From Chlorobaculum parvum NCIB 8327 (GTDB taxonomy: Bacteria > Bacteroidota > Chlorobiia > Chlorobiales > Chlorobiaceae), in the NCBI RefSeq assembly GCF_000020505.1, contig NC_011027.1, positions 1,472,001 to 1,536,000 on the forward strand: a DNA stretch of 64,000 bases. The letters are read 5' to 3'. Of this stretch, positions 1 to 64,000 are shown in pieces. Below the pieces are notes generated by a model. The model did not search any database and was not told the origin of the DNA. It saw only the letters and a list, made by a program, of their open reading frames with translations. Position 1 is the stretch's first letter. Every line of letters begins with the position of its first letter. A program made the translations under genes and the position numbers.

Positions 1-41
1 ATGTTTTCTGAAAAATTTTACGTACACTTGCCTACAGCTCC

Positions 42-494
42 ATGAATACGACACCGCGCGACACCATGCTTATCTCAAGGAAAATCGAGATCGACTACGG
101 CCACACCCTTCCCAACAGCTTCACCTTCTGCAACCAGCTGCACGGCCACCGCGGCGTGATTGTTGCAAGCGTCGAAGGCCCGGTCATCAATCGCGACGGC
201 GATGCCGAACAGGGCATGGTGATGGATTTCAAGTTCCTGCGCGAAATCATGGACAAGCAGATTCATGACGTGCTCGATCACGGTTTTGCGGTCTGGAAAG
301 AGGATAAGGAAGACCTCGAATTCATCCTCAAGCGCAACACCCGCGTGCTGGTCACCGACGAGCCCCCCACCGCCGAATACCTCGCCAAATGGGCCTTCAA
401 CCAGATCAGCGACAAGCTCCCCGAAGGCGTGACACTCAAAAACCTCCGCTGGTACGAAACACCAAACAATTGGGCAGACTTCACCGGCGAGTGA
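42..494 (+). CDS. queD: 6-carboxy-tetrahydropterin synthase / 6-pyruvoyl-tetrahydropterin synthase family (QueD-like)
   Basis: Tunnelling-fold enzyme that turns dihydroneopterin triphosphate into 6-carboxy-tetrahydropterin, an early step of queuosine/7-deazaguanine synthesis. The zinc ligands are visible as H21 and the HGH pair H34/H36, with a candidate catalytic Cys at C30 between them; the LDH motif follows near residues 79-81 and the WYETPNNW segment near the C-terminus matches the family's pterin-anchoring Glu region. At 150 residues it is longer than the usual ~120 aa QueD. An alternative ATG at 66 would trim eight residues; neither start has a clear ribosome-binding site. The partner gene queC lies in the window at 6318-7001 on the other strand, so the pathway genes are near each other but not in one operon. 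The pathway assignment rests on the presence of queC. Confidence 0.88.
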   Translation: MNTTPRDTMLISRKIEIDYGHTLPNSFTFCNQLHGHRGVIVASVEGPVINRDGDAEQGMVMDFKFLREIMDKQIHDVLDHGFAVWKEDKEDLEFILKRNTRVLVTDEPPTAEYLAKWAFNQISDKLPEGVTLKNLRWYETPNNWADFTGE

Positions 495-738
495 CCCCCG
501 ATATCGTCTCGAATCGGAACACCGATTGTCTGGCCAACCAATGTCCTACCTTTTAGCAAAAACCTTGCTAACCTGCTGATTTAGAATCATTTCTGAGAGG
601 TCGCAAAAGATTCACAAATCTCCTTTGCACCTTAATAAGCTGACCAGCCATCGGTGTTGAGCCTTTAACAAAGGGTAAAAAAACATTACTTTTTACGTGT
701 TTCCCTTTATCTATTCACCGAAAGAAAAGGAGAGAGCC

Positions 739-2922
739 GTGGATAACCAGCACCAGAATTCGGCGAGCCCTCAAAAACGGCAATATATCGTCGTTGTGCA
801 TGGCATGGGCGAGCAGAAAACCAATGTCACGGCCCCTCCGGTTGTAGAGCGTTTCGGTGAAGCTCGCCACAGAGAACCCGTCTCTCCAGATTCAAAAAAA
901 CAGTGGTTTCAACGCAGCTCATCCTCCGAAACCCCGACCTATAATTTTATCATACCGGCCAATCTCTCGGAACAAACCGTTCGCAATGACGGAATCGGTC
1001 ACGGCTGGGCAGAATTCGAGGGGATTTCCGTATCGCAGGATTCCAACCCGCAGGAATTCAACGGAGCGATTTCCACTGACCCCAACGGCAAGAACTTCAG
1101 ATTCGTCGATATAGCCTGGCAATTCATTCTCAGGAGCGATATTGAAACCTTCGGTTCCTCAACCGAAGAGTGGGCCTCGGCCCTGCTCGAAAAGCTTGAG
1201 CTTCGGAAGAAGAATGGCAAGCCGATGGCTTCCTGGGCGCTGCCAATGCTCAAGTCCATCGTCAATACGGCCATCCCCGTTAAAGAGATGCTGGCATTCA
1301 AATATGCCGCCTTGACGAAACTGGTTTTTGACGGCTTCCTGGGCGACGTGCATCTTTATGGCGATTACGGCAGAACCCGAGGACGCGCGGTCAGGCATTT
1401 CCATGTCGTGCTGGATGAAATCATGATCAGGGATTTTCTGCAATGGTACTGGCAAATCTATTACCAGAGCAAAGAGCAGAACGCTAAAAAACCGGCATAC
1501 GAACCACCGGAATTCACCATCATCGCGCACAGTCTCGGCAGCATCATGAGTTTCGACTCGCTGGTCTACGCGCACATCAGGGACGACATCCGGCGAAACG
1601 ACTACACCAGCGAAGAGTGGCCCGAGAGCCTGCCGTTTCCAGGCTACGATTTCATTCATGACATCGAAAAAAAGAACTGGAACTACCTGCACGGCAAACT
1701 CCAGAGCATATGGAAAGCCGAGCAAGGCAACCCGGCTATTCTCGACGTTATCAGGCACATCATTCCAAATGCAGACGAGCTGTTTAACGCCGATACCGCG
1801 CATGCAAACGGTGACCAACAAGAGCACAAGAGCATTGCCGCACCTGAAATCCCCTACGTATCATGGAAAAATCATGTAACCAATTTCATCACCATCGGCT
1901 CTCCTATCGATAAATTTCTTGCACTCTGGCCTGATAATTATCTGCACCTCTACGACACTGGAACAGTCACCACGTCCGCCCCGGAAAAGATGTATCATTA
2001 CAACTTCTGCGACGAACAGGATCCGGTTGGCCATCATCTGGAAGAGGCGATGAAAACTCCGGTGTATCAAACGCTGTTCAACACCGACCCGATAGGCAAT
2101 CACGATGTCGTTTTCAGGCGTTACGGCATTCCCGGCGTTGCGCACAACCTGTACTGGACGGATCAGGAGCTTTTCTTCGGCATCATTGACAAAATTATCG
2201 ACACCAAAACCGCCAACACCAGCGACGACTTTGTCTGGAAGGAGATTCACGAAAAAACAAGAGCGTTCAAATCAGCGAAACGGTGGGCCTATTACCTGAT
2301 TCCGTTAATCACCACACTGGCAACAACGGCGCTGGTCAGTTATGGCATCCTGAACGACTCGCTCTTATGGCGCTGGCTGTCCATCATTGCCGCTGTTCTG
2401 CTCTGGGTGCAGCCGAACCTGCTGACGGCATACAAGGATGAAACCGCCGACAGCCGCAAAATGGCCCCGTCATGGCTCGAAGATAAATGGAATAAAATCC
2501 GGCCGGTCAGGGGTATTTTCAGCCGTCTGGTCAGCGCGGCGATTGAGTGGAGAAGAATCCTGATCGTCGAAAGCCTCGGCTCAAATACCGTACCAGTTGA
2601 TAATCAACCCTATGATGTCAGCGAACGCATAGCTTTCCAGAGCCAGGAGATGACCGACAAGCCCTTGAAGTATTTTGCTTTACTGGTCACCGTCGCAACC
2701 TTATCCCTCGCCGGAAGCCTTGCGCTGGGTTATACGCTTTATTATCCGGTTGAGGCTGACGCATTATTACACATCAACGTATTCACTCATCTATCCACTA
2801 TTTCGGGACCATGGTTGAACGCAGGAAAAATCGCATTCTTCTTCACGCTAAGCTATAGCCTTGTGCGCTTTTACGTTGCGGGTTCATTCCTTGGAGCCTG
2901 GAAAAGATGCAGACCGGAATAG
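739..2922 (+). CDS. Large alpha/beta-hydrolase-like protein with C-terminal membrane segments
   Basis: The frame is open from a GTG at 697, but a GTG at 739 sits just behind an AAAAGGAGAG ribosome-binding site (725-734), so a 727-residue product is preferred. Near the N-terminus is a VVVHGMGEQ oxyanion-type strand/turn (H21), and a nucleophile elbow AHSLGS puts the likely catalytic serine at about S265. The C-terminal third has about four hydrophobic segments (about residues 515-560 as a pair, 645-670 and 697-718), so the hydrolase domain is probably tethered to the inner membrane. The middle part is poorly recognisable. A lipase/esterase activity is inferred only from the fold signature; the catalytic Asp and His are not assigned. 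It converges with the next gene with a 6-nt gap and stands alone as a transcription unit. Confidence 0.6.
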   Translation: MDNQHQNSASPQKRQYIVVVHGMGEQKTNVTAPPVVERFGEARHREPVSPDSKKQWFQRSSSSETPTYNFIIPANLSEQTVRNDGIGHGWAEFEGISVSQDSNPQEFNGAISTDPNGKNFRFVDIAWQFILRSDIETFGSSTEEWASALLEKLELRKKNGKPMASWALPMLKSIVNTAIPVKEMLAFKYAALTKLVFDGFLGDVHLYGDYGRTRGRAVRHFHVVLDEIMIRDFLQWYWQIYYQSKEQNAKKPAYEPPEFTIIAHSLGSIMSFDSLVYAHIRDDIRRNDYTSEEWPESLPFPGYDFIHDIEKKNWNYLHGKLQSIWKAEQGNPAILDVIRHIIPNADELFNADTAHANGDQQEHKSIAAPEIPYVSWKNHVTNFITIGSPIDKFLALWPDNYLHLYDTGTVTTSAPEKMYHYNFCDEQDPVGHHLEEAMKTPVYQTLFNTDPIGNHDVVFRRYGIPGVAHNLYWTDQELFFGIIDKIIDTKTANTSDDFVWKEIHEKTRAFKSAKRWAYYLIPLITTLATTALVSYGILNDSLLWRWLSIIAAVLLWVQPNLLTAYKDETADSRKMAPSWLEDKWNKIRPVRGIFSRLVSAAIEWRRILIVESLGSNTVPVDNQPYDVSERIAFQSQEMTDKPLKYFALLVTVATLSLAGSLALGYTLYYPVEADALLHINVFTHLSTISGPWLNAGKIAFFFTLSYSLVRFYVAGSFLGAWKRCRPE

Positions 2923-2928
2923 CGCCTA

Positions 2929-3159
2929 TCAGCTTAGGCTCACGGCTATTTCATCGACATCATGAGCAATGACCAGCGGAATACCAAAAAGCTCAACGCC
3001 GCTGGATGAGGTTTTAAGCTGGTGCATGAAGGCGACCAGAAAATGGTGGTAGGTATGTGGCGCGGTTTTAATCGATTCCGGAGTTCGCCCCTCTTTCCGG
3101 GCGGTGTGCAATTGGGTGAGCACCTGACGCCTTATCGATTCAATTGATTCTTGGAGCAT
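2929..3159 (-). CDS. Small hypothetical protein, 76 aa
   Basis: Not recognised. The frame can be extended upstream to a TTG at 3180, but the ATG at 3159 has a strong GGAGG (3166-3170 on the complementary strand) 6-7 nt upstream, so the 76-residue form starting MLQES is preferred. The protein is a soluble, probably helical N-terminal half followed by a hydrophobic strand-rich end (GVELFGIPLVIAHDVDEIAVSLS region). It lies 77 nt downstream of the 125-residue gene in the same direction and may be its operon partner. Confidence 0.5.
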   Translation of the reverse strand: MLQESIESIRRQVLTQLHTARKEGRTPESIKTAPHTYHHFLVAFMHQLKTSSSGVELFGIPLVIAHDVDEIAVSLS

Positions 3160-3236
3160 GGCCCCCCTCCGTGATTTCAACGGTTTGCATATCGAAGACT
3201 TTCCGTTCCAGTCGTATCAGAATCCTGACGAAACCA

Positions 3237-3614
3237 TCAGTCGGCAAGTGCAAGTTCACTTTGTGCCCACACCTCTTTGAGGTCGACTTCCGGGTTCAGC
3301 AGACGCACAAACCGACCGGAGCTTTTTCTGCCGAGGATTTCGCACAAAACATTCTCTTCAGGGTGATCGATCGCCAGCACCGTTCCAGGCGTCAGGCCGT
3401 TTCTGGGATAGAAATCGACCAGCCACTCCTGCGTCTCTTTTTCGATGCATTCGAGGAATTTGATAAATACGGGGCGTTTGTGATTGTACATGCTGATCTT
3501 GCCCTGGAAAAACTCACCGTATCTCAATGCCTTGAGTTTCATGTTGATTATGATCGGTTTGAAAGAGGGGATAGTTTGAGCGCTATGTTCGAGCATCCGG
3601 TACGAACATAGCAT
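3237..3614 (-). CDS. Hypothetical protein, 125 aa
   Basis: Not recognised. A soluble protein with alternating beta/alpha character and no signal peptide or membrane segment. The start is uncertain: ATG at 3614, an internal ATG at 3596 and a further ATG giving MKLKALRYGEF are all possible, and none has a strong ribosome-binding site. It is 90 nt downstream of the glycosyltransferase gene in the same direction and so may be the penultimate gene of the queC-trpA run. Confidence 0.5.
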   Translation of the reverse strand: MLCSYRMLEHSAQTIPSFKPIIINMKLKALRYGEFFQGKISMYNHKRPVFIKFLECIEKETQEWLVDFYPRNGLTPGTVLAIDHPEENVLCEILGRKSSGRFVRLLNPEVDLKEVWAQSELALAD

Positions 3615-3704
3615 TTCGTCGCGTTTCGTTTCTGCAAACAGTTCAGCGAAAAAATGACGATGCTTTAAAAGAAAAAGAGAGGATTGGATAGAAAAGAAAT
3701 GAAG

Positions 3705-4739
3705 CTAACGGGAGCGTTTCGGAAGAAAGATCGAAAACGGCGAGTCACGGAACAGCTCGCTGTCGGTAACAGTTCTCATGCGCTGGATCAGCTGGCGCTG
3801 CTGAAGTGTTTCCGGCAATCGGCGCAGTGTAGCGGCAGCTGCCCGTACCACTTGGGAGGCTCGTTTTATCCCCTCTTTTCCGCCGGTGAGATAGAAGAGC
3901 ATCGACACCACTTCGAGCGCCAGGCGCAACGGAAGCGACAGCATGAGCGGCGTTGCGCTCCGGTTGCGGAGCAACATAAGCATGGCGTTCCGGTGGTTGT
4001 AATAGACCTTCAGCGGCGAACCTTCGGCAAGCGATGCGCCACCTTCGTGCCAAACGACAGCCTGCGGTACGGAGCGCACCGTGTAGCCCTGCAACTTCAT
4101 GCGCCAGCAGAGATCGATCTCCTCCATGTGCATGAAAAAACCGGCCTCGAATCCACCAAGCTTTTCGAACACATCGCAACGAGCAAACAGCGCTACGCCC
4201 GAAGCCCAGAAAATTTCGCGGGACTGGTCATACTGCCCGTGATCTTCCTCCCGCTCACGGAAATTCCGACCAAGGCAGTAAGGGTAGCCCAGCCGATCGA
4301 TCAGCCCGCCAGCCGCACCGGCATAGTCAAACACCCGCCTACCCTTCCGTCGCTCCGGCAGCGAAAGAATCTTCGGTTGCAGCGCGCCGATCATCGGATC
4401 GCGCTCGGCGGTTTCGACCAGATGGCCGAGCGCATCGGACTCGACGACAGCATCGTCGTTCAGAAAAAGCACGTACGGCGAATCAGCGTGCTTCAGCCCC
4501 TCATTGCAGCCGCCGGCATACCCAGCGTTAGCGACCAAGCGAAGCACGGTGACGTCGGGATAATCGGTTTCAAGTCCGGAAAGGTCGGACTTCTTGCCAC
4601 CGTTATCAACAACAATGATGGAGAAGTCCTGAAAAGTGCTTGTCTGGAGAGCGTCGAGGCAGGATTCGAGCATCAGCCAGTTTTTCAGATGCGGAATGAT
4701 GACCGTCACCATCGGGGACTGTGTGCTCGGCGTGCTCAT
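3705..4739 (-). CDS. Family 2 glycosyltransferase (rhamnosyltransferase-like)
   Basis: GT-A type glycosyltransferase of 344 residues, probably adding a sugar during lipopolysaccharide or exopolysaccharide synthesis at the cytoplasmic face of the membrane. The N-terminal VTVIIPHLKN strand, the IIVVDNGG segment, the NAGYAGGCNEG loop and the LFLNDDAVVES metal-binding DxD-like motif are the standard GT2 nucleotide-sugar signatures; the MEEIDLCWR motif is the acceptor-side ED motif of the rhamnosyltransferase-like subgroup. A C-terminal hydrophobic stretch (PLRLALEVVSMLFYLTGG) suggests membrane association. The frame is open far upstream into trpA, but that extension is the antisense-like reading of trpA's coding DNA; the ATG at 4739 (MSTPSTQ) starts 56 nt after trpA. 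The sugar and acceptor cannot be read from the sequence. Confidence 0.85.
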   Translation of the reverse strand: MSTPSTQSPMVTVIIPHLKNWLMLESCLDALQTSTFQDFSIIVVDNGGKKSDLSGLETDYPDVTVLRLVANAGYAGGCNEGLKHADSPYVLFLNDDAVVESDALGHLVETAERDPMIGALQPKILSLPERRKGRRVFDYAGAAGGLIDRLGYPYCLGRNFREREEDHGQYDQSREIFWASGVALFARCDVFEKLGGFEAGFFMHMEEIDLCWRMKLQGYTVRSVPQAVVWHEGGASLAEGSPLKVYYNHRNAMLMLLRNRSATPLMLSLPLRLALEVVSMLFYLTGGKEGIKRASQVVRAAAATLRRLPETLQQRQLIQRMRTVTDSELFRDSPFSIFLPKRSR

Positions 4740-4795
4740 GATCAGGTAAGGTTGGGCTTGATGGAGCCCCACTTGCCGGGGCTCCATCATCGGAG

Positions 4796-5599
4796 TCAGC
4801 GCAGTGATTGCCAGAACTCGGCAGCCATGGCAGCGGTCTCCTCGGGCGTTTTCGCCGAAGCCACCTGCTGCAACAGCGCCGAACCGACCACCGCACCGTC
4901 GGCCAGCTCCCACATTTTGCGCACGCGCTCGCGATCCTTGATGCCAAAACCGACCACGAACTTTTTCTTGGCATGTTTGCGCACACGTTTCAGGTACTCG
5001 GCGATCTGCTCGTCCATACCGGCAGTGTCGAGCTTGCCCGTACCGGTGGTGGCATTGACCGCCAGACAGTACGAAAAATCTGTGGACATGCAGTCGATCA
5101 GCTCGATCCGGTCGGGTGGCGTTACCGGTGAAATGAGGTAAACCACCGTCAGACCGAAGCTCCGAGCACGTTCGAGGAAATCCTCCGACTCCTCGGGCGG
5201 CAGGTCGGGAATCAGCAGGCCATCGACACCAGCCTCGACCGCATCGGCCATGAAACAATCGCCACCGTAGGCGATGAGCGGATTGCTGTACCCCATGAGC
5301 AGAATCGGCGTGGTGATCTTCTTACACCCTTCGCCAGCGCGCGCCTGCTTGACCAGATCGAGGATGCTCCGCACGGTCACGCCGTGGCTGATTGCCTTGT
5401 GCGCCGCATCCTGAATCACCGGCCCGTCACCGATCGGATCGGAATACGGCATACCGAGTTCGATGATGTCCGCCCCGTTTTCCTGCAGCGCTTCGAGCAC
5501 CGGCAGGGTCGCGCCCGGCACGGGAAATTCAGGCATATAGTAGGCCAGCAGAAGCTTCTTGTCCTGCTTCATCAGCCGGGTAATACGATTCTCTTTCAT
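4796..5599 (-). CDS. trpA: Tryptophan synthase alpha chain
   Basis: Alpha subunit (267 aa, normal length) that cleaves indole-3-glycerol phosphate to indole and glyceraldehyde-3-phosphate and channels indole to TrpB. The catalytic acids are visible: E47 in IIELGMPYSDP and D58 in GDGPVIQ. The phosphate-binding segments VVGFGIKD and GAVVGSALL are present. Its first bases overlap the end of the CPBP protease gene by 4 nt (ATGA-type overlap), so it is probably translated by coupling from that gene. It is not linked to trpB, which lies at 19346 on the other strand, and no other trp gene is nearby. Confidence 0.97.
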   Translation of the reverse strand: MKENRITRLMKQDKKLLLAYYMPEFPVPGATLPVLEALQENGADIIELGMPYSDPIGDGPVIQDAAHKAISHGVTVRSILDLVKQARAGEGCKKITTPILLMGYSNPLIAYGGDCFMADAVEAGVDGLLIPDLPPEESEDFLERARSFGLTVVYLISPVTPPDRIELIDCMSTDFSYCLAVNATTGTGKLDTAGMDEQIAEYLKRVRKHAKKKFVVGFGIKDRERVRKMWELADGAVVGSALLQQVASAKTPEETAAMAAEFWQSLR

Positions 5600-6297
5600 A
5601 GATGAAATAATGAGGGCACAAGATTTGGGATAACAAAAATATCGAGCACCATTGAGAACATGGTAATCATGTGCACCAGCACGCTACCCCACACGTTTTT
5701 CGATTTGAGCACAATATAACCGCCGAGGATGCCAATCGGAAAAGCCATCATCGCCATCAGCCCGCGTTCGTACATGCCGACCGGCGCGACGGCGTAATGA
5801 TTCAGCACATAACACATCGCTGTCACGAACACGCTCAGGTGAGGATTGAAACCTTTCTCGACCATCGATGAAAGCATCAGCCCGCGCCACAGAAACTCCT
5901 CGGCCAGCACCAGAATCGGGAAGAGGAAAAGGAAGTTCATGTTAACCAGAATGCCGAGCATGTCCACCATCGGCGGGGCGCCCTTCGAGTAGTAGATCAC
6001 CGTGTTGACGATGTCCATTACGAAAAGGATTCCGCCCGCGATGCCACCCCACTTGAGCGACTTCTTCAGATCGCCGCCCGCCAGATACATCCCGGCCCAC
6101 TCCCCCTTGCTCACGCCGCGCCAGACGACCACGCCGATGCCGCCGATGACGTAGAGCGCCAGCGCGGGCCACTCTTTGAGCGGGGTGAAATGACCGACCA
6201 GGCCGGTGATCCAGATCAGGGCCGTCAGCCCGAAGGCGAGCTTGAAGCGCACGTTCAGCGATGCGGATTCGGAGGGATTGGAATAAGCCTTTTCCAT
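5596..6297 (-). CDS. CPBP-family intramembrane metalloprotease (Abi/CAAX-type)
   Basis: Polytopic membrane protein of 233 aa with about six to eight hydrophobic helices. The signature glutamates and arginine of the CPBP (CAAX protease/bacteriocin processing) family appear as EEFLWRG (E133, E134, R138), followed by a conserved His in the next helix (H167 in VLNHYAVAP). Family members are glutamate-type intramembrane proteases; their substrates in bacteria are mostly unknown. It starts 20 nt after queC and overlaps trpA by 4 nt, so it is the middle gene of a tight minus-strand operon without obvious functional theme. Role inferred from family only. Confidence 0.85.
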   Translation of the reverse strand: MEKAYSNPSESASLNVRFKLAFGLTALIWITGLVGHFTPLKEWPALALYVIGGIGVVVWRGVSKGEWAGMYLAGGDLKKSLKWGGIAGGILFVMDIVNTVIYYSKGAPPMVDMLGILVNMNFLFLFPILVLAEEFLWRGLMLSSMVEKGFNPHLSVFVTAMCYVLNHYAVAPVGMYERGLMAMMAFPIGILGGYIVLKSKNVWGSVLVHMITMFSMVLDIFVIPNLVPSLFHL

Positions 6298-6317
6298 GAA
6301 ACTTCAGAATTTCTTTG

Positions 6318-7001
6318 TTATTGCAGATAATCGGGCCGGACTTCGTACTCGACCGGATCGGCGATACCGACCGATGCGAACGCCCGCAGCCGCCGGGCGC
6401 AACTGTCGCACACGCCGCACGCCTTGCCCTCGCTTTTGTAGCACGACCAGCTAAAGTGAAACGGCGCGTCGAGCTCCATACCTCGTTTGACGATCTCGGC
6501 CTTGCTCATGTCGATCAGCGGCGTGACGATTTCAATGCTGGTTTCGGGCCGCGTACCGTGCTCGATCACCTGGTTGAAGGCGTCGTAAAAGACTTTGCGG
6601 CAATCAGGATAGCCGGACGAATCCTCCTCGACCGCGCCGATGTAGATGCGATTCGCGCCAATCACCTCCGACCAGCTCACGGCCATTGAGAGGAAATTGG
6701 CATTGCGGAAGGGCACGTAACTGGTGGGAATATCGGTGCCGGCAAGATCAGCCGGGCCAACCGGAATGGCTGCGTCGGTCAGCGAAGAGCCGCCGATTGC
6801 GCCGAGAAATCCGGCATCGATCTCAAGGCGCTTTTCGATGCCATAATGGTCACAGATCTGACGGAAGCACTCCAGCTCTTTCTGCCACGTACGCTGCCCG
6901 TAATTGACATGCATCGCCGCAAGCTCAAACCCGTGATGATGTGCCAGAGCGGTCGCCACGAGGCTGTCCATCCCACCGCTGACCAGAAGCACTGCTTTCA
7001 T
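6318..7001 (-). CDS. queC: 7-cyano-7-deazaguanine synthase
   Basis: ATP-dependent enzyme that converts 7-carboxy-7-deazaguanine to preQ0 in queuosine biosynthesis. The adenylation P-loop SGGMDS is at residues 8-13, and the zinc-binding cysteine cluster near the C-terminus is complete (Cys residues in [18 protein letters not shown]). Length 227 aa is normal. First gene of the run queC > CPBP protease > trpA > glycosyltransferase. The 288 bp upstream (7002-7289) is AT-rich and shared with the divergent histidine kinase, so both promoters should lie there. With queD at 42-494 it supports a working preQ0 route. Confidence 0.96.
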
Positions 7002-7289
7002 AAATTCAGGTCGTAATGACGAATAAATAATTGGTTGTAATTTTAAGCAATCTGAGACATAAATAAAAAAGATGTAATGAGAAGCCTACTGACACACCCC
7101 TGAAGTGTGCTGTACCATCACTCATATCACTTTACTTCAACTTCCGATCGTTTCTTTAACAGCTCAAGGAAAATTCAATTTTCGACCATACGTTTTTCAA
7201 AAAAAACCAATATCTATGCAATAATACTCTCAATCTTCATTTTTTCATGTTATTTTTGAACTTAAATGTTTTGAAAAATAACACTCGCC

Positions 7290-9374
7290 ATGCCCAAGGA
7301 TAAGCTCAACTGTAATGCTGAAAAAAGCACCCAACAAGCAGAAACGAGTGACAGCTCTTCGACCGTGACTCCACAAAGCGAAACATTTTTTTTAAAGGCA
7401 TTCGAAAACCATTCTGCCGTGATGCTGCTGATCGATGCTGAATCCGGGCACATCATCGATGCTAACCAAGCAGCTACAGAGTTTTACGGATGGCCCATCG
7501 AACAGCTCAAGTCAAAAAACATCAATGAAATCGATGCGCCTTCATGGACGCGAAACAAGTCATGGTTGCTGGAGTTGGCGACACAGGAACGCGGCCGTTT
7601 TGCATCTATGCACCGCTGCGCTAACGGCATGCTTCAGTATGTGGAGGTAAGTTTCGGCACAACGAAGCTACAAGCTAAAACCGTGCTCCACTTCATCATG
7701 CAGGAAAACGGCGAACGTCAATACTTTGAGGCACTGACAAAATTCCGGCACCAACTGCTTGAACTGGCTGAACACGCTTCGACCGAAGAGCTGCTTAACT
7801 TTACGATCAATGAGGCAGAACGTCTGACAGGCAGCACACTTGGCTTTTTCAATTTCATTTCGGAAGACCATAAGATTTTTCGGCACGCCTGTTCGACTCT
7901 TGCAAAAACAGATAACTGCGGGCATGCCAAGCCCCCCATTGAAATCGATCCCGAATTATTGGCAGATGTGATCTCACAAAAAAAAGTTGTGATCAACAAC
8001 GATCATGCTTCGATCAAGCATTGTAACAGCAATATCGCCAGCCATCAAGAAGCAAAACGCGAGCTGATCGTGCCAATCATTCGCAACGACAAGCTCATGG
8101 CAACACTTGAGCTCGCCAACAAACCGACCGATTACGATGAAAAAGACAGCACACTGGTAAGCATGCTTACTGGAGTAGCCTGGGACATCATCGCAAGAAA
8201 ACATGCCGAAGAGTCAGAACAAAAAATGCTGAAAGCCATTCAGCATACACAGAATATGGATTCGATCGGCCGGCTTGCCGGAGGCATTGCCCATGACATC
8301 AACAATGGGCTTGCCGTTATCCTAGGGCACACTGAAATAGTTCTTGAACAGGTATCTCCGAAGGGCACGATCACCGAAAACCTTCAGCATATTAAAAATT
8401 CAACAGTAAAAGCGGCTAACCTGATACAGCAATTGCTGGCATTTGCACGCAAACAAACGATCCACCCCAAAATTCTGGAACTCGATGCGACGCTTCTCAC
8501 CAAGCTACCCTACCTGAGGAAGCTAATCGGGGAGCAACTGAATCTGGAGTGGCACCCCGACAGTCATGACGCAAAGATTCTGATTGATCCCTTACAGCTC
8601 GATCAGATAATGATAAGCCTGTGCGAAAACGCACGCGACGCCATTACCGACACTGGTACCGTCAGGATAGAAACAGCCACCGTCAGGGTTAAACCCTCCG
8701 ATTGCTATTCCGATCATCCTTGCCAGACACCTGGATTATTTGCCATGATTTCAGTAATCGACACAGGCTGCGGAATGGACGAAAAAGTAATGTCCCAAAT
8801 TTTCGACCCTTTTTTCACCACCAAAGACGTCGGAAAAGGCTCTGGATTGGGACTATCAACCGTTTATGGTATTGTAAAGCAGAACAAGGGCTATCTTAAC
8901 TGCCAAAGCAATCCAGGCAATGGAAGCCGCTTTACAATTTATCTGCCCGTTGTCGAAAACAAAATCGAGCCAGACAAAAAGATAACCCCGAAAGATGTCG
9001 CTAGTCCTGATGATAAGCAAACGATACTCGTAGTCGATGATAATGGGACCATTCTTTACATTGTTAAAACAGTGCTTGAGAAAAACAACTACCGTGTTCT
9101 TTCTACAACTTCAGCACAAGAGGCAATCAACATCGTAACAAACTCAGAGACAAGAGTCGATCTGCTGCTAACTGATGTAGTCATGCCAGAGATGAGCGGA
9201 CAAGAACTTTCAAAAAAACTTATCTCCATATTACCTCACCTGAAAACGATTTTCATGTCGGGCTTCTCAAAGGATCTGACAAACCTTAATGAGCTTGCTG
9301 AAAACGAGCGTTTCATCAGCAAACCGTTTAAGATGCGAGAATTCACCGCCACGATAAAAGCGATGCTGAGCTGA
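7290..9374 (+). CDS. PAS-GAF hybrid sensor histidine kinase with C-terminal receiver
   Basis: Cytosolic sensor of 694 aa without signal peptide or membrane helix. Domain order: PAS (about 25-140, with DANQAATEFYGW), GAF (about 150-305; the pattern ASTEELLNFTINEAERLTGS is typical), dimerisation/phosphoacceptor region with H335 in GGIAHDINN, HATPase with the N-box ENARDA, G1 DTGCGMD, and G2 GKGSGLGLSTVYGIV, and a receiver domain with acceptor D629 in LLLTDVVMPEMSG. The ligand is unknown; a GAF/PAS input suggests an intracellular redox or small-molecule cue. There is no separate response regulator next to it, so the phosphate may end on its own receiver or go to an unlinked partner. It converges on groEL with a shared terminator. 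Confidence 0.92.
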   Translation: MPKDKLNCNAEKSTQQAETSDSSSTVTPQSETFFLKAFENHSAVMLLIDAESGHIIDANQAATEFYGWPIEQLKSKNINEIDAPSWTRNKSWLLELATQERGRFASMHRCANGMLQYVEVSFGTTKLQAKTVLHFIMQENGERQYFEALTKFRHQLLELAEHASTEELLNFTINEAERLTGSTLGFFNFISEDHKIFRHACSTLAKTDNCGHAKPPIEIDPELLADVISQKKVVINNDHASIKHCNSNIASHQEAKRELIVPIIRNDKLMATLELANKPTDYDEKDSTLVSMLTGVAWDIIARKHAEESEQKMLKAIQHTQNMDSIGRLAGGIAHDINNGLAVILGHTEIVLEQVSPKGTITENLQHIKNSTVKAANLIQQLLAFARKQTIHPKILELDATLLTKLPYLRKLIGEQLNLEWHPDSHDAKILIDPLQLDQIMISLCENARDAITDTGTVRIETATVRVKPSDCYSDHPCQTPGLFAMISVIDTGCGMDEKVMSQIFDPFFTTKDVGKGSGLGLSTVYGIVKQNKGYLNCQSNPGNGSRFTIYLPVVENKIEPDKKITPKDVASPDDKQTILVVDDNGTILYIVKTVLEKNNYRVLSTTSAQEAINIVTNSETRVDLLLTDVVMPEMSGQELSKKLISILPHLKTIFMSGFSKDLTNLNELAENERFISKPFKMREFTATIKAMLS

Positions 9375-9396
9375 GCCCCCCAACAACCACAATACG

Positions 9397-9436
9397 CAAC
9401 AAAAAAAGGCCCGCTTTCGCAGGCCTTTTTTTGTTG
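9397..9436. terminator. Bidirectional intrinsic terminator between the histidine kinase and groEL
   Basis: Perfect 15-bp inverted repeat CAACAAAAAAAGGCC / GGCCTTTTTTTGTTG around a 10-nt loop. The A-run on one arm and T-run on the other let it end transcripts from both converging genes. Confidence 0.9.
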
Positions 9437-9454
9437 CTATGAGCAATCGGGGGA

Positions 9455-11098
<1,644 letters not shown>

Positions 11099-11148
11099 TG
11101 TAAAGCGTTCCTCCTTTAGGATTTAGTAAATACTGTACGGTGAATTGA

Positions 11149-11436
11149 TCAGCCAAGAATCGCAAAAATGTCAGACTCACGCATGATGAGGTAATCCTCA
11201 GCTTCGACCTGAACTTCGGTGCCGGAGTATTTGCCATACAGGACTTTGTCTCCGACTTTGACCTGCATCTGGACAAGCTGGCCGTTGTCTGCCACTTTGC
11301 CTTCGCCAACGGCGACAACCTCGCCATACTGAGGCTTTTCCTTACCGGTATCGGGGATGTAGAGACCACCCTTGGTTTTTTCCTCAGCCGGTGCGGGCTT
11401 AACAATAACTCGATCAGCTAATGGTTTCAAGTTCAT
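11149..11436 (-). CDS. groES: Co-chaperonin GroES (10 kDa)
   Basis: Lid of the GroEL chamber, 95 aa, normal length. The opening [12 protein letters not shown], the mobile-loop region [19 protein letters not shown] and the GKYSGTEV roof segment are typical. First gene of the operon; the CIRCE element lies about 90-115 nt upstream of its ATG, and a second inverted repeat lies between CIRCE and the start. Confidence 0.99.
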
Positions 11437-11498
11437 TGTCTTCTTTCTCGTTTGAGTTTATATTGAATCGTCTGTACTTCTTTTCAAGTCAGATTTTC

Positions 11499-11517
11499 CC
11501 CGAACTTCTGGTTCGGG
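11499..11517. promoter_or_regulatory. Inverted repeat in the groES leader region
   Basis: CCCGAAC-TTCTG-GTTCGGG, seven paired bases with a five-base loop, 7 nt from the CIRCE element on the groES side. It could be an additional operator or a hairpin in the untranslated leader. No T-run, so not a terminator. Confidence 0.4.
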
Positions 11518-11524
11518 CCACTGT

Positions 11525-11551
11525 TTAGCACTCACCTAACGAGAGTGCTAA
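11525..11551. promoter_or_regulatory. CIRCE operator (HrcA binding site)
   Basis: Exact consensus TTAGCACTC-N9-GAGTGCTAA. In many bacteria the HrcA repressor binds this site and releases it when GroEL is titrated by unfolded protein. It lies upstream of groES; candidate promoter hexamers (a TTGAAA and an AT-rich TATAAA-like box on the minus strand, about 11455-11490) are downstream of it, an arrangement compatible with repression. Confidence 0.96.
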
Positions 11552-11643
11552 AAGCTGAATCCATTATAAAAAAAGATTTTCAGACCGCAAATACTTTTTC
11601 ATCACGAAATACAGCAAAAGCCTGCAAATCGAACCCATTAGTT

Positions 11644-11955
11644 ATGACTCCGGACGACCGCAACAAACAAGATTCTGAAATGCTCGGCACCATCGGCAAA
11701 GTCGCGCTTGAAAAGCTGGACAGCCTCTCTTCGAAAATCAGGGATGACGTCGCGACCGAGGCCGACAAGGCCAATCATGAAATCCTCTCTGAAATTGTAG
11801 CACTCGCCTCAAATCGCCTGTCGGTAGAGAAAAACGAATCGATTGTCGAAGATGGCGGCGAGGCGTGGACGGAACGCACCTCCGAGACGCACTACCCCCA
11901 TATCCGCCTGCACGGCGGCGCACTTGAGGACGATCCACTGAAGATGAATTTGTGA
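11644..11955 (+). CDS. Small hypothetical acidic protein, 103 aa
   Basis: Not recognised. The frame is open upstream to a GTG at 11545 that falls inside the CIRCE operator, so the ATG at 11644 (MTPDDRN) is preferred; there is no obvious ribosome-binding site, and an internal ATG (MLGTIGK) is another option. The product is acidic, helical (residues 15-70 with heptad-like spacing) and has no signal or membrane segment. It is divergent from groES and could share the heat-shock control region. It ends 15 nt before a terminator that it shares with uvrA. Confidence 0.5.
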   Translation: MTPDDRNKQDSEMLGTIGKVALEKLDSLSSKIRDDVATEADKANHEILSEIVALASNRLSVEKNESIVEDGGEAWTERTSETHYPHIRLHGGALEDDPLKMNL

Positions 11956-11970
11956 GGATTCAAACGTTCA

Positions 11971-12013
11971 GAAACAGCGAGGGCAGAAACGGTTCTCTTG
12001 CCCTTGCTGTTTC
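11971..12013. terminator. Bidirectional intrinsic terminator before uvrA's end
   Basis: Fifteen-bp stem GAAACAGCGAGGGCA / TGCCCTTGCTGTTTC with one G-T pair and a 13-nt loop, followed by a T-rich stretch on the + strand. Located between convergent genes. Confidence 0.8.
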
Positions 12014-12036
12014 TCAGGTTTTTCGTTGACCTGCTG

Positions 12037-14904
12037 CTACACGTACCCCTTCAAATGCCTGCCCGTCAGGGAAGCTTCGCAATCACGAATCTCTTCGGGT
12101 GTACCGACGGCGACCACCTCGCCACCACGCACACCTGCGCCGGGGCCGAGGTCGATGATCCAATCAGCCTGTTTGATGATGTCGGGATTGTGCTCGATGA
12201 TGACCAGTGTGTTGCCGCGCGCCATCAGCTCCTCGAAGCAGCGCACCAGCTTGTCGATGTCGTCGAAGTGGAGGCCGGTGGTAGGCTCGTCAAAGATGAA
12301 GAGCGTGTTGCTCACGTCGGAGCGTGAGATAAAGTGCGCGAGCTTCAGTCGCTGCGCCTCGCCGCCGGAAAGCGTGCTGGATGACTGGCCGAGGCGGATG
12401 TATTCAAGCCCCACATCCTGCAACACTTTGAGCTTCTTCTGAATCGACTTTTCCGACCTGAAAAAGGTGATCGCCTCCTCGACGGTCAGATCAAGCACCT
12501 CGTCGATCGACAGACCGTTGTACTTCACCTCCAGCGTCGAGGATTTATAGCGTTTGCCCTCGCACTCTTCGCACACCGCCTCGATGTCGGCCAGAAACTG
12601 CATCTCGATCTTGACCGTACCTTCGCCCGCGCAGGTTTCGCAGCGCCCGCCGGGGATGTTGAACGAGAAGTAGCCAGGCTTCCAGCCGCGTGACTTGCTC
12701 TCGCGGGTCGAGGCGAAGAGCTGACGGATGTCGTCGAAAATCTTGAGGTAGGTGGCCGGATTGCTGCGGCTCGATTTGCCGATGGGCGACTGATCGACAT
12801 GCTCGACCTTCTCGATCAGCTCGACGCCCTTGATGGCCCGGTGCGTGCCAACCTTCTCGCGCGAACCCTCTTTTTCACGGATGATACCGAGCTTGAGGAT
12901 GTCGTTCACGAGCGTCGATTTGCCCGAGCCGCTCACGCCGGTGATGCAGGTCATGACGCCGAGCGGGAATCGAACGTCAATGTTGCGCAGGTTGTTCTGC
13001 ATCGCGCCGGTGATTTCAATGCAGCGCGAAAAGTCCGGCGTGCGCCGCTCGGCAGGCACAGCGATCTTTTTGCGATCACTGAGATAATCGGCAGTCAGCG
13101 ATCCCGTCGCCCCTGCCATCGCCGACGGCGGGCCGTGGAACACCACCTCGCCCCCGAGCCGTCCGGCGCGCGGGCCGAGGTCGATCACCTCGTCGGCAGC
13201 CTCGATGATTTCGCGGTCGTGCTCGACCACCACCACCGTGTTGCCGAGGTCGCGCAGCCGCTTGAGCAGCGCCACGAGCCGCGCCGAGTCGCTCTGGTGC
13301 AGGCCGATGCTCGGCTCGTCGAGAATGTAGATTGCGCCCACCAGCGGTGAGCCGAGCGAGGTCGAAAGGTTGATGCGCTGGAACTCGCCGCCGGAGAGGG
13401 TGTGCGTCAGCCGGTCGAGCGTGAGGTAGTCAAGCCCGACATCCATCAGGTAGCCGAGCCGCTTGTTGATCTCGCGCAGCACCGAGTCGGCCACCGAGCG
13501 GTCGAAAGGCGAAATGTCGAGCCCCTGGAAAAACTCCTGCGCATCGGCGATGGTCATACGCACGACTTCGCCGATGTTCCTGCCGGAGACCCGTACCTGC
13601 AAGGCGTCGGGATTGAGCCGCGCTCCCTCGCACTCCGGACAGGTGGCGTAGCCCCGGTAGCGACTCAGGAACACCCGGTAATGCACCTTGTAGCCTGCAT
13701 CCTTTTCGATCTCCTCGAAAAATGGGCGCACGCCCTTGAAACTCCGCTCCGGAATGCCCTTCCAGACCATCTCGCGATGCACGCGGCTGAGCTTTTCGTA
13801 CGGCACATCGACAGGAATGCCCACTTCGGGCGCAATGTTCAGCAACTGCTTGCGATACCACGAATACTTCTCGGAGTTCCAGCACGAAATCGCGCCCTCC
13901 TTCAGGCTCAGCGATTTGTCGGGAATGACCGCATCCTCATCGATGCCCGCGATCCGACCGAACCCTTGACATGCCGTGCACGCCCCGATGGGCGAGTTGA
14001 ACGCGAAGAGCTGCGGCGACGGCTCCTGATAAACCACGCCGTTCAGCTCCAGCCGGTCGCTGAAGCGGTACTCCTTGCCTCCGGCGACGCGAATGATGGC
14101 GTGGCCATCCGACTCGGCAAAGCAGGTCTCGGCAGCCTGTGCGACACGGCTGTAAACTTTCTCATCCTTTTTGGCGGCAAACCGGTCAACCAGCACCAGC
14201 AGATTCGACAGTTCATCGCGCTTGAGCTTTTCCACCCCGGCGCGAACCTTCTCATCCGAAATATCGAGTACGGTCTCATCCTTGAGCAGCCTGAAAAAGC
14301 CCTTCTTCAAAAGATTCTTCAGCTCCTCAGCCACGGTACGATCGTGATGCTTGAGGTCGTGATGGCTGGGAAAAGGATAGCCCACATAAAAGCGCGTACG
14401 ATCCTCGAAGAACCGCGCCTGCAAACTCACATCCTCAGGCGTGTGCTTCAGCACCAGCTCGCCGGTGTCGCGCGAATAGATCTTGCCGATTCGCGCATAA
14501 AGCAGTCGCAGGTAGTCGTAGATTTCAGAGACGGTGCCGACCGTCGAACGGGGATTCTTCGGAATCGCCTTCTGCTCGATGGCGATAGCTGGCGCGATTC
14601 CCTCGACGCTCTCGATCTCAGGCTTGGGCATCCGTTCGAGAAACTGCCGCACGTAGGCCGAAAGCGACTCGACGTAGCGCCGATGGCCTTCGGCATAGAG
14701 CGTATCGAACGCCAGGCTCGACTTGCCAGAACCGCTCAAGCCGGTCAGAACGACAAACCGGTTGCGGGGAATACGAACGGTGACATGCTTGAGGTTATGC
14801 GTCGAAACGCCGCGAAGCACGATGTCGGGAAGCCTTGTTTCAGCTCCATTCTCCGTGCTTGCGATGGATGTATTTGATTCGGTACGGTTCTGAGTGGATG
14901 ACAT
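12037..14904 (-). CDS. uvrA: UvrABC excinuclease subunit A
   Basis: Damage-sensing ATPase of nucleotide excision repair, 955 aa. Two ABC-type ATPase halves are clear: Walker A GLSGSGKSSLAFDT near the N-terminus and GVSGSGKSTLVND in the second half, with ABC signatures LSGGEFQRI and LSGGEAQRL and Walker B segments YILDEPSIGL and FIFDEPTTGL. Zinc-finger cysteines appear in the ACTACQGFGRIAG, TCPECEGARLN and GRCETCAGEGTVKIEM...CEECEGKRYK regions. The N-terminus has about 28 extra residues before the usual start (MSSTQNRTE...), poorly conserved in character; a later start is possible. Lies 110 nt behind the Rrf2 gene in the same direction. Confidence 0.98.
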   Translation of the reverse strand: MSSTQNRTESNTSIASTENGAETRLPDIVLRGVSTHNLKHVTVRIPRNRFVVLTGLSGSGKSSLAFDTLYAEGHRRYVESLSAYVRQFLERMPKPEIESVEGIAPAIAIEQKAIPKNPRSTVGTVSEIYDYLRLLYARIGKIYSRDTGELVLKHTPEDVSLQARFFEDRTRFYVGYPFPSHHDLKHHDRTVAEELKNLLKKGFFRLLKDETVLDISDEKVRAGVEKLKRDELSNLLVLVDRFAAKKDEKVYSRVAQAAETCFAESDGHAIIRVAGGKEYRFSDRLELNGVVYQEPSPQLFAFNSPIGACTACQGFGRIAGIDEDAVIPDKSLSLKEGAISCWNSEKYSWYRKQLLNIAPEVGIPVDVPYEKLSRVHREMVWKGIPERSFKGVRPFFEEIEKDAGYKVHYRVFLSRYRGYATCPECEGARLNPDALQVRVSGRNIGEVVRMTIADAQEFFQGLDISPFDRSVADSVLREINKRLGYLMDVGLDYLTLDRLTHTLSGGEFQRINLSTSLGSPLVGAIYILDEPSIGLHQSDSARLVALLKRLRDLGNTVVVVEHDREIIEAADEVIDLGPRAGRLGGEVVFHGPPSAMAGATGSLTADYLSDRKKIAVPAERRTPDFSRCIEITGAMQNNLRNIDVRFPLGVMTCITGVSGSGKSTLVNDILKLGIIREKEGSREKVGTHRAIKGVELIEKVEHVDQSPIGKSSRSNPATYLKIFDDIRQLFASTRESKSRGWKPGYFSFNIPGGRCETCAGEGTVKIEMQFLADIEAVCEECEGKRYKSSTLEVKYNGLSIDEVLDLTVEEAITFFRSEKSIQKKLKVLQDVGLEYIRLGQSSSTLSGGEAQRLKLAHFISRSDVSNTLFIFDEPTTGLHFDDIDKLVRCFEELMARGNTLVIIEHNPDIIKQADWIIDLGPGAGVRGGEVVAVGTPEEIRDCEASLTGRHLKGYV

Positions 14905-15014
14905 GCAATGAGTGCTCTGACTGACAAAATTCCAGACGTTTCAACGAGGAAAGCCGCGTGACGACAGAACAATAAACAAAACAATCTCCGTTCCCGGAAC
15001 AGATATGCCTTGCA

Positions 15015-15440
15015 TCAACCCGAAACAGGGGCATGATAATTATGAAGAAGCGACGCAACAGTCGTTTCTGCGAGCAGTTGCTGGATTCTTTTCTGAAGGT
15101 TGAACATGTAGGCTTTGTGAGAACAGGTGGATTCAATTTCACAGTCGCAGTTCTCCTGGGAGCAGCGCATGAGGTGTGGTTCGCCTTCGATGGCCACGCC
15201 GATGTCTGCCACGGTAATCTGTTCGGCAGGTCTGGCAAGCGTGTAGCCGCCTTTGACGCCCTGCACCGAGCGGGTGATGCCTGCCTTGTTGAGACTCTGC
15301 ATCGCCTTGGCGAGAAACACTTGGGAAAAACCGATTTCGGAAGCCAGCTCCTTGACCGTCACGGGTCGTTCGGGGCCTTTCATAGCAAGGTAGGAAACGG
15401 CGTGCAGGCCGTACTCGAATTTTCTGGATACTTGCAGCAT
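15015..15440 (-). CDS. Rrf2-family transcriptional regulator with Fe-S-type cysteines
   Basis: Winged-helix regulator of 141 aa. The N-terminal helix-turn-helix (SRKFEYGLHAVSYLA, VKELASEIGFSQVFLAKAMQSLNKAG) and the wing GVKGGYTLARP are typical for IscR/NsrR/RsrR relatives. The cluster region after residue 90 has four cysteines (C93, C98, C100, C106), compatible with an Fe-S cofactor that senses iron-sulfur status, nitric oxide or redox state; which ligand is not determined. It is divergent from the alpha/beta hydrolase gene (114-nt gap) and upstream of uvrA, either of which may be its target. Confidence 0.9.
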   Translation of the reverse strand: MLQVSRKFEYGLHAVSYLAMKGPERPVTVKELASEIGFSQVFLAKAMQSLNKAGITRSVQGVKGGYTLARPAEQITVADIGVAIEGEPHLMRCSQENCDCEIESTCSHKAYMFNLQKRIQQLLAETTVASLLHNYHAPVSG

Positions 15441-15554
15441 AAGCGAAATAGGATGTTTTGTAAAACAGGATAAACCAACACCTGTTTCAGGAAATTCCCC
15501 GATCCGCTTTTAATTCTTGCCGGAACCGCTATATCTTGCCTTCAAAAGTCTTCA

Positions 15555-16448
15555 ATGGGCTCCCTGCCCCAATTCGGCACAACAATGGCATCGAAAGACC
15601 GCTGGTTCATCTGGCAATTCTCGGACAAAGACGAAGCAAAAATCCGCTATCGGGAGTACGGCCCGGCTGACTCACCCCACACGCCATTGCTGTTCGTTCA
15701 CGGTTATGGCGGCATGATCGAGCACTGGAACGACAACATTCCGGCGTTTTCGGACAGGTACAGAATCTACGCGATGGACCTGATCGGTTTCGGCCAGTCC
15801 ACCAAGCCCAACGTACGGTACTGCCTGGAACTGTTCGCTGCCCAGATCAAGGCGTTCATGCACCTGAAAAAGCTCGACAAAATCATTCTGGTGGGTCACT
15901 CGATGGGCGGGGCGGGCAGCGTCATCTATGCGCATCTGAATCCGGAAAGGGTTCGCGGGCTGATTCTGGCCAACCCCTCCGGCCTGTATGGAGACAGCAT
16001 GGACGGCATGGCCAAAGCTTTCTTCGGACTGGTCGGCTCACCGCTGATCGGCGAAATGCTTTTCGCGGCGTTCGCAAACCCGGTCGGCGTCAGCCAGAGC
16101 CTCACCCCGACCTACTACAACCAGAAAAAGGTCGATCTGAACCTGATCAACCAGTTTTCACGCCCACTTCCGGATCGAGGCGCAATGTTTTCGTACCTGT
16201 CGCCGTCGAAACGACCGCACGACTTCATGCTCGAGGGCATCAAGCCCTGCAACTACAAGGGCGATGCCTGGCTGATGTGGGGCGCGGAAGATACCGCGCT
16301 GCCACCGCACAAAATCATTCCGGAATTCCAGGAGTTGCTTCCGCAGGCAGGCGCCTACATCATTCCGAAAGCGGGTCACTGCATCCACCACGACGCGCAC
16401 GAAACCTTCAACGCACGCCTCGCCCACATTCTCGGGCGTCTGGAGTGA
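15555..16448 (+). CDS. Alpha/beta-fold hydrolase
   Basis: Single-domain hydrolase of 297 aa. Oxyanion strand LLFVHGYGG, nucleophile elbow GHSMGG (S116), acid loop [10 protein letters not shown] and the catalytic His in AGHCIHH are all in place, so it should be active on an ester, lactone or related bond. Substrate unknown; in phototrophs similar proteins occur among pigment-associated hydrolases, but nothing here proves that. Start ATG at 15555 is taken because a TATAT-type -10 box lies just upstream (about 15530); an ATG at 15585 is an alternative. Converges with lptD with a 6-nt gap. Confidence 0.85.
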
Positions 16449-16454
16449 GCTATG

Positions 16455-19106
16455 CTACAAGCCTGATGTGGTATTGCCGCTGGTGGCCTGCACCTTGAGG
16501 TACTTGAGCTGGGCAGGCTTCATGGCTATCTGCAAGAGGTAGCCCTCATACTCCCCTGAAGGCACCCACTGCGCGCTGAACTGAAAATCGTGCAGATCGC
16601 GCCAGACCATCAGGGCCGGGTAGACGAACTTGCCGTTACCGAGATCGAAGCCGGTATTGAGGCCCACCTGCCAGTTTCGGGAAAGCGATACTTTTGTGGC
16701 CGTATTAAGCAAAGCGGTGGTACTCGGGTCGAGGGGATCGGTTTTATCGCTCACAAGATAAAGCGACATGCGCAGCGACCACGGCAGCGACGACTTGAAA
16801 TCAACAAGCTGGTCGTCCGTGAACCGCTCCCTGAAAATGGCACGCTGGATCGGTGACTCACTCTGTTTCACCAGCGACTCCCCCTCCTGATTGCCATCGA
16901 CGGCCTTGTACTCCGAACGCAGGTGACCGCTGAAACTCACGCTCATGTTGAGGAATCCATTGACGAAACGCAACAGCCCCTTGCCATCGTCCATGGCCAG
17001 CTTATCCACCCGCTCACCCGTCACAGGATCGAAGCTGTAGAAATCGTAGGTAGCCCCCGCGCTGAAAAGCAGGGCTGGCGAAAAGGCGTTGCTGGAAGCC
17101 GTCACGACCAGCGGTGAAAGCGGCATTTCATCAGCCGCAAAATTGTAGCCGGACGAAGCCGTCAGTGACAGGAGCTGCGCCGTCCGATAGCTTCCGTCGT
17201 TGTTGCGGAACTTGCCGTGAATGAGGTTCTGGAGATTGAGGCCCACATACGTCTGCTCTTCCGGCACCTCGGAGTAGAGCGACTGAGCGAACCGGTTGTA
17301 GCTCACCATCGACTGCGCAACCGGATCGTAATAGGAGCGGTAATAGTCGTACTCATCGCCCCGATAATTCGGGTTATACGTGAACGTGAGCGTCGGGATA
17401 AAGGTATGTCGCAACGCCTTCAGGCCCACCAGCTTTTCCAGCGGCGGAGTGTTGAGCACGCCATACAGACGGGTCTGGGCATCGACAGAGAAGACCGTGG
17501 TCGAATACTCGTCCGGCTCGTTGACGGTAACAAGCGACTGACTGCCACTGTCATACTGCAACGTACTGTTGACCCGGTAATGGGTAAAGGTCAGCGATGG
17601 CGTCAGGTTCAGATATTTGAACAGCGTGGAGTGAATCGTAAAGGGCAACTGAACCCTCGTGCCACTCAGGTCATCTTGCGCCGTCATGACCTTGTGCTGC
17701 CCCTGAACGGTCACCCCCTGAGTGAACATCGCGCGATAGCCGGGAGCGAACTCCTGCTGGTAGTTCACCTCCAGCCCGGCATTGCCGATATAGAGGTCGT
17801 TCGTACCGTTCGCATCATCGACAAACTCCCCGCTGAAAGACAGGCTCGGCTGAATGGAAAAACGGGAACGCCAATCGGACAGCGGCGCCGAAAGCCTCGT
17901 TCGGAAGGGATAGATCCGCTCCTGATAAAGCGAAGCCGAAGCCTTCTGGGTCAAATCGGAATCGGTCAGATCATCGACCCGCTGGTATCCCAGAATGAGA
18001 GAGCGGTTCCCTTCATCCCAGCTCTTTGAGAACGAAGCGTAGGAGGTTGCCTGCCGGGTAACGATCGACTCGGAATCGATCGAATTGATATCGTAGTAGC
18101 GATTGCCGTCCAGATAGTGCAGGTTGACATCGAGCCTGGCTGTCGGGTCGAATACCTGATGGTGCTTGATACGCAGATTGCGCTTGATGTAACGGGCATA
18201 GTCCGGATCACCGGGATCATTGCGCACGATTCGCGCGTACTCACCTTCGATCCTGCCGCTGAACAATTCACCTTTTTTGTACCGGAAACGCTCGCCGAGC
18301 CGCCAGCTTCCATTAAACGACACATCGCTATCTACGCGGAGATCGAGGTAATCGTTGATTGCCCAGAAGTAACCGAGATTCGACAGGTAAATACCTTGCC
18401 CGGAACTGCGCCCGATCCTCGGGAACAGGAAGCCCGAGGCGCGTTTGTTGGAAATCGGCACCGACATGTAGGGCAGCGGAATGATCGGAATCACCGGCAG
18501 CCGTTTGTTGAAAATTTCCGGATGGATGTACATGATGAACGGCCGGGAGATGAGCCTGTCGCCCGGAATGATCGTCATGTGCTTCCCCCAGAACCAGTAG
18601 TGCGGCTCTTCGAGGTCGCAGGTAGTGTACGTTCCATCCTCGATATGCAGTTCGCCGGAGGGCATCCGTTCGATTTGCTTGCCGGAAAAAATGCCGAGTT
18701 CCTCGTTCGACGTCACCGCCGATGCCGAACCGTAGCGGGTTTTGTAGTTGTACGACATCGTCTCGGCGTTGAACGAGCCATCCTTGTCGGTAAACTTCGG
18801 AAGTTCACGAGGCTGGCCGGACGCAGCACTCGACGCGCTGGTGTACGCGGTGCTCTTCGATTGCTCGACCGTAATGGTGGGACCTTCGATGCGAATGTCC
18901 TTGTACTCGACTTTCGCCTTGCCAAACAGCTCGATGGTGCGCTGGTCGAAGTTATACGACAGCGAGTCACGCGCCGTATAGACCACCGTCGAGTCGATAT
19001 CTCCCGGCTTCCGCTCTGGCTCGTCCGCACGCAGTGGCGTAAGCCCGTCAGCCGCCTGGACGGCCAATAACAGCATCAGAAGTTTCAGTGATCTGGCAAG
19101 TTTCAC
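16455..19106 (-). CDS. lptD: LPS-assembly outer-membrane protein LptD (OstA/Imp family)
   Basis: Outer-membrane barrel of 883 aa that inserts lipopolysaccharide into the outer leaflet. It has an N-terminal signal peptide (MKLARSLKLLMLLLAVQAADG), then an OstA-type beta-jellyroll (about 40-190: YNFDQRTIELFGKAKVEYKD, FNAETMSYNYKT, ELHIEDGTYTTCDLEEPHYWFWGK), then the long barrel with many aromatic-ended strands. The barrel region PLPYMSVPISNKRASGFLFP is a characteristic conserved LptD segment. Only the single Cys of TTCDLEEPHY is evident, so the four-cysteine disulfide pattern of enterobacterial LptD is absent, as is usual outside proteobacteria. Divergent from trpB across 239 bp. Confidence 0.88.
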   Translation of the reverse strand: MKLARSLKLLMLLLAVQAADGLTPLRADEPERKPGDIDSTVVYTARDSLSYNFDQRTIELFGKAKVEYKDIRIEGPTITVEQSKSTAYTSASSAASGQPRELPKFTDKDGSFNAETMSYNYKTRYGSASAVTSNEELGIFSGKQIERMPSGELHIEDGTYTTCDLEEPHYWFWGKHMTIIPGDRLISRPFIMYIHPEIFNKRLPVIPIIPLPYMSVPISNKRASGFLFPRIGRSSGQGIYLSNLGYFWAINDYLDLRVDSDVSFNGSWRLGERFRYKKGELFSGRIEGEYARIVRNDPGDPDYARYIKRNLRIKHHQVFDPTARLDVNLHYLDGNRYYDINSIDSESIVTRQATSYASFSKSWDEGNRSLILGYQRVDDLTDSDLTQKASASLYQERIYPFRTRLSAPLSDWRSRFSIQPSLSFSGEFVDDANGTNDLYIGNAGLEVNYQQEFAPGYRAMFTQGVTVQGQHKVMTAQDDLSGTRVQLPFTIHSTLFKYLNLTPSLTFTHYRVNSTLQYDSGSQSLVTVNEPDEYSTTVFSVDAQTRLYGVLNTPPLEKLVGLKALRHTFIPTLTFTYNPNYRGDEYDYYRSYYDPVAQSMVSYNRFAQSLYSEVPEEQTYVGLNLQNLIHGKFRNNDGSYRTAQLLSLTASSGYNFAADEMPLSPLVVTASSNAFSPALLFSAGATYDFYSFDPVTGERVDKLAMDDGKGLLRFVNGFLNMSVSFSGHLRSEYKAVDGNQEGESLVKQSESPIQRAIFRERFTDDQLVDFKSSLPWSLRMSLYLVSDKTDPLDPSTTALLNTATKVSLSRNWQVGLNTGFDLGNGKFVYPALMVWRDLHDFQFSAQWVPSGEYEGYLLQIAMKPAQLKYLKVQATSGNTTSGL

Positions 19107-19345
19107 GGGCGAATCTTCCTGGATTTACGAGCAGGGATTAAAACTCATCGAACAGAAACGGAATATAGGAAACCTTTGGCCTTTATCAGAGGCCCGAAAC
19201 CGGACTGAACATCTTGCCGTATGGATATATGAGGCAAAGCTTTCTATATTAAGGGCACGTTTCAGAACATCAAACTATTCAGGCATCGTCATCCGCGGCA
19301 ACGCCGCATTCAGAGAACGATTCTCAAAAAACTTCGCTACGCTCT

Positions 19346-20548
19346 ATGACGCAGAAGGTCACCTACAACGCACCCGACGAATTCGGCCATTTCGGCACGT
19401 TCGGGGGCAAATTCATTCCCGAAACGCTGGTCAAAAACGCCGCCGATCTCGAAGAGGAGTACCTCAAGGCGAAAGATGATCCGGAGTTCCGCCAGACATT
19501 CGACAACCTGCTTCGCCATTACGTTGGCCGCCCGACCCCACTCTACCACGCCGCGCGGCTCAGCGAAAGGCAGGGCGGCGCCCAGATCTGGCTGAAGCGC
19601 GAAGACCTCTGCCACACCGGCGCGCACAAAATCAACAACGCACTCGGACAGGTGCTGCTCGCCAAACGCATGGGCAAAAAGCGCATCATCGCTGAAACCG
19701 GCGCGGGCCAGCACGGCGTGGCGACGGCCACCGTCTGCGCGCTCTTTGGTCTCGACTGCATCGTCTATATGGGTGAAGAGGACATCCGCCGCCAGGCTCC
19801 GAACGTCGCGCGGATGAAGTTGCTCGGCACGGAGGTTCGCCCGGTCACTGCGGGGAGCAGAACGCTCAAGGACGCCACCAGCGAAGCGATCCGCGACTGG
19901 ATGAACAATCCCGAAGATACCTTCTACATCGTCGGTTCGGTTATCGGAATGCACCCGTATCCGATGATGGTGCGCGACTTCCAGTCGGTCATCGGCCGCG
20001 AAACCCGTCGGCAGGTTGTTGAACAAGCAGGACGTCTGCCTGATGTAATTGTGGCCTGCGTTGGCGGCGGTAGCAATGCCATCGGCATGTTCTACGAGTT
20101 CCTGCCGGATGCCAAAGAGGTCGAACTGATCGGCGTGGAAGCCGCCGGAGAGGGACTCGAAGGCAGGCACGCCGCTTCGCTCTCCAAGGGCGAAATCGGC
20201 GTGTTGCACGGCGCAATGATGAAGCTCTTGCAGGACGAGCACGGCCAGGTGCAGGAGGCGCACTCGATCTCCGCCGGTCTGGACTACCCAGGCGTCGGCC
20301 CGGAGCATTGCTACCTGCAGAGGCTTGGGCTGGTCAGCTACACCTCAACAACGGACAAAGAAGCTCTTGCAGCACTCGACGCACTGGCCAAAACCGAAGG
20401 AATCATCTGCGCCCTCGAATCGGCCCACGCCGTGCACTACGCCATGAAACGAGCCGCCGAAATGCCGAAAGAGTCGATCATCGTGGTGAATCTCTCCGGA
20501 AGGGGTGACAAGGATATGGGCACCATCATGGATGAGCTGAAGCTGTAA
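19346..20548 (+). CDS. trpB: Tryptophan synthase beta chain
   Basis: PLP enzyme of 400 aa that condenses indole with serine. The Schiff-base lysine is K95 in HTGAHKINN; the phosphate-binding loop is [10 protein letters not shown], and the cofactor-ring Ser lies in the closing [10 protein letters not shown] motif. This is the classical TrpB1 type that works with TrpA (4796-5599). It is a single-gene unit; a CTATATT -10-like box lies about 90 nt upstream (near 19246). Confidence 0.98.
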
Positions 20549-20577
20549 AACTGAATCACGGCAATTCATGCTTGTAG

Positions 20578-20598
20578 GGGCAGCCCTTGCGGCTGCCC
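20578..20598. repeat. REP-like hairpin downstream of trpB
   Basis: GGGCAGCC-CTTGC-GGCTGCCC, an 8-bp perfect stem 29 nt after the trpB stop. There is no T-run, so it looks more like a dispersed REP-type palindrome or an RNA-stabilising 3' hairpin than an intrinsic terminator. Confidence 0.5.
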
Positions 20599-20705
20599 GG
20601 AATCAGCCGACAACAGAAGAGCGAGAATCTTGCAAGACAAAAAATCTTCACAATCCTGTTGCGCGAAATTGGACTTTTTCCTACATTAAGCACACTTAAC
20701 CAGAC

Positions 20706-20781
<76 letters not shown>

Positions 20782-20788
20782 AAGAGAT

Positions 20789-20818
20789 AAAAAGCCTTCG
20801 AACACCGGAGGCTTTTTT
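20789..20818 (+). terminator. Intrinsic terminator of tRNA-Gly copy 1
   Basis: Stem AAAAAGCCTTCG / CGGAGGCTTTTT (one wobble pair) with loop AACAC and a trailing T-run. Confidence 0.85.
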
Positions 20819-20989
20819 ACTTCTATCCCCCTCGACTTCAATACCACGCTCAGCCCCGCCTGGCAACCGTCACAGAACGCAACTAAACAGCCATTCGCAA
20901 ATCACTTGCCACCCCCCAATGGACGCTGGCAAAAAATTCACCTACCTGTTGCACACAAAAAGAATTTTCCCTATAATTAGGCCTCTCAA

Positions 20990-21065
<76 letters not shown>

Positions 21066-21070
21066 AAGAG

Positions 21071-21101
21071 AAAAAGCCTCCGAACACCGGAGGCTTTTTT
21101 T
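21071..21101 (+). terminator. Intrinsic terminator of tRNA-Gly copy 2
   Basis: Perfect 12-bp stem AAAAAGCCTCCG / CGGAGGCTTTTT, loop AACAC, T-run. Nearly the same as the terminator after copy 1, showing that the duplicated unit included the terminator. Confidence 0.9.
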
Positions 21102-21230
21102 GGTTTTAATCAGAAACACGCCGCTGCAGGCATTACCGCTCAAAAACAACATTCGGCGATAGCAAGGACAATTTTACGATACTCGACGCCCCAATTATTC
21201 CTATCCAACCCCGGCAAACGAACGGGATAT

Positions 21231-22229
21231 TTATGCAGCAAGCATTGCCTTTCGGTTCAAGTAATTTCTTAACAACTTTGCATAGAGCGCCTTCCACCCA
21301 GACTGCCTGCTCCGTAAAAACCAGCTATCCCTAAGATCCCAATGCTCGTTACAAATGGTATCCGGGCCGATCTGGTTCTCTATGCTGGCCCTGCTCATGC
21401 CTGCTGCCGGATAGACAGTGATTTCACCTGCATACACCTGCGATTGGCTGATCATGAAGTCAAAGCGCGCATAATCAACCCCAACGCTCAGAATTTCCGC
21501 AAAGCGAATGGCCTCTCTTGATGTTAGCGGCAATTCGAAGTTATGATCAAGCCCTTTTATAGCTCCGCGAGGTAATTCCGGGGTATATACCCGGTTACCA
21601 TCCAGATCGAAATACCCTATCCGTTGATCGGGTCTTTTCGTATTGGTAGTGACTGAAAGCAAAATCGGCTTACCATTCGCGCACCTTATTCCCATATCGA
21701 CAAAATGATCATCAGGCGAATTGGGAAGAAGCTTCTCAGCAAAAATCTTCCGTTCAACTCCGTAATACCCCCATTCATGCTCGCGCCGACCATACTCTTT
21801 CCCAAGCCACTGCGAAGCCATACCTTTCAACTCCTCCTGATCACCCTGAGCACCTGACGGAAAATAGTTATATCCTGAACCATGGTTTGCCTTTATCACC
21901 ATGTTTTCTGAAAGCGGCATCTTCTCAATATCATCGACACTGCCTGTTTGCCATAGCGTCAACGGAATTTTCAACGATGGGCACTTGCTCTCGGTATATG
22001 CTTTTGACGCAAGCTTGTCACAAAAAACTCTGAATTCCGGATTTTTATCGAACATCTTTCTCCACAACATTTTTTCGTGGTAGCGCTCAGGTATTGCAAC
22101 ATTCGGATGATAACCGACCACTCTTCTGAAGCGCCGATAATAGCGCGAGTAACGAATACGCAGGTACGTGTTAATCACCAGCGAAAAGAGCTTTAATGCC
22201 AGTATATCCATTTCTTTACTTTTTGACAT
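21231..22229 (-). CDS. TupA-like ATP-grasp protein (polysaccharide/teichuronopeptide-type ligase)
   Basis: ATP-grasp enzyme of 332 aa. The pattern VIKANHGSGYN (ATP-binding strand), the KIFAEKLL strand-turn, DYARFDFMI and the GEITVYPAAGM metal-binding end are characteristic of the TupA-like family found in capsule and cell-surface gene clusters, where it is presumed to ligate amino acids or carboxylates to sugar polymers. No signal peptide. The neighbouring upstream reading frame is a broken membrane protein, so this may be the survivor of a larger polysaccharide cluster. Substrate unknown. Confidence 0.8.
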   Translation of the reverse strand: MSKSKEMDILALKLFSLVINTYLRIRYSRYYRRFRRVVGYHPNVAIPERYHEKMLWRKMFDKNPEFRVFCDKLASKAYTESKCPSLKIPLTLWQTGSVDDIEKMPLSENMVIKANHGSGYNYFPSGAQGDQEELKGMASQWLGKEYGRREHEWGYYGVERKIFAEKLLPNSPDDHFVDMGIRCANGKPILLSVTTNTKRPDQRIGYFDLDGNRVYTPELPRGAIKGLDHNFELPLTSREAIRFAEILSVGVDYARFDFMISQSQVYAGEITVYPAAGMSRASIENQIGPDTICNEHWDLRDSWFLRSRQSGWKALYAKLLRNYLNRKAMLAA

Positions 22230-22384
22230 TCCGAATTCTTCAGCTTCAGCAGAAAGACAAAGAGAGTAAAACCAATGTAGTACGGAAGCAGAAAATCAGA
22301 TAAAAAAATAGCTATTCTCATCGGATAAAAACAGTTATACATCAATCCCAACAGCGGAACAACAAGAGTGAACACGACCTGCAA
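22193..22384 (-). pseudogene. Remnant of a polytopic membrane protein (possible polysaccharide polymerase end)
   Basis: A 63-codon hydrophobic frame beginning at a TTG, with two transmembrane segments and a short basic tail. It overlaps the start of the ATP-grasp gene by 37 nt in a different frame and is closed by a stop just upstream (near 22398), so it lacks a plausible N-terminus. The two-helix-plus-basic-tail ending resembles the C-terminus of O-antigen polymerase/ligase or EpsG-like proteins, but it is too short for a firm call. Confidence 0.3.
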
Positions 22385-22566
22385 ACCATAGATATCTCAG
22401 AGCCAAAAAGAGCATGCTTGACATAATCAGCCTTTTCGTCCAAGCGCATGCTTTCACGTGTGGAATTCCAGAAAATGTCTATCCGCCCGTCCTGCGAAAC
22501 CGATAGAGATTTCCTTTGATTAATCTGCCCTGGTTTCCTATATTCACAGTCCCTGATTTATCACAC
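22230..22566. other. Mostly non-coding stretch between the ATP-grasp gene and tRNA-Ser
   Basis: Apart from the hydrophobic remnant ending at 22193, no supported gene is seen. A CCTATATTC -10-like box sits near 22542-22550, about 20 nt before tRNA-Ser, and is the likely tRNA promoter. Confidence 0.5.
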
Positions 22567-22654
<88 letters not shown>

Positions 22655-22664
22655 AAAACAGATG

Positions 22665-22705
22665 ACCCCGTTTAAGGCGAACCAATCGTCAGCCTCAAAC
22701 GGGGT
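22665..22705 (+). terminator. Hairpin terminator of tRNA-Ser
   Basis: Outer stem ACCCCGTTT / AAACGGGGT with an inner AGGC / GCCT pairing, followed by TCTTC. Moderate T-run. Confidence 0.65.
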
Positions 22706-22757
22706 TCTTCGTATCCAGCAGGGCAATCGCCCCCTTCACCGCCATAGCAAGCCCCCC

Positions 22758-23218
22758 TCAAATCGAGAGAACCAGTTCTGCAAAGCTGTCAAACTGCTTC
22801 GGTACAGTAAAATTATCATAGCGGCCCGCTGTAAAGCATCCATTTTTTTCCAATGCGAAATCCATCGCGCTATTGGCTTCAGAGTAGTGGTATGAATCCA
22901 GGATGGCGCCCGTACCGATCGAGAGAACCTGCAACTCATTGATCCTGATCGTCGGATTCATCTTGAACGCTTCAACACAGGCGCACATCGCCGGGTTATT
23001 GGCGAACACGCCCCCATCGATCAACGACTAGACCGACTTGTCGCCAGTTTGAATATTGACTGGCTCGAAATAGACCGGTGCTGCCGAAATCGAACGAGCA
23101 ACATCGCGAACGCAGAAATCTTTGCAGCTGCGCTTGCCTGCCGTATCTACCGAGTTGACTGCCTGGAGCTTTTTCTCGAGTGCCACCAAATCTGTCCCGG
23201 TATGATCTCCCGAATGCT
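22758..23218 (-). pseudogene. Patatin-like phospholipase, decayed
   Basis: Reading the minus strand gives a patatin family C-terminal half: SISAAPVYFEPVNIQTGDKSV, then an in-frame TAG (near 23030), then SLIDGGVFANNPAM with the Asp of the Ser-Asp dyad (DGG motif) and the typical VLSIGTG segment. The frame upstream is closed by another stop near 23218, and the N-terminal half with the GGGxRG and GxSxG nucleophile motifs is missing. Only the DGG-containing 88-codon part (22758-23024) is still open. It is therefore a fragment with at least one nonsense mutation and a 5' deletion, not a working lipase. Confidence 0.8.
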
Positions 23219-23545
23219 CCTACCATCTACTCAACAGAATTCTCATGATTCACTCGCTTTGCTGAATGATTCAGGGGGACTTCGTGTTTTTAGCGACTGT
23301 ACAAGTCAATCGATCAACAACGCACAAAGCCACTTGTAACCAAGCGCCCTGACAGGATAGAAAACAGAGAAATCAACTTCACGCCCCTGAAGCACTGCCC
23401 CCTGTCTTCCGGCCAGATGCATTGCTCTGAACCGAAACTCCGGCATTGCTCTTCCCGCCGATATTTTGTAATATCTCTGCCCATAAACGAAACCGTACTG
23501 TCAAAACGCGAGCCTCACCAAACATTCAATCCAAGCAGTTACATT
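23219..23545. other. Stretch without supported genes, upstream of the rhodanese gene
   Basis: No credible coding frame. It should hold the rhodanese promoter, and it is where the lost 5' half of the patatin gene would have been; no patatin-like sequence is seen in it. Confidence 0.4.
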
Positions 23546-23935
23546 ATGGCCAAGGCAAACAGGAACAATGTCAAAAATATCGCCCCGTCAGAAGCGCTCT
23601 CCATGATCAGAAAAGGGGCTTTGCTGGTCGATGTCCGGGAAAACCGTGAAATTGACCGAAAGGCGTTCGATGTGGAAGAGTTCATGTCGGTGCCGATGAG
23701 CAAGTTCCAGAGCCAGCTTCATGAAATCCCAACTGGACGCAAGGTCATTATTGCCTGCCACAGCGGTAGCCGAAGCGGGATGGCCTCGAAAATGCTGGCA
23801 AACCAGGGTCATAAAAAAGTGCACAATATGCAGAGCGGCCTCATCCGCTGGGAACGCGAAGGGCTGCCGGTAAAGAAAAAGCCCTCACAGAGCCCATTCG
23901 CATGGATTACGAAGATGTTTCGCCGGAAATCATAA
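23546..23935 (+). CDS. Rhodanese-domain protein, 129 aa
   Basis: Single-domain sulfurtransferase. The persulfide-carrying cysteine is C71 in IIACHSGSRSGMA, and LLVDVRENREI matches the first rhodanese motif (CH2A/B region). A basic C-terminal tail (KKKPSQSPFAWITKMFRRKS) is unusual and could bind membrane or nucleic acid. The frame is open upstream to 23417, but the ATG at 23546 gives the normal domain start. In a sulfur-oxidising or sulfur-reducing cell such proteins carry sulfane sulfur; the specific partner is unknown. Confidence 0.88.
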   Translation: MAKANRNNVKNIAPSEALSMIRKGALLVDVRENREIDRKAFDVEEFMSVPMSKFQSQLHEIPTGRKVIIACHSGSRSGMASKMLANQGHKKVHNMQSGLIRWEREGLPVKKKPSQSPFAWITKMFRRKS

Positions 23936-24720
23936 CTGACGAAGTAAGCATTTTCTATGACCCGCCTCTGCGCCCCTCTTTTGCCGTGGCCGAGCTTGAC
24001 GTGAGCAATTCTTTTTTTGAGGTCATTGTCTATAGACACTTCAACACTCAGATTAAAACGCGGCTGAAGCTCACCAGCTTGTTTTGTCATCACACTCCCC
24101 ACCTGCTTCAGTTAGGTGAGAATCCGAATTTTAACCGCCACATAACGCACGGCTCCGCTTGATCTCACAGGACCTTACCCTACCTTGAAACCAGAAAACA
24201 GACTCCCCTCCGGCGACAATCGTCCCGCTGAAAAATCCCTTTGAACGGTTGAATTGAAGCTCATCGGGAAAAATTTTTCTTCGTTTTTTGCGATTTCCCC
24301 CACGCAGCTATCATAAACATTTCCAGACTGTGGCAATTCGCGCCCTAAAGCGTATCACTTCTTATATCAAAGAACTTATATCAAAGAACTTACGGCTCAT
24401 TACCCCTGCACAAGCCTCCTATACAACCATATACCCCAGTATACACTGAGACATCAAAAAAAGTAACAGAATTTATAATATATATATACAAATACCCGTT
24501 AAAATATTCTTATGTATTGTGTTACAAGTATATGTCACAGTGATTCCCGTTTTGTAAACATCATAAAATCACTTATACTATATTTGCTTAAAATGTATAA
24601 GAAGCCTATCAGCGAAGGGCCCCGTATTACGACAAGAGCATGTATATCAATTGAAAATACCGACCTTCGTAAGCTGATTGCGCTTCTTGTATTGCGGCAA
24701 AACCATTAAAGCAAACGGCA
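23936..24720. other. 785-bp AT-rich intergenic region
   Basis: No supported gene. Several short overlapping frames on both strands lack family features and ribosome-binding sites. A tandem duplication of the 14-mer CTTATATCAAAGAA lies at 24361-24388, and the segment around 24420-24600 is very AT-rich (runs of TATATA). It precedes the secreted protease gene and probably contains its promoter. Confidence 0.4.
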
Positions 24721-26331
24721 ATGATCCAGCATCTTCTTAGAGCACTTATCCTGCTTGTGATGGTGTCAGCAAGCCAAGCCTTTCCAGGACTGCTTTATGC
24801 CAAATCGGCAAGCGAGATCTTTGCGCAAGCATCCCAAAGCATCGTCGTTGTCTACAATTACGATAACAAAGGTATCAAGCAACAACTTGGCAGTGGCGTT
24901 GTCATGCCTGACGGCAAGGTCGCAACCAATTTTCATGTTGTCAACAGGGCAAATAAAATCACGGTTCTCTTTAACGGAAAAGAGTTCGAAGCCAAAGCAA
25001 CCCACTCCGATCCAAAGCGTGATATATGCCTGCTGGACGTCGAGGGGCTGAACGCACCAGGTGCCGTTATAGGCAATGCCAGCCAGCTCAAGGTGGGAGA
25101 AAAGGTCTATGCAATAGGAGCACCGGAAGGCTTTGAAAAAACACTTTCCGACGGAATTGTTTCAGGATTCAGGACTGTCGATGGCGGAAACTATATTCAG
25201 ACGACAACTCCGATATCTCCCGGTTCAAGCGGTGGAGGTTTGTTCGATGAAGAAGGTCGTTTGGTAGGACTCCCCACGTTTTACATGGTCAGCGGCAAAA
25301 GCCTCAATTTCGCCGTTCCGGTCGAATGGGTGCTTGAAGCCTCCAAGCCACAACTAAGCCATGCGAAAAAGACGAGGCAATGCTCCGAGTGGCTTAACAA
25401 AGCTGCCGCTTATGAAAAAAACAAGGATTGGTCAGGCATGATCAGGCATTGTACCCTGTGGACCAAGACCCAGCCAAAAAACTGTGATGCCTGGTACTGC
25501 TTAGGTATTGCCTACAACCGCATTCAAAATGCACAAAACGCCATCAGTGCGTTTCAAAATGCGGTGCAGATCAAACCGGATAACTCTAAAGCATGGAATG
25601 ACCTTGGTTTTGCTTATGTCGTTGCAGGGATGAAACTCGAAGCCATCGAGGCCTATAAAAAATCGATCCTCACGAACCAGAACAATGCTGCAGCATGGCA
25701 AAACATAGGGATACTGTACCTAAAAAAAGGCGACCTTGATATGGCTACAGAATCTTTCCAGCAGGCAGTACAAATCAAGCCTGATTATCTCTCAGCATGG
25801 GTCAACCTCGGAATATCGCTGCAAGCAAACGGAAGTCCGAAAGAAGCCATCCAAGCCTTCACAAAAGCCATCAGTATTAATGGCAACAACTCTGTTATAT
25901 GGAATAACCTTGGCTTAGCCTACAGGGATAACGGCAATGTCGACCAATCGATCGATGCCTTCAGGCATGCACTGCAAATCAATCCAAATTATGATACCGC
26001 ACGAAACAACCTGGCCGAAACCTATCGTCTGACAGGACGTGTGGATGAAAGCATCAATACCTACATTCAGTCGACAGAAATAAATCTGAACGATTCAACA
26101 GCATGGCAAGCCCTCGGGGATGCATATACGAAGAACCATCAAAGCGACAAAGCTTTAGAGGCCTTCAAACAGGCATTGCGATGCGACCCGAACAATGTTA
26201 AAGCACTGGTCGGTTTAGGCAGACATTACGCAACCAAAAAAAATCGTGTCGTAGCTATGGACGTATACCGTCGGCTGAAAAATATCGACTCTGGAGTGGC
26301 AAAGGATTATCTCAAGAATTACCTCCTCTGA
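24721..26331 (+). CDS. Secreted trypsin-like serine protease with C-terminal TPR repeats
   Basis: Protein of 536 aa. A signal peptide (about residues 1-27, ending near LLYAKSA) sends it to the periplasm. The protease domain (about 30-210) is DegP/HhoA-like with catalytic triad H72 (NFHVV), D101 (KRDICLLDV) and S170 (PGSSGGGLFD). No PDZ domain follows; instead there are about eight TPR units from about residue 235 to the end, with the standard W-LG-AY / A--F--A--I-P pattern. TPRs should recruit protein partners, so this may be a protein-quality or processing protease. It converges on the TpsA adhesin gene across a shared terminator. Confidence 0.9.
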   Translation: MIQHLLRALILLVMVSASQAFPGLLYAKSASEIFAQASQSIVVVYNYDNKGIKQQLGSGVVMPDGKVATNFHVVNRANKITVLFNGKEFEAKATHSDPKRDICLLDVEGLNAPGAVIGNASQLKVGEKVYAIGAPEGFEKTLSDGIVSGFRTVDGGNYIQTTTPISPGSSGGGLFDEEGRLVGLPTFYMVSGKSLNFAVPVEWVLEASKPQLSHAKKTRQCSEWLNKAAAYEKNKDWSGMIRHCTLWTKTQPKNCDAWYCLGIAYNRIQNAQNAISAFQNAVQIKPDNSKAWNDLGFAYVVAGMKLEAIEAYKKSILTNQNNAAAWQNIGILYLKKGDLDMATESFQQAVQIKPDYLSAWVNLGISLQANGSPKEAIQAFTKAISINGNNSVIWNNLGLAYRDNGNVDQSIDAFRHALQINPNYDTARNNLAETYRLTGRVDESINTYIQSTEINLNDSTAWQALGDAYTKNHQSDKALEAFKQALRCDPNNVKALVGLGRHYATKKNRVVAMDVYRRLKNIDSGVAKDYLKNYLL

Positions 26332-26403
26332 AAACTACCAACTCAAACAGCTTTTTTCACGAAGCAAAATCATCGCCCCTCAAGGTCGCGCAAGCAACAA
26401 AAA

Positions 26404-26442
26404 AAGAGGGTGTTCCGGATTTACCTCCCGGAACACCCTCTT
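26404..26442. terminator. Bidirectional intrinsic terminator
   Basis: Perfect 15-bp stem AAGAGGGTGTTCCGG / CCGGAACACCCTCTT with a 9-nt loop, preceded by an A-run. It ends the adhesin transcript and probably also the converging protease transcript. Confidence 0.9.
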
Positions 26443-26470
26443 CCCACAACACAGGCATCACACCACCCTG

Positions 26471-29400
26471 TTAACGAATCGAAATGTCGACAACCCAGCT
26501 AAGCATTGCAGAATCGGTTATCGCCACCTTCATCGGGAAGGCATTTGATGGCGGATTGATCGCGGTGAAGGATTTACTACCTCTGTTGTAGGTGATCCAT
26601 GCCGGAAGAGGATTATTGTTTTCCAGCTTCACGGTTTCATTACCATCACCTTTCAACAGCAGCCCTTTCACCTCTTTTGGAAGTTCAAACGTAATAGCTG
26701 AACTACTGCGAAGCATTGCTTCAGGGATAAGAACATCGATCAAGCCTGTCGTACCTGCCTCAGCATTCCTGACCAGTTTGACAACCACCTGAGCAGTAGC
26801 CTCTTCGACGGTTCCAGAGGTCATCTCGGATGAAGCGACCTCACCTTCACTGCCCATAGCTACCGTCCTGGTCTCGCCAGACACACCACTCTGCTCAAGC
26901 AGCGTGCCACCACCAGTCTCTTCAGCTGAGCCGTCAGCGATAAGCTCGGCAGCACTACCAGTAGTCAGTTCCGCGAAGCTGCCGAAATCCATACCAGTTG
27001 TGTTAACCAGAGGATTAGAGCCTTTACCGCCGATGACATCTTCCGGCAGGATAACGGGACCCGGAGGAATCAGTTCAACAACATCAGCCGGATTAAGGCT
27101 CTGCTCAATCGTAAGGGTACCTGGATTATACGTGATGGAATAATTGTAATATCCCGGTTCTTCCTCCTCAATAGCTGGAATTATCTGATAGGTCCCAGCA
27201 TTGATGGCACCTTGGCTATTGCCCGTGTAAACGAGCGTACCAAGAATACTGATGTCTTCCCCATTGACGAAACCAAAGTACGTGACACCGTTGCCGCCTG
27301 TGTATGCCACCGCATCATAGGTCTTGGAGTCGTCATTGGCCGTGATCGTCAATGGGGCCTGCGTGATCGTCAGTGAGCCGTTCACGAAATCGATGTCGTA
27401 GTTCGACAGCCCACTGCCCGTGGCCGACGTCAGATTGTCGTTGTACGTGCCGGCATTTGTGCCCGTGCCCAGCGTCGTCACTCCTGTCACCGCATCACTT
27501 CCATACAGTGTACCAGAGGTAACGCTGTAGGTGTTGGTGTACTGGGTTCCGTCGTACTGGTGACTCGTCGTGCCGCCCGTGATTGTCAATGGGGCCTGCG
27601 TGATCGTCAGTGAGCCGTTCACGAAATCGATGTCGTAGTTCGACAGGCCGCTGCCCGTTGCCGACGTCAGATTGTCGTTGTACGTGCCGGCATTCGTGCC
27701 TGTGCCCAGCGTCGTCACTCCTGTCACCGCATCACTTCCATACAGTGTACCAGAGGTAACGCTGTAGGTGTTGGTGTACTGGGTTCCGTCGTACTGGTGA
27801 CTCGTCGTGCCGCCCGTGATCGTCAATGGGGCCTGCGTGATCGTCAGTGAGCCGTTCACGAAATCGATGTCGTAGTTCGACAGGCCACTGCCCGTTGCCG
27901 ACGTCAGATTGTCGTTGTACGTGCCGGCATTCGTGCCTGTGCCCAGCGTCGTTACACCGGTCACCGCATCACTTCCATACAGTGTACCAGAGGTAACGCT
28001 GTAGGTGTTGGTGTACTGGGTTCCGTCGTACTGGTGACTCGTCGTGCCGCCCGTGATCGTCAATGGGGCCTGCGTGATCGTCAGTGAGCCGTTCACGAAA
28101 TCGATGTCGTAGTTCGACAGGCCGCTGCCCGTTGCCGACGTCAGATTGTCGTTGTACGTGCCGGCATTCGTGCCTGTGCCCAGCGTCGTTACACCGGTCA
28201 CCGCATCACTTCCATACAGTGTACCAGAGGTAACGCTGTAGGTGTTGGTGTACTGGGTTCCGTCGTACTGGTGACTCGTCGTGCCGCCCGTGATCGTCAA
28301 TGGGGCCTGCGTGATCGTCAGTGAGCCGTTCACGAAATCGATGTCGTAGTTCGACAGGCCGCTGCCCGTTGCCGACGTCAGATTGTCGTTGTACGTGCCG
28401 GCATTCGTGCCCGTGCCCAGCGTCGTCACTCCTGTCACCGCATCACTTCCATACAGTGTACCAGAGGTAACGCTGTAGGTGTTGGTGTACTGGGTTCCGT
28501 CGTACTGGTGACTCGTCGTGCCGCCCGTGATCGTCAATGGGGCCTGCGTGATCGTCAGTGAGCCGTTCACGAAATCGATGTCGTAGTTCGACAGGCCACT
28601 GCCCGTTGCCGACGTCAGATTGTCGTTGTACGTGCCGGCATTCGTGCCTGTGCCCAGCGTCGTTACACCGGTCACCGCATCACTTCCATACAGTGTACCA
28701 GAGGTAACGCTGTAGGTGTTGGTGTACTGGGTTCCGTCGTACTGGTGACTCGTCGTGCCGCCCGTGATCGTCAATGGGGCCTGCGTGATCGTACCTGTAC
28801 CTGCGCCCTGCACATCGTATCCAGAAATAGACCAGTTGTCGACAACGATCGGCGTTACTTCGTTATCAATGACGTCAAAGTTCAAATTGTGCGAACCTGC
28901 ATTAACGCCATCAAAAGTGACATCGCTCGTAACTAAATCACTGTAATCAAGGCTATCAAATGAGTCGCCGTCGTCAACACTTGAAACAACACTTACAAGC
29001 TGAGGATTATTTGCCGTGTTCGTGCCGTCATAAGTCTTCGAATCAGTCAGTGTGACCGTCAGAGTTGGCTCTGTGCGATAGAAGAAGTTGTACGTGCCAT
29101 TCGTTGGAATCGACACATCACCATACTCAACACCATAGGCTTTGTATTTGAGAGCCGATTTATCAGGTCCCGACATCTGAGCAAACAGATTAGCGGTATC
29201 CGGTGTACCAGAAAAGACTGTAATGGTACTTCCAGATGACATCGCAATCGTGGCATTGGTGATAGAGACATCCCCACCCGTCGATGCCAAGGTGACATTG
29301 CCGTCACCAACGATGCCTCCAGCAGCCACCTCGTCAAGGTCATAACTGTTGGAACGGTAGAACAGCAGGTTTGCGTCGTCGGTCACCTGGCCAGTACCCA

Positions 29401-32032
29401 AGGTACCGGTCGTTCCGTTGTTGCCGACCTGAAGCGTGCCAGCATTAATCGTAGTCGTACCGCTATAGGTGTTATCACCAGTTAGTATCAGCGTGCCTGC
29501 TCCGTCCTTGGTCACGTCTCCTGTTCCCGAAATCACTCCGGCATAGCTGGAAGTATCAGAACGGTTAAACACCAGATGAGAGTTATCGAGCACATTGCCA
29601 GTACCCAGCGTACCACTCGTCATACCCGAGCCAACCCGCAGCGTTCCATCACTAATGGTGGTCGTACCGCTATAGGTGTTATTACCTATCAGCACCAGCG
29701 TACCTGTACCGTCCTTGGTCAGCGAGCCAGTGCCACTGATCGTCCCAGCTATATAGCTGGCAGTGCCGGTATTGTTCACCGTCAGGTCATAACTCCCAAG
29801 ATTGACCAAGGAGCTCATCGCAACATCCCGGGCTGTCAGCACCGAGTTACTGTTAAGAGCTACATTGCCGACATACGTCTGGTCTTCGGTGGTCGTAATG
29901 TTCCCTGTGATATAGGTCGGGCCCGTAATGTCAAGGTTGGTCAGTACCGGTGCTGAAAGCACGTCGACCACGTTGTAACTAGGGCCAATCCATGTTCCAG
30001 AAATTTCAGCCCCACTCGCGTTCCCCTCAGTAAAGGTGATTCTTGATACCTCGACTTCAGAATTGAACACAAGGTATCCTTGCCCGGTACCCATAATTTC
30101 ATAGTACGAAGAGTCAATCGGCAACCCATCTGCACCATAAACTACAACGGGCTCGGTACCGGCACGAGCATTATTTCCATTAAAGTTGAGGTGAATATTA
30201 TCACCAACCCTAAAGGTGGCATTGCCTGGCAAAAACTCACCGGTAATTGGTACGTTTGTACCCCCATTTTTATCAGAAGTAACAGTTGCCGTTGTAAAGT
30301 CAAGAGTGAAAACCGTATTGTTCAGGCTTGCACCAGAATAAGTGAAATAGTAGTCGTTCGGTGACGAACCGATTGTTCCATCCCAGTAACTACCACTGAA
30401 CCCACCTGTAGCCCCGTTGTTGAACGTGACCTGCGCTGCGGTAATTGTCAGATCATGATCACCACCGACATTGCCGTTGAACGTAACATCACCGAGCGTA
30501 GTGATCGTTGCGTCGGCAAGCAGAAGCGTATTCTGGTCTGTAGCAGTACCAAAGTTGAGGTTTAAGTCTGCGGTACTGGCGTTAATGGAGAAACTCGTTC
30601 CGTCCCCTGTCAATACAATGGTAGGAGCGTTAAGGGTCAATGTGCTTGCGGAACCTGAATAAGTCAGATCAGCAAGAAAATTGATGTCGTTGGTTGCCAC
30701 AAGGTCAACCGTCGAGAGATTCAGCTGGTAAGCAAGCCAGCCGTTAGTAATCTTTGAATATTCTCCGGAGGGTGCTACCCCATCATTGGCACCATCAATA
30801 ATAGCAATGCTATGGGGATCCAGTAAAAGAGTGCCAACTGTTCCTGCAGGAGCCAGCAAGGAAGCATGACCAGTAATGTCAAGAGAACCAAGGGAACTCA
30901 CCTCGGCAAATCCACCGTTTCCGCCGTTCGGGCCACCCTCAGCCGATATGGTACCCGCAAAGGTAGTCGCCTCGTCGGAAGAGAGAACGACGGTACCGCC
31001 GTCACCATTATCAGTCGCGTCAGCAGCAATCAAGGCGCCACTCTGCACATTCACCTCGTCACCGGTAACGACAACCGATCCGCCGTTGCCTGCGGCAGAC
31101 GAAACGTCCAGCGTACCTGAGAGGTTGACCTGCCCGCCATCGGCATCGAGAATGATCCGACCACCATCGGCCTTAATGCCTGTGGCCTGAACGATGCCCG
31201 TCTGGTTGACCACCGACTTCGTCAGCGCATCGGCTGCCTTGGCAGTCATCACCACGTAGCCGTCGCCAGCCTGAATGAGGCTGTTATTCTCAACAAGAGC
31301 ATCAATCGTTCCCTTGTCCACAGTATAGCTGATCATACCGTCACCCAGAAACTGAACCGTAACCTGGTCACCGGCCATCATGGCCACGCTTCCTGACGGG
31401 GCGCTGATCGTTCCGTTGTTGGTAACCTTCGGCGCTATCATCGCGACGACGCCACCATTGGCTGTTATCGCTCCTTCGTTGACTACTGAACCGGCCGAAC
31501 CTGCGTTCGTAAACTGGTAGTTTCCCGTAAGGAAATCGCTGTCACTGATATCAAGCGAAGAAGCCACCAAACCACCGACATTCACGGTCGCGGTTTTGCC
31601 AAACATGACGCCAGCACGGTTTACAAGCATCAAATTGCCATTCGCCGAAAGCGTACCCAGAATCTCGCTGGGGTTTTGGTCGGAAATCCTGTTGAGCGCA
31701 ACCGAAGTAGAATTCGGCTGAACAAAATTCACGGAAGCGTCCTCACCGATGTTGAAGGTGCTCCAGTTGGCAATGAGCTGCTGGGTCGCCTGATCGACCG
31801 TCATCTGGGTGCCGCTGGTGGTGATGCTCGCGCTACCTGCCGCGACCTGACCACCAGTAGGCAATGCTCCCGGATCGAGGGCCATTGCTGGCGATGCCAT
31901 TGCCATAAATGCTGCGAGGCTCATAATAGCCCCTACGGTGAACATGTAGGCGCCTTTTGCCGAACTTTTCTCCGACACGACGATCCATTTATCTTTCACC
32001 GCTGACCAGACAATGCGAAATATCTTGTTCAT
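26471..32032 (-). CDS. Two-partner secretion exoprotein (TpsA), filamentous-haemagglutinin-like adhesin with MBG repeats
   Basis: Secreted or cell-surface beta-helix protein of 1853 aa. It starts with an extended signal peptide (MNKIFRIVWSAVKDKWIVVSE..., cleavage near AMALD), then the TPS recognition domain (about 55-300, with NWSTFNIGEDASVNFVQP, NRISDQNPSEILG and ANGNLMLVNRAGVMFG). The middle has autotransporter-associated repeats (SGTGSLTKDGTGTLVLIGNN type, two units at about 770-860), a YDG-type domain (TDSKTYDGTNTA, about 995), and six nearly identical 79-residue MBG units (about 1086-1560) plus one diverged unit. The last ~200 residues are non-repetitive and end in a beta-rich domain. 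It lies 136 nt behind its transporter gene, the usual TpsB-TpsA order. Function as adhesin or in cell-cell contact is inferred from the family. Confidence 0.93.
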   Translation of the reverse strand: MNKIFRIVWSAVKDKWIVVSEKSSAKGAYMFTVGAIMSLAAFMAMASPAMALDPGALPTGGQVAAGSASITTSGTQMTVDQATQQLIANWSTFNIGEDASVNFVQPNSTSVALNRISDQNPSEILGTLSANGNLMLVNRAGVMFGKTATVNVGGLVASSLDISDSDFLTGNYQFTNAGSAGSVVNEGAITANGGVVAMIAPKVTNNGTISAPSGSVAMMAGDQVTVQFLGDGMISYTVDKGTIDALVENNSLIQAGDGYVVMTAKAADALTKSVVNQTGIVQATGIKADGGRIILDADGGQVNLSGTLDVSSAAGNGGSVVVTGDEVNVQSGALIAADATDNGDGGTVVLSSDEATTFAGTISAEGGPNGGNGGFAEVSSLGSLDITGHASLLAPAGTVGTLLLDPHSIAIIDGANDGVAPSGEYSKITNGWLAYQLNLSTVDLVATNDINFLADLTYSGSASTLTLNAPTIVLTGDGTSFSINASTADLNLNFGTATDQNTLLLADATITTLGDVTFNGNVGGDHDLTITAAQVTFNNGATGGFSGSYWDGTIGSSPNDYYFTYSGASLNNTVFTLDFTTATVTSDKNGGTNVPITGEFLPGNATFRVGDNIHLNFNGNNARAGTEPVVVYGADGLPIDSSYYEIMGTGQGYLVFNSEVEVSRITFTEGNASGAEISGTWIGPSYNVVDVLSAPVLTNLDITGPTYITGNITTTEDQTYVGNVALNSNSVLTARDVAMSSLVNLGSYDLTVNNTGTASYIAGTISGTGSLTKDGTGTLVLIGNNTYSGTTTISDGTLRVGSGMTSGTLGTGNVLDNSHLVFNRSDTSSYAGVISGTGDVTKDGAGTLILTGDNTYSGTTTINAGTLQVGNNGTTGTLGTGQVTDDANLLFYRSNSYDLDEVAAGGIVGDGNVTLASTGGDVSITNATIAMSSGSTITVFSGTPDTANLFAQMSGPDKSALKYKAYGVEYGDVSIPTNGTYNFFYRTEPTLTVTLTDSKTYDGTNTANNPQLVSVVSSVDDGDSFDSLDYSDLVTSDVTFDGVNAGSHNLNFDVIDNEVTPIVVDNWSISGYDVQGAGTGTITQAPLTITGGTTSHQYDGTQYTNTYSVTSGTLYGSDAVTGVTTLGTGTNAGTYNDNLTSATGSGLSNYDIDFVNGSLTITQAPLTITGGTTSHQYDGTQYTNTYSVTSGTLYGSDAVTGVTTLGTGTNAGTYNDNLTSATGSGLSNYDIDFVNGSLTITQAPLTITGGTTSHQYDGTQYTNTYSVTSGTLYGSDAVTGVTTLGTGTNAGTYNDNLTSATGSGLSNYDIDFVNGSLTITQAPLTITGGTTSHQYDGTQYTNTYSVTSGTLYGSDAVTGVTTLGTGTNAGTYNDNLTSATGSGLSNYDIDFVNGSLTITQAPLTITGGTTSHQYDGTQYTNTYSVTSGTLYGSDAVTGVTTLGTGTNAGTYNDNLTSATGSGLSNYDIDFVNGSLTITQAPLTITGGTTSHQYDGTQYTNTYSVTSGTLYGSDAVTGVTTLGTGTNAGTYNDNLTSATGSGLSNYDIDFVNGSLTITQAPLTITANDDSKTYDAVAYTGGNGVTYFGFVNGEDISILGTLVYTGNSQGAINAGTYQIIPAIEEEEPGYYNYSITYNPGTLTIEQSLNPADVVELIPPGPVILPEDVIGGKGSNPLVNTTGMDFGSFAELTTGSAAELIADGSAEETGGGTLLEQSGVSGETRTVAMGSEGEVASSEMTSGTVEEATAQVVVKLVRNAEAGTTGLIDVLIPEAMLRSSSAITFELPKEVKGLLLKGDGNETVKLENNNPLPAWITYNRGSKSFTAINPPSNAFPMKVAITDSAMLSWVVDISIR
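27354..28775 (-). repeat. Six tandem 237-bp repeats inside the adhesin gene
   Basis: Exact period of 237 bp (79 codons) with boundaries at 27354, 27591, 27828, 28065, 28302 and 28539. Copies differ by only a few bases, and the variants are shuffled: GTCACTCCTGTC is in copies 1, 2 and 5 and GTTACACCGGTC in copies 3, 4 and 6, while CCACTG/CCGCTG variants follow a different order. This mosaic pattern points to recent unequal crossover or gene conversion. Confidence 0.98.
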
Positions 32033-32168
32033 GGTAGTATTATTCTATGTCTTGACAAGCCTTATGAACTCCAAAACCTCTACGTTACCTCTGTTTTCAA
32101 GATCGAGAGGCTCTACAGAACTGCCACCTTGCCCGACCTGTTTGATCGCCCAACATCCTACGGGTGAT

Positions 32169-33893
32169 TCAGAAAAAAAGCACTGCTTGAAGCCAGAAAC
32201 GATCACGATCATCTTTGCCGTCGGAATTGTTTCCGTAAATGTCCCTGCCGGGATTCTTGCCGATCGCATGCGCCCAGCTACCCCGAAGGCTGAACCTCGA
32301 AGAGTAATCGTAATTGACTCCAAGACCGGCGCCCTGCAACCAGTAGGTGTTCTTTCCCGTTGCTGTATCGACATTCGTCCCTTTCAGATCATGATGTAAC
32401 TGGACCTGACCCGCATCGTAGAAACCGAAAAGCTGAACACTTCCACGAAGCGATTCTACCGGTATAGCATAACGCAAATCCACATTGATCATCTGGCCTT
32501 GGTCACCCAAGCCTTCGCCAAGCGGATAAGCCCTTACGCCGTAGGGGCCGCCCAATGAAAATTGCTCGCTCGTATCGAGGTTCTGTGGCGCAAGCTGACC
32601 CGTCCACGAAATGCTTGCAGTCGTCTGGGGGGCGAGATGGTGAAGATGATACAGGGCGAAATTGAATCTCGAAAACTGGCCCGTCTCAGCCAGGTTGGTG
32701 CCCAGCAGGTCAACAGGGCGGTTCAAATCGCCCAATGTCACCATGGCACGGAACGAAGTGTACGAGTTTCCCAAGATGGAATCCCAACGCTCTCCTTTCA
32801 GGCCAAAGGACACGTCATTCGTATAGCGTTCACGGTAGGTCTGACCATTGTACCACTGATCTTTCAACTCCCGGTATGCGTAACCCGCCGAAGCAACCAT
32901 AATTGACTTCCGGGTCCTTATAATCGGATAGTCAAGGCCAAGATTGATTTCATAACTGCCGCCATCAAATCCGTAAACCGACAACTCCTTACCCAATTCA
33001 TAGTGCATTGCCTTGAACCCCACGTTACCCCTGAGACCATCGTAGAGAATCGGGAAAGAGTAATTGATTGCGCCCTGCCTCAGATCACCGGAATAGGTAC
33101 CTGTGAAATCGAGCTTGTCTCCGCATCCACTCAGATCATTCAACGTCACCTGAGCATTAGTACGCCACTCACCTGTATAGCGGTTTCCAAAGTTGTCTTC
33201 CGACACGTTTCCTGAAACCAGGGGGCCTTCAACCACGGTGAGATCTATCTGACTCGTTCCGGAATAAAATCCTGAAGAGAGCGAAGCTTTGGCGCTGATG
33301 ACACCAGGAATATCGTTCATCAACACGACAGCCTTCTCAAACTCTTTCTGATTCATGGCCTTACCTTTGGCCACAGAATCACCGATCATATTCTCAAGAA
33401 AGCATTGCTTGAGCCTTGGTGCTTGTTCCAAATTGTAGCGGACGGTGCCATCGCTCTTGCCCTGCTCAACCCGGATAATGATTATCCCCTGGGTAATATC
33501 CTGCTTCGGAAGGTAGGCCCACGACAGGAACCAACCCCTCTCCTTGAGAACTGACGTAATCTTGTTTGTCAGCCTTTGGAGGTCGCCAAAAGAAAGCTCC
33601 TGTCCTACGGATGACGCCACAATATTGTTGAGCTCTTTCTCAGTAATCACCCCTTCGTAGCCTTGGAATGAGAACCCCTTGACACGGACACGCACTCCGT
33701 CATCTGGTTGCATTCCCTCTTCGAATGGCTCCACCTCAGGCTTCTTCAACTGATCGGAGGGGAGCATGCGCTGCGGTTCCTGTTCGCGCAGGAGACTACC
33801 CGCATCAGGGGTCGGTGCGAATGGTGCAGCTTGCAGAGTGCCTGCGGTAAGCACTAACCCCGCAAAACCAAATCCTATTATCTTTGTTCTCAT
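32169..33893 (-). CDS. Two-partner secretion transporter (TpsB, ShlB/FhaC family)
   Basis: Outer-membrane Omp85-superfamily channel of 574 aa that exports the TpsA partner encoded next to it. A signal peptide (MRTKIIGFGFAGLVLTAGTLQA) precedes a short linker rich in Glu/Pro, a POTRA domain (about 60-140: VRVKGFSFQGYEGVITEKEL, ITSVLKERGWFLSWAYLP), a second POTRA-like part, and a C-terminal 16-strand barrel ending in an aromatic residue (QAVLFF). The VRAYPLGEGLGDQG segment is the conserved loop-6 VRGY-like motif. First gene of the operon. Confidence 0.93.
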   Translation of the reverse strand: MRTKIIGFGFAGLVLTAGTLQAAPFAPTPDAGSLLREQEPQRMLPSDQLKKPEVEPFEEGMQPDDGVRVRVKGFSFQGYEGVITEKELNNIVASSVGQELSFGDLQRLTNKITSVLKERGWFLSWAYLPKQDITQGIIIIRVEQGKSDGTVRYNLEQAPRLKQCFLENMIGDSVAKGKAMNQKEFEKAVVLMNDIPGVISAKASLSSGFYSGTSQIDLTVVEGPLVSGNVSEDNFGNRYTGEWRTNAQVTLNDLSGCGDKLDFTGTYSGDLRQGAINYSFPILYDGLRGNVGFKAMHYELGKELSVYGFDGGSYEINLGLDYPIIRTRKSIMVASAGYAYRELKDQWYNGQTYRERYTNDVSFGLKGERWDSILGNSYTSFRAMVTLGDLNRPVDLLGTNLAETGQFSRFNFALYHLHHLAPQTTASISWTGQLAPQNLDTSEQFSLGGPYGVRAYPLGEGLGDQGQMINVDLRYAIPVESLRGSVQLFGFYDAGQVQLHHDLKGTNVDTATGKNTYWLQGAGLGVNYDYSSRFSLRGSWAHAIGKNPGRDIYGNNSDGKDDRDRFWLQAVLFF

Positions 33894-34264
33894 CAGTGAT
33901 ACCTCGGTTTAGAGCGACGATCAAAAAATAAATAGTCATTTATAAACTTCTCATATAGAAGTTATGAATATGATGAACAAAAAACAAAGCAAATAGTATA
34001 CTTTTTATACAAACACCCTTTATCAAACAAAGACAAACCTATACACACATCTAAATAACGAACAGGAACCGAGGCAACGCACCAACGGCGTTACTGCCTC
34101 TAAAGTCCCAAAAAATCAAGCGCCAACTCCACTCGCCCACACCCTCCCCCCGGATTGAACCGCAATCTCCCTCTTGCATCCGCTGGATTTGCCGGAAAGA
34201 ACCTGCCGTACTACATTGATTTTCAAGTCGCTGCATCATCTACCCATCACCCCAAGGATGACCT
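33894..34264. other. 371-bp AT-rich region upstream of tpsB
   Basis: No supported gene. It should hold the promoter of the two-partner secretion operon (minus strand) and of the amidotransferase gene (plus strand). Confidence 0.5.
33945..33963. promoter_or_regulatory. Candidate operator upstream of tpsB
   Basis: Inverted repeat AACTTCT-CATAT-AGAAGTT, 52-70 nt upstream of the tpsB start. Seven-base arms with a five-base spacer suit a dimeric repressor or activator. The regulator is unknown. Confidence 0.4.
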
Positions 34265-34984
34265 ATGAACAACAAACTGCTCATCGTCCAGAACATCAGC
34301 CATGAAGGCCCCGGAATCCTTGCCGATTTGCTGAAAGAGCATGGAATCGACTTCAAGCTCTGCGATCTTTCGAAGGGCGAAACCGCACCCGATCCGGCGG
34401 GCTTTGCTGGCATGGTGGTACTCGGCGGGCCGCAGAGCGCCAATGACGCGACACCGCAGATCATCAGCGAACTGGCGCTGATCAAGAAGGCGCTTGACTC
34501 TGGCGTACCGTACCTCGGCATCTGCCTCGGCTTGCAGCTCCTTGTGAAAGCTCGCGGCGGCAACGTGGTGAAGTGCCCCCGGCAGGAGATCGGGTTCCGC
34601 GAACCTGACGGCGAACCGTTCATGGTGGAGCTAACGGACGACGACAAGCGCGACGCGCTTTTCCATGGGATGCCGGAGCGGTTGCGGGTGTTTCAGCTTC
34701 ACGGTGAAACGGTAGAGTTGGCGGACGGTATGACGCTGCTCGCCACGGGGCGCGGCTGCACGAATCAGGTGGTGCGGGTCGGAAGCAACGCATGGGGGCT
34801 GCAATGCCACTTCGAGATGACGCCCGAGATGTTCGAGAGCTGGATCGGCATCGACGCCGACCTGAAGGCGATGAATCGCAATGAGCTGCTCGCGGAGTTC
34901 GATGCCATCAGCGAGGAATACGCCGAAACCGGGCGTTCGATCCTGCTGAACTTCCTCGCCGTAACCGGCCTCGTCAAAGCGTGA
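34265..34984 (+). CDS. Class I glutamine amidotransferase (GATase1) domain protein
   Basis: Free-standing GATase1 of 239 aa. The catalytic triad is visible: C87 in YLGICLGLQLL, H182 and E184 in QCHFEMTPEM. The opening IVQNISHEGPGILADLL is typical of GMP-synthase-like amidotransferases of unknown acceptor. It provides ammonia from glutamine, but no synthetase partner is adjacent, so the acceptor reaction cannot be told. The next gene is an unrelated photolyase. Confidence 0.88.
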   Translation: MNNKLLIVQNISHEGPGILADLLKEHGIDFKLCDLSKGETAPDPAGFAGMVVLGGPQSANDATPQIISELALIKKALDSGVPYLGICLGLQLLVKARGGNVVKCPRQEIGFREPDGEPFMVELTDDDKRDALFHGMPERLRVFQLHGETVELADGMTLLATGRGCTNQVVRVGSNAWGLQCHFEMTPEMFESWIGIDADLKAMNRNELLAEFDAISEEYAETGRSILLNFLAVTGLVKA

Positions 34985-35046
34985 AAGTGCTGACGCGATG
35001 AGCTTACTAATGCGGCCATAACACCAATCGACGTCAAAGAAAGAAA

Positions 35047-35114
35047 TTGGGCTAAAGCCCTTATTTTATATTGTTTTATCCGCATACCCCGTCCCGAAAG
35101 CTTTCGGGACGGGG
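35047..35114. repeat. Paired palindromes, REP-like element upstream of the photolyase gene
   Basis: A short GGGCT-AA-AGCCC hairpin (about 35050) followed by a T-rich stretch, then a perfect 28-bp palindrome CCCCGTCCCGAAAG / CTTTCGGGACGGGG at 35087-35114, with AATTG sequences at both flanks. The first hairpin could end the amidotransferase transcript; the large palindrome is 19 nt before the photolyase start and might fold in its leader. Confidence 0.6.
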
Positions 35115-35133
35115 CAATTGTTTAAGAGTTTTA

Positions 35134-36513
35134 ATGGCCAAAGCAATAACAATCGACGAGCGTCGCGTGCGACACCTGAACCAGATCGAAGACCAGCACG
35201 GCACGGTCATCTACTGGATGTCGCGCGACCAGCGCGTGCGCCACAACTGGGCGCTGCTCTTCGCCAGCCAAAAGGCCAACCAGCTCGGCCAGCCGCTCGA
35301 AGTGGTGTTCACCCTCGCGCCCGGCTTTCTCGGCGCGCCGATGCGCCACTACGACTTCATGTTCCGCGGACTTCGTGAGGTGGAAACGAGACTGCGTGAG
35401 CTGGGCGTGCTGTTCACTGCGCTCTACGGCGAGCCGGGCAAAACGCTGCCGGAGTATGCCGCCAGCCGGAACGCAGGAGCGCTCGTCGCGGACTTCTCGC
35501 CGCTGAAGCTGGTGCGCGACTGGAAGCAGGAAGTCGCGCCAGGCCTCTCGTGCACGTTTTACGAAGTCGATGCGCACAACATCGTGCCGTGCTGGCTCGC
35601 CTCGCCAAAGCAGGAGTACGCCGCGCGCACGATCCGCCCGAAACTCAACACCCTGCGCGAGGAGTTTCTGACAGACTTCCCCGAACCGGAACTCCAGCAT
35701 CAACCCGACAAGCTTCCGCCGCCGGTGGAGTGGGATGAGATGGAAACGCTGCTCAAGGTTGATCGCTCGGTCAAAGCCGTACCCGCGCTGGAGCCGGGCG
35801 AAGCGGCGGCGGAATTGCACCTGCGAGACTTCGTCGATGGCCGCCTGAGCCGCTACGCCGACGAGCGCAACGATCCAAACTCCGGCGCGGTTTCAGGCTT
35901 GTCGCCCTACCTGCACTTCGGCCAGCTTAGCGCCCAGCACGCCGCTTTCGAGGCTGCTCGGAGCAAAGCTTCGGAAGCTAACCGCGAAGCCTTCGTCGAA
36001 GAGCTGTTCATCCGACGGGAGCTATCGGAGAACTACTGCTACTACAACGAGCGGTACGACTCGTTCGACGGCATCCCCGAGTGGGCAAAAAAGACGCTGC
36101 TGGAACACACCGGCGACCGCCGCGACGCCATCTACACGCCAGAGCAGTTCGAGCAGGCGCAAACCCACGATCCACTCTGGAACGCCGCCCAGACGCAGTT
36201 GCTCGAAACCGGCGTCATCCACGGCTACATGCGCATGTACTGGGCCAAAAAGATTCTCGAATGGAGCGCCACCCCGGCGGCAGCCTTCGACATCGCGCTC
36301 ATGCTCAACGATCGCTACGCCCTCGACGGACGCGATCCCAACGGCTACGTCGGCGTCGCCTGGTCAATCGGCGGCCTCCACGACCGCCCCTGGGTCGAGC
36401 GCCCGATCTATGGCACCATCCGCTACATGAACGCCAACGGCTGCAAAAGAAAATTCGACGTCCCCCGCTACATCGCCGAGATGAGCGGCTCGTCGCAGGC
36501 TACACTGTTCTGA
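35134..36513 (+). CDS. phr: Class II deoxyribodipyrimidine photolyase
   Basis: Light-driven repair of cyclobutane pyrimidine dimers; flavin enzyme of 459 aa. Class II features: the opening QHGTVIYWMSRDQRVRHNWAL, MRHYDFMFRGLREV, the FAD-binding SGLSPYLHFGQLS, the EELFIRRELSENYCYYN region, and the C-terminal DRYALDGRDPNGYVGVAWSIGGLHDRPW. The frame is open upstream to 35071 through the palindrome, but the ATG at 35134 begins the conserved protein. With uvrA it gives both light-dependent and dark repair in this window, sensible for a phototroph. Confidence 0.95.
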   Translation: MAKAITIDERRVRHLNQIEDQHGTVIYWMSRDQRVRHNWALLFASQKANQLGQPLEVVFTLAPGFLGAPMRHYDFMFRGLREVETRLRELGVLFTALYGEPGKTLPEYAASRNAGALVADFSPLKLVRDWKQEVAPGLSCTFYEVDAHNIVPCWLASPKQEYAARTIRPKLNTLREEFLTDFPEPELQHQPDKLPPPVEWDEMETLLKVDRSVKAVPALEPGEAAAELHLRDFVDGRLSRYADERNDPNSGAVSGLSPYLHFGQLSAQHAAFEAARSKASEANREAFVEELFIRRELSENYCYYNERYDSFDGIPEWAKKTLLEHTGDRRDAIYTPEQFEQAQTHDPLWNAAQTQLLETGVIHGYMRMYWAKKILEWSATPAAAFDIALMLNDRYALDGRDPNGYVGVAWSIGGLHDRPWVERPIYGTIRYMNANGCKRKFDVPRYIAEMSGSSQATLF

Positions 36514-36617
36514 GATGGGAGGACAAATGGCAGGGTTGAAATCTTTACGCTATTTTTTTACTGTTGATGGTTAAGAATCTGCGAATGGGTAAACAAATCA
36601 GTAGCGAAGGTTAAATA

Positions 36618-36842
36618 ATGAATACAAAGCAACTTATTGACGAAGCGGTGTCGCTGCCAGTTGAAGAGCGCGCATTCGTGGTGGATTCACTGCTGCGCAG
36701 CCTGAACCAGCCGAAATCAGAAATAGACAAAAAGTGGGTTACAGAAGCACAGCGTCGTCTTGGGGAGTTGCGATCTGGTAAAGTTCAGACAATTCCGGGT
36801 GATGAGGTCTTTGCGAAGGTTTGGAAAAGGTTTGAAGCATGA
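36618..36842 (+). CDS. Addiction-module antitoxin (RelB/ParD-like, TIGR02574 type)
   Basis: Protein of 74 aa with the family pattern LIDEAVSLPVEERAFVVDSLLRSLN at the N-terminus and a C-terminal half (AQRRLGELRSGKVQTIPGDEVFAKV) that usually wraps the toxin. Such antitoxins normally overlap the start of a RelE/ParE toxin gene. Here the ATGA overlap is kept, but the toxin frame ends after 19 codons, so the antitoxin is orphaned. It may still bind its own promoter or buffer related toxins elsewhere. Confidence 0.8.
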   Translation: MNTKQLIDEAVSLPVEERAFVVDSLLRSLNQPKSEIDKKWVTEAQRRLGELRSGKVQTIPGDEVFAKVWKRFEA

Positions 36843-36898
36843 ACTTTTCTTTTCACCCTATCAAAAAAAATGCACCTTTTGCGAATCAATCTTATTAA
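36839..36898 (+). pseudogene. Stump of a RelE/ParE-type toxin gene
   Basis: A reading frame starting at the ATG that overlaps the antitoxin stop codes for MNFSFHPIKKNAPFANQSY and then stops. The first seven residues match the usual start of RelE/ParE toxins that follow this antitoxin family (aromatic-x-hydrophobic-x-HP), after which similarity is lost. Read as a toxin destroyed by a deletion or insertion. Confidence 0.55.
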
Positions 36899-36908
36899 TG
36901 TTAGACGT

Positions 36909-37487
36909 ATGGATAAGCAAGTACCGAGAGAATGGCGTAGGTATGAATACTTTAATCCGAAAATAGTACTACCAAAGCTTCGGAAAATCCGAGAAGAAAT
37001 ATCAATAACGAACACACCTGATAAAATAAAGGCACTACGAACAAATAAGCTAAAACGAGAACGTGAAAGTTGGGATGCAGCAATATTTTGCCAACTACTT
37101 TCACTGACATTAAAAAAAGATATTTTATTTTCGCGCGAGGAGCACTCGGATTTCGATTCAATATTCACATGGAATGATGGGGAAGTACAGAGTTTCGCAC
37201 CTATCCAGCTTAAAGAGCTTGTTCCGGCATATGCAAACCCAAATGCCAACCTCCAAAATATCATCAATAGTTTGTCGAAATATTCTGGAAGCGATGATCT
37301 TATAGTAGGTATTAAAATAAATCGAAGGGAAAGAATAGAATTTTCAGATATTGATACGGATGGCTTAAAAATTCGTGAGCTTTGGATGTTTGGAGCCACA
37401 ACGGAAAGTCAAAGTCATTGGAGTTTGTTAGGTGAGGTAATGTCAGGGAAGGTGCATCAGTATGAGTACGAGCTACCATACATCTAA
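36909..37487 (+). CDS. Hypothetical protein, AT-rich gene, 192 aa
   Basis: Not recognised. Soluble, basic N-terminal half (MDKQVPREWRRYEYFNPK, rich in Lys/Arg) and a mixed C-terminal half; no signal or membrane helix. The frame is open from 36870, but that part overlaps the toxin stump; the ATG at 36909 is preferred with a weak ribosome-binding site. Codon use is distinctly AT-rich compared with the photolyase and rnr genes on either side, suggesting horizontal arrival. It sits between the truncated toxin and an inverted-repeat-bounded element. Confidence 0.5.
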   Translation: MDKQVPREWRRYEYFNPKIVLPKLRKIREEISITNTPDKIKALRTNKLKRERESWDAAIFCQLLSLTLKKDILFSREEHSDFDSIFTWNDGEVQSFAPIQLKELVPAYANPNANLQNIINSLSKYSGSDDLIVGIKINRRERIEFSDIDTDGLKIRELWMFGATTESQSHWSLLGEVMSGKVHQYEYELPYI

Positions 37488-37519
37488 CACATCACCCCAG
37501 TCGGACGGCCTCACCGCCC

Positions 37520-37659
37520 CTAGTGTCATGTCTCCGCAAAACTGTCTCATCAAAGACCAGAAATCCTTTATTAAATCATTTACTTTAAGCCACTTAGCAG
37601 CAGATGCGCATCCAAACGCCACAGCATTATCCGTCAATATAAAAGAAACATGACACTAG
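37520..37659. mobile_element. 140-bp element with 12-bp terminal inverted repeats (MITE-like)
   Basis: CTAGTGTCATGT at the left end and its exact complement ACATGACACTAG at the right end bound a 140-bp AT-rich interior without a gene. Size and perfect ends suit a miniature inverted-repeat element or the internally deleted shell of an insertion sequence. No clear target-site duplication could be seen, so the call is tentative. Confidence 0.5.
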
Positions 37660-37775
37660 CCTTAAACGTTAGTCCAGTGATAATTCAATGAATTATTAGG
37701 AGTTTTATCACCGAATCTATTCGTAACAGAAACACTAACGCTCACCTCACCTCCCCTATCCCCCCCACAAAACGC

Positions 37776-37805
37776 AGAAAGCCGGACTTCGCAGCCCGGC
37801 TTTCT
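37776..37805. terminator. Intrinsic terminator of rnr
   Basis: Ten-bp stem AGAAAGCCGG / CCGGCTTTCT with a 10-nt loop, 28 nt beyond the rnr stop. It can act on the minus strand (rnr). Confidence 0.75.
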
Positions 37806-37832
37806 CATCAATCCCAACAAATCAACCCTACC

Positions 37833-40229
37833 TCACGCCAGCGTGAGATCGATTGTTCTTCTCGTCAGATCGACTTCGTGCACCTTTACTTTCAACCGCT
37901 GGCCGATTTGCAGGCGACGGTGTTTGCGCCTACCGACGAGTGAGTAGGTCGCCTCGTCGTATTCGTAGTAGTCGTCCTTGAGGTTGCGCATGTGCACCAG
38001 ACCCTCGATGGCGAAGTCGGTCATGCGCACGTAAATGCCGTACTCGGTCGCGCCGGTGATGACGCCTCCGTAGGTGTTGCCGAGATGGCTCGACATGTAC
38101 TCCACCTGCTTGAGCTTGACCGACTCGCGCTCCGCCTCGGTGGCGATTTTCTCGCGCTCGTTGGTGATCTGGCACACCTCGGTGATGGTCGCGCTGATCT
38201 CGGTGATCCTTTCGGGCGTCACCTTGCGACGCTTCTTGCGCGTCGTTTCGTACTCGAACAGAATGCGGTGTATGACCAGATCCGGGTAGCGCCTGATGGG
38301 CGAGGTGAAGTGCGTGTAGTGCTCGAAACCGAGGCCGAAGTGGCCGTCGTTGGAGGACATATAGACCGCCTTCGACATGGAGCGCAGCACCAGCTCGTTG
38401 ACCAGGAACTCGACGTTCGTGCCGTGCACCTTCTGCAACAGCTCGCGCAGCGCTCTGGACGACACCGTGGCGCTGTCTTTGCCCTTGCGGTCGAGCTTGA
38501 GGTCGAAGCCGATCTTGCGTACAAAGTTGGCCAGCACCTGCACCCGCTCCATCTGAGGAGCACCGTGCACGCGGTAGATCACCGGATGCGGATTCTTTTC
38601 GTTCTCGGCGTACCGGGCGGTCAGGTAGGCGGCCACCGTGCGGTTGGCCAGCAGCATGAACTCCTCGATCAGGCGGTGGCTGTCGAGCCGCTCCTTCTTG
38701 ATGACCTCGACCGGTTCACCATTGCTGCCGAGCTTGAAGCGCACCTCCTCGGTCTCGAATTCAAGCCCGCCCGACTCCATGCGCTGGGCACGAATCGTCT
38801 TGCTCAGGCTTTCAAGCGCTTGCAGCTCCTCGACGTAATCCCCTTTGCCAGCATCGATAATCTGCTGCACGTCTTCGTAGGTAAAACGGCGCTTGGAGTG
38901 GATGACCGTCTTGTGGAACTCGAACTTCTTGACCTCACCCTTTTTGGTGATATTGAAGAAAACCGAGAAAGCCATGCGATCCACGCCCGGATTGAGGCTG
39001 CACACCTTTTCGGAAAGGCGCGACGGCAGCATCGGAATCACGCGGTCAACGAGGTAGACTGACGTGGCACGCTTGCGAGCTTCCTTGTCGAGCGCCGAAT
39101 TCTCAGGCACGTAGTGCGACACGTCGGCGATGTGCACGCCGACCTTGTAGCCGCCGCCATTGCCGAGCTTCTCGATCGAGAGCGCGTCGTCGAAATCCTT
39201 CGCATCGACCGGATCGATGGTGAAGACGTCCTTGTCGCGAATGTCGAGCCGCTCTTTAAGATCCTCGTCGGTAATCTCTTCGCGAACCTTTTCAGCGAAG
39301 GTCAGCAGCTCCTGCTCGAAAGTCTCGTCAATACCGAGGCCACGAGCGATGGCGCTCACTTCGACCTGCGACTCTCCGGCCTGACCGAGAATCTCGATCA
39401 CCCTGGCCTGGATCGTGCCGTTCTTCAGGAACTCCAGATCGCCAGCCAACACCTTGGCGCCATCCTTGGCTTTTTTGGCGTCCTTGACGGAGATGTGAAT
39501 TTCGGGCAGAATCTTGCGCTGGTCGGGCTTGAGCAGAAAACGGCGGTTTTCGCGCTGAAGCGTGCCGACAATCGTCGTAAGCTTGCGGCTGACCACATTG
39601 ACAATAAGCCCCTCGCAACGCTGGTGCGGCGACTGCTTCGACACGTAGGTTTCAGGCACTTTGGTAACCAGCACCTCGACCTCGTCGCCATGCAGCGACT
39701 GACCAAGCATGTCGGCACCGATGAAAATATCGTCATCGAAGCCTTCGACATCGACGAAGCCGTAACCGTTGGGATGGGTAGTGAGCTTGCCCTGGTAGGT
39801 CTGATCGACCTTGTAGCGCTCCTTGCCGGGCTGCGGGAAGTGACGGCCCTCGACCAGATGCTCCTCGTAGGTGTCGGGTTCCAGTCCAGCCCAGCCGTAG
39901 CAGCGATTGCTGTCCTTGTCAACGACGCCGTCCTCCTGCAACTTGTGCAGCACGTACCAGAAACCCGGAAGCTGGCGAGACTCGCCATACCCCATCTTTT
40001 TGGCCAGTTCCACCGACCTGAAGCGTTCGCCTTCGTGATCGGTCAGGAACGAGATGATCTCCGTCGCCATGGAGGTTTCACCCCGCTTGAACAGAAATTC
40101 GTTGATCAGAATATGATCGTTCGCCCGTACTTTTTCATTGTTCTCATGTTGACGCGCCGGGCGGTTTTTCTTTTTCTTCGCCGGACCTTTCTCGGGACGC
40201 GGTCTTGATGTCTTGCGTTGTCTTGCCAC
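37833..40229 (-). CDS. rnr: Ribonuclease R
   Basis: 3'-to-5' exoribonuclease of 798 aa that degrades structured RNA. Order: basic N-terminal tail ([20 protein letters not shown]), winged-helix segment (about 45-100), cold-shock domains ([29 protein letters not shown]), the RNB catalytic domain with metal-binding aspartates in [15 protein letters not shown], and a C-terminal S1 domain ([26 protein letters not shown]). Single gene; leader 40230-40474 shows no other supported gene. Confidence 0.96.
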
Positions 40230-40474
40230 TCAAATACTTATTAAAATGTTAATGCCTTGGTATTCATCACTCTCATAGGAAGTCTGTCCGGTCGCCCGAT
40301 TCCCGTGCATCGACGGTCGCCTTGCAGATAGCATACCAGCGTTCGATCTTCGCCGCGATAATGCTACTGCCGAAACGGAATCCAAAAATAAGTATGGAAT
40401 TTAATAAAAAAGCAGCGTATTTCCGATATGTCCTCCATTGCAGCGGAAATGGGCGGGAATATTCCGATGTAGTA

Positions 40475-41428
40475 TCACTTGGCAACTCGGCGGGTTATCA
40501 ACAATCCCGGAATCATGGGAATCCAGAGTGTAAAACCACGAAGAAGAAGCGTGGCGGTCACTGCCGACTCGACGCTGACCCCGCCTGACACCAGCAAGCC
40601 TGTGCAGGTGAGTTCGAAGGAGCCCAGTCCCATCGGAATCAGGCTGACCGTGGCGACAACCGAGGCCATCACAAAAGAGGCAAACACCAAAACGAACGGC
40701 ACCGTATCCCCCAAAGCGTAAAGCATTGCAAGAAGCGTGGCTGCATCGAGCAGAAAAACCGCCGTCTGATAGACGGTCAGCTCAGCCATCAGCCAGGGCT
40801 TTCGCCAGAGATCGTCCGGCACCTCCTCAAGCATACCGAAAAATCGGGCAACCAGAGGAAAACGCAATAGCCTGCCCGGCAGGTGGCGCTGATGTCCACC
40901 CCTCTTCAACAGCAGAATGACGCCGGGAACGATCAAAGACATTAACAGAAAAATACCGGCAACCCAAGCCATCCAGCGATGCGCTTCGTGATGCGCCCAC
41001 AATTCCAGCAGCGCCACCACCGCAACGATGGCAAAAGAGATATAGAACGAAAGCAGGGTAAGCAGCATAACGCCCATGCCAAGCGATCCGGAAATCTGAC
41101 GCCGCTTGAATGCGGCAATCACGAAAGCCATACCGCTGATTCCCCCTGAAGGCAACGCCTGATCGGCAAACAGCTTGGCGACGGCCAGAGGAATCAGTTG
41201 CAGGAAGGGGGCACGGACAGCCTGAACAGCCAGAATGCGGTACCAGATCCAGGCAAGCGAGCCATAGGTTCCGGCCTGCAACAGAACGGCCACAGCAATC
41301 CAGAGGGGATCGATATGCGCGATAAGCTGTACGAAACGGGCAAGCTCCCCGTAATTGAGACCGATGTAGGCAAACCCTGCCAACAAGAGGACGCCAGCCA
41401 GTATCGCGGTATATCTGGTTTTGTTCAT
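40475..41428 (-). CDS. Lysylphosphatidylglycerol-synthase-like / AglD-family membrane protein
   Basis: Integral membrane protein of 317 aa with about eight transmembrane helices. The motif KLFADQALPSGGISGMAF and the later SLIPMGLGSFELTCTGLLV are the conserved signatures of the flippase-like domain shared by MprF, AglD and related proteins (UPF0104). These proteins are thought to translocate lipid-linked compounds; the substrate here is unknown. A GTG 21 nt upstream (41449) also opens the frame, but the ATG at 41428 (MNKTRYT) is preferred. Confidence 0.82.
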   Translation of the reverse strand: MNKTRYTAILAGVLLLAGFAYIGLNYGELARFVQLIAHIDPLWIAVAVLLQAGTYGSLAWIWYRILAVQAVRAPFLQLIPLAVAKLFADQALPSGGISGMAFVIAAFKRRQISGSLGMGVMLLTLLSFYISFAIVAVVALLELWAHHEAHRWMAWVAGIFLLMSLIVPGVILLLKRGGHQRHLPGRLLRFPLVARFFGMLEEVPDDLWRKPWLMAELTVYQTAVFLLDAATLLAMLYALGDTVPFVLVFASFVMASVVATVSLIPMGLGSFELTCTGLLVSGGVSVESAVTATLLLRGFTLWIPMIPGLLITRRVAK

Positions 41429-41566
41429 TGCCCTGCAACCGTTAAGCACTCCGGAAACCCCGGTGTATTAATAAACATACAACGGGAATACCAGTGCAGC
41501 AACGGCTCGCCGCTTCCGCAACACTATGCAATCAGGAGTATTCAGGAAAATGAGGATGCTGCACCG

Positions 41567-42061
41567 TCATGAAACACAATCAGGCGCATCCTGCTCTATG
41601 GACGGCGCCACCTTCCCGCGAATCAGCAGAACAGCCATATAGCCGACGATGATGAGATTGATCGCAAGCACCCCCATCTTCAGCCAACTGAACCCCCGGG
41701 CAATCTCATAGAGTTCGATCGGCAGATACACACCCCCGCTCACGAGCGCGAACCACTCGGCCCACCGTCGCTCGAACCAGAGCCCGTAAGCCTCGATGAA
41801 GCGCATGAGCGCGTAGATAGCGGCAAGCATAATCAGAAAATGAAGGCGCGCTCCGGTCAGATCATGCAGAAGCATTTTTGCCAGCCCCGGAATGTGGTTT
41901 GATGGATCGACGTGCCATCGCAGCTTGATCTCGGCAAGAATGCCGGGAAGATCGCGCGAAACGAACGTTGAGAGCAGAAGCGCCAGCGAAAAAACCAGAA
42001 CGCCCTTGCCGGCCTCGAATAACGCAACGGCCCGGAGACCGCCCCTCACATTTTTATGCAT
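41567..42061 (-). CDS. DUF2127 membrane protein
   Basis: Four-helix membrane protein of 164 aa. The opening GGLRAVALFEAGKGVLVF, the middle ALMRFIEAYGLWFERRWAEWFA and the LPIELYEIARGFSWLKMGVLAINLIIVGYM ending are typical of DUF2127. No known function. A TTG at 42070 extends it by three residues; the ATG at 42061 is preferred. Same direction as the AglD-like gene, 138-nt gap. Confidence 0.8.
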   Translation of the reverse strand: MHKNVRGGLRAVALFEAGKGVLVFSLALLLSTFVSRDLPGILAEIKLRWHVDPSNHIPGLAKMLLHDLTGARLHFLIMLAAIYALMRFIEAYGLWFERRWAEWFALVSGGVYLPIELYEIARGFSWLKMGVLAINLIIVGYMAVLLIRGKVAPSIEQDAPDCVS

Positions 42062-42373
42062 GGTCAACAATGGTCAAAAATAGCCTGAAGAAGAAAACAG
42101 CATGCCGTTGCCTGTCAGCAGAGCTCTCGCAGGCAAGGTAGAAACCGGGAAATACTCCGAGAGCTCCGGCAATCTAACCAGATTTGAGCCATTTCCCTTC
42201 CTGACCACTCTCCAGACAGATCGTCATTACCCGGCAGGCGAAGCCATCGCTTTTTAAAACAGCGGAAGAACTACGCCGTTATCGTCACTAAAAAAAAGAA
42301 ATTCGCTTTGCCTAAAAAAGCAACACCGCTCATCCTGTTGTTTTTTATCGCAAACCTCACAAATCCAGCATTC

Positions 42374-42588
42374 ACAATCGTTATCCTACATTCAGGACTC
42401 ATGATAACGCCATAAATATCACACCATTCAACTCATTGCCAAACCGAACCATAGTCACTATCGTTAACAAGAAAATGATATAACGCAGCCGCTGATTTCA
42501 GGGACAAAGGAAATAACAATCGTTACCATAAAAAACACGCCAGAGCACTTCTGAAAAATGAAGTCTCCGCACGCGTAAACAATTGTTA
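42374..42588. promoter_or_regulatory. Four copies of the motif ACWATYGTTA upstream of psrA
   Basis: ACAATCGTTA at 42374, ACTATCGTTA at 42457, ACAATCGTTA at 42516 and ACAATTGTTA at 42579, all in the same direction. The last copy forms a perfect AACAATTGTT palindrome, and the third is nearly one (TAACAATCGTTA). Spacings are 83, 59 and 63 bp, the last two close to six helical turns. Likely binding sites of one regulator; the protein is not known. Confidence 0.5.
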
Positions 42589-42615
42589 TCATCATACAGA
42601 ACAAGAAAATAACTA

Positions 42616-42644
42616 TTGCAACGTTTTACATGTGACGCTATATT
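42616..42644 (+). promoter_or_regulatory. Candidate psr promoter
   Basis: TTGCAA and TATATT hexamers separated by 17 bp, just downstream of the motif array and about 125 nt before psrA. Confidence 0.45.
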
Positions 42645-42767
42645 ATCGCCTTATCTGCTACAGGAACAGCAATAAAGACAAGGCAGACCTACATCCCTTA
42701 TCCAGCTATCATATTCTTTCCCGCTATGGGATTACGGCATTAACCATCTGTCTGAAGGGGAGCATTT

Positions 42768-45557
42768 ATGCACAAAACACACATTTCACGCCGTCAGTTT
42801 CTCAAAGCGGCTGGCGTAATCGGCGGCATGTCCCTCCTGCATCCGATCTGGGGCATGGCCACCGCTCCGGCTACGGAGGGCGCCGCTGCAAGCAGCACGA
42901 CCACCTGGGTGCCGAGCATCTGTAACTTCTGCTCTTCGTTCTGCGACATCAAGGTCCAGACCAAAGAGAGCGATGGCGTGCGTCGAATCGTCAAAATCGA
43001 TGGCAACGAAGATAGCCCGCTGAATCGTGGACGCATCTGCGCCCGCGGCCAGGCCGGCCTTCGCCAGACCTATGATCCGGATCGCCTCAAGCAGCCGCTG
43101 ATTCGCGTCGCGGGCAGCAAGCGCGGCGAGTGGAACTACCGCGCGGCAACCTGGGACGAAGCATACGAGTACATCGTCAGCCGTCTGCAGAAAATCAATC
43201 CCTGGGAAACCAGCCTTATCGGCGGCTGGACGGCGTGCGTATCGTACATGCACTTCAGCCTGCCCTTCTGCCAGACCATGCAGATTCCCAATATCATCGC
43301 CTCGCCGCTTCAGCACTGCGTGACGGCGGGTCACCTCGGCACCGATCTGGTGACCGGCAACTTCAACGTGCACGACGAGATTCTGGCCGACTTCGAAAAC
43401 GCCCGATACATCCTCTTCAGCCTGAACAACGCCTCGGTGGCGGCTATCTCGACCGCTCGCGCTGTGCGCTTCGGGCAGGCAAAGAAGAACGGTGCGAAAG
43501 TGGTCTGTCTCGACCCGCGCATGGGCGAGCTGGCCTCGAAGGCAGACGAGTGGATTCCGGTCAAACCGGGCACCGACCACGCCTTCTTCCTCGCAATGTT
43601 GCACACCCTGCTCCGCGAAAAGCTCTACGACGCAGCGTTCGTTTCTAAGCACACCAACGCTCCGTTCCTTGCCTACAAGGACGAAAAAGGCTCGGTGCAT
43701 CTTGCCGCCGACATGAGCGGAGGCAAACCTTCGGCCTACTATGTATACGACGCGATCAGCAACGGCATCCGCGCCGTTCCGGCCTACACCAACAGCAACG
43801 AGAAAACGACTGCCGGTGGACGCATCCAGCCCTCGCTCAACGCGCCCAAAGGGCTGACCTGGAATGGCCACAACGTGACGACCGTGTTCGATCTGTTCAT
43901 CGAAGAGTCCGAGCCGTTCACTCCCGAATGGGCAGCGGAAATCACCGATATTCCAGCATCAACCATTCGCCGCATCGCGGTCGAGTTCGGTCAGGCGCGA
44001 CCGGCACTTGTCGATCCGGGATGGATGGGTGCACGCTACCACCACCTCATCGGACAGCGCCGTTTGCAGGCGATCATCCAGACGCTGGTCGGCGGTATCG
44101 ACAAACCCGGAGGCTGGATGATGAGCGGCGAGTACCACCACCGTTCCGAAAAAGCGTGGCACAACATGCAGCACGGCATCGACAGCAGCCACGAGCCGCC
44201 GGTCGAACGCCCCGGCATGGGCTTCGCGCACGGCCTGCTCGACATCTTCGCCAACCCGAAGGCGTGGGAACATGGCAAACCCGCTCTGTCGTTCGCCTGG
44301 GCAATGGAGCAGCAAAAGGCTGGCAAGCCTTCGGCATTCCTGCCGGCCATGGCCGACACAGGCCTGCTCGAAGCGGTCAAGGGTGAAATGACCTACAACG
44401 GCGAACCGTACCGGATGAAGGCGCTCATCATGAACGCGGCCAACCCGATCCGCCACTACTTCCCGGCCAAACGGTGGGAGGAGATTCTCACCAACGACAA
44501 TCTCGACCTGGTCGTGGCCATCGACGTACTGCCTTCGGACACGACGCTTTACGCGGATGTGATTCTGCCGAACCACACCTATCTGGAGCGCAACGAGCCT
44601 TTACTCTACCCGCTCGGCCCCGAAACCGGCATTGGTTACACCACCCGCCTGCGGGCGATCGATCCGCTCTTCGACACGCGCGATACCACCGACATTCTGT
44701 GCGAAATCGCACGCCGTATGGGCAAGCTCGACCACTATCTGGAGGGCATCGCCGAGTATGCAGGGCTTGATCCCGAAATGCTCAAGAGCGAGGCCGAAGC
44801 CGCACACAAGGCCGGCAAACCCCTCAACGAAGCGTTCCTCAAAACCGCTTACGTGGCGATGGGTAAATTCTCCGGCAAGCTCACCGGCAAGGAGATGACC
44901 GGCGCGCAGGTCGAGGCGACCATCAGGGACAAAGGTCTGCTCCTGCTCAAGAACGCCGACGAAGTGGTCGAAGAGATGAACCTGCCGCGCAAGATTCCCG
45001 TGCCGACCATGTCGGGACGTCTGGAGCTGTTCAGCCCGATTCTCGAATCGTTCACGCAGCAGGCCGGTCAGCAGCCCATCTTCAACCCGGTGCTCGGCTA
45101 TGTACCACGCATGGTCACCGACCAGGGCGACAAGAACGATCTCAGCAGCGACGAGTTCTATTTCACCTACGGCAAAGTGCCGGTGGTGTCGCACGCATCG
45201 ACCAACAACAACAATGCGCTGCTCGCCGCAGTCACCGAACCCAAAAAAGGCCAGTTCATGGGCCTGTGGATGAACACGGCAAAGGCAAAAGCGCTCGGCC
45301 TGTCCAACGGCCAGGAGGTAGAGGTCACCAACCTCCGCTACGGCCCAAAGGTGAAAGCCACGCTCTTCACCACCGAAATGATCCGGCCCGATACGGTCTT
45401 CCTGCCCTCGGCCTACGGCAGCAGGAACAAGAAACTCAGCGTCGCCGGAGGAAAGGGCACCGCACTGAACGAACTGATGCCTTACAGCATCGAGCCTATC
45501 GCGGCCTCGTTCATGTCGCAGGAGTTCACCGTAAGCGTCAAGCCTGTAAACAGTTAA
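42768..45557 (+). CDS. psrA: Molybdopterin oxidoreductase catalytic subunit (polysulfide/thiosulfate reductase-like PsrA)
   Basis: Tat-exported catalytic subunit of 929 aa. Twin-arginine signal SRRQFLKAAG (R8, R9), then the N-terminal [4Fe-4S] cysteines C52, C55, C59 and C91, and a candidate molybdenum-ligand cysteine C184 in LQHCVTAGHLG. The bis-MGD binding blocks NYRAATWDEAYEYI, VVAIDVLPSDTTLYADVILPNHTYLERNEP and a C-terminal dinucleotide-binding domain are present. A GGGGAG ribosome-binding site lies 6-7 nt before the ATG. In green sulfur bacteria such PSR-like complexes are thought to act in sulfur-compound metabolism between periplasm and quinone pool; the true substrate and direction (polysulfide, sulfur, thiosulfate, other) cannot be read from the sequence. 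Confidence 0.92.
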   Translation: MHKTHISRRQFLKAAGVIGGMSLLHPIWGMATAPATEGAAASSTTTWVPSICNFCSSFCDIKVQTKESDGVRRIVKIDGNEDSPLNRGRICARGQAGLRQTYDPDRLKQPLIRVAGSKRGEWNYRAATWDEAYEYIVSRLQKINPWETSLIGGWTACVSYMHFSLPFCQTMQIPNIIASPLQHCVTAGHLGTDLVTGNFNVHDEILADFENARYILFSLNNASVAAISTARAVRFGQAKKNGAKVVCLDPRMGELASKADEWIPVKPGTDHAFFLAMLHTLLREKLYDAAFVSKHTNAPFLAYKDEKGSVHLAADMSGGKPSAYYVYDAISNGIRAVPAYTNSNEKTTAGGRIQPSLNAPKGLTWNGHNVTTVFDLFIEESEPFTPEWAAEITDIPASTIRRIAVEFGQARPALVDPGWMGARYHHLIGQRRLQAIIQTLVGGIDKPGGWMMSGEYHHRSEKAWHNMQHGIDSSHEPPVERPGMGFAHGLLDIFANPKAWEHGKPALSFAWAMEQQKAGKPSAFLPAMADTGLLEAVKGEMTYNGEPYRMKALIMNAANPIRHYFPAKRWEEILTNDNLDLVVAIDVLPSDTTLYADVILPNHTYLERNEPLLYPLGPETGIGYTTRLRAIDPLFDTRDTTDILCEIARRMGKLDHYLEGIAEYAGLDPEMLKSEAEAAHKAGKPLNEAFLKTAYVAMGKFSGKLTGKEMTGAQVEATIRDKGLLLLKNADEVVEEMNLPRKIPVPTMSGRLELFSPILESFTQQAGQQPIFNPVLGYVPRMVTDQGDKNDLSSDEFYFTYGKVPVVSHASTNNNNALLAAVTEPKKGQFMGLWMNTAKAKALGLSNGQEVEVTNLRYGPKVKATLFTTEMIRPDTVFLPSAYGSRNKKLSVAGGKGTALNELMPYSIEPIAASFMSQEFTVSVKPVNS

Positions 45558-45575
45558 CTGGAGGAGTAAGTATCT

Positions 45576-46175
45576 ATGGCCCGTTATGGAATGGTAATGG
45601 ATATGCGTACCTGCGTCGGCTGTCAGGCCTGCATGGCTGCCTGCTCGGCTGAAAACCAGACGCCCTTCTGGAGCGAGAAGTTCCGGACGCATGTCGAAGA
45701 CAAAGAACAGGGTTCATTCCCTGATGTGCGCAGAGTGCTGCTTCCGCGCCTCTGTATGCACTGCGAAAACACCCCGTGCCTGTCGGCCTGTCCGACCGGG
45801 GCAACCCATATGAACGATGATGGTATCGTGCTGGTCAACAACGACCGCTGCATCGGCTGCTACGCCTGCTGCATCGCCTGTCCGTACGATGCCCGCTACC
45901 CTTACGACCGCGAGGATGTCGAAAAGGAGCACGAACTGTACGGCGAGGATGTCACGCACAAGGTGCCTCACGTTGACAAGTGCACCTTCTGCGTGCAGCG
46001 ACTGGCTCAAAATCTGGAGCCCGCATGCGCAGCCACCTGCCCGACCCATTCGAGGATCTTCGGCGATCTCGACGACCCGTCGAGCGAGGCGCACAAGCTT
46101 GCCACCAGCGGCAAGGCGCAGGCGCTGAACCAGGGGCTCGGCACCTCTCCGAAAGTATTTTACATCCCATCATAG
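45576..46175 (+). CDS. psrB: PsrB-type iron-sulfur subunit
   Basis: Electron-transfer subunit of 199 aa with four [4Fe-4S] clusters: CVGCQACMAAC, CMHCENTPCLSACP, CIGCYACCIACP and CTFCVQRLAQNLEPACAATCP give the full set of cysteines. No signal peptide; it is carried out of the cell with the Tat-exported catalytic subunit. It lies 18 nt behind psrA with an excellent GGAGGAG ribosome-binding site and passes electrons between PsrA and the membrane subunit. Confidence 0.95.
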   Translation: MARYGMVMDMRTCVGCQACMAACSAENQTPFWSEKFRTHVEDKEQGSFPDVRRVLLPRLCMHCENTPCLSACPTGATHMNDDGIVLVNNDRCIGCYACCIACPYDARYPYDREDVEKEHELYGEDVTHKVPHVDKCTFCVQRLAQNLEPACAATCPTHSRIFGDLDDPSSEAHKLATSGKAQALNQGLGTSPKVFYIPS

Positions 46176-46191
46176 CAAGGAGGCCCTCATT

Positions 46192-47115
46192 ATGACGTTT
46201 GTACATCAGGAAGTATGGCACTGGCAGATTGCCACCTACCTTTTTCTTGGAGGTCTGGGAGGCGCTACCTTTGCCATCAGCGCGGTGCTTCACCTCTTCG
46301 AGGGATGCGACCGCAAAATGCTTTCCGTGGCCGTCATGTCATCGATCTTCTTTTTGGTGCTTGGCACCATCTTCCTGCTCGCGGACATGCTCCAGCCACT
46401 CAAGGCTATCTACGCCCTCACCAATCCCAAATCGTGGATTTTCTGGGGCGTCATCTTTATCAACTTCTATTTTGTATCGGCTATCGCGTATGTGATACCA
46501 CTGCTTGAGGTGTGGCCGAAACTCGAGCCGATCATCCGGAAAATTCCCGAGTCGATCCTCGGCCTTCTGGAGCGCTTTAACAAGCTGGCCGCGCTGGCCG
46601 GTTCGGCGGCAGGCTTTCTGGTGGCCATTTACACCGGCCTGTTGATTTCAGCGGCTCCGGCCATCAACTTCTGGAACACACCGGCCCTGCCGCTGCTGTT
46701 CGTGATCTCGGGATTCTCGACCGGCGCCGCCTTCCTCTTGCTGCTCTCGACCTTCTCGCAGAACGAGTTCGCGCACAAAATCACCTCCAAGCTGGAACAG
46801 CTCGACGCCGTCCTGATCGTCACCGAGCTGATCATTCTCGGAGCCTACTTCAACTTCGCAATGTTCCTGCCCACCGGCGCTCGCGCTTCGGCCGAGTACC
46901 TGTTCCAGAGCCCGCTCTTTATCGGCGGCTTCTTCGTGGCAGGCCTCATCGTGCCGTTGCTCATCGAGACCTACAGCATCTTCTTCGCCGGGCACGGGCA
47001 CGAAGAAAAGAAGTCCGCACTGCCGGTTCTGATGGCCAGCTCGCTGGTGCTCTTCGGCGGTTTCCTCTTGCGTATCTACGTTCTGAAAGCCGGTATGTTC
47101 CAGTTCCCCTGGTAA
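46192..47115 (+). CDS. psrC: PsrC/NrfD-family membrane anchor and quinone-binding subunit
   Basis: Integral membrane protein of 307 aa with about eight helices, opening HQEVWHWQIATYLFLGGLGGATFA, which is the conserved NrfD/PsrC start. It exchanges electrons with menaquinone/chlorobiumquinone. AAGGAGG ribosome-binding site 8 nt before the ATG; 16 nt behind psrB. Completes the three-subunit complex. Confidence 0.93.
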   Translation: MTFVHQEVWHWQIATYLFLGGLGGATFAISAVLHLFEGCDRKMLSVAVMSSIFFLVLGTIFLLADMLQPLKAIYALTNPKSWIFWGVIFINFYFVSAIAYVIPLLEVWPKLEPIIRKIPESILGLLERFNKLAALAGSAAGFLVAIYTGLLISAAPAINFWNTPALPLLFVISGFSTGAAFLLLLSTFSQNEFAHKITSKLEQLDAVLIVTELIILGAYFNFAMFLPTGARASAEYLFQSPLFIGGFFVAGLIVPLLIETYSIFFAGHGHEEKKSALPVLMASSLVLFGGFLLRIYVLKAGMFQFPW

Positions 47116-47140
47116 CCTACGGCTTGAAAGCAAAAACCTC

Positions 47141-47176
47141 GACGCCCGGTCTCCGCTTGTCGGATCACCGGGCGTC
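47141..47176. promoter_or_regulatory. Hairpin between psrC and the chaperone gene
   Basis: Ten-bp perfect stem GACGCCCGGT / ACCGGGCGTC around a 16-nt loop, with no T-run. In the 76-nt gap it could reduce read-through or protect the psrABC mRNA so that the chaperone is made in smaller amounts. Confidence 0.55.
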
Positions 47177-47191
47177 CATCGTTTATCCACT

Positions 47192-47758
47192 ATGAGTTCA
47201 CCATTGCAGAAGGCGCTCGTCTTCAAATTTCTGAGCCGCACCCTGGCCTATCCGAACCAGGCGTTCATTCCTACGCTCGTCGAGGTATCGGACGAAATCG
47301 AAACGGGCAAAGAGGAGCGTCAGGCACTCATCAGAGCCTTCGAGCTTGAGGAGACCGAGCCGCTTCAGGCCGAATACACGCGCCTGTTCATCAACGGCTA
47401 CCCGCACACCGCCTGCCCGCCCTACGAATCGATCTATCTGGAAAAGCGGATGCACGGCGACGCTGCCGTAGCGGTCTCTGCCGCCTATGCCGAATGGGAG
47501 ATGACCGTGGAGCCGGGACTGATCGACCACCTATCGACAGAGCTGGAGTTCCTTGCCTTTCTCGCCTCCGCGGAATCGCTGGACAAAGCCGTGAGCAAGG
47601 ATGCCCAAAAAGCCTCAGAGCGATTCATCCGTCAGCACCTCTGCCGCTGGGTGCCACAATTTATTGATGATTTGAAAGAGGGCGCGAAACTCGAAGCCTA
47701 CCGAAAGCTGGGAGAATTGATGGAGAGCGTGCTAGGGGAATATTGCGAGAAAGGATGA
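47192..47758 (+). CDS. TorD/DmsD-family molybdoenzyme chaperone
   Basis: All-helical cytoplasmic chaperone of 188 aa. The signature EYTRLFINGYPHTACPPYESIYLEKR and the later DHLSTELEFLAFLA are diagnostic of the TorD/NarJ group. It should bind the PsrA Tat signal and guard cofactor insertion before export. Last gene of the psrABC operon. Confidence 0.9.
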   Translation: MSSPLQKALVFKFLSRTLAYPNQAFIPTLVEVSDEIETGKEERQALIRAFELEETEPLQAEYTRLFINGYPHTACPPYESIYLEKRMHGDAAVAVSAAYAEWEMTVEPGLIDHLSTELEFLAFLASAESLDKAVSKDAQKASERFIRQHLCRWVPQFIDDLKEGAKLEAYRKLGELMESVLGEYCEKG

Positions 47759-47787
47759 TGGCCTACCAGTCAGATTGTTTCCATAAC

Positions 47788-48090
47788 TCATGAATCCAGA
47801 GTCTTTACTTCGCTCAAAAATCCCTCAAGTGTCATGATTTCAGCTCGAATATCCTTGTGATACAATTTTATGATCTCTGCCGGAACGACGAGCTGCACAT
47901 CATGCGCACGCATTTCACGGAACTGATTTAGCGAAATGCCTTGCTGTACGGTCAGCAAATGCTTTTTGCCGATTCGGTTCGCTTCGTTCAGTACCTGCCT
48001 CCACCTGTCCTTGCAGGTGGGAATGCGAATCCCTATAATTCTTGAAAAGAATTTGCACTTCAAAGTTGCATCAAGAGTTTCTGACCGCAT
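47788..48090 (-). pseudogene. Remnant of an EcoRII-type restriction endonuclease (C-terminal end)
   Basis: The 100-codon frame carries TCKDRWRQVLNEANRIGKKH, LTVQQGISLNQFREM and LVVPAEI, which correspond to the C-terminal catalytic domain end of EcoRII-like type II endonucleases. As remembered for the family, a catalytic Lys lies four residues before the Lys of TCKDRW; here that position is Ile, the second Lys is kept, and the rest of the catalytic domain and the whole N-terminal DNA-binding domain are missing. No cognate methylase is nearby. It is divergent from the nuclease-helicase gene with a 20-nt gap. Confidence 0.7.
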
Positions 48091-48110
48091 AACCCCTCAA
48101 TTCAAAAATT

Positions 48111-50093
48111 ATGAATCGGTCATGGTACAGCGCAAGTATTGAAGTCTTTCAACATGCTTCCGATGAGCAAGTTATCGGAGAACTCGTGTTGAACAGTACC
48201 TTTGCCGACCTCCCAACTCAAAAAATTGCATGGATCAAAGAGATTTCGATCCTTCGTAAAGCCTTACAAGGCCATGATGGCTGGTTGCATCTTGAATTCA
48301 ACATTCCACGCATGGGTCGTCGGATCGATGCCGTTCTGCTGATTAAAGGTATTGTCATAGCCATTGAATTCAAGATCGATGCCAATCAATATCTCATGAC
48401 AGATATTGACCAATCCTACGATTATGCGCTCGACCTGAAATATTTCCATGAGGCGAGTCACAACGCAATCGTCATTCCGGTATTGCTCGCAACAAAAGCT
48501 CAAGCTAATCCTGCTTTATTGTTTAAGCATCCAAGGATTCTAGGGCTTTATGAACCAGTGCGCACCAACGAAGCCGAATTTGCTTCAACGCTTAAAGCAA
48601 TTATTCATCAAATTCCCGAGACCACTCTTGACCCAAAATTATGGGCTGATGCTGCGTATCGACCAACACCGACCATTATCGAAGCTGCCAGAGCACTTTA
48701 TGCAGGTCATGGTGTTGCTGAAATATCAAGGAACGATGCCGGAGCGATCAACCTCACGAAGACCTCGGAACAGCTTTTTCGCATCATTGACCAAGCAAGA
48801 GAAAAGAAAGAAAAAGTCATTTGCTTCGTCACCGGGGTGCCTGGAGCAGGAAAAACCCTTGTCGGTCTGAATATTGCCACCCGTTATAGCGATGAACAAA
48901 GCGAACTCTATAGCGTTTTTCTCTCTGGCAATAAACCGCTTGTAGATATTCTTCGTGAAGCACTTGCTCGTGATACTATTCTTCGAGAAAAACTGAACCA
49001 CGGAAAAAAGCTTAAAAAGTCAGAAGCGCAAACAAGGGTTAAGGCATTTATTCAAAATGTCCACCATTTCCGTGATGATTGCCAAAAGAACGATGGACAA
49101 GCTCCGGTAGAGCATGTTGCGCTTTTTGACGAAGCACAACGCGCGTGGAACAAGGAGCAGACTTCATTCTTCATGAAGCAGAAAAAAGGCGTTCCTGATT
49201 TTGAAATATCCGAGCCTGAATACCTCATTTCTTGTATGGATCGCAGAGACGATTGGGCAGTCATTGTTTGCCTTGTCGGTGGCGGTCAGGAAATCAACAC
49301 TGGAGAAGCTGGTATCAGCGCATGGATTGAAGCGGTCAGGGAAAAATATCCTGATTGGCATCTGTTTATTTCGTCGGCGTTGACCGATAGCGAATATGAG
49401 TCTGGTGAAGTACTTGCATCAATCCAAACGCGAAAGAACGTCCATTTCCATAATGAGCTTCATCTCGCCACTTCTATGCGCTCTTTTAGGGCGGAAAGCG
49501 TTTCAAGGTTTGTCAAAACGGTGCTTGATTGTGAAGTCGAGGAAGCAAAGGCTCTCTATCAACAGCTTCAGGAGCGTTACCCAATTGTTCTCACCAGAAA
49601 CCTTGATTGTGCCAAAGAATGGCTGAAAGCGCAAGCGAGAGGCTCAGAGCGTTATGGCATGGTTGTATCATCTCAAGCTCAACGTCTCAAACCCTATGCT
49701 ATCGATGTTCGGTCTCCAATGAATCACATTAAATGGTTCCTCGACGGTAAGGAGGATGTTCGTTCATCTTACTATCTCGAAGAGGTTGCTACTGAGTTTC
49801 ACGTTCAAGGTCTGGAGCTTGATTGGGCCTGTGTTTCGTGGGATGGGGACTTCCGTTACGGAAATAAAGGTTGGGAGCATTACTCATTCCGGGGCAATAA
49901 ATGGCAGCAAATCAAAAGCGAATCGCGAAAACAATATCAGAAAAATGCTTACCGAGTCTTGCTCACCAGAGCTCGACAAGGGATGGTCATTTTTGTGCCG
50001 GAAGGGAGCGGCGATGATCCGACAAGATCATCCAGATTTTATGATAGCACTTACAAATACCTCAAAGCCTTGGGTGTTGAGGAGATTGGCTAA
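48111..50093 (+). CDS. PD-(D/E)XK nuclease fused to DUF2075 helicase-like ATPase
   Basis: Cytosolic protein of 660 aa. N-terminal part (about 1-180) has the PD-(D/E)XK nuclease core: E62, D73 in RRIDAVLL, and E86-x-K88 in IAIEFKID. The second part is a superfamily 1-type helicase/ATPase of the DUF2075 group: Walker A GVPGAGKT (about 242-249), Walker B ALFDEAQRAW (about 336-345), the FHVQGLELDW motif V-like segment and the C-terminal AYRVLLTRARQGMVIFVP motif VI. A nuclease and DNA-motor in one chain suggests phage or plasmid defence or DNA repair. Base composition is AT-richer than the psr genes, and it neighbours a restriction-enzyme remnant. Confidence 0.85.
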   Translation: MNRSWYSASIEVFQHASDEQVIGELVLNSTFADLPTQKIAWIKEISILRKALQGHDGWLHLEFNIPRMGRRIDAVLLIKGIVIAIEFKIDANQYLMTDIDQSYDYALDLKYFHEASHNAIVIPVLLATKAQANPALLFKHPRILGLYEPVRTNEAEFASTLKAIIHQIPETTLDPKLWADAAYRPTPTIIEAARALYAGHGVAEISRNDAGAINLTKTSEQLFRIIDQAREKKEKVICFVTGVPGAGKTLVGLNIATRYSDEQSELYSVFLSGNKPLVDILREALARDTILREKLNHGKKLKKSEAQTRVKAFIQNVHHFRDDCQKNDGQAPVEHVALFDEAQRAWNKEQTSFFMKQKKGVPDFEISEPEYLISCMDRRDDWAVIVCLVGGGQEINTGEAGISAWIEAVREKYPDWHLFISSALTDSEYESGEVLASIQTRKNVHFHNELHLATSMRSFRAESVSRFVKTVLDCEVEEAKALYQQLQERYPIVLTRNLDCAKEWLKAQARGSERYGMVVSSQAQRLKPYAIDVRSPMNHIKWFLDGKEDVRSSYYLEEVATEFHVQGLELDWACVSWDGDFRYGNKGWEHYSFRGNKWQQIKSESRKQYQKNAYRVLLTRARQGMVIFVPEGSGDDPTRSSRFYDSTYKYLKALGVEEIG

Positions 50094-50118
50094 AAATCAC
50101 CTTGATTAGCGGCTAAAG

Positions 50119-50508
50119 TTACCAAATGTCATTTGGGTCAAATACCTTCCATCCATTTTTCCAACATTTCTCTACATGCTTCACAAACGCCCCAATCGTT
50201 CGATCCTGCAAATCAATATCTTCTCTTGAAGCATCAACTGCTTCAATGGAGTCATACTCATGAAGGCAGTGGTCATCGGCGTTAACTGAATACTCATCCT
50301 CTTCGAAAAGAAAAACCTCTGGTAGTTCAGCTTGTTTGGCGTTGAACAAGCATTTCATGTCAAAACAGCTTTCCAGCCGTCTGTTGATTTCCCCGAGTTC
50401 CAACCCTTCCGGGTTCTCAAAATCGGCAAAACCCCACTTTTTGTAATTCCCTCCGTCACGATAGAGATACTTGAAGCGAATTATTGAGTTTTTAGCACTT
50501 TGCTCCAT
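50119..50508 (-). CDS. Hypothetical protein, 129 aa
   Basis: Function not recognised, though the pattern IRFKYLYRDGGNYKKWGFADFENPEGLELGEI and the DDHCLHEYDSIE segment look like a widespread family of small stand-alone bacterial proteins. Acidic, soluble, no signal. It converges with the nuclease-helicase gene (25-nt gap) and belongs to the same AT-richer patch. Confidence 0.6.
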   Translation of the reverse strand: MEQSAKNSIIRFKYLYRDGGNYKKWGFADFENPEGLELGEINRRLESCFDMKCLFNAKQAELPEVFLFEEDEYSVNADDHCLHEYDSIEAVDASREDIDLQDRTIGAFVKHVEKCWKNGWKVFDPNDIW

Positions 50509-50665
50509 TGTCGGATGTCGGTGTTGGTTTATGTCCGCCCTGATTTCAGGCGCAGTTCTATAAAAGACTTGGTGTCAGATAAGGGGACGCTGGTAATTGA
50601 GACATGCAAAGCAGCCCCACTGAAACAGCTTGAAAAGCATCAACAGGCGGCCATCATCACCGCGT

Positions 50666-52015
50666 CTACTTCCCCTCGAACACCACGCGCAACGTGTCGT
50701 TCTGGAGACGGGCTTTGAGCCATTTCTCCACTTTGGTACGGTCGGCAAGTCTGAGAGGCTTGCTTGTGGAGAGCAGCACGTAGGGCTGCCGTATGGCCTT
50801 TGCGCCGGTCTTGTCGCTGAAAAGGTAGGGTTCAGCGTAGAGGCAGCTGGTAACCTGAGGGAACAAGGGCTTGACCTCGTTGAGAAGTTTCAGGCCGGTA
50901 TAGCTGACCTGGCGAAGGCTGTCCTGCTGCTGGGCTTTCCGCTGCAGAACCGCATTGAGACGGGCTATTTCAAGCTTCAGCTGATCGGTTTCCTGCATCT
51001 GATTCAACTTGTCCTGATACAGCTGAGCCTGATACGCCTTGTCATCACCGATCACCAGTCCCTGCTCAAAGGTCAGGGTCGCCTCGTCGAGGTCGAACTC
51101 GATGGCGCGTTTGCGCAAAGCGGTCTTGTTCTCCGCAGTCAGCGGCTTGCCGCCATAAACGAGCAAGATCGAACGATCACCGGCATCGATATCGTAACGC
51201 AAAAGGTAATCGCCCTCGAAAATGCTGACGTTCTGGATGAACTTCGTGGCATCTCGCATGAAATTCTCCTTCTTGACAAGCACATACCCGAAATAGAGAC
51301 TCGGAACAAGCATCACAAAAGTGACCACCGTAATGAGGCGGTGGATGCCAACTTTCTTCTCCTCGGCAAGAGTGCTTCGAAGCGGAATACGCATCACGCG
51401 CGCGAACCAGGCGTTGGCAAGGCCGATGAAGACACTGTTGATGGCGAACAGGTACATCGCGCCGAAAAAGAACTTGAAATGGCCCGTAGCCAGCCCGTAA
51501 CCCGCCGTGCAGAGCGGCGGCATGAGAGCGGTCGCAATCGCCACGCCCGGCACCACGTTACCCTTGAGCTTGGTCGTCAGGGCAATCGCTCCGGCAAGGC
51601 CGCCGAACAGGGCGATCAGCACGTCGTAAATGGTCGGGCTGGTGCGCGCAAGCAGCTCCGAGTGGGCGCTGGAGACGGGGGTGATGGCAAAATAAAGCGT
51701 CGAAGCCACAAGGCTCGAAACAACCGCAAACGAATAGTTCTTGAACGAGCGGCGCAGCAGCGGAAAATCGTAGGTAGCAAGGCTGTAGCCCATGCCGTTG
51801 ATCGGCCCCATGAGTGGAGAAATCAACATGGCGCCGATGATCACCGCGGTGGAGTTCATGTTGAGCCCGACCGAAGCCAGAATGATCGCCGAAACCAGCA
51901 CCCAAAGACGCGCTCCGGTGAACACGATATCGGTCTCGACTGCCTCATGAACCACATCGGGTGCTTCAGCATGCTGCCGTAAATTGAGATGTCTGAGCAC
52001 TGACTTCAGGAACAT
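50666..52015 (-). CDS. DUF389 (TIGR00341) membrane protein
   Basis: Protein of 449 aa. The N-terminal 210 residues hold about six helices with the family motifs SVGLNMNSTAVIIGAMLISPLMGPINGMGYSL and GNVVPGVAIATALMPPLCTAGYGLA. The C-terminal half is soluble with a coiled-coil stretch (QLYQDKLNQMQETDQLKLEIARLNAVLQRKAQQQD) and a mixed domain. Function unknown in the family. The following gene in the same direction, further from its start, is unrelated; 69 nt separate it from the small upstream gene. Confidence 0.85.
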   Translation of the reverse strand: MFLKSVLRHLNLRQHAEAPDVVHEAVETDIVFTGARLWVLVSAIILASVGLNMNSTAVIIGAMLISPLMGPINGMGYSLATYDFPLLRRSFKNYSFAVVSSLVASTLYFAITPVSSAHSELLARTSPTIYDVLIALFGGLAGAIALTTKLKGNVVPGVAIATALMPPLCTAGYGLATGHFKFFFGAMYLFAINSVFIGLANAWFARVMRIPLRSTLAEEKKVGIHRLITVVTFVMLVPSLYFGYVLVKKENFMRDATKFIQNVSIFEGDYLLRYDIDAGDRSILLVYGGKPLTAENKTALRKRAIEFDLDEATLTFEQGLVIGDDKAYQAQLYQDKLNQMQETDQLKLEIARLNAVLQRKAQQQDSLRQVSYTGLKLLNEVKPLFPQVTSCLYAEPYLFSDKTGAKAIRQPYVLLSTSKPLRLADRTKVEKWLKARLQNDTLRVVFEGK

Positions 52016-52084
52016 GACAGGGGTAATGAGGGTTCAATTGAGGCAGAATGAGGCACGGCTAAAACCGGGCAGCCGGATTCTTGC

Positions 52085-52471
52085 CTATAACCGGAACGGA
52101 TCGTCAATGATCTCAAAAGAGAGCTCTTTCTGATGGTCATGAAAACCCATCCTGATGTAATGGAGGTTTTCGCGTTTAAAGATGTCATCCCCCTTCTCGG
52201 CCGCATGCAGAATGATATGGCCCTTGTGATTGCCCAGCTCCCTTGCCAGATCACCCCACTTCCTGAACACCAGATTGGTGAAGGAATCCCCCTCCCTGAT
52301 GCCGATCGTCTCCTCGTCGGCAAGATCGGAAATCATATCCGGAGACGAGATGAGCGACATCTCCTTGCCAATCCAGATACTGATGATTTCGCAATGAAAC
52401 GGCAGATACACGGAGTTTCCAATGGCAAATCCCGTCTCCCCGTTGTTAACGGCAGCAATAAAACTTTTCAT
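52085..52471 (-). CDS. Hypothetical protein, 128 aa
   Basis: Not recognised. Soluble alpha/beta protein with no signal peptide. It lies 27 nt behind the NhaD-like antiporter gene in the same direction, and 69 nt before the DUF389 gene, so it is probably co-transcribed with the antiporter. Confidence 0.55.
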   Translation of the reverse strand: MKSFIAAVNNGETGFAIGNSVYLPFHCEIISIWIGKEMSLISSPDMISDLADEETIGIREGDSFTNLVFRKWGDLARELGNHKGHIILHAAEKGDDIFKRENLHYIRMGFHDHQKELSFEIIDDPFRL

Positions 52472-52498
52472 GGATCGTTCGATTGGATTGAGAGCAAC

Positions 52499-53947
52499 TC
52501 AGTGATTGAAGAATAGGAACCATATAAGGATGAATATAGGCACCAGAATCGGAATCGAATACTTGTAAACATACTCGATAAAATTCGGAACCTCCGCCTC
52601 CGTCTGCGCGGCGATGTTCTTGATCATGAAATTGGGCGCGTTGCCCAGGTAGGTCATAGCCCCGAAAAAGACCGAAGCAACCGATATGGCCATCAGATAC
52701 AGATCCGAAGTAGCATCCCCGGTTACCGGCGAATCTGTTCCGGCGGCAAATAGAGCGACATCACTCACCACGCCGATGTTGAGGCCGAACTTGCCCATTG
52801 CACCGGCAAGGAAGTTCAGGTAAGTCGGCGCGTTGTCGAGCACGCCGGAGAGCATACCGGTCAGCCAGTAGATCCTCGTCAGCGAAAGTTCAGCCGCATG
52901 GGTGGCCGCATAGCCCTCGATCAGCGCAAGCGCGGGAATCATGGTCATGAAAATGCCGATGAACAGGAAGGCAACCTCCTTGATCGGCTCGAAGTTGAAC
53001 TCATTGCCCGCAAGCGCTTTCTGGTTGGCAGTTTTGTACGCCACGATCGACACCGCACCCATAATCAGCTCCCGAATGCCGAATGGCACACCAAACATCT
53101 GCTGAAGACTCGGAAATCCCTTGATGACGGCAGGATCGAGGAACACCGAAATAATGACAATCAACAGATAACCGAAGCTGCGCCTGCCGGTGACGCTGAT
53201 GCCGCCCGAAGCGTTCTCGATTTTTTTGGCGCTCTCCTTAACCCTTGAATCGAGGATAAAAAACACCAGCAGCAGCAGGGCAAGCGAAATAAACCAGGGC
53301 AGGAAAACCTTTGAAATAACCCAGAAGAAGGGCACCCCTTTCAGAAAGCCGAGAAACAGCGGAGGGTCACCGATCGGCGTAAGCGCGCCGCCGATATTGC
53401 TGACGACGAAAATGAAAAAGACGATATGGAAAGGCTTGAGCCGCCCCTCGTTGATGCGCAGATAAGGGCGAATAAGCAGCATGGAAGCACCCGTGGTGCC
53501 GATGAAATTCGAGATAATCTCGCCGAAGATCAGAATCAGCACATTGACCACTGGCGTGCCTGGCCGGTCGATCTTGATCAGAATACCACCCGACACAATG
53601 AACAGCGAGCCGACAAGCGCGATGAAGGAGATGTACTCCTGCAAGGCATGGCTGAGCGCGTGGGTTCCGTGATGGATGAACAGCCAGTAATAGGCGGCCA
53701 CAATCAGCCCTAGAACGACGGTGACTTTCGGATAGTGCCGCTCCCAGAACCGGTGGTAGAACAATGGGCCGGTGGCGATCATCAAAAGCAGAACTACGAA
53801 GGGGGAAACAAGCCAGACCGGTGGAAGGTTAGCATGCGCCGCCGCCGGTGCTGCGGAGGCATACAACTCACCGCCCGGCACAAAAGCGCTGGCAAAAACA
53901 GAAGCGAACAACAAAAACAAACTGAAAGGATGACTCAAAAACCTCAT
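52499..53947 (-). CDS. NhaD-type sodium/proton antiporter
   Basis: Ion-transporter-superfamily membrane protein of 482 aa, about 12 helices, with an N-terminal signal-like helix (MRFLSHPFSLFLLFASVFASAF). Characteristic segments are FGEIISNFIGTTGASMLLIRPYLR and VVSNIGGALTPIGDPPLFLGFLKG in the first half, and SGVLDNAPTYLNFLAG in the second. Such antiporters expel sodium and take part in pH and salt balance. The frame is open upstream to 54064, but that part is not protein-like; the ATG at 53947 starts the signal helix. Near the osmolyte operon. Confidence 0.88.
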   Translation of the reverse strand: MRFLSHPFSLFLLFASVFASAFVPGGELYASAAPAAAHANLPPVWLVSPFVVLLLMIATGPLFYHRFWERHYPKVTVVLGLIVAAYYWLFIHHGTHALSHALQEYISFIALVGSLFIVSGGILIKIDRPGTPVVNVLILIFGEIISNFIGTTGASMLLIRPYLRINEGRLKPFHIVFFIFVVSNIGGALTPIGDPPLFLGFLKGVPFFWVISKVFLPWFISLALLLLVFFILDSRVKESAKKIENASGGISVTGRRSFGYLLIVIISVFLDPAVIKGFPSLQQMFGVPFGIRELIMGAVSIVAYKTANQKALAGNEFNFEPIKEVAFLFIGIFMTMIPALALIEGYAATHAAELSLTRIYWLTGMLSGVLDNAPTYLNFLAGAMGKFGLNIGVVSDVALFAAGTDSPVTGDATSDLYLMAISVASVFFGAMTYLGNAPNFMIKNIAAQTEAEVPNFIEYVYKYSIPILVPIFILIWFLFFNH

Positions 53948-54081
53948 AAAACCTATGATTTGATCACTGAACACGAAACGGAACGTAATGTAAGGAATTT
54001 CACGCTCACCTCGTAAGCGGAGCCCTGAATCACCAACAACCGAACCCAGAACCCGGCAACGCAAAGACGCCGCATAACGGT

Positions 54082-54933
54082 TCAGGCCAGCTTCTTGTAC
54101 CAGACGTTCATGCTCTCGATGCCACCCGAAATGTTGGTGTTGTTCACCAGCGTGCCGCTGAATTTATACCCGGCTTTGGCAAAGGTGATATTCATGCCAG
54201 GCGAGACGGCACGGGCGATGGTGTAAGCGGTGCGCATACCTTTCTCCCGCATCGCCTCTTCCATTTCGGCGAGCAGGTGCAGCGCGAGGTTGCGACCACG
54301 GAATTCAGGAAGCGTCGCAAAGTCGGTCATTTCGACGTTCAGGCCGTCGAGGTCCATCTCCGAGGAGGCCAGCGCGACAAGACGGCCCCCCTGTTGTGCA
54401 TCCTCGACGCCGAAGTAGTCGATGTGGCTCTCCATCGTTTCGAGCAACCATGCCGGATCGTGGATCGGAAACGGATAGGTGGGAAAAACTTCGCGATAGA
54501 TTTCGGCCATCTCCGCCACGTCGTCGCATGTGCAGGCCCGGAGCGTGAACTCCGCCGAAAGCGGCGGCGGCTCGACGGCTGGCTTGCTGGACGCCAGTTC
54601 CACGATGCGGGCGATCTCGGCGACCTCGGGCGATTCGGCGCGGGCCGGGTCGAGGTATCGCGCCAGGAACATCGCCTCCGTTTCTCCTCGATAAAAACCC
54701 GGCACCGAGGCTTCGACGCGGTATCCATTCGCAACAAACTCCCCTTCCGAACCTCTCGGCAGCTTGGCGAAAATCTTGGTGTAGCCGTGCTCTCGTGCAA
54801 GCGCATCGAGCTGATCCGGAAGTTTACGCGGATCGGCATCACCCATCTTCATCAGGTAAATGCGGCGGCTGAACGGCCCGTGCTGCAACAGCGCGCCGAA
54901 ACGGGTTTCGATAATGTCGGGTGTGGTGGTCAT
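54082..54933 (-). CDS. ablB: Beta-lysine N6-acetyltransferase
   Basis: GNAT acetyltransferase of 283 aa that acetylates beta-lysine to N-epsilon-acetyl-beta-lysine, a compatible solute. The C-terminal GNAT fold shows [26 protein letters not shown] (acetyl-CoA loop) and [29 protein letters not shown]. The start ATG at 54933 overlaps the symporter stop by 4 nt (ATGA), showing translational coupling; a much longer upstream extension is an out-of-frame reading of the symporter gene. Identification is strengthened by kamA in the same operon. Confidence 0.92.
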
Positions 54934-56393
54934 GATTCGAGGATTGACGAGGCGCCGCCGGAACGCTCGCGTTGTGGAAAAAGCAGCGATCCTGCGACAT
55001 AGAGAAACGCCGAAAACAGAATGCCGTACAGGGTCGGATCGAGGCCGAGCGCTGCAATCTCCGGTGGCAGCGCGATGAACTTCGAGATCAGAAGCAACGT
55101 CAGCGTGCCGCCGCCCGCCATGCCGAATAGCGCGCCAACTGAGGAACCGCGTCGCCAGAAGAGCGCACCAAGCGTCGGAATGAAGAGCCCCGAAACCATG
55201 AACGCATAGGCCTGCAAAATGGCGTCGAGCACCGTGGTGAATTGCACCGCCAGCAGCACCGCACCAACCCCGATCAGAAGCGTCACGACCATTGAAATCA
55301 GAAGGCCGCCGCGCCCGTGTTCCCAACCCCTGAAAAAGAACCGGAACAGCAGGTCGTTGGTGAAGTTGCCCGACGCGGCCATGATGCAACTATCCGCCGT
55401 GGACATAATGGCCGAGAAGTAGGCCGCCACCACGATGCCGGTCACTCCGGCGGGCAGAATCTGGCTGATAAGCATCGGCATCGCCTGCTCAGGCTCGGCC
55501 TGCGGGAACACCACGCGGGCGCACATGCCAAGGAACACGCCTGTAAAAGCCATGATCGGATACTCGAAAAGCCCGGCGATGTACCACGCTTTTTTAGCCT
55601 CCCGCTCGTTCCGGCAGGCGTACACCCGCTGGTAAAGCGTCATGCCCACGAACCAGATCGGTACGATGGTCACCATCCAGTTGATGAAGGTGGTCGGCTT
55701 GATGGCAGTGAGGCTGAAGTGGCTCGGAGGCAGCGCCGCAACGAGCGCGCCGAACCCACCGATCTTGACAAGCGTCACCGGAATGGTCACCAGAATCAGC
55801 CCGGCAAGCAGCACGATCCACTGCACCGTATCGGTGTAGATCACCGCCTTCAAGCCGCCGATCATGGTGTAGAGCACCGTGACCACGGCGATCACCAGCA
55901 GTGAAAAGGTCACCTGCTCCATGCCGAAAGGGTTGGTTTGCAGAATGGTAGCCGAGGCGAGCTTGGCGCCGGCAAGCATCTGGGCAGCGGTGAAGCCGAG
56001 GTAGCCGATGCCGGAGATCAGCGCGGCCAGCACCGCCACGCGGCTGTCGTACCGGTGGCGCAGAAAGTCAGGATAGGTCATGAAGCGGTGGTGCCGGTCG
56101 AGCTTTTTCAGCTTCGGAATCAGCAGCACCGCCGAGAGCCACGCGCCGACCAGACCCGTAAAGAGCAGCCAGCTCCCGGAAAGCCCCATCAGAAAGCCAA
56201 CGCCGCCGAGCCCGATTGAAAAGCCGCCGCCAACGTCAGTCGCCACGATCGACAAACCAACGTGCGAAGGGGCGATGTCGCGCCCGCCAACATAGTAATC
56301 CTCGGCATCGCCGTTACGCCTGAAATGATAGACTCCGACACCGAGAATCGCGGCCATGTAAACCGCGAAAATCAGGTAGTCGATCCAGCTCAT
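54930..56393 (-). CDS. Sodium:solute symporter (SSS family) inside the abl operon
   Basis: Membrane protein of 487 aa with about 13 helices, opening [27 protein letters not shown] and containing the SSS signature region [14 protein letters not shown] and [23 protein letters not shown]. It overlaps kamA by 4 nt and ablB by 4 nt, so all three are co-translated. Sodium-driven uptake of a solute is expected; its link to kamA/ablB suggests lysine, beta-lysine, N-acetyl-beta-lysine or another osmolyte, but the substrate cannot be read. Confidence 0.9.
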
Positions 56394-57712
56394 GCCTCTT
56401 CGGCCTCCCCCTTCCGCCTTTTATGGCGAGCATTCGACGATGGAATGAGCGAAATGGTCTGGTCATGATCCGCAAGAAGCTGCTGCACGCCGATGGCCTT
56501 TGACTGTTCGGCATCCTCGAAGTTGAGCTGCAAATCGCACTCGGTGCAATTGCGGTCGCAGAAGGTCGGCTCGTAGGAGTCCGGCTCTTTGTAGGTGGTG
56601 ATGACACCCTCGTAGTTGCGCAGCACCACCTTGTTGGTCGACCACGAAATGAGGTAGTTCGGCATCACCGGAATCTTGCCGCCGCCGCCCGGTGCGTCGA
56701 TGACGTAGGTCGGCACACAGAAGCCGCTGGTGTGGCCGATCAGGCTTTCGAGAATCTCGATCCCCTTGCCCACCGGCGTGCGGAAATGCGACAGCCCCTC
56801 GGAGAGGTCACACTGGTAGAGGTAGTAGGGACGGACACGGTTGGCCACCAGCTTGTGCACCAGCGCCTTCATGATCCGCGGGCAGTCGTTGATGCCGGAG
56901 AGCAGCACCGTCTGGTTGCCAAGCGGCACGCCGACATCGGCGAGGCGAGCAAGCGCGTTACGCGCCGACTGGGTCATTTCGCGCGGATGGTTGAAGTGCG
57001 TGTTGACCCACACCGGCTGGTGCTTGCCGAGAATCGCCACCAGCTCTGGCGTGATACGCTGCGGCAACACCACCGGCGTGCGGGTGCCGACACGGATAAT
57101 CTCGACGTGCTCGATGGCTCGCAGCTCGGTGAGGATCCAGTCGAGCATTTCATCCGAAAGCAGGAACGGGTCGCCGCCGCTCAGAAGCACGTCGCGCACT
57201 TGTGGAGTGTTGCGGATGTAGTCGATCCCCGCTTGAATAGCCGCGCGATTGGGAATGGTATCCTCGTCGCCAACCTTGCGCTTGCGGGTGCAGTGTCGGC
57301 AGTACATCGGGCAAGTGTTACTCACGAGCAGCAGCACGCGGTCGGGGTAGCGATGCGTCACGCAGGGAGCCGGGCTGTCTTCGTCCTCGTGGAGCGGATC
57401 GGCCATGTCGCCTTTCATGATCTTGAGTTCGAGGGGTGAGGGGACGCTCTGGAGAAAGACAGGATCGTTCTCCATGTCGTCGGTATTGATGAGCGAGAGG
57501 TAGTAGGGCGTGGTGGACATCGGAAACTTCTGTACCGTCTCGCCGAATGCCTTGCGCTGCTCGTCGGAAAGGGTTATGTCCAGAAGGCGCTCAAAGGTAT
57601 CGAGATCACGGATGCTGTGGCGCATCTGCCACCGCCAGTCACTCCAGTCCGACGGAGTCGTCTCCGGGTCGATTCGTTTGATAATCTGTTTCTGGGCAAG
57701 GGATAAGGTCAT
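56390..57712 (-). CDS. ablA: Lysine 2,3-aminomutase
   Basis: Radical SAM, PLP-dependent mutase of 440 aa (also called KamA) making beta-lysine from lysine. The cluster motif CPMYCRHC gives C134, C138 and C141; the PLP-lysine motif is [15 protein letters not shown]; the C-terminal [14 protein letters not shown] holds zinc-type cysteines. The ATG at 57712 (MTLSLAQ) is preferred over an upstream start at 57775. Its first 74 nt overlap the end of the MarR gene in another frame. Beta-lysine made here is acetylated by the product of ablB. N-acetyl-beta-lysine is, as I recall, a salt-induced osmolyte of green sulfur bacteria. Confidence 0.95.
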
Positions 57713-58178
57713 GATATACTTGGTTGTTACCGGAAGGATCGAGCCAACCTGCAAGCCTGTCGAGCATTGTCGCAAATGATGCCTGCTCCTCGGGCTCGAG
57801 CCGTGCGAACGCCTGCGCGTAAATGTCGCGCATCAGCTCCGGCACCTTGTCGAGCAGCTCCTCCCCCTCAGGCGTGATGGTGATGAACACCTTGCGCTGA
57901 TCCTGTTGCGAGCGGCTCCTCAGCACCAGCCCCTTGGCTTCGAGACGGTCAATAATGCCGTTGGTCGTGCTCACGCTGAGATGCAGCCGAGCTGCAAGCG
58001 CGGAAAGGATATGCTGACCCTCACGCTTCAGGGTGTGAAGGCACAACATCTGGGGTGAGGTCAGGCTGTACTCCCGGTACAGCTTCCGGGAATGAACATC
58101 GAGCGCCCGCGCAATGCGGCGAAGGGCCTCATAACTGCGACCGGCTGAATCGCGGTCAGAATACACATGCTGCTGCAT
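57639..58178 (-). CDS. MarR-family transcriptional regulator of the abl operon
   Basis: Winged-helix regulator of 179 aa. The recognition region [53 protein letters not shown] is standard MarR. It is the first gene of the abl operon and overlaps kamA by 74 nt, so its C-terminal tail (after about residue 155) is extra and is shaped by the overlap. It most likely controls its own operon through the repeats just upstream. Confidence 0.93.
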
Positions 58179-58210
58179 ATCCCCGGTAAACTGGGTTTAC
58201 AAAAACAATT

Positions 58211-58241
58211 CTTTCGTACAGAATAATTTCGTACACGAAAG
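58211..58241. promoter_or_regulatory. Candidate MarR operator
   Basis: CTTTCGTAC at 58211 and TTTCGTACACGAAAG at 58227-58241 place two TTTCGTAC half-sites and an inverted CGAAA within 31 bp, 33-63 nt upstream of the marR start. A dyad with TTTCG / CGAAA arms suits a dimeric MarR protein. Confidence 0.6.
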
Positions 58242-58383
58242 ATTATGGTGACTTAACGTAAGAGAAGAAGCGTAAAGTTCCAAATTGTCGGAAAGAACGG
58301 TACGGTTGACTGGGGAAAACGCAAGGCCTATATTGTTTTTCATCACAATCACCACCCACTTTTGACAACCCCGACAAGCCACC

Positions 58384-59406
58384 ATGACGTTGCATCGTTC
58401 TCCCCTGCTTCTTCCGCTCCTCACGCTTTTCTGCCTGATACACGCCGCTCCTGCGTTTGCTGCGCAAACCATCACGCTGGACAACGGCGACCGGCTGACC
58501 GGCACCGTCGAGCGCATGAGCGACGACATCGTAAAATTCAAAACCGGCTACGCAGGAACCATCAGCATCGAATGGAAAAAAGTTCGTGAAATCCGCTCCG
58601 ACGATGAACCGATGCACGTGCGCCTGACCGGCAACGGCACCATTCCGGTCAAATCCATCATCCGGAACGGCGATCGCATTCTGCTCGACCAGCAAAGCGA
58701 ACCGGCAGTGAATGTCTCCCAAATCAATCCCGACGACTGGGAAACCGGCAAGGCAGCAAGGCTCAGCGGCGAAATCGGCCTCTCCTTCAAACTCGACCGA
58801 GGCAACACGCATGAAAATCGGAGCGATATTGCGACGAATCTCGAATGGAAAAAGCTGAAACACCGCGTCAGGCTGGCAGGAGAGCTCGAATACTACAAAA
58901 CCGACGGCACCGAAATACAGAACCGCTGGACGGTCGGAACGACCTACGACAACCACTTCTCCAAAAATCTCTACTACGGCGCATCGGCCTCGGTCAAGCG
59001 CGACCGGATGACCGACCTGAACCTGCGCTGGACGGCTGGCCCCTACTTCGGCTGGAACATCGTCAACAACACCCGCACGAAGTTCAGCATTGAGAACGGT
59101 CTCGAATACACCTCCGAGGAGTACCTCTCGCGCAGCAACGAAAGCTTTATTTCCGACGCGTGGAGAATGGAGTTCAGCTATTTTATCATTCCCGGCAAGC
59201 TGGAATTGTACCATCGCAACAAAGGCCTCGTCAGCCTCGCCGACGCTGGTGGTTTGTCATTCGATACCTGGAGCGGCCTGAAAGCACCAATCGCCGGAGG
59301 GCTCAACACCAGCGCTGAACTGAAAACCTCGTACAACGGCGACGCCCCGGAAGGCACCGTGCCCTGGGACACAACCTACCGCCTGAAGCTGGGATACCAG
59401 TGGTAA
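58384..59406 (+). CDS. DUF481 outer-membrane beta-barrel protein (YdiY-like)
   Basis: Protein of 340 aa with a signal peptide (about 1-27, ending PAFAAQ), a small beta-sandwich segment (about 28-110, [25 protein letters not shown]), and a DUF481 barrel with alternating aromatic strands ([20 protein letters not shown] ... YRLKLGYQW). A salt-induced porin-like role has been proposed for some relatives, but no function is established. A CCTATATTG -10-like box lies about 45 nt upstream. The next gene starts right behind it. Confidence 0.85.
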
Positions 59407-59432
59407 AACAATCGATGGAGGAGCGCAAAGAA

Positions 59433-60926
59433 ATGCAGCAGTCACCAGTCAAAAAGAGCAACCACAACAACAGACTCCTTATCGGGATTATTACCGGCAT
59501 CGTGGCGGGGGCGCTGCTCGGCGGCTTCTGGCCGGAAGGCGGCCTCACGGTAAAATTTGTTGGCGACCTGTTCATCCGGTTCCTGATGATGATTGTCATG
59601 CCGCTCATCATCGCAGCGATGGTCAGCGGCATCGCGCGGCTCGGCGACGTCCGCAAGCTTGGCTCGCTCGGCACGCGGACGCTCGGCTACTACATCGGCA
59701 CCACGGCGCTGTCGGTCTTCACCGGCATTCTACTGGTGCTCTGGATTCAACCGGGCAAAGCTGGACTGGAGAACTCGAAGGCTTCGATCACGCAGGCCAA
59801 CGTCCAGTACCGCATCGAAGGCAACACCGTCCGGATAGACTCGGCGGCGCTTCCGGACAGCGATCTGACGACCTCGACCCTGCACCTGCTCGACCGGAAC
59901 CTCTCGGCCTCGATCGACTCGACTCGGCAATCCGGCGACACGATTGTCATCACGACATCCGGATGGAAACGGCGGGCTGAAGCAGTGACGCCGGAGAACG
60001 GCGAGGGAAAAGGCATCCGACTCGACCGACAGCCTGACAAGCGTTTCATGCAGGAGAAGCGAGCCATCGGTGACATTCTCAAGGAAGTCGTGAGCGGCCT
60101 CGTGCCGTCGAACATCTTCAAGGCGATGGCGAACAACGAAATCCTGCCGGTCATCACCTTTTCGCTGCTGCTCGGCGCAGCGCTCTCCATGACCGGCGAG
60201 GCGGGCCGCACGGCCATCCTGTTTTTCAACAGCCTCAACGAGGCGATGATGAAGATCATCCACCTCGGGATGTACGTCGCGCCGGTGGGCATCGGGGCGC
60301 TGATCGCCGGGCGACTCAGCGAAGCGGGCGGCTTCAGCGGCTTCTGGCCGGAGCTGCAACAGCTCGGCAAGTACGCCGCGACGGTCATCGGCGGCCTCGC
60401 GATCCACAGCCTCGTCACGCTGCCGCTGCTCCTGAAATTCTTCGGCAAACGCTCGCCGTCGGGCTACGCCGTCCGAACCTTCCCCGCGCTGCTCACCGCC
60501 TTTTCGACCGCGTCGAGTTCAGCCACCCTGCCGCTCACCATCGAGTGCGCCGAGGAGAACAACGGCATCTCAAAACGCACCGCCGGATTCGTGCTGCCGC
60601 TCGGCGCAACGGTCAACATGGACGGCACCGCACTCTACGAAGCGGTTGCGGTGATCTTCATCGCGCAGATGAATGGCATCACGCTCGGCACGCCGGAGCT
60701 CGTCGTCGTCTTCCTCACGGCGACGCTCGCCGCCATCGGTGCGGCAGGCATTCCCGAAGCGGGGCTGGTGACGATGGTGCTGGTGCTCAAAGCGGTGAAC
60801 CTCCCAGTCGAAGGCATTGCGCTGATCTTGGCCATCGACTGGTTCCTCGACCGCTGCCGAACCACCGTCAACGTCTGGGGCGACAGCGTCGGTGCGGGTA
60901 TTATCGACCGGAAGGTGAAGAGGTAG
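59433..60926 (+). CDS. Dicarboxylate/amino-acid:cation symporter (DAACS family)
   Basis: GltP/DctA-type symporter of 497 aa. Conserved [20 protein letters not shown] (helical hairpin HP1) and [22 protein letters not shown] (NMDGT motif) are present. A GTG at 59400 and an ATG at 59415 also open the frame, but the ATG at 59433 has GGAGGAG at 59417-59423, so it is preferred. Unusual: an extra hydrophilic stretch of about 100 residues (roughly residues 115-215) between membrane segments, with repeated acidic/Ser-Thr content, much longer than in typical family members. Substrate probably glutamate, aspartate or a C4-dicarboxylate. Confidence 0.9.
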
Positions 60927-61038
60927 GTTGAGACTGGAGTGAAAATGGATTAACTCTCCCTCTGTTGATTGCGGGATGGTACGCTCATTATCCTATATTC
61001 TTTTTACGCCATTTCCCGAGCCATTCGACCACACAATC

Positions 61039-64000
61039 ATGCCTGATTCCACGCCGCCGAACCACCCGCCCGCATCCGCTAGGCTGTCGCAAGATGCCAG
61101 CAACGTCGAACAAGCGATGAAACCCGGCTATGCCGAAATGGCGGGCTACCGGTCGTCGGAAGCGGTGGAGATTCGTGCGACAATCAAGCCACGCATCGAG
61201 CTTTTCCTGTCGTATGCCCACAACGACAAGAGCGTCAAGCAACGATTCACCGATGAGCTGAAAGCGCGGCTTGCAATCTCAAGGCATTTCCAGTTTGTCT
61301 TATCCTCGGATAACGATCTGCTCTGCGGCGACACATGGCACGATGAATTGCAGGACAGGCTCAGCCGGTGCAACTACGGCATCTTACTACTGTCGAACCG
61401 CTTTCTGGCAAGCACTTACATCCAAAAACACGAAATTCCGCTGCTTCAAGACAAGTGCTTTCCCGTCGCGCTCAAACCCATCGACATCGACAATCTGGAA
61501 ACGCACGGACTTGACCACCGCCAGATATTTTTCTTTGAACAGACCAAACCGTTTCAAAAAGTCAGCGGTGCGAATCTGAGTCAATTTATCAACGATTTCG
61601 TTGAAGAGATCGAAAAGAGCATTCTGAAACAGCGGGAAAAGCATAAAGAGGTCGCTTGCGTTGAAACGGAAGAGCACGAAGTTGAGGGCATCATTCGGGA
61701 CGAAGATGGCACACAGAAATTCATCAAAAGAAATCTGGAATATCGATGCTCGTCGTACGAATGTGAACGATTCATCGACACTTGTGGCCTGCCGGGCGTT
61801 ATCTCCCATCAAACCGAAGCCACTTCGTCGGCGGACACCGTGCAGGCGCGGCCTTACATCAGGAGCTGGGCGCTTGAGTCGGACGTGCCGTTTTTTGCGT
61901 TGCTTGGCGATTTCGGGACGGGCAAGACCTTTACCTGCCGGATGCTGGCGCGGGAGATCAATGCGCTGCACGACGAGTCGCCGGAGTCGGTGCCGCTCTG
62001 CATTTACATCGACTTGCGGCGGGTTTCGACCCGCGTCGGCGCGGAGAAGAAGGTGCCGCGCCTCGTCGATGTTTTGCGCGACGCCATCGAGTTCACCAAG
62101 GATCCGCTCGACAAGAGCATCGTGACGCCGGAGGACGTCATCCGGCTGGTGCGCTCGAACCGGGCGATGATTCTGTTCGACGGTCTCGATGAAAAGACAG
62201 TGCACTTTTCGCCGGAGGAGACCAACCGGTTCATCGCCGAACTCTGGAGCATCCGGGAGCAGCGGAGCGACAAGGAGAACGCGCCGCCGCAGGGCAAAAT
62301 TCTCATCAGTTGCCGCACCCACTACTTCCGCGACACCATCGAGCAGAACACGCTTTTCCTCGGCAGGGATCGCGAGGGGCGCTCCCGCGAGGAGTACCGC
62401 TCCTGCACGCTCCTGCCCTTCGACGCGGCGCAGATCCGGGAGTATCTGGAGAAGCGGCTCGGCTGCGATGGCGACAAGATCGAGAGCATCATCGGGCTGT
62501 TCGGGAAGGTGCACAACCTGAAAGAGCTCGCGTCGCGCCCCTACACGCTCAACCTGATGACGGAGTTCATTCCGGACATCGAGCGGCTGGCGTCCGAAAA
62601 CAAGCAGGTCAACACGGCCACGCTCTACGACACGACGGTCGAGAACTGGCTGGCGCGGGACGAGGGCAAGCACGAGTTCAGCACGTCGCACAAGAAGCGG
62701 CTCATGAAGTCGCTGGCTGCCGAACTCCACCGGCGCGGCGGCGAGGGGCTGGAGACGGACGATCTCGACGATTGGCTCGACGATTGGCTGGCCGACCATC
62801 CGGCGATCAGCGAAGCCTATCGGGGAGAAAAGCCGCGCGAAACACTCAAGAAAGACCTGCGCACGGCGACCTTTATCATCCGCGAGGAGGAGGACAATTT
62901 CTCGTTCGCCCACACCTCGTTGCAGGAGTATTTCCTTGCGGGATTTCTGGTCGATGGGTTGTCGGCGCGGGAGTTCGAGCCGCAGGAATTGGCGATGAAC
63001 ATGCCGTCGAAAGAGACGCTCGACTTCGTGGCCGATATGCTCGCCGCCGATGAGCGGAAAGGCGAAAAGGTGGTCGCGGCACTCGCCTCGATCCTTGAAA
63101 ACGCTTACCGGAAGGAGGTTTCGGAACTCGCCTTCGCTCTCTGGCTGAAGCTGCACGAGCGCGGAATGCGCACCCCCGCGCCGCGGAACGTCCGGCTCGA
63201 ACAGGCCGAACTTGCCGGATGGGTGATTAGCAACCTGAACCTTTCGGGCGCGCGGTTCGACGGGGCGAATCTGCGCGGCACGAGCTTCCGCAGCACCGTG
63301 CTCGCCGCAGCCTCGTTCAGCCGCGCCAACCTCGTCAACGCGGAGTTCCTCGGCTGCAACGCCACCGGAGTCGACTACTCGCAAGCCGATGCCGACGCCG
63401 GAATCTTGCGGAACTGCGATTTGCGGCAAAGCCGCTGGGCGGGGGCGGAACTCAGGCTTGCGTCGTTTGTTGAGTGTGAAGCGACGGAAATGGTCGATTT
63501 TCCCGTTGATGCAGAGTTCGTTGCTGCGAGGTGCGAAGGCATTGTCAGTTCGTCACTTCCAGAACATCCGCAATTATCACTCTATGATGGCCATTCTGTT
63601 GGAATCAAAGCTACCTCTTTCAACTCGGATGGCACAAAGATTGCATCTGGCTCAGCTGATGGAACAGTCAAGCTCTGGGATGCTAAATCCGGCACCTGCC
63701 TTATAACTTTGATCGGCCATACTGGTTCAGTCAACGCCGCCAATTTTAATCCGGATAGTACGCGAGTTGTTTCAGGCTCCGGTGACAAAACAGTTAAAAT
63801 TTGGGATACATATTCGGGCAATTGCATTTCGACATTCTTCGAACACGCCTTAACCATAAGCGATTGTTCATTCAGCCCAGACGGGAAATATGTTATATCC
63901 TCGTCCTATGACAAGACAATAAAAATATGGAATGTTCAATCAGGCCATTGCATTTCAACCCTTTGTGGTCATCTATCGGAGGTCAATAATGCAAAATTCA
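61039..64000 (+). CDS. TIR-NACHT-pentapeptide-WD40 protein (bacterial NLR-like), 3' end beyond window
   Basis: At least 987 codons, open to the window edge. The domain order is: a short Pro-rich leader; TIR domain (about 52-210, IELFLSYAHNDK at the start; S119 and candidate catalytic E132 in LLLSNRFLASTYIQKHEIP); linker; NACHT-type P-loop NTPase with Walker A GDFGTGKT (290-297) and Walker B ILFDGLDE (378-385); helical region ending FAHTSLQEYFLAGF (623-636); pentapeptide repeats (about 730-815, ARFDGANLRGTSF type); then WD40 repeats from about 850 (three complete, a fourth cut off). The likely job is sensing by WD40/pentapeptide regions and NAD-cleaving signalling by TIR. The ATG at 60976 also opens the frame, but a CCTATATT box at 60992-60999 favours 61039. 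Confidence 0.93.
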   Translation, partial: MPDSTPPNHPPASARLSQDASNVEQAMKPGYAEMAGYRSSEAVEIRATIKPRIELFLSYAHNDKSVKQRFTDELKARLAISRHFQFVLSSDNDLLCGDTWHDELQDRLSRCNYGILLLSNRFLASTYIQKHEIPLLQDKCFPVALKPIDIDNLETHGLDHRQIFFFEQTKPFQKVSGANLSQFINDFVEEIEKSILKQREKHKEVACVETEEHEVEGIIRDEDGTQKFIKRNLEYRCSSYECERFIDTCGLPGVISHQTEATSSADTVQARPYIRSWALESDVPFFALLGDFGTGKTFTCRMLAREINALHDESPESVPLCIYIDLRRVSTRVGAEKKVPRLVDVLRDAIEFTKDPLDKSIVTPEDVIRLVRSNRAMILFDGLDEKTVHFSPEETNRFIAELWSIREQRSDKENAPPQGKILISCRTHYFRDTIEQNTLFLGRDREGRSREEYRSCTLLPFDAAQIREYLEKRLGCDGDKIESIIGLFGKVHNLKELASRPYTLNLMTEFIPDIERLASENKQVNTATLYDTTVENWLARDEGKHEFSTSHKKRLMKSLAAELHRRGGEGLETDDLDDWLDDWLADHPAISEAYRGEKPRETLKKDLRTATFIIREEEDNFSFAHTSLQEYFLAGFLVDGLSAREFEPQELAMNMPSKETLDFVADMLAADERKGEKVVAALASILENAYRKEVSELAFALWLKLHERGMRTPAPRNVRLEQAELAGWVISNLNLSGARFDGANLRGTSFRSTVLAAASFSRANLVNAEFLGCNATGVDYSQADADAGILRNCDLRQSRWAGAELRLASFVECEATEMVDFPVDAEFVAARCEGIVSSSLPEHPQLSLYDGHSVGIKATSFNSDGTKIASGSADGTVKLWDAKSGTCLITLIGHTGSVNAANFNPDSTRVVSGSGDKTVKIWDTYSGNCISTFFEHALTISDCSFSPDGKYVISSSYDKTIKIWNVQSGHCISTLCGHLSEVNNAKF

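Follow-up and report, generated by a model that had tools for sequence, protein, structure and literature searches.

Among the systems described so far, Nhi (SERP2475) joins nuclease and helicase activity in a single protein (PMC12904381, PMC11811056), and it appears to require the phage SSB for its activity (PMC12904381). The PDC systems of PADLOC are called unpublished candidates (PMC11811056); one of them, PDC-S41 (PDLC05014, a candidate of Payne et al. 2021), has the same two-domain architecture as the protein analysed here, and our literature search on DUF2075 and PDC-S41 found neither a functional paper nor an experimental record of the PDC-S41 family. The protein is encoded in a stretch of 64,000 nucleotides from Chlorobaculum parvum NCIB 8327 (hereafter the window). 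We propose, with a probability of about 0.72, that its locus is a two-gene anti-phage cassette, composed of PDC-S41 and a small protein that we call p129, which displaced an EcoRII-type restriction-modification (R-M) operon and now resides in a defence hotspot.

The nuclease-helicase and its distribution

The source genome is a single contig of 2,289,249 bases that contains the window. The GC content of the PDC-S41 block is 0.45, compared with about 0.56-0.60 in its surroundings, in agreement with a preliminary description of this DNA that had spoken of an AT-richer block; the coordinates and the parts that it listed, including the open frame of 660 codons, are correct (Table 1). Elsewhere in the window, positions 26471-33893 encode a two-partner secretion pair (a TpsA-like exoprotein of 1853 aa and a ShlB-type transporter), and an AT-richer segment at 24721-26331 encodes a protein in which a long TPR array is joined to a trypsin-like protease domain.

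Table 1. Features of the locus, in window coordinates
Feature	Position	Strand	Basis
TorD/nitrate-reductase-delta-like chaperone	47192..47758	+	Pfam Nitrate_red_del, 98 bits
EcoRII-type endonuclease remnant	47788..48090	-	EcoRII-C, 94 bits, profile positions 98-165
Cassette-side junction segment, from EcoRII break to PDC-S41 start	48021..48110		alignment
PDC-S41 nuclease-helicase, 660 aa, intact	48111..50093	+	PADLOC PDC-S41, 947 bits
Predicted N-terminal PD-(D/E)XK nuclease domain, aa 1-200	48111..48710	+	invariant residues, AlphaFold2, fold search
Catalytic codons, plus Q101xxxY105	D73 48327-48329; E86 48366-48368; K88 48372-48374	+	
SF1 helicase domain, aa 235-630	48813..50000	+	Pfam PF09848, motifs, fold
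p129, companion protein of 129 aa	50119..50508	-	in no library family; conserved motifs
C5-methyltransferase gene, 5'-end scar	50539..50576	-	34/38 bp to L145 5573-5610; reads TKSFIELRLKSG
DUF389 membrane protein, bounding the hotspot on the right	50666..52015	-	Pfam DUF389, 153 bits

The match to the PADLOC model of PDC-S41 spans nearly the whole protein (aa 1-659 against positions 1-653 of 657), and the helicase half matches the Pfam family PF09848 (SLFN-g3_helicase, formerly DUF2075) with 290 bits against a curated cut-off of 24. The Walker A and Walker B motifs, from which a helicase-like ATPase had been proposed, lie at aa 241-249 (TGVPGAGKT) and aa 339-344 (FDEAQR), and motif VI at aa 614-622; in an alignment of 23 sequences the SF1 motifs are conserved and their core residues invariant. 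The folds nearest to a model of the whole protein are those of human SLFN14, Upf1 and GajB, a likeness driven by the helicase part, which is as similar to RNA-acting SF1 enzymes (Upf1, SLFN14) as to DNA-acting ones.

In the N-terminal part, the proposed PD-(D/E)XK residues D73, E86 and K88 are present; neither these three nor E62, Q101 and Y105 vary in the 23 sequences (the protein of the window plus homologues of 84% to 30% identity) or in an alignment of 12. The order E-D-ExK-QxxxY is the RecB/Cas4-type arrangement among PD-(D/E)XK nucleases, and in the alignment PDC-S41 has this catalytic set. The AlphaFold2 model of the whole protein (pLDDT 82) contains the expected nuclease core, and that of aa 1-200 (pLDDT 86) shows a core of the order helix-strand-strand-strand-helix-strand, so that the structure prediction recommended earlier did not fail to produce the PD-(D/E)XK fold. 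In a fold search with this domain nearly all the top PDB folds were PD-(D/E)XK nucleases, mostly DNases, including Can2, Cdn1, McrC, BspD6I, Card1, MspJI and ACE1, each match being weak on its own (best E 1.4e-3, TM about 0.35); sequence searches against the PDB (phmmer/hmmsearch) gave no significant match for either the nuclease or the helicase domain. We regard the N-terminus as a predicted PD-(D/E)XK nuclease domain, its activity resting on motifs and fold; its substrate would be DNA, which it would degrade.

As previously maintained, the nuclease-helicase is still intact: the frame is open, all catalytic residues are kept, and the dN/dS of about 0.08-0.16 in comparisons among cassettes (about 0.08-0.11 when the window copy is compared with the rest) shows purifying selection. 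One other copy, in the draft genome G008 (L075, 9172-11150), is split into two frames with in-frame stops, by either decay or an assembly error.

PDC-S41 occurs in 7 of the 21 genomes of the genus, 11 of the 98 of the order and 33 of the 394 in the sample of the phylum. The homologues are thus patchy and lie in variable islands, and not in conserved repair loci, the distribution that the preliminary description had named as contrary to its reading. That description also called for a neighbourhood survey, and part of the expected picture appeared: distant homologues adjoin C5-MTase, DUF4420 and AIPR genes at two unrelated loci (L087, L153), Vsr and Z1 (L104), BglII with an N4/N6-MTase (L152), or type I R-M (L105 and L156, one of them with McrBC), and one lies within an HNH_2 operon (L080). 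The other part did not, since at L079, L083, L086 and L088 there is no recognisable defence neighbour, and the survey is a raw tally, uncontrolled by matched loci. Relatives of about 29% identity lie beside lysis genes on near-identical contigs of prophage type (L157-L162); in viral contigs a single-sequence PDC-S41 query found nothing, while a query with the alignment found homologues. Three architectures deserve separate mention: L087 (3648-12200, with a Z1-like gene) and L153 (3169-9962) possibly represent a composite system, in L082 (9127-11496) PDC-S41 carries a fused NUDIX domain (PADLOC PDC-S07) at its N-terminus, and in L104 a NUDIX-like gene (2660-3061) directly follows PDC-S41.

Restriction scars, cassette exchange and the hotspot

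EcoRII homology inside the stump ORF is confined to positions 47795-48020, the last ~75 codons, which match the structure 1na6 with E 1.6e-22 and share 81% DNA identity with the intact EcoRII gene of the relative G007 (L145), a gene that carries both EcoRII-N and EcoRII-C domains. The stump keeps the Lys of CKDRW (EcoRII K328) and, in accord with the reported loss of one catalytic Lys, is without that of AVKTTC (K324), because the junction falls just 3' of the K324 codon; everything upstream of that codon is missing too. At the locus we found neither an EcoRII-N domain nor a complete EcoRII-C site, the match being restricted to the profile positions in Table 1. The stump in the window has an open frame and a start codon, but other copies either are interrupted by in-frame stops or lack a start, and a functional stump was rejected on these grounds. 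As separate observations, the stumps of the window (47795-48020), L069, L070 and L147 look coding-like despite their truncation (dN/dS 0.03-0.05), and at about 48000-48025, at the EcoRII/cassette junction, the window copy has a 7-bp inverted repeat, CCACCTG-6-CAGGTGG.

The intact operon of G007 consists of C5-MTase, Vsr and EcoRII, where Vsr is deduced from a gap in the operon and from the same gene order in L141-L146. On the other side of the cassette we found a second scar, absent from the preliminary description, namely the 5' end of the MTase gene, which has the strand and order expected of an EcoRII operon and a score of 56; the best of 300 shuffles reached 39, and the best of 100 control windows 30. 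Beyond this 38-bp scar, no MTase of the L145 type was found elsewhere in the source genome. Since the 3' end of EcoRII lies on one side and the 5' end of the MTase on the other, PDC-S41 and p129 occupy the place of the operon body, with a remnant of the lost restriction operon at either end. The earlier picture of an intact nuclease-helicase amid decayed restriction genes is thereby upheld, and sharpened to the replacement of an EcoRII-type operon.

The exchange of operon for cassette can be followed at an orthologous locus. Behind p129, PDC-S41 and the EcoRII stump of G014 (L072) and G004 (L071) comes a fragment of a type III restriction enzyme, the same one that comes after the intact EcoRII in G007 (L145); L072 also retains a 97-bp segment with 93% identity to DNA upstream of the MTase in G007. 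Copies about 79-80% identical to the cassette (window 47795-50510) occur in G001, G015 and G008; as these loci share it and no similarity outside it, it has also moved. The EcoRII junction is at the identical nucleotide in 6 of 6 cassettes, and alignment shows that the adjoining segment 48021-48110, which presumably holds the PDC-S41 promoter, is common to all six scarred cassettes. The stumps of L071 and L072 belong to another lineage of EcoRII (about 50% identical), and the PDC-S41 proteins of these loci are 81-83% identical. The junctions could plausibly be explained by recurrent recombination inside the conserved 3' end of EcoRII.

The TorD-like gene, the last of a polysulphide-reductase-like operon, marks the left border of the wider interval. 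Within the genus, TorD orthologues were found in 11 and DUF389 orthologues in 12 of 21 genomes, and synteny of the two genes is retained in other Chlorobaculum, where the content of the interval varies. According to PADLOC, the interval holds Gabija in G003 (GajA 899 bits, GajB 832 bits), SIR2-HerA-DUF3800 in G008, Lamassu-type genes in G004 and Helicase-DUF2290 in G001, to whose ORFs those of G020 are closely similar; G015 has a P-type ATPase there, and no gene was called in G019. In total, 6 of the 8 readable sites, the window included, carry a defence or candidate defence system. With such different systems, PDC-S41 among them, between the same two genes, the TorD-DUF389 interval (window 47759-50665; L089-L097) is a Chlorobaculum defence hotspot, in which a search for more defence genes of this group could readily begin.

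The companion protein and the proposed function

The small neighbour, regarded from the start as a protein of no recognisable kind, matches no family in Pfam, PADLOC, NCBIfam or PHROGs. Its closer relatives share the invariant motifs YLYRD...N.K and DDHCxHE, and dN/dS values mostly of 0.06-0.18 show that p129 is under purifying selection. All seven Chlorobaculum loci have it next to PDC-S41: in six it is downstream and convergent, and in G010 it lies upstream and the two genes overlap. At the loci without PDC-S41 (L136, L137-L140, L192-L196), a p129 homologue accompanies an HNH_2 nuclease in nine cases (four from the Chlorobium family, five from distant Bacteroidota) and a PLD-helicase type IV enzyme in one (G013). 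As it recurs with these three partners, p129 is a modular, mobile companion of unrelated defence nucleases; none was found in plasmids and viral contigs. Outside the Chlorobaculum group no homologue was found beside PDC-S41, so p129 is probably not obligatory for the family, and the suggestion that the two proteins are partners holds for Chlorobaculum. Most likely p129 modulates nuclease activity or targeting, and its association with three unrelated defence nucleases poses a testable question of common control or targeting. It is tempting to go further and regard p129 as the founder of a family of small mobile companions that give unrelated nucleases a shared trigger, target recognition or restraint, with the PDC-S41/p129 cassette spreading by swaps into R-M operons at one fixed EcoRII point; we consider this combined scenario possible, if rather doubtful.

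PDC-S41 itself likely acts as an anti-phage nuclease-helicase, because the hotspot is shared with validated systems, an R-M operon was replaced with two scars left behind, and the catalytic residues are conserved. According to the mechanism we propose, the SF1 motor would load on invading or replicating phage DNA at an end, a single-stranded gap or a replication intermediate, translocate by ATP hydrolysis and feed the strand to the N-terminal PD-(D/E)XK nuclease, which would degrade it. Since the cassette is without a methyltransferase of its own, self and non-self would probably be told apart by the state of the DNA or by a phage protein and not be read from a methylated sequence, with p129 tuning the activity or the targeting of the nuclease. 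DNA as the substrate, the anti-phage effect, the trigger and the role of p129 are inferences from the genomic data.

The convergent pair could instead be of the toxin-antitoxin type and act by abortive infection, the nuclease-helicase being harmful to the host once triggered, with p129 as its inhibitor. Such a pair would agree with the position of p129 beside three unrelated nucleases, either upstream and co-directional or directly downstream, with the inclusion of PF09848 among the Pfams listed for Abi proteins (PMC10121019), and with the distant relationship of AbiO within the wider superfamily; we consider it unlikely, however, as convergent genes, found in six cassettes, are unusual for a toxin-antitoxin operon, and PDC-S41 outside Chlorobaculum was found with no p129 homologue. 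The C5-MTase, Vsr, HNH_2 and BglII/MTase neighbours of distant homologues, as well as the replacement of an EcoRII operon at the present locus, could also mean that PDC-S41 is an accessory motor-nuclease of R-M systems, working with a cytosine methyltransferase or a methyl-directed nuclease, and that it has been orphaned here. Yet most PDC-S41 loci are without an adjoining methyltransferase, the partners belong to unrelated R-M types, as expected of islands, and in Chlorobaculum the protein has been kept under purifying selection after the R-M genes were lost, which makes this a quite unlikely account.

The name of the helicase family and the nearest fold of the whole model both point to Schlafen, and an RNA-directed enzyme of this type would cleave tRNA or phage RNA; it is improbable here, given an N-terminus of the PD-(D/E)XK type whose nearest folds are mostly DNases, and no AlbA_2 core domain detected. 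A UvrD/RecD-like motor joined to a nuclease would equally suit a housekeeping enzyme of DNA repair in green sulfur bacteria, but a gene missing from about 90% of the order, variable in position and located in a hotspot is scarcely to be expected of one, and we give this reading very little credence. The two-gene anti-phage cassette is the reading we prefer. The locus provides a concrete case in which one defence system has displaced another with both scars left, and for PDC-S41, a candidate defence family with no experimental report found, independent lines of comparative genomic evidence argue strongly here for a role in defence.

Relation to known systems

Gabija shares with PDC-S41 a UvrD-like motor combined with a nuclease, GajB is among the fold neighbours of the latter, and in G003 Gabija occupies the same chromosomal site. 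However, it consists of two proteins with an OLD/TOPRIM nuclease, whereas PDC-S41 is one protein with a predicted PD-(D/E)XK nuclease, and we rejected Gabija as an assignment on finding no GajA-sized ORF at the locus and a GajB match of 12 bits only. The Schlafen proteins (SLFN11/14) have a helicase domain of the same family and fold, but their nuclease is an AlbA_2 RNase core; a Schlafen RNase was rejected as no AlbA_2 Pfam match was found in the 660-aa protein. The HNH_2-type restriction endonuclease (PADLOC HNH, PDLC04132), associated with a p129 homologue in Bacteroidota and Chlorobi, is unrelated in fold to PDC-S41 and has no helicase.

With Nhi and AbiO, PDC-S41 shares a related P-loop region, the match being limited to the surroundings of Walker A, and membership in either family was rejected (Nhi 15.9 bits, aa 227-266 only; AbiO 22.6 bits, around Walker A only). 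A search for Nhi across the phylum was uninformative, because its model weakly matches many helicases. Homology along the length of the protein links PDC-S41 to a wider sister family (L163-L170), of which the two members tested match both the PDC-S41 and the AbiO models, one of them also matching Nhi. Nhi is the nearest mechanistic model for PDC-S41. The closest match overall is the PADLOC entry itself, which is a single-gene candidate, and to which the locus in the window adds the linked p129.
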